NCBI RefSeq assembly: GCF_052324685.1
Contig: NW_027506873.1
Span: 1,374,001 to 1,438,000 of the forward strand
Direction of reading: 5' to 3'
Length of the DNA stretch: 64,000 nucleotides
DNA from: Brachyhypopomus gauderio
Taxonomy: Eukaryota; Chordata; Actinopteri; Gymnotiformes; Hypopomidae
Numbering within the stretch: position 1 is the first letter of the stretch; every line of letters begins with the position of its first letter. The notes below the pieces were generated by a model. The model had not been told where the DNA came from, searched no databases, and saw nothing but the letters and a program-made list of their open reading frames with translations. This document shows positions 1-64,000 of the stretch, one piece after another. Made by a program: the position numbers and the translations under genes.

Positions 1-162
1 CGGTTGATATCAGTGGGCAGTGAGCACTATCCCTGCTGTAGATGACGGTCCTCTCAGACGTCCACACTTTCTGACCCACAATACAGCTCATATTTTCTTT
101 GTTTGTTGGGAAATCTGTGTAGAAAAATGGCATTTATTTAAAAAAAAAAACCTGTATTAACC

Positions 163-248
163 TGGGGTGAGTTTCCAAAAACGTTCTTAGCGCTAAGTAC
201 TTCGTAACCTCATTCTTACGTACAAACGTTTTGGGAAACTCGCCCCTG
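163..248. mobile_element. Palindromic MITE-like repeat (copy 1)
   Basis: Short element with inverted ends: it begins GGGGTGAGTTTCC and ends GGAAACTCGCCCC, with a GCGCTAAGTACTTCG core. A closely similar copy lies at 28898-29009, and a degraded relative may occupy about 3709-3823. It has no coding capacity. The two ends pair with each other, so it is a fold-back MITE. The superfamily cannot be assigned from this sequence. Confidence 0.6.
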
Positions 249-1314
249 TTGATTTAAAAAATAATTATGACAAATTCAATTGACTTAAATTTTCATTTGG
301 TTTCATTATTTATTCAGGTTGTGTGAGAGAGTATCTATGGGACATAATGCCAACTGGACTGAACATCGGTCCCAGTAATACAGATTTAGAGATAATTTTA
401 ATGAACATCGTATTTACAACATTATCCTAACATAACAATATTAATAACAATACATTATAATTTGTTATTAAGTGGGTTTACTCGACATAGCTTTATCAAA
501 ATCAAGCTAGCATGGACAGTCAACATCCCTCATCTCCGCTATTTTTTTTATTTATAAAAATTGTTTTACTGACCTGTGAAATGTTATACCCTTTGATCTT
601 TTGATATTGTTGTCGTAGTTTTGACAATTTATTGCAAAACATTGAGTCCCTCTTTGGTTTTCCTTACGTAACTGTCTGCTAGATCTCATTTTTATGTCCA
701 TCCATTGATGTTCCTCAATGCATAGCAATGGTGCCTGTGCGGCGCATGCTAAGTCACGTGATGTCCAATCCAGTAATATAGATCATTGTTAAAATGAATG
801 GTGGAATGTTCAGAAATTCAAATCTTAACAGCCAGTTAGAGTGTGTGCTGGCAAGAAAAATTATCAAAACTCTTGTGGATAAACTGCTGTAAAATCCTTA
901 CACCTTGACCTAGAAGCTCCATTAAAATTTTAAATGGGAGAGAAACTTGTCCTTTCTGGCTCGCCGAGATATCTAATCATTTGATCAATTACTTTTAGAG
1001 TTATGAGCATTTGTTTGGCACTAGACACAGAAAACTGCCCCATTGGCCCCCATATAAATGTATCAGAATCAGCTTTGTTGAGATTTTTGTGTGTTTTTAA
1101 CTTGTCATAAATCAGTCATTTTTGTGTCATACCACACAAAAATACATCAAAATCATCAGCAAGGGGTCCTCTCTCACATGATCTCTTTGCTGAAGCGATA
1201 AGTTAAATGCGTCCTGAACTACGACCGTTTGTTCGGAGGGTGCAAATCACACTAAAACAAGGTTTTTCCACTCAGAAGAAGCAGACAAAGTGGCAGTTAT
1301 TTTTGAACGTGTCT
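249..1314. other. AT-rich sequence without a recognised gene
   Basis: No convincing exon, RNA gene or repeat boundary was seen. If the tachykinin receptor gene on the right is intact, this is probably part of the intron before its 4214-4410 exon, or the exon spacing further upstream. Confidence 0.4.
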
Positions 1315-1342
1315 CCCCCCCCCCCCCCCCCCCCCCCCCCCC
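1315..1342 (+). repeat. Poly-C tract (28 C)
   Basis: An uninterrupted run of 28 C residues abuts the outer edge of the left copy of the inverted repeat, exactly where similarity to the right copy stops. Such runs often mark breakpoints or assembly joins. Confidence 0.9.
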
Positions 1343-2189
1343 AACAATGTTAGTGTTAATACTGTTGTGGTTGGCAAGGACAAGCTACCGATTAACGGTT
1401 AATTAACCGTCACGCGTTAACTGTCCGTTTGGAATTTAACTACCTCACGTCGGCAAACTGTTAGCATGCGGACTAACGTTAGCTACCTAGCTAGCTATAT
1501 CTGCGTAGTAATTAAGCATTTGCTGAAGCCCAATCGATTTCCAATTAAGTACTTTTTTAGATACTTTTTCCAACCACTTACAGCTCCGCGGTCAGTTCTC
1601 CCGTTTCCCTGGATGTGTGTTGTATGCGTGTTAGTGTCCCCCCTCCCTTAGAACCAGTGTGCTTTGCCGTTAATAAAATAGCATTGAGCTAACGTTGGTG
1701 TCATGGCTCATTCTTGTTCTCCTGACTCGACGACGTTTCAATTTTTATTACATTTATAAAGCAGCTCTCATATGCCTGTTTGGTAATATTTTATGTTTAC
1801 TTTTTGACATAAAATGCACAATTACTTAATTATATTCTGTATATTTTTAATTTACTTCATAAAGCATAAAATGTATAGTTCAGGCAACTTGGATACTAAT
1901 GAATAATTACCTGAACTAAACAATTGTAGCTGGAACAACATAAAACATTTTGTTGGACTCACTAGGTGTATTTGGTTAATATAAAACATTTTGTTGGACT
2001 CACTAGGTGTATTTGGTTAATATATAACATTTTGTTGGCTCAACTTATTTTCTTTAATTAGACTGAATTCTGTAGTTGTCAGCAGAACTTAAAATTTGCA
2101 ATTTGCAGAGCTTAAATTAGACCAACTAAAAAAATTAGGTGCAATGGGTCACTAAGATTTTTTTAGTTGGTGAGAAATTTTTTACAGTG
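1343..2189 (-). mobile_element. DNA transposon copy, left arm of a large inverted repeat
   Basis: Almost the whole segment is the reverse complement of 2367-3188. It ends internally with TTTTTTACAGTG, the same terminus as the right copy. The outer ~520 bp present in the right copy (3189-3708) are missing and replaced by the poly-C tract. The left arm also carries a direct duplication of about 44 bp (around 1945-2035, AACATTTTGTTGGACTCAC) that is single in the right arm. No transposase is seen. The element looks non-autonomous. Confidence 0.75.
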
Positions 2190-2366
2190 TACTGTTAGAG
2201 ATGCCCGTACGTTTTTAAAAATAAATATTAATTTTAATATTAATTTCCATGATTTCATATTAGCAAATGTTCAAGTTTTTTAAAGGAAAATTTGTGGCTT
2301 CTACCCTATTTGAGGTAGAATTGCATGTGAGCTTCGAATTAAGTACTGAATGGGTCATAGTACTCT

Positions 2367-3708
2367 CACTGTAAAAAAATTCAAGTCTCACCAACTAAAA
2401 AAATCTTAGTGACCCGTTGTACCTAATTTTTTTAGTTGGTCTAATTTAAGCTCTGCAAATTGCAAATTTTAAGTTCTGCTGACAACTACAGAATTCAGTC
2501 TAATTAAAGAAAATAAGTTGAGCCAACAAAATGTTATATATTAACCAAATACACCTAGTGAGTCCAACAAAATGTTTTATGTTGTTCCAGCTACAATTGT
2601 TTAGTTTAGGTAATTATTCATTAGTATCCAAGTTGTCTGAACTATACATTTTATGCTTTATGAAGTAAATTCAAAATATACAGAATATAATTAATTGTGC
2701 ATTTTATTTGCATGTCAAAAAGTAAACATAAAATATTACCAAACAGGCATATGAGAGCTGCTTTATAAATGTAATAAAAAATGAAACGCCGTCGAGTCAG
2801 GAGGACAAGAATGAGCCATGACACCAACGTTAGCTCAATGCTAATTTATTAGCAATACGCTAACGGCAAAAACACACTGATTCTAAGGGAGGGGGGACAT
2901 TAACACGCATACGACACACATCCAGGGAAACGGGAGAACTGACTGCGGAGCTGTATGTGGTTGGAAAAAGTATCAAAAAAAGTACTTAATTAGAAATCGA
3001 TTGGGCTTCAGCAAATGCTTAATTACTACGCAGTTCTAGCTAGCTAGGTAGCTAACGTTAGTCCACATGCTAACAGTTTGCCGACGCGAGGTAGTTAAAT
3101 TCCAAACGGACAGTTAACGCGTGACGGTTAATTAACCGTTAATCGGTAGCTTGTCCTTGCCAACCACAACAGTATTAACACTAACATTACTAAACTCATA
3201 GCAAACTGAAACACTGAAAAACAACTTGTTGGCTTAGCTCTAGTTTTGATAACTATACGTTTGGAAAATATGTTGAAATACGACCTAGTTCAAAATTCAA
3301 ACTCAACAAACACCACCAAGTTAGCTGTGTTAGCTTAGTAAAGATCCACATTAACTTCACTCAGTGAACGTTTGAAGTCCTCTAGATAAATGGTGAAATG
3401 CTGGGTCTTCATTTTAGTTTTGGTGCAGAAGGCGCCAAGAAAATTGTCTCTCTTGAGCATGCGCATTAGTTTCACCACTACCACTATTGCTCGCCCAACA
3501 CAGTTTTTTACTTTGGACTTGGCATGTTGACTGAGAACCATAATGCTCATTCACTGAACACAAAATATTAAGTTGAATGGTAAAAATGCAGCAGCTGATG
3601 GCACAACTCGTTTTTTGTTTTTGGAGTAACTATTTTTATGTTTCATGCTTTGCCCACATAAATTTTTATATTCACAGAACATAAGCAAACAAAGATTTTT
3701 TTACAGTG
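2367..3708 (+). mobile_element. DNA transposon copy, right arm of a large inverted repeat
   Basis: Starts CACTGTAAAAAAATT and ends TTTTTTTACAGTG, so it has matching terminal inverted repeats of about 13 bp and is about 1.34 kb long. Positions 2367-3188 pair with the left copy; 3189-3708 are unique to this copy. The 177-bp spacer 2190-2366 separates the two copies. No clear target-site duplication and no transposase ORF were seen. Confidence 0.7.
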
Positions 3709-4040
3709 CTTAGGTTACAAGTTTAAGTACGATGTTAGTTACCAAGAGTTCTGGGAAACACTCATAAATATAAGAATGTACGAGGCTATGAAGTTATAAA
3801 CATTTTAGGAAACTCACCCCTGACCAAGATCACTCACTACAGATTTTTTTTTATGAATCACAGTGCTTATGTAATCCACTAAGTGTCAATAAGTTGGGTA
3901 AAAAAAATAGCAAAATGTTTTTGGTAAAAATGCTAAATGTTCAAGCACATCACATCAAGTGGTCACCCCTGTGTCATAGAACATATTCCCAATACAGCAG
4001 TGTAATTGCAATGGAGTATTCATCTTCAAATCAATTTTAC

Positions 4041-4090
4041 AGTTACATTTAGGGCATTTTGCAGACGTTCTTATCCAGAGCGACTTAAAA
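4041..4090 (+). repeat. Dispersed retroposon core fragment
   Basis: Contains GCATTTTGCAGACGTTC followed by TTATCCAGAGCGACTTA, a motif I recognise as a common dispersed repeat in fish genomes (SINE/LINE-tail type). Only this short piece is visible. Confidence 0.45.
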
Positions 4091-4105
4091 TTTAGTACAA
4101 TATAT

Positions 4106-4176
4106 ATATAGTATTCATTTTCAAACCAATAGAGTATTAATCTTCAAACCAATAGAGTATTCATCCTCAAACCGTG
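4106..4176 (+). repeat. Short tandem repeat, ~26-bp unit, about 3 copies
   Basis: Units share CAAACCAATAGAGTATT. The array ends about 37 bp before the splice acceptor of the tachykinin-receptor exon, so it lies in the intron close to the branch-point region. Confidence 0.7.
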
Positions 4177-4213
4177 TCGCCCTGTTCCTCGTCCTGTCTT
4201 GGTGTCCTATCAG

Positions 4214-4723
4214 GTAGTGAAGATGATGATCGTTGTGGTCTGCACCTTTGCTGTGTGCTGGCTGCCATTTCATGTCTACTTCTTGGTACATGAGTTTCTG
4301 CCCCACCTGTTTGAGGAGCGCTTCATCCAGCAGGTGTATCTGGGAATAATGTGGCTGGCCATGAGCTCCACCATGTACAACCCCATCATCTACTGCCTCC
4401 TTAATGACAGGTACCAACAACAGCAAAGAAATATGTGCTTGGATATATTTTTCATGCACTTTACAATAGCATTACATGTGTAGTATTACAGTAATGTATA
4501 CCAAACAACTGTAGGCCTGGAGAGTTTATACAACATGTTCCTGGCAGGTTTCGAGTAGGATTCCAGCGAGCGTTCTTCTGGTGTCCTTGCGCCCCCGAGG
4601 GCTCCTATGAAGGTCTGGAACTCGAGTCAACTCACCACCTACAGACCCAGGTCAGCTTCTACCATGCTAGCCGCATGGAAACCACTGTTTCCACGGTGAT
4701 GTCGCCTGGAGAGGGAACCTCAG
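4214..4723 (+). CDS. tacr1: Tachykinin (NK1-type) receptor, last two recognisable exons (partial)
   Basis: G-protein-coupled receptor for tachykinin peptides such as substance P, acting at the plasma membrane. Exon A is 4214-4410 (197 bp, acceptor TATCAG, donor CAG/GTACC). It encodes TM6 ([20 protein letters not shown]), the third extracellular loop and TM7 with [16 protein letters not shown], the class-A NPxxY-type signature NPIIY. Exon B begins at 4548 after CAG and continues [15 protein letters not shown], a helix-8 and palmitoylation-type cysteine region, then [15 protein letters not shown] and RMETTVSTV, which resemble the NK1 tail more than NK2 or NK3. A good donor (CAG/GTGAGC) at 4723/4724 suggests another exon. 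Read-through would end at 4903-4905 inside a transposon-like sequence. TM1-TM5 exons are not in the window and must lie to the left. The paralogue is uncertain (tacr1a or tacr1b). Confidence 0.85.
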
Positions 4724-4856
4724 GTGAGCCAAGCCCGGTTCTCGGTAGACCTCACTTCCAACACCTCCTCCAGAAGTTTATGAAATACTATCTCCAGTGT
4801 TCTTCAGAAACATGGGGCTTAGACTGATATACAGGCATGTCTTCTGCTGTGTCACA

Positions 4857-4960
4857 ATACAGTTTTTCTCAGTCGATTTTGTTCATTTCTCAGATCAGAA
4901 TTGAAATTTGCAAAACTGTTCATTCAATCTCCTCATCTCCTTGTCACTTGTGCACATCCT
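4857..4960 (+). repeat. Terminal sequence of an IS630/Tc1-like element
   Basis: ACAGTTTTTCTCAGTCGATTT followed by TTCTCAGATCAGAATT. The reverse complement occurs at 12548-12612 (next to the broken transposase at 8474-12041), and a related end is at 13024-13045. The shared end suggests a non-autonomous copy of the same family. Confidence 0.5.
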
Positions 4961-5289
4961 AATTGCACTTCTCATTGTGTTTCACATTTTGCAAATGCTC
5001 ATGGACAATGATAATTTTGCATTATCAATTTCTTATGTCATGTTTATCAAAATGTGTACAGTGTACAGATCGTCTGTTGAATTGTCTTACTCTCCAAAAC
5101 ATTTAGTCTTTAGATCATCGCCTAGGTCGTGCTGAACATGTTCTCATAATCTCTAAGGCATAATTTTACATTTATTTATTTTTGTTACATTTGAGTAATT
5201 TATCTTAATTTGATTAAATTGTTCACAGGAGAACATTCAGTTTCAGTAAGAAAGGAAATTTGTGAAGGTTAGATCAGACATGTGAACAA

Positions 5290-5420
5290 GTCACTAAGTT
5301 GCAAGTAACAAGTAAGTCTCAAGTCTTCACAATCAAGTCTCGAGTCAAGTCCCAAGTCAATACAATCAAGTCTTGAGTCAAGTCCCAAGTCTTAAACTTC
5401 AAGTCCTAGTCAAGTCACCA
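5290..5420 (+). repeat. AAGTC-rich degenerate tandem repeat
   Basis: Repeated CAAGTC/TCGAGTC words (AAGTCTCAAGTC, GAGTCAAGTCCC). This pattern is common at the ends of some fish DNA transposons. It lies ~330 bp downstream, on the minus strand, of a BED zinc-finger exon and may belong to the same element. Confidence 0.6.
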
Positions 5421-5749
5421 GATGTAATTTCAATATTTAACACAACTGATGCAGTTGATTAGTAGTATATTAAGTTAGTCAGACTAACTAACGTTAGGCG
5501 ATTGAGTGTTTCGGTTCGCTTGAGTGAGATGTCGTCGCAATTGTCGTCGTCTTCACCTACACCCCCCCCCTCTCGCGTCAGTCCCCCTCCCCCCCGCTTT
5601 CGAATGATCGTTGGTGCGGACCGCTGACACAAGTCAAGTTGCTCATGTGGACCCTTGTAAAAGTTAATTTCTGACCCCTGAGTTATCACATCCCAGCTAG
5701 CTAGTTAACCGTTATAGCATTATGTGAAATATACATAGCAGAGACTTAC

Positions 5750-5901
5750 TTTAGTTTGTGCAGCCTCAAATGTCGAACAAAGTTTGAAGTGGTTGCATCT
5801 CCATCTCTTATCCTGACTCCACATGTCTTGCATGTCGCAGTTCTTCTTTTATTCACAAAGGCATAATCTTTATAATTGAACAGGATCATTTTTGGGAGCA
5901 T
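5750..5901 (-). CDS. BED-type zinc-finger exon, probably from a hAT transposase
   Basis: Minus-strand exon starting at ATG (5899-5901) and encoding about 50 residues: MLPKMILFNYKDYAFVNKRR, then CKTCGVRIRDGDATTSNFVR, then HLRLHKLK. The C-x2-C ... H-x4-H pattern with TSNFVRHLRLH fits a BED finger, the DNA-binding domain of hAT transposases and ZBED proteins. The exon ends at a strong donor (AAA/GTAAGT at 5750/5749); without splicing the next codon is a stop. No catalytic hAT domain was found further left on this strand. It is therefore either an orphan first exon of a decayed transposon or part of an unrecognised ZBED-like gene. Poly-C/G stretches around it look like transposon junk. Confidence 0.6.
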
Positions 5902-7189
5902 GTTGCTTGTCCTCTCCGCACAAATTCAATGGTGCTTCCCCCCCTCCCCCGATCGGTTACGGATAAACTGAGCTGAGCAGTTCACATTTTACAGCACCAT
6001 TTAATACAAAATGATCCAGTTATGTGATCCTATATTACTTATTTATTATGTTAAAATAAGGGTGACCAGACGTCCTCTTTTTCCCGGACATATCCTACTT
6101 TTGAGACGAATTTCAAAATCGTCCGGAATTTTGCGAAGGAAGTGTGGGTAGATCGCATGACCTTAAAAAGTAGTGTATGAATGACAGGCTATTGTCAATC
6201 TGCACTGATGGTTGTATTTTGATTCACATACATGGTAGCCAATCTGACGTCTAGGGTTTGACACACGCAAACACCCCCGTGACACTCGTCACATGTATTA
6301 GCGAGAGGGAAACGCGCACAGCGACCCAGAACGAACAAACAAAACAACATGGAAGACTCAACGCGCAAGAGAATAGAAAGCAAAACCGTGAGGGCACGAA
6401 GTAAATAGAAACAAAAAACCAATGCGGAAAATACAACGCGTGAAAAATAACACTCAACCGTAGTGAGACGGGAGGAAGAAACAAAACAACAACAGTAACT
6501 AAAAAACAGCGCGGATAAATGCAACGCGAAAACGAAACCAAGGACACCAGCAGAAGTAACTGGCAAAAAACGCTGCAGCAAAATAAAACCCTTCCCAAAA
6601 ATAAAGGCAAAACGGATAGGAAGACATACAGGATTGGGAAAACTTGAGATGGGTCAGGAAGCGACGCATGAGATACTCGAATAAGTAAAGAGAAAGCATA
6701 AAAGAGAGGTGGCGAGACACCATTAAACGATAAGCAATCACAGAGAAAGCAGAGACTGGCTGAGAACGTATGGTTACGTCGGTTTAGTCTGGGACTGACT
6801 CTGGTGCCCCTAGCGACGGCTGGGGGAACTGCATCCAAGTCAGCCCTGACAGCTCGCAAAATGAACCTCAAGAATTTTGGTAACAACAAAAACCATTTTA
6901 TTTTACCAAAGCACTTAATTTTTGTTAATTAAATGTGAAAGACACTTCATTTTCTGTATTTGTCATTCTGTCTTGCAAAGCAGACTGTAGTAGATCATGC
7001 AGATTTTATAGACTGAAGCAGACATTTTTATAAATCAAATCGTTTTTTGAATCGAAAATTGTTTTGAATCAAAAATCGATTTTTGAATTGAATTGTGGCC
7101 CCCAAAATCTGAATCGAATCGAATCGTGAGATAGTAAACGATTCCCACCCCTACTGTATTCAATTTTTTGTTTTGCATTTTTGCACTCT
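5902..7189. other. Transposon-derived sequence without an intact gene
   Basis: Includes GGGTGACCAGACGTCC near 6060, which resembles a dispersed DNA-element terminus. GAATCGAATCGAATCG is followed by ACGATTCCCACCCCTA ending near 7153, a hAT-like terminus (reverse complement TAGGGGTGGGAATCG). Long minus-strand open frames between 6195 and 6889 have no recognisable domain and look like chance ORFs. Confidence 0.45.
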
Positions 7190-7199
7190 TATACCATAT

Positions 7200-7300
7200 A
7201 GGATATCAAGATTAGGTCATAGGGGTGGCAGAGGTTCCATTTTTTACACCTCAACAAGAGGAGGCTGTATGTGCTCATGTTATTTTGAATGTGTAGAGTA
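7200..7300 (+). pseudogene. Fragment of IS630/Tc1-like transposase (exon 2 copy)
   Basis: Plus-strand translation gives HRGGRGSIF and then, after a one-base shift, TPQQEEAVCAHVILNV followed by a stop. This matches the second exon of the transposase at 8474-12041 (HRGGRGPLFTPQQEDAICEI). A splice-acceptor-like CCATATAG precedes it. Only this exon survives. About 20 bp further on, ACAGTTTTTTCAGTC resembles the family terminus. Confidence 0.6.
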
Positions 7301-7616
7301 AGTTTCTAATTTTACAGTTTTTTCAGTCAGTTGTCATGTCTTTTCTGAATTTCAATCAGATTTGTTTTTGTCAACAAATTGCAGTGCGAACAATATTGCT
7401 GTACAAATTTGATTCCAGTCCAATTTCTTTCTATCAGTCTCCCACATACAGTGATGTGTAACTTTGTGTTCTGTGTAAGTTTGTATTTTGTAACGTATTG
7501 TATTTTGTATTGTTTCATTTGATATGCCACAGAATGTGCATCATTCTTGAAATCAAAAGCTATTTTCCATCAGAATATACTTAGTCTGCACTGTGACTTA
7601 AAGTTACACTGACAAC

Positions 7617-8250
7617 CAGTGATAGCTTAGTTACCTTGAAAAAGTAATCAGATTACTGATTACTCCTTTTTAAAGTAACTTAGTTATTTTACAGATTACT
7701 TTATTTTAAAAGTAACTACGTTAGATTACAAGTTACTTTAGTAGTTATATACAACAGCAAAATGAGTTTTTCCAATACTCGCTTTATTGTTAATGCATTT
7801 TTAACAGTAACAATGTATCTCCTAGCATTTAAATTATGTATATCCTTACATTACGTTTGTGTCGCTGCATTTGTATTATTTTTAAATGTATTTGAAAACG
7901 TAATATAACACAGCTATTTGTTGTGAAACGAAATACTATTACAAGTTTAAGCATTTTAAAGTAGGCTACTTTAGCCAAAATTCCAGCACTTTCAAACCTG
8001 GAACACAATGCAACATTAAAATTTTCTTTCCCCTGTTCCTTCCTTTCCTGTAAATGTTCTGTCCCCTGTTTTTGAGGGGTATTTCTTTACTTTATCACAT
8101 ATCGTTACGGAGGACACTGCAAAGAATGACGTGAACGCGCTCCCCGCTCTCAAGGTTCGCGTGCAGCATGTGGAGTCGAGTGCTACGGTCAGACGCAAAA
8201 GTATAACTGAGCAAGGAGAAAGCAAAAAATATGTCAATTTTAGCAGTATA
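7617..8250 (+). mobile_element. hAT-type non-autonomous element fragment (GTAAC family)
   Basis: Begins CAGTGATAGCTTAGTTACC and continues with dense AGTAACT/GATTACT words, as in the complete element at 53774-54751, which has an 8-bp target-site duplication. The right end is not clear. No ORF. Confidence 0.5.
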
Positions 8251-8473
8251 AAATTACACATTACTGTTTATGGGAGCATGACTGTAAGAAAATGGACAGA
8301 AATCCATTGATGCATTCTTTGTAAAGAAATTTATTGATGGATCATGTCATCAAAAAATAAACAAACAAAAGACAAGTCTGGAAAAACATTACTTTGCACA
8401 AAGAATAAAATGTTCAGAAATTTTAACCTAGGAAACAAGCAGCATTGTACAGTGCAAATCACAGTGCTGTTTT

Positions 8474-11400
8474 CTATACCTCCTGACATTCTTGTCTGTT
8501 GGGCCACATATTCTCATCCACATCACAACGCATATCTTCCCTTGCAATGCAGCGTGGAAATAATCTTTTGGAACGTCTAATCCAGCCTCTGCAAGCTTCT
8601 ACTGTGATGTCATCACATGCTGCATCCATGGCAGCCAGCAGAGCCATCCGAGTATGAGGCTGCCGATCGTAAACCTTCCACCTCCATGCGGAGAAGAACT
8701 CCTCATTTGGGTTCAGGAATGGGGAATAGGGTGGGAGAAATAGCATCAGCACCCTGTTATGGGTTGCAAACCATTGCCTGATGATGTTTGAATGATGGAA
8801 TCTCACTATGTCCCAAATTACCACATAATTTGTTACATAATTTGTAAATCTGGAGCCTTTTCATGGTCATTTAGAGCCATATACCCATCTGGGATGAGAT
8901 CCCTGTAGAGTGTATCTATGAATGTGACGAGATGCTGTGTGTTGTATGGCCCTAAAGTGGGAATATGAGTTAGTACACCCAATTCTGGAATGGCTGCACA
9001 CATAGTGATGTTCCCTCCTCGTTGGCCAGGTACATCAACGGTGGCTCTGTGTCCAATAATATTTCGACCACGTCTTCTGCCTTTTGTCAGGTTGAAGCCA
9101 GCCTCATCCACGTATATGAATTGATGAGTTTGCTCACTTGATTCCAGCTCCATTATACTTTACATTTCAGAAGTTACAAAAACAAAATAAAGTTATAATC
9201 TTACAGGAACAGAATTCACTGAAGATCACATCAAATGTACATGTTAGTCAAATTTACTGTCATTACACAATTTACATCATTACACAAGGAACTATTTACT
9301 GAAATGGGTAGTTACTGTATGATGATTTACCTGCACAGAGAAGCTGCTTCACTCTGTCACCATTCCTTTCAAATGGTACATGATACAACTGTTTCATTCT
9401 CATCTGGTTTCTTCTAAGCACTCTGTCAATAGTTGAGATGCTTACTGACTGTATGTTTACAAAGATGTCATGGTTGTCTATAATGGATCTCCCTAAGTCT
9501 AATAGCATTATTAGCTATGACAATTTCACAGATGGCATCCTCCTGCTGAGGTGTAAAAAGGGGACCTCTGCCACCCCTGTGAGGTAGCCCTGCAGACCTG
9601 TGTGGTACACAAGTAGTAAGGCAAACACAAGACTGAGTTGAGTATACTTTTAGAAAATATGTAAAATTGTAATATGAAGTGTTAGTGTGTACTGTAAACA
9701 TAAAAGTATTACATTATAGAGTTATTTGGATTACCCACCTGTTCTCTCTACGAAAAGTTTGGATTATTGAGGACACGGTTGATCTCCCAACATTTGGCTG
9801 CACCCTTCGGCCAGCTTCAGCCATTGTTAGGCCATGATTGACAACATGGTCTATAAGTGTGGCCCTTATTTCATCTGCAACATGTCTATGTCCATGGCCT
9901 CTTCTACCTCTCCCTCTGTTATACCTCCTTACTCCCCTTCCACACACTCTTACTGCTCTTACTCCCCTTCCACGCACTCTTACTGCTCTTACTCCCCTTC
10001 CACGCACTCTTACTGCTCTTACTCCCCTTCCACGCACTCTTACTGCTCTTACTCCCCTTCCACGCACTCTTACTGCTCTTACTCCCCTTCCACTCACTCC
10101 TACTGCTCTTACTCCCCTTCCACACACTCTTACTGCTCTTACTCCCCTTCCACGCACTCTTACTGCTCTTACTCCCCTTCCACGCACTCTTACTGCTCTT
10201 ACTCCCCTTCCACGCACTCTTACTGCTCTTACTCCCCTTCCACGCACTCTTACTGCTCTTACTCCCCTTCCACGCACTCTTACTGCTCTTACTCCCCTTC
10301 CACGCACTCTTACTGCTCTTACTCCCCTTCCACGCACTCTTACTGCTCTTACTCCCCTTCCACGCACTCTTACTGCTCTTACTCCCCTTCCACGCACTCT
10401 TACTGCTCTTACTCCCCTTCCACGCACTCTTACTGCTCTTACTCCCCTTCCACGCACTCTTACTGCTCTTACTCCCCTTCCACGCACTCTTACTGCTCTT
10501 ACTCCCCTTTCACGCACTCTTACTGCTCTTATTCCCCTTCCACACTCTTACTGCTCTTACTCCCCTTCTACACACTCTTACTGCTCTTACTCCCCTTCCA
10601 CACACTCTTACTGCTCTTACTCCCCTTCTACACACTCTTACTGCTCTTACTCCCCTTCCACACACTCTTACTGCTCTTACTCCCCTTCCACGCACTCTTA
10701 CTGCTCTTACTCCCCTTCCACACACTCTTACTGCTCATACTCCCCTTCCACACACTCTTACTGCTCTTACTCCCCTTCCACACACTCTTACTGCTCTTAC
10801 TCCCCTTCCACTCACTCCTACTGCTCTTACTCCCCTTCCACACACTCTTACTGCTCTTACTCCCCTTCCACACACTCTTACTGCTCATACTCCCCTTCCA
10901 CGCACTCTTACTGCTCTTACTCCCCTTCCACACACTCTTACTGCTCTTATTCCCCTTCCACACTCTTACTGCTCTTACTCCCCTTCCACGCACTCTTACT
11001 GCTCTTACTCCCCTTCCACACACTCTTACTGCTCATACTCCCCTTCCACGCACTCTTACTGCTCTTACTCCCCTTCCACACACTCTTACTGCTCTTATTC
11101 CCCTTCCACACTCTTACTGCTCTTACTCCCCTTCTACACACTCTTACTGCTCTTATTCCCCTTCCACACACTCTTACTGCTCTTATTCCCCTTCCACGCA
11201 CTCTTACTGCTCTTACTCCCCTTCCACGCACTCTTACTGCTCTTACTCCCCTTCCACGCACTCTTACTGCTCTTACTCCCCTTCCACGCACTCTTACTGC
11301 TCTTACTCCCCTTCCACGCACTCTTACTGCTCTTACTCCCCTTCCACACACTCTTACTGCTCATACTCCCCTTCCACGCACTCTTACTGCTCATACTCCC

Positions 11401-12041
11401 CTTCCACGCACTCTTACTGCTCTTATTCCCCTTCCACACACTCTTACTGCTCTTACTCCCCTTCCACGCACTCTTACTGCTCTTATTCCCCTTCCACGCA
11501 CTCTTACTGCTCTTACTCCCCTTCCACGCACTCTTACTGCTCTTACTCCCCTTCCACGCACTCTTACTGCTCTTACTCCCCTTCCACGCACTCTTACTGC
11601 TCTTACTCCCCTTCCACGCACTCTTACTGCTCTTACTCCCCTTCCACGCACTCTTACTGCTCTTACTCCCCTTCCACGCACTCTTACTGCTCTTACTCCC
11701 CTTCCACGCACTCCTACTGCTCTTACTCCCCTTCCACGCACTCTTACTGCTCTTACTCCCCTTCCACGCACTCTTACTGCTCTTACTCCCCTTCCACGCA
11801 CTCTTACTGCTCTTACTCCCCTTCCACGCACTCTTACTGCTCTTACTCCCCTTCCACACACTCTTACTGCTCTTACTCCCCTTCCACGCACTCTTACTGC
11901 TCTTACTTCCCTTCCACGCACTCTTACTGCTCTTACTCCCCTTCCACACACTCTTACTGCTCTTACTCCCCTTCCACACACTCCTACTGCTCTTCTTACT
12001 TCTGGCTGTTGATCCTGGTCATTTCTTTGTGGATCTTCCAT
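8474..12041 (-). pseudogene. IS630/Tc1-superfamily DDE transposase gene with expanded Arg/Gly N-terminus, broken
   Basis: Minus-strand, intron-containing transposase of a family I recognise as common in fish genomes. Exon 1 runs from ATG at 12041 (MEDPQRNDQDQQPEVRR), through a huge RGRGVRAVRV decapeptide array (about 9935-11995), then a helix-turn-helix: ADEIRATLIDHVVNHGLTMA, ..GRSTVSSIIQTFRRENR, donor AG/GTGGGT at 9739. Exon 2 starts at 9597 (HRGGRGPLFTPQQEDAICEI) and includes a second HTH (SISTIDRVLRRNQMRMKQLY), with a donor at 9331. Exon 3 starts near 9157. It holds the first catalytic Asp (YVDEAGFNLTKGRRRGRNI), the second (VIWDIVRFHHS) and the Glu (PPYSPFLNPNEEFFSAWRWK), then CIAREDMRCDVDENMWP, ending at 8474. 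Frame breaks occur near 9485 (after LREI) and near 8840-8860 (before NYVVIWD). TGA codons and 28-bp units also interrupt the repeat. The D-D-E triad is visible but the gene is not translatable as it stands. Confidence 0.8.
9930..11995. repeat. 30-bp minisatellite, about 68 units, inside transposase coding sequence
   Basis: Plus-strand unit is CTTACTCCCCTTCCAC plus GCACTCTTACTGCT (30 bp). On the minus strand it reads RGRGVRAVRV in the frame of the transposase start and of the downstream HTH; the second frame reads WKGSKSSKSA. Common variants are GCACTC/ACACTC and CTTACT/CTTATT. Variant CTCATACT (five or so units, e.g. near 10735, 10885, 11033, 11364, 11394) creates TGA in the coding frame. Three units of 28 bp (near 10535, 10955, 11105) each shift the frame by -2 and total -6, so the frames at the two ends of the array agree. 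The variant units recur in blocks, indicating higher-order duplication. Confidence 0.9.
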
Positions 12042-12619
12042 TGTTAGAAATTGTAGAACTGTGTTTTGCTTACAGTAGTCTATATATGCTTGCCAAATGA
12101 AGGTTCATGAGATGCACCTTAGAGTAGTTTCAGAAAACTGCTTGATAATTAGTTGATCTAGAGTATCAAACACTCCCCTTCATTAGTAAAAGTCATAATT
12201 CAGCTGAGAGCTAATCATCAGTTCAAACAATATTTACAAAAAAGTCTACTAGAAGTGTATAAAATCGGCTTATTATGTCCTGACAACTGGCTTAACTATT
12301 TTGATTATAATGATGTATACAATGAACTAATGGCTAACTGTTTTGGTGGGGTAGGTCAGTTTAGTAGAGAAAAGTATAATATATTATGATTTGCATGACA
12401 AAAGTGATTAAGAATTTGGGAAACAGACGACAGTTGTACAGAATCATTTGCTATAGTGCTCGACATAATTTGCTGTTTGTATAAAGGAGTGATAAATGAC
12501 AATTTGATGTGCACAAGTGACTAGATGATGCGCAAATTGAACAAGTAGTTTTAAGAAATCTAATTCTGATCTGAGAAATGTTCCAAAGAGACTGAGAAAA
12601 ACTGTAATATATCAATATA
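12042..12619. other. 5' flank of the transposase element
   Basis: AT-rich non-coding DNA between the transposase start and the family terminus, which reads (to the right) GAGACTGAGAAAAACTGTAA at about 12593-12612. Probably promoter and terminal inverted-repeat region of the same transposon. Confidence 0.5.
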
Positions 12620-12761
12620 TTGTAACGCACCGCTTTTAATGACCAGTAATGTCAACGGCGTTGTAACGACAGGAAAAGTAATTAATTATATTATCCCGTT
12701 ACTGACAAAATGACGCCGTTACATAACGCCATTATTTTTAACGCTGTTATTTGCAACACTG
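12620..12761. mobile_element. hAT-type terminal fragment
   Basis: GTAACGCACCGCTTT, ATTATCCCGTTACTGAC and GCCGTTACATAACGCC lead to GCAACACTG, a typical hAT end related to the CAGTGTTGCC terminus at 53774. Only one end is evident. Confidence 0.5.
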
Positions 12762-13045
12762 CTGATATCACAGCTGACCACATGACTAAGTATTTTGACT
12801 GTCTTGGTCATAGGCAATGGCACACAGACTAAATATTCTGATGGCACTGACAAATTGACTGACCTAATATTTGCTTTTGGGGCAAAACCAAAGAATTTAG
12901 AGTGAAGTTTCTGCTTTTGCATGTACTGTATTTCATTGAGTTTTGCTGTTTGCACTAACTGTTTTGAGAAATGCACTAGTTGTGATGCCAATGTAAATCA
13001 TGATGTGAGAAATGAACCAAATCGACTGAGAAAAACTGTAGTACT

Positions 13046-15100
13046 CTTATTTAATACACTTATCATAATCACTAACATTCTTAAATATTACTGCAGAGGA
13101 AGCTCTGGCAATTTGTAATTTTACAGTCCAGGAGAATGAAAAGGAAGCTTTAAAGTCTTTTTTATTAATAGACCAATGTATGCATATGCTTTTGTGTCAA
13201 GCCATATACATTAACATACCATTGTGAACGTAGTGTTATCTGGGGTCTCAAACACTAGCATGCAGTGTGGGGACACAGAAAGGCAGATTAGGCAGTGCCC
13301 TTTATGTAGCACCTCATTTTTACACAGTGTATTCTTTCACTCCAAAATCCGCTGAGCTTGTTGAGTCTTGTCCTTGGCAGCGACTGCTCAGCTGTCCATC
13401 AAGGCTTCTGGCCCTGACTGTGGAGAGGCAACAATGTCGAATGTTTTGCACCTGTTCTTTCGGATTACTGGTCTGAATGTGTCAGTGCATTGAATAGGAA
13501 TTGTCCACATAGTTGGCCCTCTGGTCAAGGTGTATATATAGTACAGTAAGAAAGAGTGCAACAACAAGGCAACTTCCAAGATCTCCTTGTGTCAATGCTT
13601 ACATTGCCATATACTGTACATATGTATGACAGATCAACATAAATTTGCATGCGTTTTATATTATAACAAAGAAGAATCAGACAGGAACCATTGGTAATCT
13701 GTGTGCCTAATGAGTTCCATTGTTCCCTATTTTAACACCACCACACAAATAGCAGCATTGTGCACTAATAGCAATATTGCATACTAATAACACATTAGCT
13801 GCTTTTTCTGCGGGTGGCATTTAAGAGATGATTCATTTTATATCTATACGGCACAGTAATGAGAAGTGTAGGCACTGTGCAGTATGAGAAGTGAAGATTA
13901 AAAAGACTTTGTTTGACATTTATCTGGACGCATATGTTCAGGCATCCATCTTGAGTATTCTCATTCACAACATAACCTAATTATACAGTGTGATGCTGAA
14001 TTCCCTGTCTGTCTCGTGTCGTGCTCTTTTGTGCTATGTCTGTTTTGAAAGTGTGTGTGTCTGTATAAAAGCAGTGCTTGTTTTTAGTGGGCTGTTGTGT
14101 GCACTTGCTTTTCTGCCTCTAACAGCTGTGCAGGCACAAATTATAGGTCCACCTGGGCAGATGTGAGCATGTGTTTGATGTCTACAGCAGGACAAAGCGC
14201 CAACATCAGAACTCCACACCCTTTGAACTGCTCACCAGCTGCACAATCACCAGAGCCTCCATCATAAGGAGCTATTGAGTTATCTTGGTGGCCACATAAT
14301 CAGCTATGTGGGTGTTGATTGGTTCGAATTGCTTCATGCAAAAGCAGCTCGGTATCAGCTAGGCCTATATTACACTACCCAGCTCAGTATCAGCTAGGCC
14401 TGTATTACACTACCCAGCTCAGTATCAACTAGGCCTGTATCACACTACCCAGCTCAGTATCAGCTATGCCTTTCTCTGCACTACCCAGCATGCATGTATT
14501 TTTTGGGCTGCGAGAGTTGGACCTAGTTTGTGTCACTGAGGACAGTTTGTCTTGTGCTTTTTCTTTTGTATATGTTGAGTGCTCTTCAAAATGCCACTAA
14601 ACTGGGTTTTTAGTTCTGAAGAATCCTGTTACTGTATGTGAAAATCTGATGTTTAGGAAATGTCATCTGTGAGGTACAAGGCCAGATTTTCACGTGTATC
14701 AGACACTATATGGAATAATTGTTCAAAGATTTTGTGTATTTGTTTTGTGGAGGTTTTGTGAAATGAATCTTATTACTAGATTAAGTATTTTGCCATATAA
14801 GGTATAAAAAGTAATGTATAGTATTGACCATTGAAAGTCTCTCGCTATTGTCTAATCATAGTATGTTATACTAGAATTCCAATAATTTACTTCATAATAT
14901 GCTGAATAAAAGAACAATATATTCGTTGTTGTATTGTCTGAGGGAGTGTGTCTTTTATAATATTTGTGCTAAGATAAATCATTCCATATATAGAGACCTT
15001 TTTGCAGCCCAGTACCTATCAAGCATTGTGATACAGTGACAGTGAAGGTCAGAACTGACATCTATTTTCAGAGACACAGGATGCTTTGGCCAGCTGTGCA
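13046..15100. other. Gene-poor interval
   Basis: No exon or RNA gene could be supported. It holds the short tandem repeat at 14345-14490 and otherwise unique-looking AT-rich DNA. Confidence 0.4.
14345..14490 (+). repeat. Tandem repeat, ~40-bp unit, about 4 copies
   Basis: Units share CAGCTCAGTATCAGCTAGG followed by CCTGTATTACACTACC, with single-base variants in each copy. Non-coding. Confidence 0.75.
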
Positions 15101-15469
15101 ATTTACAGTTTTTTACGACTGCTAACATCCTTTTGTCCAATCTGTAGTCACATTTGCAAAACTCTAAACACAGTGAACACAACATCAGTCTTCAGTGGCT
15201 ATACAATTAGCACAATTCATGTTGTGTTTGCACAAAATGCTGTCATTTAACATGTTTCTGCAATGCTTACATTTTCTATACACACAGCATATCAAGAATG
15301 AAAACCTAAGATTCAAAACCTTAAAAATCATGCATAAAATGTAAAGGTCAGCAAAAACAAAGGCAGGTGAAAAGCTATTACTGTAATACACATGTTTTGC
15401 ACATACAGATCAGTGAAATAAAATGCAGTACATTAATGTACTGAGTCATTACCAGATCAAATATCACAA

Positions 15470-16300
15470 TTTGTCCTGCAATCTCAAGTGCTGGTTTGGT
15501 CCTTCACAAATCCCAGATTGATTCCTATAACAGTGATCTCCTTCTTTCGTTTTTGAATGAACTCTACCAACAACTGGTTCCAGAAGTAGAAAGGTAACAG
15601 GTTGGGGAAACACAAGGACATTTGTGTTGGGACAATGTAGCATTCCACCATTCTCACTCACAGTCATCACCAGGGTACCCGCGGGTCCTTAAAAAGTCTT
15701 AAAATGTCTTAAATTTAGTTTTCCATATTCAAGGCCTAAAAATGTCTGGAATTTTATGAGGGGAGGCATTAAATTATTATAAGTGTGTGTTGTTCAGTTG
15801 TTCTGGCGCGATTGCAGAAAAAAAACGCTCCAGGGTCCTAGTGCTAGATTCCTAGCGTTGGAGTATACGGCCTCAACAACGTCAACAATTTTCGTTCGCC
15901 AACCCCCCCCCCCCCCCCGTCAACGATGTGGAACACACCTGCATCCCCAGTAATAGTATTATTTTCTCTTGTGAGAGGTATTAAAAAGGTCTTAAAAGTC
16001 ATTGAATTTGAGATTTAAAAATGTGCAGATACCCTGCATCACAAACTGGTTTATATACCATCCAAAAAATGATGTCCCTTTTCCTCTTGCCCTACTCGTC
16101 TTTCCTCAACCCCACTGAGGAAATGTTTTAAGTCTGGAGGTGGAAGGTGTATGATCATCGGCCCCTTGACCAAATGTCCCTTCTGGATGCAATGGATGCC
16201 GGCTGCTGAGGCATACTAAGCGTTTCTATCCCAGGTGCATGGCCAGGGCCAACATCAGATGTGATGTGGATGAAAACATTTGGCCAACTGCTGAAGACAG
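15470..16300 (+). pseudogene. IS630/Tc1-like transposase relic (exon 3 copy) split by a later insertion
   Basis: Plus-strand relic of the same transposase family as 8474-12041. Before the insertion it reads CWDNVAFHHSHSQS (second catalytic Asp). After 16042 it reads LPYSSFLNPTEEMF, then VWRWKVYDHRPLDQMSLLDA, a TGA, and finally ARANIRCDVDENIWP, ending near 16295. Several stops and frame changes show it is dead. Positions 15671-16036 are a separate nested element. Confidence 0.7.
15671..16036. mobile_element. Non-autonomous DNA element with CAGGGTA ends, nested in the transposase relic
   Basis: Begins CAGGGTACCCGCGGGTCC and ends GTGCAGATACCCTG. It is flanked on both sides by CATCAC (15665-15670 and 16037-16042), a perfect 6-bp target-site duplication. 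Internal sequence has AAAAAGTCTTAAAATGTC words near both ends and a 16-C run near 15903. No ORF. Confidence 0.7.
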
Positions 16301-16334
16301 TTAACTGTAGATTACACCTAATAAGACGTTACAT

Positions 16335-16795
16335 GTTCATTTTTGTATTATCCGGGTCCGGGTCGTGTAGCCTAAGCAAAAAGGCCCAGGTTTCCCTCTC
16401 CCTAGCTACCTCTTCTAGCTCTTCTGGGGGGATACTGAGGCATCCCAGGACAGCCGAGATATATAATCTCTCCAATGTGTCCTGGGTCTTCCCCAATCTC
16501 ATTCTTTCGGTCACTACCCAGAGCTTGTGACCATAGGTAAGTCAGAACATAGATTGACCATTAAAGCTTTGCCTTTTAGCTCAGATTTCTCTTCACCACA
16601 ACAGTCAGGTACAGCGTCCGCAATACTGCAGCCGCAGCACCAATCCACCTGTCAATTTCTTGTTCCATCCTTCCCTCACTTGTGAAGAAGAACCGAGATA
16701 CTTGAACTCCTCCACTTGAGGCAAGGACTCACTCCCGACCCAGAAAGGGCACTCCACCCTTGTCCGACAGAGTACCATGTGAGGAAACCATGTTA
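16335..16795 (-). pseudogene. 3' end of a non-LTR retrotransposon (Rex-like) reverse transcriptase ORF
   Basis: Minus-strand translation in pieces gives VEEFKYLGSSSQ, later MTERMRLGK and IPPEELEEVARERETWAFLL, matching the C-terminal part of a fish LINE ORF I recognise (the EEFKYLG / ELWVMTER / IPPEELxEVAxERExW series). The order right-to-left is correct for the minus strand. Frame breaks and missing segments show a degenerate, 5'-truncated copy. Exact clade is uncertain. Confidence 0.6.
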
Positions 16796-16989
16796 GATCA
16801 ATCCAGTGAGGATTTCAGTCAATCCTGTGAGGGCTTGTGTCCAACCAGAATCAGTGCTTCTATTCTCACCATTTTTGTGCTTCATCACTGTAGATTTGAA
16901 TAATTATTGTGTGTTTCTTGTTTGTTTTTTTGGAGTCAATCACTATACATAATCAGCAAACTAGTAGTGAGTATGTTAACAGGCTTGGT

Positions 16990-17545
16990 GTAAGAACGTC
17001 ATGGTAGGCCAAGCCAGCCCCGCAGGGGAGCCGCCCACTCCACTTCACTCCACCTCCCGTTCACTCCCACAGTCTAATTCACCCACTTATTTGCACCTAT
17101 CCCTCATCAGCCTTACACCCTAATTTAAGCCCACAAGACCTGCAAGTCTGTTCCTTGTGTCTTCAGGAGTAAGCCTACTCGTGACGTCTTCTGCTGCAAC
17201 TCTTCCCTAAAGCCAAGTTTAGTGACTCTGCGCCTTCTGCGCTTTGTGTTGCCTCACGTCGTTTATGTGTCCACACTGAAGCATGTGACCAGGGGACCCC
17301 TCAGGGACGAGGAGGAGTCTGGGCCTCCTCCCCCTAGGATGCTGGAAGGCGGATTTGTATAAAGTAAGGATGCTATTGGACTCACCCCGGCAAGGGAAGA
17401 GCTTACAGCATCTGAAGAGAGATGCTGGATCACACTGATCTTCTCATTCCACCGAGAGCACTCCGACCGCCCAGCATGGATATTAATGAAACCACGGCAC
17501 TGTATACCGCGTCTGCTGCTGCTGGCACCCCGTCACAGTAATGCT
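16990..17545 (+). other. Possible LTR-type sequence
   Basis: GC-richer block starting near TGTAAGAACGTC, with an ATTTAAGCCC TATA-like motif and GTCTTCAGGAG. Later an ATG is followed by a 23-codon frame ending at the TAA after CCGTCACAG. It resembles an LTR plus leader of a retrotransposon. No second LTR, gag or pol was seen, so the call is tentative. Confidence 0.25.
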
Positions 17546-17845
17546 TGATCAAAGTACTACTTCAGAGTCTTCAGTATCTTTTATGCACAACCACTACAAG
17601 CAGGAATATTACAATTACTGAGCAAAACCTCATAGGAAAAATGGGGGTTTATCTGAAGTTGCTGAGTCACCCATTCTGCACACTATCCGACGATCTGGGT
17701 CATCCTCCGCCGTTGGCTGCAGCATCTGGATTTTGTAGGGGGGTATTTATGAGTGGACAAAATTCACTTATATGAGGCCTGGCTAAGCCCACATTCAAGA
17801 GGCTGACGACAAGTGCTGTGGTGCGGGCTGCGGTGCGGGAATGAG

Positions 17846-18014
17846 CAGTGGCGGACTTAGAAATTTGGGGGCTCAAGGCGAATTTACCTAGGGGGCCCAT
17901 CAACATTAATATGCGAGAAATAAGTCAGCTAGTCAGGGGGCCCCTACAGTGGGCTGCAGTGGGAGGGGCCCAAGGCAGTTGCCTAGCCACGCCTCTATGC
18001 AAAGACCACCTCTG
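17846..18014. mobile_element. hAT MITE, 169 bp, with 8-bp target-site duplication
   Basis: Ends CAGTGGCGGACTT and AAGACCACCTCTG (inverted). Direct flanks GGAATGAG at 17838-17845 and 18015-18022 are identical, the 8-bp duplication typical of hAT transposition. No coding content. Confidence 0.75.
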
Positions 18015-18022
18015 GGAATGAG

Positions 18023-20849
18023 AACAGTGTTTGCTCTTGTTACATTCATAGTGTTTTTTATTTTACAGCTTTTGTTTATTGGCGACCTGCTTCTTATAAT
18101 TTAGGAAGAATTTTGAACTTCAGTATAAAGGAGGACAAGGAGTCCTAGAGTGATGATCATGCCCCACAGAGCCTGGATCTAAACATCAGCAGGTCTGTCT
18201 GGGATTACAGGAAGAGACAAAGATTTAAGCAAGCCTTCATCTATAGAACACCTGTGGGTAGTTCTCCTAGATGTCTGGAACAACCTCCCTTCTGAGATCC
18301 TTCAGTAACTGTGTTAGTGAACCTATAAAACATGTATACTGTTCTGAAGGCAAAGTAGTCACAACAAATATTGATTTGATGTAGCTTTCTCTTTTGTTCC
18401 ATCACTTTTTATTAATTGACAAACTATTATCAATTCTATTTTTGAAAGCATTCATATTGTGCAACATCTTTCCATTTTACATTTGCACAGCACTACACAT
18501 ACGAGAGACCTTCAAAGCTTTTGCTGCAGAACAGTTGTGATTCCACAGTGATTTCATTGCAAGAACCTTTAAGGGCATGGGGCTTCTCATTAATGCATTA
18601 AGCTTAAAACCATCTGTTACTTATTTAAAAGCCCTCTGTGGGGAAATTACCAGGGTGAATGGCCAATGCATCAATACCTCTTTAGTCTTGGTCACAAAGG
18701 CCATTGGCAAGGTCACTATTATGATGCTACATGTTGACTTTTTTTGTTTTTTATAAAGTATTTAAGAATTTATTCCACAATCAGAGGACTATATAGAAGT
18801 ATGTGAGGACAAAGCACAGGCCTGTCTGTATACCCACACGTAAATACAAATGTAAATGACTTTGGTAATGACATCCATTTAATCACATTTAATCACAAGT
18901 AGGTTTCCTGGAATGTCTGAGTTTGTAGAAACATTAAGGTGTTCCTCACCTGTAGACTTGTCAGACCAGAGTTTTTGGTAGAAGGGCCCCAGGAAGCAGT
19001 ATGTGGTGGGTTGCAGGACACTGCAAGACATGTTTGGCTGTAGTTTATCGGGAAACGATCACCCCATTCTGTATTTGGTTACTTGCTTGCTTAACTGATG
19101 TTTGCTACACACACTGACACATTAAGGAGCCCCACCCCTGCTTTTAACAGAACTTGCATAAAACGTGAGAGCAGTGCGAGTCCAGTTTGTATAAATATAG
19201 TCTTGCAATAACCGTATGCCACAAATGGCAGTTTAAAAGGATGGGATGAACTTTTTGAAAAGCTGTCAAACCCCACACTGTGTAGCTAAATGGGCTTTAT
19301 TTTATACTTCACATACATCATTAATTACATGCTTCAGCTATTTGTGGACATGTCAGGCAGCACCACTCAATTAAATAATTAATTATGAGATATTTGCTGC
19401 CCAAGAACCTTCTAAGTGAAAGAACTATGATGTCAAAGAAAATGGCTTATAAACAATAACTTTTTCGATGCATTCAGGACATTTCACTTTTATCAGTGGT
19501 TCATACAGATGAATTGTCACAAATATTCCAATATTTCTTACCCTTCCATTAATATTCACCATTCACCAGTCACAAATGGTATATTTTCAACAAAAATACA
19601 CAGTACAGCAGGGTTGAATAATCTGAAAAGTGAAAATACTGACTGGGCATGACCCACATATTGATTTCAGGTATAGTGAACGGTAACAAATTACTTTAGA
19701 GTATTTTTGGCAACCAGTGGTTTTAATGGCGGTGTGAATTTAGATCCTAAATTAATGTTTTTAAAAATCATGTTGCACAGAATGTAAGGAAATAAAGTAA
19801 AGTCAGTATAACCCAAAGTACAAGCCACAAGAATGGATGACTTGCTCCATCCACTTCAGAAATGTTAATATGGTATTAATAATTCTACTAAAAGCAGAAA
19901 CAGCATCCATTGAACTGTGAAAGCACAACTGTTGTGTGCCACCTAGTGGTAACTTGATTAAATGCTGTTAAAGAACAGTAAACAGTACTTTTAATACTGG
20001 TTACTTGTGAATGAGCTCAAATTAATTAAAGCAACACAGATACACTTTAATTATAAAAGTCAAAGATGGGCTTTACTAATCGATACGAGCTATTTAACCT
20101 ATTATCCATCAATGGAATGGAAAGTTGGCAATGAATTTCTAAAATTTCATTCCTTAAATTCAACTGTAAGAAAGTTTTGAAATTCATCCAGAATTTAATT
20201 ATTTTTGATATATTGACTGAACTAGACAAAAAAATAAAAAGCTCATAGACAGTTAATGGCAGTTGTTACAGTCTCATGCCAATGCAGTTTCCACTTACCA
20301 CATACCACAATTTCCTATTACCACTGTAAACAAATCTTGTTGTAAACGTGTGCAGGTTTTTCCTGTTAACACACTGGCAATGCCGTAAATGAAAATGTTG
20401 ACACACATTTCAAGCAGTTAAGCTCGTTTCAGGAATCTCGCATCATTATTTGGGCCCTGTGAGTCACAGGCCCTTATAATCGACCTCAATCACCTCCCCT
20501 CATACCGCATGCCCGAGCTTACAGTTATCCAGGAAAGAAAAAGAAAATAAATTAAAAAAATAAAACAAAGGGAAAAATAAGAACGGTTGCGATTAGGTTA
20601 TTTAAACCTAAACAAAACTGCAGGATCTATTTGTTTATGCCGTGCTTTACAGTACAAATCTGAGAAGAAAGACAACTCCTGCATAAAAGAGGCTTCAAAT
20701 CATGACGTCTCACCACTCGTCAAGCCTGGGAGTGGGACACAGTTATTTTGCTCATCTGTCTAACCACTCACGCTAATGCAAAACCCAGCACTATTGTCTC
20801 GCGTTGAACTTGAAGGAAGTGGCCCGATAGAGGGAAGTAAAGAGCTGCT
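18023..20849. other. Intergenic DNA and probable scarb1 3' UTR
   Basis: No ORF or RNA gene could be supported. Because scarb1 is on the minus strand and stops at 20850, the sequence immediately to the left (lower coordinates) should hold its 3' UTR. Which AATAAA is used cannot be decided by eye. Confidence 0.4.
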
Positions 20850-20945
20850 CTAGTCGCTGACGTCCTTCAGAAGTGGAGTCCTTCCATTGTCCGGCGTGCT
20901 GGAGTCTACTTCTGTGCAGGTCTGGTGCGTGCTTATACTGTTCAT
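20850..20945 (-). CDS. scarb1: scarb1 terminal coding exon (cytoplasmic tail)
   Basis: Acceptor TTATTCGTAG at 20946-20955, then ATGAACAGTATAAGC in phase 0 with the previous exon (..RVSEK). It encodes [20 protein letters not shown] and [11 protein letters not shown], stop at 20850-20852. A longer open frame here (20791-20985) is in the wrong phase and is not the protein. The phase agreement, acceptor and acidic tail support this choice. A human-like alternative tail exon in the 3.5-kb intron cannot be excluded. Confidence 0.75.
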   Translation of the reverse strand: MNSISTHQTCTEVDSSTPDNGRTPLLKDVSD

Positions 20946-23900
20946 CTACGAATAAGCAAATGAAAAAAAGTGTTAGATAATACATTTACAAGAGGATATC
21001 ATGCATACTGTCACGTGTCCAAATATGCAGATAATTCCTGTTGGCTTGTGTAAGCTGTGCCCCCCCCCCCTTAAATGAAAGCTACGCCACTGTTCGGAAT
21101 TGTAACAGGTCAATAATAAACGACAAATGTATTTTTAAATTCATATACGTAAAATAAACGGTTACGTAATAATATTAAAGCAACGCAAATTATGCACCGT
21201 CGAGTCTGATCCTTTACATTATCAACTTTGTACACGTACGTGTTACAATATTACATTCAGAAATACAAACATTTGCATATTCAAATTATTTCATATATAA
21301 CTTCAATACCGATGTTTGAATATATTTGTATAAGCCTTTATAAATAGTGGATATGCAGTTAGGTCAGGCTTGAACGCTGGGGCGGATCCGCCATATTGTG
21401 AGGTACGCTAAAAAGTAGGCTATAGGGTTAACTCTCCGTGTGAAAGTACCAACACGTGAGCACCACGTAAAATGTACAAACACGAATGTAGTAGAGTGTT
21501 TCATGACTTAAACAAGTGCTATTTAAAAAGTAAAGCAGCCTGCTATATGCAATCCACGGCCAAACAAAAGATACGGACTTATCTGTGGTGGCACCGATGC
21601 ACCCTCACATCAACAATACTGAAATCGTGTACATGATTACATTTATTTTGGTTTAGGTTCAACAAATACTGCAAGTACAACAATCATCTGTATTTGCTCA
21701 AACCAAAGCCCTCCTCAGATTTTAACATTTTTACTTTTACTATCAAAAGTTTGAATGGGACCTCCAACATGCGCCCTTAACGTTTTTTAGAAAATCTTGA
21801 TTCGTTGACTAGGTAAGGATGTTTCATGCAAAGCATAAAAAAATTTAAAGCATTATTTTAAGAAAATGTTGGAGGACTGACACGTTAACGTTCATTCATT
21901 AAATCGCTCGTACGCGTTCTCGCAGCGTGCACTGTAATAGTAACAACGGGCCACCGACTTATGCATGTTATATGATCATACTGTTGAATTTTATGCAACT
22001 TAAGTAAACATATTCTCACGGTACGACAAACTGGAATGTGATTCACACTAAGCACATCGATAGAAACCGCTACTGTTAGCTAATGCATTTATAGGCTAAT
22101 TGTATACGTTAATTTGTCAAACATCTCTTAGATGTCTTAGATTCAGTGTATAAAAAATTGTGGATGTCTACTTGTTCTTTTTTAAGTGAGGTTTTTAAAA
22201 GTCAATGATGCTCGGTTAGGATACTTTTGCCGCTAAAATACGCATTTAAATCATGACAACACAAAAACGTTCGAAGACATGCTCAAGTCGAAGGAAAACA
22301 AATATAGTAATGAGGCAAAAACGAACAAATGAGCGTACCTCACAATATGGCGACATCAACAATACAACGGTACATATGATAATCCACACTTTCAAAAAAC
22401 ATACGTTTTAAACTATACGTTTATCTGGTAAAGTGGGCAATGAGTTGTTTTTTTTTTTTTTACCTCATAGGTACATCTGTTATTTATATATAAAAGGCAT
22501 CCTAATAAAAATGTGAAACTTCATAAACACTCAAGAAAATGTCAATTAATTCTTATTGCTTATCAAATTTTTAGCTACTGCATGCACAATGCATTGCATT
22601 TTTAACTGATTTGTCCATAGAGGGAACCAGGACCTAAAAAACTATATATACAGAGAAATATTCCCACTGTTAAAAGAATGTACAATGGGAGAACTCTTTG
22701 GGTGCTTTTGGGTGAGCCAAAGAGCAGTGCCCTTGCGTTCAGCTCATGAGGACCAAAGCTGTCGTGCTACGACTGGATGGCAGACAGGATTAGGGAAGCG
22801 TCGGGCTTTGAATGTGAGAAGCTCAGTCTGCCCATGCCAGAAGCTGAAGAACGAGCTGGTGAAACACTTATGGTGCAGTGACTTCAGTGATCATTTGGAG
22901 GGGGGAGAAAGATGCAACTGTGTGTTAGCTTGAGTGTCTGCTTTCGTAGCCTGTAACTAGAAGAAATTGAAGAGGAGGCATATAAAAAAAAAAAAAAAAA
23001 AACCTACCTGAGTCTCATGTTTTTCACTCTGCCCCTCTTTAGTACCTTGGTGTTTTTGTGTCTTTTACCCTTTCCTAAAAGAATAATCAGACCTCGTTTA
23101 ACAATCTGGTGGGTAGATGTCATTTTGACTGGTCTTGTGGTTGATCATTGTGAAACCTGATAACAGTTTATTTGATTACATAATTGATGAGTGACACTGG
23201 GAGAATTCAGCTGTGCTTCTTAAGTAGCAGCGAGTGATTAGAGGGTGCCACAGGAGCCTCGGAGATGTGTGTAGAAAGTGGGAATTTGACACGAACAGAA
23301 GCTTGGAAAGCATTAAAGGTCATTAAAGATCATCAAAGGTCATGCAGAGACTAATGACATGCAAGAGAGTGTTTCCATCCAATTATCTTGTGCTTTGTTG
23401 CACAGTAGTATAAGGCTTCCCAGTCAACTCCTCAGGAGGCCCTCAGCTAGCTGCATTTCATCTAGAAGCCAGTTCTCCACACAGTTCACTTGTTGGTTAG
23501 CATGTGTGCCTCTCAGCATTAGGGTCTTGAGTTTGTGTCCCTATCCTGGTGAAGCTTCTGTGTTCTCCTTGTGGATTTCCTCTGGAGTCTCTCGTTTCCT
23601 CCCATAGTCCAAAACCATAGAGGTTAGGTAAAAATTGGCTTCCATAAAAATTGTCCTGGTGTGAGTATGTGTGAATGACTGTATGCCTGGCATCCCAGTG
23701 ATAGATGGTTCTCTGTCCTGGATGGTGTCCTCTCTCTCCTTCCTGCGGATGATGTCGTCCCCCAGGGGCTGAGGTTTCCATCTGAGACAATGCTGTAGTA
23801 ATGTGTAATGTATGCTGTGTAATTGGCTGCCACTTCTCACTGGTGTGTTGACTGGATGTAAAAGTGTTGTGTAGTGTGTACTTAGGTCCTGAGACAGGTG

Positions 23901-26900
23901 CTATATAATATAATTCAGAACCAGATTTGTAAGAACACTGAAGGCCTGCTTGCATGAGGACTGGACTGGATAGCACTTGAAATATGAAAACAATGAAAAA
24001 ACCTATTCGAATTTAATGTGACCACCCAGGACTTCATTTGGTCAGGTATGTCCCAGTGAAATGGATGGCAGGCAAATCTTGGAATATGAATGAATCAAAA
24101 TATTAGCATTTAAATTAATGATTTGGTTGGATTGACTTTTCAAAATAAAAGCTGACCCCTTTGTCTTCTGTGACTCCAAATGCCCCTCCTTTCTTGGCTA
24201 TCTGTAAAAAATATTTTGCAACTCTTTCCGTGCTTCAAAAGGAACAACGTAGCATGCACTTGCAGTTGTGGAAAAACAGGAACTCTGACAGAACAGTAAC
24301 ACTGAAGTGGAACTAGAGGTGTTTATGCACAACAAATAACACTAGCTTTAAAAAGATAGGTGTTCATGGACGTGTATGGTCTGGAGGGTGTGAATGAAAG
24401 AAAATAATAACAATAATAATAAGTTTCTCTCTACTTGTAAACTTACCAGCCCGAGAACAAAACCCAAACCCAATAACATACCTTTTCACTCACTCGCAAA
24501 ATCATGGCCCCTACGATGCATCCTAGTCCGAACCCAATGAGGATGTACTGTGCATACTCCATCACCATAGGCAATGTCACCAGGTTCATACGAAACATAT
24601 TGAGCATAGGACCATCAATGTTGCCCCTCTGGGAAAGAGGAAAGATTAAGACATGCCACGGACATCTGCATGAATGCACGAGTAAAGAAAGTAATTACAC
24701 TTGTTTCCTAAGATATATTATTCACCATATGGGTTTACAACCAAAGACAAATCAGCTAGACAAAATAATGATAAGATCATTTATATTTTAGGGTAATCTA
24801 ATTATTTTCTTCATGAAAACAATGCGACTTACCTCTTCAAACCAAATCATTGGCATAACCACTTCAGCTATATTGCCAGTTTCCCTAAAAAAAAAGTTGC
24901 TGAGTTCAGTACAGTAAAGCTAACTCACTAAAGGTCAGCATTCAGATTAAAGCTAACTCACTAAAAGTCAGCATTCAGAAATGTCCCCTACAACTCAGGC
25001 TAATGACCAATGTCAGATTAAAGTCAATTCACTAATGGTCAGCATTCAGAGCTGTCCCACACAGCATCATGACCAATGTCAGATTAAAGCTAACTCACTA
25101 AAGGTCAGCTTTCAGATTAAAGCTAACTCACTAAAGGTCAGCTTTCAGAGCTGTCACCTATGACGCCTAATGAACAATGACAGATTAAAGACAAATGCTG
25201 TGAATGTGAACAGAAGCAGCACAGCGCACTGGGATGGCGTACTTACGTTATTCCTGGTACTTGTTTTATGAACAGGCTAAGCTGAAGCTTGACGGACACA
25301 TTCATGGGTATACCGGTTTCCTATGAAACAAGAACACCATTGCATTGAAAGACATGAAGTACATGCTCTGTAAGTACAAGTTTGGGCTAGGTTGGAAGGC
25401 CCTCCCTGTCTCGCAATGTTGTGGTAGCCAATCAGGTGCCTGCTAGCCCATGTGATGGACCTGTTGGTTGGTTCTCTCCAAAAAAAAAAAAAAAAAAAGC
25501 TAATTCCAAAAGCTAGTATGAAGTTCACTGGGTTAAATTCCAAATATAAAACTTCAACCAAGATGCTGTCAGAGTCAGGGGTTAGTGCCGAAACCCTGAT
25601 TGAGACAAACAATATAATGTTTTGTAAAATATAAGACAACAGGAGTAGAAACTACTTAGTTGGTAAACTACTGACAAAGATTTATGTCCTAAAGGCCTTC
25701 CAATACTACATCACACTTTGCACTACGGATGATGGTAAAATAAAGGCTTTACTTGTTATATATAAACCTCAGAACTTAACTGAAGGGAACTGTTGAAATG
25801 TTTTTCCAGGTTTGCTTTGGGTGAACAAGAGTATTAGTTTCATGATTAAAGAAACTAAGCCCATATTTACAAAAGTTATATCAATGCCCAATGCTTCATT
25901 CAAACTTGATTATACAAGAGTATATGGGTTATTAACTGCAAAGCCTTGTTAATGTACATGCCCAGGCATATGTATAAAACAGTCAAAGTTTTTCTATTGA
26001 GGATTAATTAATAAAGGCTGTCATCTTACAAGTAAATCCTTCACAAATATAATCTAACATATGCAGGCAAATAATGAAACATGCATGAGCAGGACAAGGT
26101 CTAATTCACGATTACACAATTTGCTGTGATCCAGTTTAGTCATGAGGAGCTGTGTTCTCTCTGCTAATGACAACTCAGACATTATCTTATCACATTATTA
26201 TCTGTGGCAAAAGGCTGTTTGAGTCAGCCATGGACTATGAGGTATACAACAGTCAAGTCACTGCAAAATGCTGAAATATCATGCCAGCCAATAATAAGTC
26301 ATACTGGAATGAAAATGCATTAAAATTCCTAAAAAATCTGATCATAACATGTGGGTCTACTACTTTTAATGATATTGCACGATGCAGTGAATAACTATAA
26401 TATTACGTTTAATCACTTATAGAGACAAGATTTAGAATATTTATTTACCTGATTCAACAGATTGGAATCAGAAGCTAAGAGAGCAAAGTTTACAAGATTA
26501 CTCAGTCCGATCAGAATGGTCAATCCTCAGAATACTCAGTGTGTTTATTATAATGGGCCTGTGCTTTTGAGGGAACAAAAACAACGCATGAAGGATATGA
26601 TAACCTCAATTATAGCACATTGCTTAAGGCAACTTTCAATTAGTTTATCAGATGCCCCTATTGTTCAGGCAGTTAACTGTAAAACATTAACAATACATTA
26701 TGGATTCAAAGTAAGCCTAACTCACAGGCATCACAAAAAAAATCTATATTTTCAGTCTCCACAGTTTGGTCAATAAAACAATAAGAAGGAGTTGTTGAAC
26801 CAACGTCAGCAATTTAAAGTTGAATTTTATGGGATGTTAATAGAACCAATTTAGATAACAGCTTTTATGGCCAGATTTAAAGATAAAGCACTTAAGAGTT

Positions 26901-29900
26901 AAGATTTCTTAAGTCATAACTCCACTTGAGAGAACCTTGAGTGAAACGGCTTTAGAAGCCAATATCCTTAATCACATGAATGCTCAAGGGACAACTTACT
27001 GACACCTCAGAATATGCATTTTCCCAAATCAAACAGACCACCTCTTCTAAATGATTAATCTCCCCCTTACTAAGAAGCAGTAGCTACAATATGTTGTTGA
27101 ATCACCATGTGAAATAAGCCCCTTTCAAGCCTGTTGAGTCCCATAAACTCAGAGGAGAACATCTAGTTCTTGTAACTCTGCCAGGATGCAGCTCTGACTG
27201 CTGCACAGTGATGTAAACAGTGAGGGAGGCTACTGTCCTTCCTTCCTCTGTGGACAAACGACTGCTTGCAGGGTAGCTGGGATTTGAAGTTTTTAACAGA
27301 TTGCATCTCAAAGCTTACGGTGCAATCTCCAGTAGCAGTATTATTTTTGCTGGTTATAAGACTTAATAAAAAATAAGAGGACATTGTTTCTCCAAATGTT
27401 CATGGAGAGCATTCATATGTGTGGTTTGTGTACATCTTGTGTGTGTGTTGTTCTTACTGGATGTATGTCAATAAAGAGTCCATGGGCTTCCTCATTAGGG
27501 CTCAGTCCATTCACAGTGTCTAGCAAGGCTGGGTCAGCATTGTAGAAGTGGGGGTGGGAGAGGAACACAGGTGTTTCTGGAAGGAACATCACAAATGTCT
27601 GACATTTAGTCTTGAAGATTTCTAAAGCCACATACCATTAAACAGTAATTGACAGTAGACTATATATAAAACAGCCGCTGAAGGTGCCTCAAGATATGCT
27701 AAGTGCAGCAACAACTTCTCAGCTTGATTGGGAATTTGATGCTTTTTTGCCAATTTAGTGATGAACTATAGTGCTGCTCTGTTGATAAATATACAAAGAA
27801 GGTCCAATGTTAGACACAGAAACTAGAAACTGAGCTCAACATTTTGAGTGCAAAGGGTTTACCCTTCAGAGGCCGAATCAGAATGTGGCTTTGGTTCAAT
27901 GTGGCTGTGTAGAGCCGGGCATCTACTGTTCTGTCTGTGCATAATGTAAGGGGTAAGTAGGAAGACACTCACTGTGCCTGCAGCTGCTGACATTAAGAAG
28001 CCCAGACTGTCTGCAGGGACAGAAGCCTTCGTTTGGATGGTAATCAGAGCCATTGGCAAAGAGGGTCTTTGGGGCCACAAAGTGAAACACAGGGATTCCA
28101 CTCACTATCCCTGGCCTCTCGAACACAAGCTCCATTGACCTGAAAAACATCATGGCTGTCAATTCTCCATAAAAAGATGCTTTTCCAATGTCTCAATTTT
28201 ATAAGGGATGGCTTCACAAATCAGGAGAATTTTCCAACAAACTTATACCCAATACCTACAAACTTGATTTATCCAGTTTTACCTCCTGAATTTAGTTAGG
28301 TTAAACAAATGTGGCAAGTAACACACTGTAACAATGACATGCCTGGGCATTTTTATGTGTAGTGTTTAACCCTGCAGGGTCTCTGCATGGAGACGGTACC
28401 TGCAGGCGTCTGGACTGTAAAATGGGAGGGTGGATTCTGTAGTCATGAATGGGGGCCACATCTGACCTGCTGTCCCATTGATCATGTTACACTGGTCAGA
28501 ATTCCAGTACGTCACCTGATACATTACAAAAAACGAAAACGCTATTTGATTGGTTGTCAATTGATTGTAAATTGACTAAATGAAACAGAGCTTATGATCT
28601 TGTGAAAATGTTGCTGTTAGACTGCACTTGGATCTCACATTCTGCATGCCATTCCAAGAGTCAACTCTGTGAACTTTCCTGATGTCATCTTGGCCAGTGA
28701 AGACGGTGAACAGTCCAGTGTTGGAGTTGTTAAACTGTAATCGGACAAAGATAAAAGCTCTAAGATAAAAGATTATCTCACTACATGATCTAAAATGTGT
28801 AAAATGGAAGTCTAAACTACACTGCTCAAAAAAAGTAAGGGAACACTTAAACAACACAATGTAACTCCAAGTCAACAACACTTCTGTGAAACCAACCTGG
28901 GGTGAGTTTCCCGAAACGTTCGTAGCGCTAAGTACTTCGTAACCTCGGACGTTTCATATGAGGTTACAAAGTACTTAGCGCAACGAACGTTTCGGGAAAC
29001 CCACCCCTGTTCAGTAAGTAAGCAACATTGATTGTGAATCAATTTCACCTGCTGTTATGCAAACGGAACAGACAATAGGTAGAAATGAGAGGCAATTAAC
29101 AAGACACCCCCTATAAAGGAGTGGTTCTGCAGGTGGAGACCACAGACCTTTTCTCTGTTCTCATCCTTTCTGGCTGATGTTTTGGTCACTTTGGTATTTT
29201 GTCAGTTCCCTCACCATAGAGGGAGCATGATGCTGTGTCTACAACCCACAGAAGTTGCTCAGGTAGTGCAGCTCATCCAGTATGGCACATCAATGTGAGC
29301 TGCAGCAAGAAGGTTGCTGTGTCTGTCAGCAGTGTGCAGAGCATGGAGCAGCACACCAGGAGACATGGACGGGGCTGTAGGAGGGCAACAACCCTGAAGC
29401 AGGACCACCAGCTCCTCTTTTGTGCAAGGAGGAACAGGAGGAACAGTGCCAGAGCCCTCCAGCAGGCCACTAATATCCATGTTTCTGCTCAAACTGTCAG
29501 AAACAGACTCCACGAGGGCTGAATGAGGACCCGACATCCACATGTGGGACTTGTGCTTACAGCCCAACACCGTGAAAGGCGATTGGCATTTGCCAGAGGA
29601 CAACAAGATTGGTAGATTCGCCATTGGTGCCCTGTGCTCTTCATGGATGAGATCAGGTTCACACTGAGCACATGACAGAGTCTGGAGACGCTGTGGAGAA
29701 CGTTCTGCTGCCTGCAACATCCTCCAGCATGACCGGTTTGTGGGTCAGTAATGGTGTGGGGAGGCATTTCTTTGGAGGCCCGCACAGACCTCCATGTGTG
29801 AGCCAGAGGTAGCCTGACTGCCATTAGGTACCGAGATGAGATCCTCAGACCCATTGTGAGACCATATGCTGGTGCAGTGGGCCCTGGGTTCCTTCTGATG

Positions 29901-32900
29901 CATGACAATGCTAGGCCTCATGTGGCCTTGTGTGTCACCAGTTCCTGCATGATGAAGGCATTGATGCTATGGACTGGCCTGCCCGTTCCCCAGACCTGAA
30001 TCCAGTCGAGCACATCTGGGACATCATCCTCCAACGCCACGTTATACCACAGACTGTCCAGGAGTTGACTGACGCTTTAATCCAGGACTGGGAAGAGATT
30101 CCTCAGAACATCCACTGCCTCATCAGGAGCATGTCCAGGTGTTGTAGGGAGGTCTCATCAGGAGCATGCCCAGGTGTTGTAGGGAGGTCTCATCAGGAGC
30201 ATGCCCAGGTGTTGTAGGGAGGTCTCATCAGGAGCATGCCCAGGTGTTGTAGGGAGGTCATACAGGCACGTGGAGGCCACACACACTACTGAGTCTCATT
30301 TTAACTTGTCTTGAAGAATTTCCACTGAAGTTGAATCAGCCTGTCATTTGATTTTCCACTTTGATTTTGAATATGATTCCAAATCCAGACTTCCATGGGA
30401 TAATAATATTGATTTACATTGATAATTTTTGCAACGGATTCCACTTTGTAATAAATAAAGATTTTCAACTGGAATATTTTATTAATTGAGATCTAGTATG
30501 TTATTTTAGTGTTCCCTTTATTTTTTGAGCAGTATAATTTAAACTATATGAAAAAAGTTTACATGCCATTTAGTAAGTGATTACACAAGATGTTAGATTT
30601 GTAGCGACTGCTGTGAACACACAATTGTATCTTTACCAACCTCAGCAAACAGCCCAAACTTCCCTTTGACAGGCACCATGTCAGGAAAAAAAGTGGTGAG
30701 GAAGTCCACCAGCTTGCTGTCGTAGCCCCATAAGAGCTCTCCTACGGTTTTAGTCACAAACGGCCCCTCTTTGAACATTTTGAAGGTAGCGCTCATCATC
30801 ATACGCACTGCAGTCGGCATTTTCTCCATCATCACCGATGACCCCTAAAGCCAGCAGTCCAACAGGCATGAGGAAGAAACACCAGGGAATGAAACACTGC
30901 TAATTGATTACAGCTCTCAAATGTACATTCAAAACATCTGTCAGATGCTCCTTATGCAGAATAACTTACATATTTGCTACTATGGCAGTACAGGTACTCT
31001 TGTCAGTAATCGTACATGTACTTCTAACCTCTGTGTTGTTTGCTCTACGTGCTCTGCTAGATGTGCTTCAGCAGCTTGGAGATGTCAGTTGGCATAGAAC
31101 ATGCCAAACAGTCCAATTCAGATTTTAATTATTGACAGCCACTCAATTTTTGGGTGTGAAGCCACTCAACATTTGGGTGTGAAGTGTTATTAAAAAATGT
31201 TTCACACTACACTTTCACCACCTTTGAACAGCAGACAAAAGGTAATTTAAAATGTCTTACCAGCACTAACATGTTTGGGATGGTGACTACATCAGACTCA
31301 CTGCCTGCAGACATACTCTCCTCAAAGAAATACTGACGATATTCAAGAAATGACACCGTGTTGTTGGCATGGAACGTGATATTGTCTTTCAAACGTTTCT
31401 CACTGAAATAAAGCAAACCAAGAACTGGACTTAAAAAAAGACTTGGTGGCTTTAAGATCCATCACCTTGCATAACCTGCCTTTGCTTCAAAACAGCCAGC
31501 TTTAACATCTGCACATAAAACACAGCTCAGCATTTGCATAAAAATGTCACAGTGAGGCACGTGTTTGAAATTCCTAAAGATTGCAAAAACAACACACTGT
31601 TTGAGATGAACTGTGAAAAGGGGCTTCCTCAAATGTAGATCACATGTCTGTTATACAAACCAGAAAACCACAATTGAGATGTAAGAAAGAAGCTATGGAT
31701 ATATCCTTGAAAATATCTTGGTGCTCTGAGGATCTCCACCACAGGTGAAACAGGCGAATTCACTTTCAATATTTGTTTCAGTATAACTAAATAAATATCT
31801 AAAAATGTAATATGTAATCAGAACCCTGGAAGCTGTATTTTAAAATGTGCGTATGGCAATGACAACCCAAACTTTCTATATCATCAAAGTGTTTGTCACA
31901 TTCTGGATTATTTACTAAAGCACTATTCCATCACTTGCAATTACAATCCACACTTTCATTTACAATCCATTCACGTCCTTCCCCAGTGTCTAGCAAACAA
32001 TTACATTTCCTCTAATGCTCTTTGTAAAGCAGTGTCCTACCTAAAGGTAGGGGCTGAGTTTTTGACCTGAACTACAAGACGGATTTGATGCAGATATCTA
32101 CATAGACATCCATAGATATATGCAGACATATATATTTAAAGGTCATTTCCTGTTATCCCAAATATCCCTGCAGTGGGATATCCTGCTAGTACAATACTGT
32201 TTGATTGTAGTCTGTAATGAGATGGTCTTGTGGAATAAGAGTTTGACAGTTTATCATGAAGTATTACAATGCCAGATGCCAAATACTTAACATCCATATT
32301 ATAATATGGAATAATAATGCATACGGAAAGTGGTTATAAATTACTTGAGATGGAGAGAGAGAGAAAGAGAGAGAGAGAGAGATATCTTGTGAGCTTGTCA
32401 TCCATGGATATGTAGCTTTGTCTGCTCTGAACATATTGTCCCATATGGTTTCACTCAGGATGAAATTAGGTTGAAGCCGTAGAACCCGGTTTATGGTCAC
32501 AATTGGGCCTAATAACTGTGTGAAAGGAATGTCATTGGAAAGAAATGACTAAAAATAAACATCTTATGAACATGAATATGTATCAATAGAGTGATTATTG
32601 GGTTTTAGGGTGGGGGGAGGATTTGTGATATTTGTGAGGAAAAAAATTTACATCTTTAGATTTCTTTCTCAATTAAATTAGAATGTGTAAATATAATAAT
32701 ATAATAGAATAATAAGTCTACATTGGGAAAACCATTTAAATAAAATTTCTTCTTTTGGGGGCAACCATAGCACCACGGACGTAATTTTGGGGGGGGACGG
32801 GGGGGACGTCCCCCCCACTTTTTCAAAAGCCGGCTTTGGTCCCCCCCAGTTTTTACGGTTAAAACCAAATATTTAAATAGCGACGAATCTATGTCCACCC

Positions 32901-34460
32901 CACTTTTGAAATCAAAATTACATCCATGCATAGCACTTATGGTTGACAGCAAACTTCAAAAGCAAAATAACTTCAAAGTTCTTTCTTGTTCCACAGTGCT
33001 ATGATGACGCATCTATCATAATCTAATGATAGATTATGCCCAGACAGGTTAAATTAGAAGAAGAATGCTTAGTTAAGTCAACACAGACACAAGTACAGGC
33101 AAAGAAAGTAATAAATGAGATTTGCTTAGTACTTTCCCACATCTGTGTGAGTAGACAACAATGAACACACCCACAGAGGGAACTTGGGTTTAAGAATAAT
33201 GACTAGAGCTATAGGACACAAATAGCAATTAATATCATTACTATTAATATCATTAAATAGCAATTAAGATAGAATATAAATTCATTGTGAAATACATATT
33301 TTAATTTTTTTATATAAACAATGCTGGTGTACCTCGTACCCAACATGCACACACTGCTCTACGTATTATGTATGCACTGACAAAAAGTTGCCAAGTTGGC
33401 AATAAAATCATTTATAAGACAAAAATGATAATGATGCATTCCTGTATACACAAACCCATGACAGAACAGGTATCAGGGTACCTTACTTCAGAACAATGCT
33501 TCACAGCAGCGATGATGAACGCAATGCTACACACCTGTACACATAAGATGATGAACGCAATGCTACACACCTGTACACATAAGATGATGAACGCAATGCT
33601 ACACACCTGTACACATAAGATGATGAACGCAATGCTACACACCTGTACACATAGGGACCTCGTTGCTCAACCATGGGCTTCTCTCCCGCCAAAATCTCAT
33701 TAGGGTTTAGGACGTTGAATAAGTATATGCTCATGAAAAATGGTACAGGAATGTCCTTCCACATGGTATAGAAGAGCTCATTTTGGGGGTTTATCTGTGT
33801 ATTCTGTGAAACAATTAAGCAATGAAAGACAGACAATGTACAGATAAAGAAGAAACTGCATTTATTTATTTAAAGAAAGCAATAGCCTGGCTATATATTT
33901 TTGTTGCATTTCATATTTGATACGTTACCGCAGTGACTAAATGCAAGATGAATGTTTCTACAATGGCCAAATTACAACCAACAAATATAAATGACAGTCG
34001 GAATAGTTGATATAATTTGCACCAGTTGTCTTCAATTCCTAATTAGGCTTTCGCTTGCATCACGAAAGAGGTCTTAATAGTTTAAAATAATTGAAAATAA
34101 TTATATAGGAACAGATATTATAATAATAGCCGTATAATTCATTTTATTTACTTATAATAATAATAATAATAATTCTATAAAGGTAAATAAAATATGTTTG
34201 ATTTCCCAAAGTGACGCCTCTTGTGTCGTAGTTTTTTTAATCCAGGCTTCAAATACTTGTAAAGTGTAAAGTAAGCTACGAAAAAGTGATCCTGCTGGTT
34301 GGTGTCCAAGGATCCTTCCAACCTTTAGCAACCAACCTACCTTTACTATTTGTTCGTCGATAACAACTGGTCCCACGAATACGAGAACAGTCCCGAAAAC
34401 AAGCGTCAAAATCCCCACGATTAAAAGTCCAATTGCTATTTTAGACTTTACTATCGCCAT
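20850..34460 (-). CDS. scarb1: Scavenger receptor class B member 1, complete gene (12 coding exons)
   Basis: CD36-family membrane receptor for HDL and other lipoproteins, mediating selective cholesteryl-ester and lipid uptake at the plasma membrane. Coding exons (minus): 34341-34460, 33643-33803, 31261-31402, 30641-30844, 28639-28734, 28400-28515, 27973-28139, 27458-27576, 25247-25320, 24833-24884, 24482-24628, 20850-20945. They total 1494 bp: 497 residues plus stop, all in phase. Internal exon lengths 142, 204, 96, 116, 167, 119, 74, 52 and 147 equal those I recall for mammalian SCARB1. Residues ~7-33 form the N-terminal membrane helix. The ectodomain has [58 protein letters not shown] and [12 protein letters not shown]. 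The C-terminal helix is [20 protein letters not shown]. The tail, in an exon 3.5 kb away, ends LLKDVSD and lacks the mammalian EAKL ending. The exon 4 donor is the weaker GTTGGT. Several N-glycosylation sequons are present. Intron 2 has a multiplied donor and intron 4 holds a Tc1 element. Confidence 0.95.
20946..24481 (-). other. scarb1: scarb1 last intron (3.5 kb)
   Basis: No further exon recognised. Contents: a poly-C tract with AAGCTACGCCACTG (hAT-like end, ~21060-21095), AT-rich DNA, an A-run near 22985 and the SINE at 23490-23790. Confidence 0.6.
23490..23790 (+). mobile_element. DANA-like tRNA-derived SINE (degenerate)
   Basis: Order of motifs matches the zebrafish DANA-type SINE: GTTAGCATGTGTGCCTC, then GTGTTCTCCTTGTGG, TTTCCTCCCATAGTCCAAAA, and GAGTATGTGTGAATGA. 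The tRNA B-box is decayed. It lies inside the last scarb1 intron. Confidence 0.6.
24915..25165 (+). repeat. Imperfect tandem repeat in scarb1 intron 9
   Basis: Five to six copies of AGATTAAAGCTAACTCAC followed by TAAAGGTCAGCATTCAG, with variable spacers. It lies between scarb1 coding exons 9 and 10. Plus-strand open frames across it are artefacts. Confidence 0.7.
25321..27457 (-). other. scarb1: scarb1 intron 8 (2.1 kb)
   Basis: An A18 tract near 25480 and AT-rich DNA. Short open frames near 26462-26776 show no recognisable domain. Nothing else could be supported. Confidence 0.5.
28898..29009. mobile_element. Palindromic MITE (copy 2), nested in Tc1 element
   Basis: GGGGTGAGTTTCCCGAAACG at the left pairs with CGTTTCGGGAAACCCACCCC at the right, with AGCGCTAAGTACTTCGTAAC in the arm. 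It is better preserved than the copy at 163-248 and is absent from the expected Tc1 sequence at this point, so it inserted after the Tc1 element. Confidence 0.75.
29230..30290 (+). pseudogene. Tc1-like (DD34E) transposase, frameshifted
   Basis: Plus-strand pieces in order: [40 protein letters not shown] and LHEG (HTH region), [23 protein letters not shown] (first Asp), [27 protein letters not shown] (second Asp), then [18 protein letters not shown] (Glu) and [20 protein letters not shown]. Stops or frame changes follow LHEG and lie on either side of the middle catalytic block, so it cannot make protein. The C-terminal end is tandemly amplified at 30119-30260. Confidence 0.85.
30119..30260 (+). 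repeat. 35-bp tandem repeat (4 copies) within the transposase 3' end
   Basis: Unit CTCATCAGGAGCATGCCCAG plus GTGTTGTAGGGAGGT, repeated four times. It corresponds to transposase residues [12 protein letters not shown]. The 35-bp unit changes frame at each copy, consistent with drift after inactivation. Confidence 0.85.
31403..33642 (-). other. scarb1: scarb1 intron 2 (2.2 kb)
   Basis: Contains a short GA repeat (32350-32381), the hAT MITE at 32774-32928 and the donor-bearing 36-bp repeat next to exon 2. No other coding segment was supported. Confidence 0.6.
32774..32928. mobile_element. hAT MITE, 155 bp, with perfect 8-bp target-site duplication
   Basis: Ends CACGGACGTAATTTTG and CAAAATTACATCCATG (inverted). 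Direct flanks CATAGCAC at 32766-32773 and 32929-32936. Interior has GGGGGGACGTCCCCCCC. It lies in scarb1 intron 2. Confidence 0.8.
33511..33653 (-). repeat. scarb1: 36-bp tandem repeat containing the scarb1 exon-2 splice donor
   Basis: Four copies of the exon end plus donor, TATGTGTACAG/GTGTGTAG (minus strand), spaced exactly 36 bp. Potential exon ends are 33643, 33607, 33571 and 33535. Each extra unit would add [12 protein letters not shown] in frame, and stops appear only after the last copy. Confidence 0.85.
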
Positions 34461-35253
34461 AACAATTTGGCATAGAAACTAAAAAAATTGTAGTTAAAAT
34501 TGCCAGATAGCTTGAGCGTCTGCAGGCAATCATTTACACTGAACAAGATAACACTGATTGTGTGCGAGCTACCTACTCCTTCTTTAATGTATGCTTGTTC
34601 AGTCAGCAAATACTGGAATTCGAAGGTCCGACTTTCAAAGCCATACTCAGATATGACAGCTGGCTCTTTTGTAAGAGTCTAAGTCTAAGACTTTGTCAGG
34701 TGGGAGGCATGTTTACTAACTACATCATGGCTCCACCCATCAAACCAATGGCTTCTGGGGGTTGCAGTTAAAGGCACAGGACATCAGTGGCTGTAAAGAC
34801 TCCGCATGTAGTATTTCAAACATATGTCTGATAACAGTAAGGCTACAGAAAAGGATACTTAAAAGAGCTTACACACTGTTAACTTTCAATAACGCAGTTG
34901 AACGCCTACAGAATAGTCGAAGGCTATTTTAAATGTACCACAATGCCACGTGTGAGGTTGCGGTGTATCAAAAACTACAACCCATCCTAAGCAACCTTAA
35001 ATTTGTATAGCATTCGGGACTTGATAGCTTCGGTGTTTTCTTCCTATGTTAACCTTGCTGCGTAGCTGGCCTCCAATTTATTTAAACTAAATACAACAAA
35101 GGGTATAAAAATGAGTGCCGTAGCTGGTCCGAGTAAGAAGCCTAAAACCTACCACTTCATACAGAATTGGAGGAGGATTTGTTTCACTATGTCATATTCA
35201 CTATGTCATATTCTAAGTGCGTTTCAACAGGGTCCATTAAATTGAATTGGATG

Positions 35254-35683
35254 TAGTTTAGAATGTATATAGTTCTAAGAGTGTATATCTAGTTTAGAAT
35301 GTATATAGTTCTAAGGGTGTATATCTAGTTTAGAATGTATATAGTTCTAAGGGTGTATATCTAGTTTAGAATGTATATAGTTCTAAGGGTGTATATCTAG
35401 TTTAGAATGTATATAGTTCTAAGGGTGTATATCTAGTTTAGAATGTATATAGTTCTAAGGGTGTATATCTAGTTTAGAATGTATATAGTTCTAAGGGTGT
35501 ATATCTAGTTTAGAATGTATATAGTTCTAAGGGTGTATATCTAGTTTAGAATGTATATAGTTCTAAGGGTGTATATCTAGTTTAGAATGTATATAGTTCT
35601 AAGGGTGTATATCTAGTTTAGAATGTATATAGTTCTAAGGGTGTATATCTAGTTTAGAATGTATATAGTTCTAAGGGTGTAGA
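35254..35683 (+). repeat. 36-bp minisatellite, about 12 units
   Basis: Near-perfect units of TTAGAATGTATATAGTTC followed by TAAGGGTGTATATCTAG. It lies ~0.8 kb upstream of the scarb1 start codon (scarb1 reads leftward). The first unit has GAGTG in place of GGGTG. Non-coding. Confidence 0.9.
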
Positions 35684-35757
35684 TAAGTTCTTCCAGTTTC
35701 CTCAGTTAATTTCTGTCATAATTGGCAATGTCATGTCACAGTCCATTAAATCAAATC

Positions 35758-36740
35758 CACTGCTCAAAAAAAAATAAAAAATAAAGGGAACACTCAAATA
35801 ACATCCTAGATCTGAATGAATGAAATATTCTCATTGAATACTTTGTTCTGTACAAAGTTGAATGTGCCGACAACAAAATCACACAAAAATCATCAATGGA
35901 AATCAAATTTATTAACCAATGGAGGCCTGGATTTGGAGCCACACACAAAATTAAAGTGTAAACACACACTACAGGCTGATCCAACTTTGATGTAATGTCC
36001 TTAAAACAAGTCAAAATGAGGCTCAGTATTGTGTGTGGCCTCCACGTGCCTATATGACCTCCCTACAATGCCTGTGCATGCTCCTGATGAGGTGGCGGAT
36101 GGTCTCCTGAGGGATCTCCTCCCAGACCTGGACTAAAGCATCCGCCAACTCCTGGACAGTCTGTGGTGCAACGTGACGTTTGTGGATGGAGCAAGACATG
36201 ATGTCCCAGATGTGCTCAATCGGATTCAGGTCTGGGGAACGGGCGGGCCAGTCCATAGCTTCAATGCCTTCATCTTGCAGGAACTGCTGACACACTCCAG
36301 CCACATGAGGTCTAGCATTGTTCTGCATTAGGAGGAACCCAGGGCCAACCGCACCAGCATTTGGTCTCACAAGGGGTCTGAGAATCTCATCTCGGTACCT
36401 AATGGCAGTCAGGCTACCTCTGGTGAGCACATGGAGGGCTGTGCGGCCCTCCAAAGAAATGCCACCCCACACCTTTACTGACCCACTGCCAAACCAGTCA
36501 TGCTGAAGGATGTTGCAGGCAGCAGATCGCTCTCCACGGCATCTCCAGACTCTGTCACGTCTGTCACATGTGCTCAGTGTGAACCTGCTTTCATCTGTGA
36601 AGAGCACAAGGCGCCAGTGGCGAATTTGCCAATCCTGGTGTTCTCTGGCAGATGCCAGCGTTCTTGATACTTGTCTTTTAGAGACTGATCGAAGTTCCTT
36701 TAAAATGGATGTGGTCTCCATGTAAGCATAGTATTCCTTT
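35758..36740 (-). mobile_element. Tc1-like transposon, 5'-truncated copy
   Basis: One terminus is present at the left (CACTGCTCAAAAAAAAAT, then AAAGGGAACACTCAAATAAC), the same terminal motif as the Tc1 copy at 28820. The transposase reads leftward toward it. The other end, with the transposase N-terminus and second inverted repeat, is missing beyond about 36720-36740. Confidence 0.8.
36050..36720 (-). pseudogene. Tc1-like transposase, N-terminally truncated, catalytic Asp to Asn
   Basis: Open frame of roughly 220 transposase residues. In order: VSKRQVSRTLASAREHQDWQ, LFTDESRFTLS (first Asp), [80 protein letters not shown] (Glu) and VWEEIPQETIRHLIRSMHRH. The second catalytic Asp, normally in MQDNARPH, is Asn. 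The DNA-binding N-terminus is absent, so it should be inactive even though the frame is long. Confidence 0.85.
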
Positions 36741-38059
36741 TTATTTGCGGGATAAGTGAGCACCAAAGGAAATCAATAGGTCAGGGCATCTTTTTCTTAA
36801 CGGGTAAAGCATATGTAAAGGCAAAGGCATTTGCTTTGACTTCACTACCAGTTATGAAAATATTCTCACACTTTTCTGGAGGAAGTCTTTACCTCTCTAT
36901 CACCACAGGACAGCATTATATAGGGTATTGACTTTTGTAGGTTATTGATTTGCACATTTAAACATTACATGTTTCTGTAAGACATTTAAAGATACCTGGA
37001 AAAGCAGACATTTCCAATCCTCCATGTAATTTGACCAAATGGGTATTTATAGGCCTACATCAGTTCTGTAAACCCCATTTGTTCACATATCTTATTGTGG
37101 TGGTGGGGAAAGGACAGAGCAAATAGAAAAGTTAATACAATTTAAGTGAAAGTGCAATTGTCACATCCTTTAATTTGAAAGGGTGTATCATTTCTTAGTG
37201 ATATTTATGTTATTGAGAATCGCAGTGTATAACCACACCTGAAATAGTAAAGTCAAATGAACGCATCAGAAACCTTTACAGCGAGTTTCCATGTGACCAT
37301 TTAAAATTCAAGACAAATCTAGACTTGAAACTGAAGATAATAAACAAGGAACATTCTAACACCAGGCCCTCCAGGACAATTCCTGACTTTTTAATGACAC
37401 ACCATAAAATGTCATTAACGATCTGTGAACAGATACTACCCATTTCTCCTTTTCAGCAAATGTGGCTACCTTGGCATTCTGCTCCGTTGCACTTATAGCA
37501 ATGCTACTTTATATGGCAAATTCACTGGGCTGGTTCTTCATTCCCTTGTGTTGCACACTGCAGAAAAACTTTGAATACTCCAGTTACAAAAGTATGCAGT
37601 ATGTATTCCCTATTTTAAGATCTCAGTAAAGGTATGCCCAAGAATAACCGTAATCTTAGGAAATATGAAGCAGTGTTCCTTGAACCAATAACAATGGCGT
37701 CGTTTTCACGTATTTGGTGACATCTAGTGGTCATTCTTGAGTATCAGCATCCATCACTGCAACAATTGTATTAAAGTGGTCACGAATGGTTCACAGCGAT
37801 CTCATTTTAATGAGAAATTTAAACGAGCTGTTAATATAATGGATTATTCAATCTGCAAATAATCTTACTTGCATGTATATGGAAGCATGGAGCAGCAAAA
37901 CAAAGGATTACATAGTTAACATTTCAAAATGTCAGGCCTCAAATCCTCAAGCTGGTTGCCTCACTAATGCAAAAAAAGCCAAGCAACATTTCACCATTAA
38001 TTAAACCACCAGTACTAAACAAGTGACTATTCAAATGAGTACTTGAAGAATGCTTAAAC
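36741..38059. other. Intergenic DNA between Tc1 copy and polyubiquitin gene
   Basis: No exon, RNA gene or repeat could be supported in this AT-rich stretch. Confidence 0.4.
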
Positions 38060-38065
38060 TTTATT
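38060..38065 (-). terminator. Polyadenylation signal AATAAA of the polyubiquitin gene
   Basis: AATAAA on the minus strand (TTTATT on plus), 64 bp beyond the polyubiquitin stop codon: the expected position for a short 3' UTR. Confidence 0.7.
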
Positions 38066-38128
38066 GAACACTTAAAACAAGAGGAGGAATGTGGAACTGG
38101 TCTCCAAGCATTTAAGAGCTAGGACAGA

Positions 38129-39705
<1,577 letters not shown>

Positions 39706-39800
39706 AAACAAATGTTCTTTCCTGGAGTTATGCAGAATCTATGAGCATCTACTGCGTATCGTCAGGAAACGAATGACGACAAAGCAAAACCGCCAACGTA

Positions 39801-39808
39801 TTTATAAA
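39801..39808 (-). promoter_or_regulatory. ubc: TATA box of the polyubiquitin gene
   Basis: TTTATAAA on the minus strand, about 95 bp upstream of the leader-intron donor. Transcription would start near 39770-39778, giving a first exon of about 70 bp. Confidence 0.6.
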
Positions 39809-40045
39809 CACACCGATGTATCCCTCCACTGTTACGCCCAGCGAACTATAAACTGTGCAGCTTAACGATTAAATGAATGAGGATATTATGATGTATATTG
39901 TATAATATCATTATGGTAGTATCTATAATAAACTATGACAAAAATGCTTTTTTAGCAAACATATGGATAATACGGAAGTGAAGATTAATGGACGCGGAGG
40001 GATTCGACTGTGCGATGACCGAGAGAATTTTATTTCGAATAAAAC

Positions 40046-40323
40046 CAGGGTTGCCAACTCTCACGCATTGAGCGTGAGACACACGCATTTGACCGTTTTC
40101 ACACGCTCTCACGCCACACTTCCGATATCTCACGCCGAAAAAAAAAATCCAGTTTATTTACCTCAGATTCACATATATGATTCAATACGTTACTAGTTCG
40201 CTAGCTCTGGCGCCATCCACCGGCGATATAACACTGAATCTGTGTCCATTTTACGTTCGCCACCCCCCCCGCTCAACAACTTAAAATCTCACTCCAAGCG
40301 AACGTCAAAAGTTGGCAACCCTG
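40046..40323. mobile_element. CAGGGTTGCC MITE, complete copy
   Basis: 278-bp element with ends CAGGGTTGCCAACT and AGTTGGCAACCCTG. It is flanked by TAAAAC on both sides (40040-40045, 40324-40329). Interior contains CTCACGCATTGAGCGTGAGA, ATCTCACGCCGAAAAAA, GGCGCCATCCACCGGCGAT and a CGTTCGCC-C-run. Related copies lie at about 49885-50110 (inverted) and 54104-54360. Confidence 0.8.
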
Positions 40324-41159
40324 TAAAACGTAGTTAATATATGAATACTAAACTAAAATAATATAGCTAAAATTCGTACGATTTCCATCAGTAATAATAG
40401 TAATATATTAGCAACGTCAGAACGTAAATAATACAAGAACAAACAAATACAGTAAAAACACCTCTGTGACTCGCTTCTCTTAGTCAATACGCCGGCAACC
40501 CGTATTTTATGTGCTGTATAGCCTATAATGTGTGGTATCAAAAAAGTAAACCTAAAATAAGGCTATTGTGATAGTATTTACTATTAGTCCCATGCACACT
40601 TTCATATATGTGCATTAACATCATTTTGAACATTGTAATAAATCTGGGCATACATGATCAAAATTACCTTGTATATTTGCAAAATATTCCCTTTGACAAC
40701 AAGACCTATTAATAGGTAATTGATGCCTTCTTGGGTATAGTACATACAGAATAATCTTAAACTTAATGTTATATTTTGTGGACCTTCCACCACAACATAT
40801 AAAACGACATAATCCTAACCTTCTACCAAACTGAATGGTTTACATGGCACAGTAAGTAAGCCAGCCTATTCTTGCAACTACAATATATAGAATGCTGTTG
40901 GGTTGGTGTTTTGCGTTGCTTGGTGTACTGTTTTTCACTAGCACATGAAATCACACATCAAATGTCACCTTTCCACTGTGTACCAGCACAAACAGAGGCG
41001 CACAGACAGGAAGTGTGCTGTAACGCTGCTCAAACCCCTTCAGCAGATGTTGTTATACAGCCATGTAACATGTTTTATGTTCCGCATCAATGAACCAAAA
41101 CCCATGGATTTTCCTACAAAAAACATATTCTCAATGTTCTACAGTTTCGGCTATCGGTG

Positions 41160-41160
<1 letters not shown>

Positions 41161-41242
<82 letters not shown>
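41161..41242 (+). repeat. (AC)n microsatellite, ~41 units
   Basis: Uninterrupted CA dinucleotide run. Confidence 0.95.
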
Positions 41243-41244
<2 letters not shown>

Positions 41245-41852
41245 TTGCAAATGTCTTAGTCCAGATCGCTAATAATGAGCAAACTAGCGGCACCCAAGAA
41301 CAATATAAATAAATGTCCCAAGCATAAATAATATTGCAATTCTGAGAATTCAAATTAATCAATCAAAAATTGTCAAAAAACGATTCATCAAAATGGCTTG
41401 TGTTCTTCAAATGACATGGATATTATACATGCATATATATGTGCACCTGTTAGTGCTTGATTTGGGCCTGCACTGAACCCTGCTGCCCTTAGACCACAAT
41501 GCATTATGGATAATATACATTGTGTGTTTCCTGATGACTGATGCAACTGTCTTTTTCAACACCTCTTCCTGCATCCCTGATTATGAGAACTCAGAACAAT
41601 TTTACTGCCACTCAGGCCTTACGTGTGTCTACACGTGATGTCATCAACAGTTGATACTGGCCACATATGATTAAGTATCTGATTGAAAATGCATGGGTGC
41701 ATTCATAATATTTCTTCTTTCGTTGGTTTTTTTGGACACAACTGTTGAAATCAGACAGAAAGGCAGAATGAAACCAAAGTTTACACTTTATATGCATAAT
41801 TCAACACGCATTACAAGGTAAACAAAGTGGTCAACCCAAGATGTAAATGTGA

Positions 41853-43606
41853 TTAAACCATACTCTCTTGTGACAGTCTTTTCAAACTTGAAGGAGGTTT
41901 GAAATGTCCCTTTACCACCTAGAAATGTTTAAAATAAACATTCATTAAATCTCAGAAATGAGTGATGAAACATGACCATTCAGAAGTTGTATTCCATAAA
42001 TACACAATACAACAGTTCTGTAGATATTCTTTGGGAAGCACCATGTTGACATTATGATCATACCTTTTCTGTATTATGAATCACTTCAGGATCTGGCTGG
42101 CCGTAATCAGGCGGATTGGCATCAGGGTTGTAGCCCAGTCTTCTGAGCATTGGAGCAATATTCTGCATGTCTGCCAATAGATCAGGTGGGATGTGGCCCA
42201 CCCAGCGGGTCAGGGCCTGCAGATTCACTGGCTTAATAACCTGATCAGTGGAACGTTCACTTCTGCAAAAGCAGAAAAGGTCAAAAAAAGAGAGCACAGA
42301 GTCAAAAGAGAACCACCAATGTACCTGTGTTAATTTCGCACCAACAAATAAATGCTATGAAATAAATGTATGAAACAGCAATCCTTACAAACAATCAAAT
42401 TTTAGACCTCCAATGCAAAGTGATTTTAGAATTTAGAATCCCAAATTCCACAAAATTTTAGCTGTATAAAAAGAATGAAAAACTAATGTGACCCGTGTTA
42501 TTACATTATGAGTTTGCATGTAATATTTTGTAATGTTATTATGACAAACCGAGACAGGGAAACTCCTCCAGGTTGGCCAATAGCCTCCTCATGGTGAAGC
42601 ACTCCTTCATGCCATGGTACATCCAGAAACTGCAGCACTTTTACCATTGTGGTTCGTGGTTGCAGCACTAGATTCTCATAGTGAACAGTCAGACAGCGTT
42701 TAGCTCCAACCACTGTGCACTGAAACAGCATGGCTTCTATAGCATGATTCCATTTGGTAAGGCAGTCCCTGTAGCTGGAAAGGTCAAAGCCAGCTATGGT
42801 CACCCGCCTGGAGATCATGGAGTGCACACTAGCCCGGCCATCTCGCACCATGAGTATAAACTTGGAGCTGAAATCAGTTACAGGAAATGGGAGGTCAGAT
42901 TAATGATAGTGGATGATAAACAGAATGAGACAATAACTCTTGTTCAAGAGAAGCACTTCGATGGATAAAAACAATACAGAATAAAATGCAATAAAATCAG
43001 TTAAAGTAAAAACATATTTGCAAAGAACATGAAAAGCAAGCTACAAGAAGCAGCTTGATGTCTACTCTGATGCTATTTAAGATTAAAACCTTTTTGGTGA
43101 ACCTCTTACTTGGGAAAGATGTTGGAAAGGTAAACAGAGCTCTTCAGGGTGAATGGGTCCTTATTACAGAGCAGTGGGGCAGGGTCACCGTGCCGTGCGA
43201 TAACCTCCAGCAGGAAGGCCAGTGTGGCAGAGTCCAGCATCTCCTGTGTGATGCCCTCTTCCTCTAGGTCTGAGCGTTCCTGGCCCTGTCTCCTCCAGCC
43301 ATGACGCAGGGCTAGGAGCCTGGGGATCACCCGTGTTTCTTCTCCACAGCGGATGTCTGGGTGGGCATCGAGCATCGCCCGCATCAGCGTGGTGCCCGAG
43401 CGGGGAACCCCACCAACGAAGACTACCGGCGAGTCCTGGCTGTAGTGATACTGGGTCTGGTTGGTGTCTTTAACCACGACAGACACCCGCAGGGCAGGGG
43501 TCAGCCAGCCATGGCAGGTGAACACACGCTGCAGCGACCAGACGGCTGTGCACACACCAGACACCCACAGAACGAGCATGACCACCCGTCTCACGGACAG
43601 CCGCAT
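41853..43606 (-). CDS. tpst2: Protein-tyrosine sulfotransferase 2 (4 coding exons)
   Basis: Golgi type II membrane enzyme that transfers sulfate from PAPS to tyrosines of secreted and membrane proteins. Exons (minus): 43110-43606, 42550-42867, 42064-42262, 41853-41918, all in phase, 359 residues (mammalian TPST2 is about 377). Start MRLSVRR, then a signal-anchor helix ([16 protein letters not shown]). The PAPS 5'-phosphosulfate loop is [20 protein letters not shown]. Next come [14 protein letters not shown] (catalytic Glu-type motif), [34 protein letters not shown] (3'-phosphate site), [19 protein letters not shown] and [19 protein letters not shown]. The last exon was found by phase and homology. 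It encodes [20 protein letters not shown] and V, then a stop, corresponding to the LKGDYKTPxNLKG tail of TPST2. The MRLSVRR start and tail favour tpst2 over tpst1. Untranslated exons were not identified. Confidence 0.93.
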
Positions 43607-45099
43607 CACTTGGCTACGTGACCCCTGTGCTCGGCAAAGCCGTTGGAGACCAAAGCCGTCAGCAACGCTGATCTAAGCAAAGCAAACTGAGGCCTGAAAA
43701 TCAGGAACCAACCCAACTTCTCCTGTTCTAACCACTAAGCTTTTCTTTTTTCATTTTAAAATGTCTCACTCTTTAGTAACTACATCTGGCAAAATAAGTA
43801 ACATGTTACATTGGGCAGCAAATGCTTAGGACAATATATTAATGAAAATAAGAAGAAATAATATTCAATAAATAAATAAAGAAATAAATAAATAAAAAAT
43901 GAAATAATATAAATTCCAGCACCCTTGACAAAATCCAGGACCTTGAAAAAGTAGTAAATAATTCTATAACCAAAATAGACAAAAAAAAAAGAGACAAAAA
44001 AAAAAAAAAGACAAAATTGTAAGACAAACTGGTCATGTTTTTTTCCATTTAGAAAAACAGACAGTCAAGTGCACCTTCATCACACTGATACTCAAAGGGT
44101 CGCTGGATGCCACTCCAGGCTTTGGAGTTGAAAAGACCTGATGTGAAATAGCCCGTCAGTGCATTTTACGATCTAAGACTTCCTGAAACAGTTCAACTGT
44201 TCCATGCGATGTAAGCAGTTACACAATTGTTTTGTATTTAATTCTTCGACTAAAAATGTAAGCGATTAAATGTTTAAATCCAATTCTGTATGAATTTGGT
44301 TTTCATAATTCTCAAATGTGTTATGATATCAGGCTAAAAACCTGTTTAAATGCAATGATGATTTTAAGATGCAAAGAAATTAGTAACTTACTCTAACATA
44401 GAAATCTGCAACAGTTTCAAACACATATTTTGTCTTCATAGTAATCCATACTGCTCATGTTCTTTTTGAAAATGCTTTTTGGGTAATGACGACAATCTCA
44501 CTTATGATACAAACAACTTCAGGAAGTGGGTGGGAAACTAAACCACTTTTCATTCCTGTTTCATCAAGAGTCACAGAAGTGAGAAATTCTGAGAATTGCC
44601 CTTAATTTTTAGTGCGAATAGCTGCAATCATGTAAACAAGATTTAACCGACCAAAACAAGAGTCTCCACAAGTTTGTTAAGAAACACTCTATCATTGATT
44701 TATTTTCATGGTTTCAACACTTCTTTAGGGAAATTATCTTAATTCCAAAAGCAAATGTACATTAATCATCAGAAAACCTTATAACATATACATCAAAATA
44801 AATACTTCTGTTCCTCACTGTTGTATGACTTCACTGGCATGAGAAATATACTACCTTAAAACCTGCACTACAAACTGGTTTGAGTACAAAGCCTTAGAAA
44901 TGACAGCAGACAGGAAGTCAGGCCACTGACACACAGACACACAATGTCCACATGTCTCATAGGGTGAAACTGAGCAGCAGTTACTCTGCTGCAGGGATCT
45001 TCGTTACTCCGTGTTACAGACGCTTGCAGACAGTCTGCCTTACCACTAGCCGTCTATTGCTCTCTCCTGAATCCATAAATATTTCATTCTGTTCCAGTA

Positions 45100-45225
45100 C
45101 ACACACGCACATGCATTCACACATGCACTTGCGCACGTGTGCCTGTATGTATGCACTTGCGCACGTGTGCCTGTATGTATGCACTTGTGCACGTGTGCCT
45201 GTATGTATGCACGTGCACCTTTTCA
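45100..45225 (+). repeat. CA-rich repeat with ~28-bp tandem unit (3 copies)
   Basis: Units GCACTTGCGCACGTGTGCC plus TGTATGTAT, preceded by ACACACGCACATGC. Probably in the sez6l 3' UTR or just beyond it. Confidence 0.75.
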
Positions 45226-45363
45226 CATGTTGCTGACCAAGAACCTCCTGCCATAAGTGCACAATGTTCAAATCACATGTTAAAACCACAGTCACTTTTT
45301 CGATGATTCACCTCCCCTCCAACCCCTGCTACACAGCTTTCATCTGGCAAACTCCCATCCCTG

Positions 45364-45368
<5 letters not shown>

Positions 45369-45450
<82 letters not shown>
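45369..45450 (+). repeat. (CT)n microsatellite
   Basis: TC dinucleotide run with two interruptions (CTGTCTCTATCTC) near 45407-45417. On the minus strand it is (AG)n, 137 bp past the sez6l stop codon. Confidence 0.95.
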
Positions 45451-45452
<2 letters not shown>

Positions 45453-45586
45453 CCCTGATTTGGCTGTATTTCATCCTTCAGATTCGGGAGGTTGGAGAGG
45501 TGGAGCAGCAGTGGAATTGTCAGGATATATTTACATCACTTCCTTTCAAGGCTTACAGAGAATTTCATTTGTAGCAACAGCTCTCC

Positions 45587-63851
<18,265 letters not shown>

Positions 63852-64000
63852 CTGAAGGGGAAATGGTTGTGTGTCATTTATAAATGCCCATAATCCAATG
63901 GGGTCCCATCTCCTTTGGTTTAGTGTGTTGGTCGATGTTCTCCAAGACTGAACTTCAAGCGCTCTTGTTCTGCCTCGGTTGGTCCTCACCCTCTCACCTC

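Follow-up and report, generated by a model that had tools for sequence, protein, structure and literature searches.

Tandem repeats that carry splice signals

Dual-specific splice sites in tandem arrays have been described with UBC as the main case (Duan et al., PMC10809524, in the sections drawn on here). UBC and VCX3A resemble the scarb1 locus reported below in that both are tandem repeats with an AG|GT in every unit, from which whole units could be spliced out. The UBC repeat is coding, however, and its sites bound each ubiquitin monomer, whereas the scarb1 unit straddles an existing exon/intron border and its acceptor role is putative. As in UBC, each scarb1 unit offers an AG|GT within a plausible donor and acceptor context, as predicted with approximate matrices.

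Tandem duplication also copies splice signals, as in scarb1, in the AGGT intron-gain model of Rogers, in the 24-bp repeats of fission yeast and in potato RdRp (PMC4974935). The potato duplication likewise spans the boundary between an exon and an intron, but the border is that of an acceptor and the outcome was a new intron. The fission-yeast units are short, multi-copy and of the AGGT type and, as in the Rogers model, it is exonic sequence that is duplicated. In scarb1, unlike these cases, a pre-existing donor was multiplied and no new intron is needed: the repeated segment straddles the exon 2/intron 2 border, whereas in the Rogers model an exonic segment supplies the two ends of the intron gained.

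Tandem alternative 5′ splice sites share with scarb1 the pairing of several competent donors with one acceptor. Those treated in the relevant sections of PMC6783452 and PMC5585400 are donor pairs, many of them engineered in reporters, whereas the scarb1 array is natural and presents four donors at fixed spacing, with ten in a paralog. The 15-bp VNTR of MIR137 is a minisatellite linked to alternative donor use, as the scarb1 array may be, but its donors lie outside the repeat, while in scarb1 a donor sits inside every unit (PMC6692358, in the part used here). Our literature search, limited in reach, returned no minisatellite with a natural donor per unit at an exon end, and none in scarb1. Repeats, tandem donors and dual-specific arrays are already known; the novelty lies in finding them combined at several exon ends within a single genome.

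The scarb1 gene and its four donors

We placed 11 scarb1 exons on the minus strand, from 34460 to 24482, in the window (the whole 64-kb stretch of DNA analysed). Placement relied on tblastn with an approximate human SCARB1 query, complemented by an exon-1 scan and by reading of the junctions. The features are as follows.

34341..34460, minus strand: exon 1, 40 aa; family likeness places the first transmembrane segment here
33643..33803, minus strand: exon 2, 161 nt if donor 1 is used; phase 2 at its end
33511..33653, minus strand: donor-spanning minisatellite, 36 bp x 4; per unit 11 nt of exon 2, 24 nt of intron 2 and one T
33637..33645, minus strand: donor 1, CAG|GTGTGT; gives the family-standard protein length
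33601..33609, minus strand: donor 2, identical to donor 1; would add 12 aa
33565..33573, minus strand: donor 3, identical to donor 1; would add 24 aa
33529..33537, minus strand: donor 4, identical to donor 1; would add 36 aa
31261..31402, minus strand: exon 3, starts T-GAG-AAA; junction residue Ser
24482..30844, minus strand: span of exons 4-11, from tblastn and junction reading
30844-30641, minus strand: exon 4
28734-28639, minus strand: exon 5
28515-28400, minus strand: exon 6
28139-27973, minus strand: exon 7
27576-27458, minus strand: exon 8
25320-25247, minus strand: exon 9
24884-24833, minus strand: exon 10
24628-24482, minus strand: exon 11, the last exon placed

The spliced protein matched the Pfam CD36 profile (PF01130) with E = 2.1e-158 over profile positions 1-462 of 463, and its PDB matches were LIMP-2, CD36 and SCARB1 chains. 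Together with tblastn, these matches bear out the original prediction that the gene is scarb1; judged by its sequence, with PF01130 covering nearly the whole protein, the locus is a genuine member of the CD36 / scavenger receptor class B family. The residue that follows GPYVY is Ser in scarb1, where exon 3 starts with T at window position 31402, and Arg in the LIMP-2 chains matched in PDB.

TRF reported the array at 33511-33653 with a period of 36, 4.0 copies and 100% matches, which makes it a head-to-tail repeat with a unit inside the 10-100 bp range of minisatellites. Read on the minus strand, the unit is TATGTGTACAG|GTGTGTAGCATTGCGTTCATCATC followed by one T, and the end of exon 2 is the initial 11 nt of the first unit. 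If the base before the array, the third base of a Pro codon CCC, was once T, the repeat would have comprised exactly four full units and a single synonymous change would have followed. The final exon bases for the four donors are 33643, 33607, 33571 and 33535, and the corresponding intron GTs begin at 33642, 33606, 33570 and 33534. With up to three mismatches allowed, the window contained four occurrences of a donor-centred 27-mer, all of them exact; none of 100 shuffles contained it. This search and TRF recovered the donor positions and 36-bp spacing originally proposed at the same coordinates. Across the full assembly (840 contigs, 796.5 Mb), the exact 36-mer was found only at the scarb1 site, with three full in-register matches, by a search that skips simple repeats and very common words. 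Viral contigs and phages yielded no relative. Genome size and gene order suggest a ray-finned fish as the host.

The four donors share the same 9-mer, which scored 9.37 with an approximate matrix, the fourth best among 11 scarb1 donor positions. Predicted RNA accessibility was nearly equal, and folding did not separate the donors over four stretch lengths, each having a mean unpaired value of 0.16-0.27. Exon 2 ends in TAC AG and exon 3 begins T GAG, so that all four good donor motifs join exon 3 in one phase; the frame is open across all four units, with a TGA shortly past donor 4, and inclusion of n units amounts to n x 12 residues. Reading of the junctions thus upheld the open frame and common phase that had been predicted, as well as the 12-residue insert for each extra unit. 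The junction itself differs in detail from what had been proposed: exon 3 starts with T and the codon is AG|T, so that the insert is followed by Ser.

The repeat itself is certainly beyond chance, and its overlap with a donor is not extraordinary: a 143-bp array placed randomly in scarb1 would overlap a donor in 14% of placements and any splice site in 26%. Near-perfect arrays numbered nine in the 64-kb window compared to 10 in 200 kb of sampled genome. Among other repeats in the window, a 30-bp x 69 array at 9928-11994 has long open stretches in several frames on both strands, and a 24-bp x 7.7 array at 60582-60766 begins about 20 nt past the apparent donor of a CUB-type exon, leaving that donor outside the array. 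A polyubiquitin gene at 38145-38818, with three near-identical 228-bp units, lies a few kb from scarb1.

Donor-spanning arrays at other exon ends

A genome search with scarb1 exons 2-3 found one paralog, a scarb2-like gene, which carries an array at the homologous border.

G000:C28, L026:1200-1530, minus strand: scarb2-like donor array at the corresponding end of exon 2; 33 bp x 10

This array holds ten CAG|GTACG donors, and the frame is open in all ten units (VIQVGPYTYRY), three of which have TGC in place of TAC. Since both unit and breakpoints differ from those in scarb1, the two arrays most likely arose separately, as far as their sequences indicate. The introns of the scarb2-like gene are rich in arrays, one of which begins a few bases past the end of the exon-8 match. 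A family search yielded three further CD36-family loci, two of which (C3 and C77) carry one donor only at the corresponding place, so the exon-2 border is arrayed in two of the four CD36-family loci read; the remaining locus, a fifth family member (C28:118-144 kb), gave no exon-2 row in that search and lies outside those four. The idea of a family hotspot was rejected, as the single-copy border in C3 and C77 means that homology of the site is insufficient. The paralogs on C28 and C3 have Arg where scarb1 has Ser after GPYVY.

Beyond this family, donor motifs repeated three times at intervals were sought across the genome, and we sampled 41 clusters, taken in listing order as the first listed on some contigs and not as a random draw. 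The sample comprised all 17 CAGGTRAGT clusters listed, 17 of the 18 listed for AAGGTRAGT (one on C14 was dropped) and seven for CAGGTRYGT; 16 were listed for the last motif, one being the opposite strand of the L033 array, so that these seven came from 15 others. For each cluster, upstream frames that run up to the first exact donor were then scanned with Pfam, blind to period. Of the first 34 clusters, 24 gave frames of 20 aa or more, 36 in all, and 10 gave none; of the last seven, five gave frames of 18 aa or more, eight in all, and two gave none. For at least five of the 34 (L040, L052, L055, L059 and L064), the fetched stretch reached hardly past the array start and thus provided no exon test. 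Five of the 41 sampled clusters begin at a Pfam-supported exon end.

L033: Ldl_recept_a, E = 1.2e-11, period 45 bp; above the Pfam cut-off
L047: ubiquitin, E = 2e-5, period 30 bp; below the cut-off (24.7 vs 25.4 bits)
L058: Guanylate_cyc, E = 8.1e-4, period 46 bp; below the cut-off (19.5 vs 21.9 bits)
L061: Ank, E = 2e-9, period 29 bp; above the Pfam cut-off
L063: Synaptobrevin, E = 9.4e-7, period 46 bp; above the Pfam cut-off

Although below the cut-off, the ubiquitin and guanylate cyclase matches end at the donor or no more than nine residues from it; a weaker match (L045, 0.026) was ignored. In all seven cases, that is, these five, scarb1 and the scarb2-like gene, the array consists of a 10-29 nt exon tail, the donor and intron, and in L033 the CAG|GT is not kept in every unit. 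The scarb1 array is one of a class that recurs in this genome, whose members start inside an exon, span the donor and enter the intron. One further array (G000:C1:16017327-16017459, minus strand) has a unit ending in a pyrimidine tract and CAG|GTGTGT, and by eye resembles a multiplied acceptor.

A preference of arrays for donor motifs was also sought genome-wide, and across three motifs the donor pattern was not consistently commoner than its reversed control. Counted as matches and not as arrays, motif and control gave 1141 vs 2863 for CAGGTRAGT, 237 vs 85 for AAGGTRAGT and 7120 vs 1254 for CAGGTRYGT, the last probably inflated by GT runs.

Frequent use of downstream donors should purge conserved genes of arrays with a period not divisible by three. 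Periods that are multiples of three were found in two of the five Pfam-supported arrays (one of the three above the cut-off), or in three of six with the scarb2-like array, where chance predicts 1/3; scarb1 was left out of the count because it had been chosen for its frame. The periods of these five to six exon-end arrays thus gave no sign of a frame filter, in small numbers, and frame preservation is not a rule for donor-spanning arrays in this genome. By eye, five exon-end arrays had at one point seemed all to be in frame, as if frame were a sign of selection; this idea was dropped after the period-blind Pfam scan, which added the guanylate cyclase (46 bp), ankyrin (29 bp) and synaptobrevin (46 bp) arrays. 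An exon end at L049 (12 bp), EGF-like by eye alone, was set aside as lacking Pfam support.

Choice among identical donors

We consider the scarb1 array to be a young donor-spanning minisatellite of which mainly the first donor is used, so that the extra units leave with the intron, perhaps with minor leaky isoforms; we put the probability of this reading at about two in three. Tandem duplication of a 36-bp segment straddling the exon 2/intron 2 border would have copied a working donor along with it. U1 would be able to pair equally with the four donors, and the upstream-most, being transcribed first, would dominate; the remaining units would normally be excised as the start of intron 2, giving the standard protein. 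Any leak to donors 2-4 would add 12, 24 or 36 residues without a frameshift, because the unit length is a multiple of three and the frame is open. In agreement with this order of preference, when both tandem donors were made equal in a human K562 reporter library, the first was predominantly used (PMC6783452, section 7, the part drawn on here), and the array periods, with no sign of a frame filter in their small numbers, also suggest that the first donor is normally used. In the out-of-frame arrays, most downstream donors would shift the frame, so that the first presumably dominates; donors n for which (n-1) is a multiple of three still keep the frame, which leaves first-donor use there probable and not forced. 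As described in the portion of PMC5585400 cited here, SRSF1 can favour the intron-proximal donor, which makes leakage possible and counts against the first-donor reading; by analogy, the intron-proximal donor in scarb1 would be donor 4. The extra donor copies are probably baggage that the gene tolerates rather than an established source of new proteins, and such tolerance would explain why the array persists.

Four identical donors in a single phase with an open frame could instead mean that several are used appreciably, giving SR-BI length isoforms with 12, 24 or 36 additional residues after GPYVY and a copy number that varies among individuals. The in-frame donor array at the homologous border of the scarb2-like paralog points the same way, as do the isoform ladders that tandem splice-site arrays can give in UBC (PMC10809524, in part). 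The scarb1 and scarb2-like arrays (36 and 33 bp) are indeed both in frame, as selection on leaky inclusion predicts, but two cases prove little, and openness is weak evidence because about 69% of 24-nt stretches of intron 2 are also open in the array's frame. We regard this possibility as unlikely, given the favouring of the first among equal tandem donors and the out-of-frame donor arrays that this genome carries at the ends of conserved-domain exons. The protein argues against it as well. Each inserted unit brings one Cys and is placed after the conserved GPYxY segment, and of the two forms scanned against Pfam CD36, the first-donor form matched in one stretch with 528 bits while the form with 36 additional residues scored 513.8 bits in two stretches. 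With the family match split and a Cys in each unit, it is doubtful that 12-36 extra residues after GPYVY would be harmless to the protein.

As the AG|GT units resemble dual-specific splice sites, removal of whole units is conceivable. Each AG|GT would then serve as donor and acceptor, pieces of 72 or 108 nt would be removed as exitrons or recursively, expansion would tend to be repaired, and every path would end in exon 2 plus 0-3 in-frame units. The layout is as in UBC and VCX3A (PMC10809524, sections used here). Acceptor scores of copies 2-4 (3.60, approximate matrices) fall within the range of the ten placed scarb1 acceptors, and by joint percentile these copies rank 1-3 among 453 AGGT sites on both strands of the window, although another site beats them by summed score; a branch-like TTCAT motif lies at -18. 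The matrices are approximations and the thresholds of the branch-motif scan were set from the array itself, and a 36-nt intron is very short for a vertebrate, so that we hold this reading to be improbable. Least probable of all is that the array is an artefact of assembly or an allele private to the sequenced animal, as the identity of all four copies in a single assembly might suggest. The 143-bp array is shorter than a typical long read, other arrays nearby were resolved, including one of 2 kb with 30-bp units, and the exact unit was found at one place (by the search that skips simple repeats and very common words). The scarb2-like array, in turn, carries internal TAC/TGC variants, as real arrays do.

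Arrays such as these, in which a real gene presents the spliceosome with four to ten near-identical donors at a fixed spacing, amount to natural experiments on its choice among equal sites, a question otherwise addressed with engineered pairs (PMC6783452 and PMC5585400, in the parts cited). Exclusive use of the first donor even among ten copies would be strong in vivo evidence for first-come selection; if several are used, the repeat would set receptor length. Rather unlikely, in our estimation, is a bolder version, in which two class-B paralogs independently gained in-frame donor minisatellites at the GPYxY exon-2 border, and stochastic donor choice or dual-specific unit removal turns them into allele-variable ladders of ectodomain length. 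Were it true, it would amount to a repeat-encoded, splicing-read length dial on lipid receptors. Whichever donors are used, the fact that these arrays recur where exons end suggests that genes can survive the growth of a minisatellite over a splice border.
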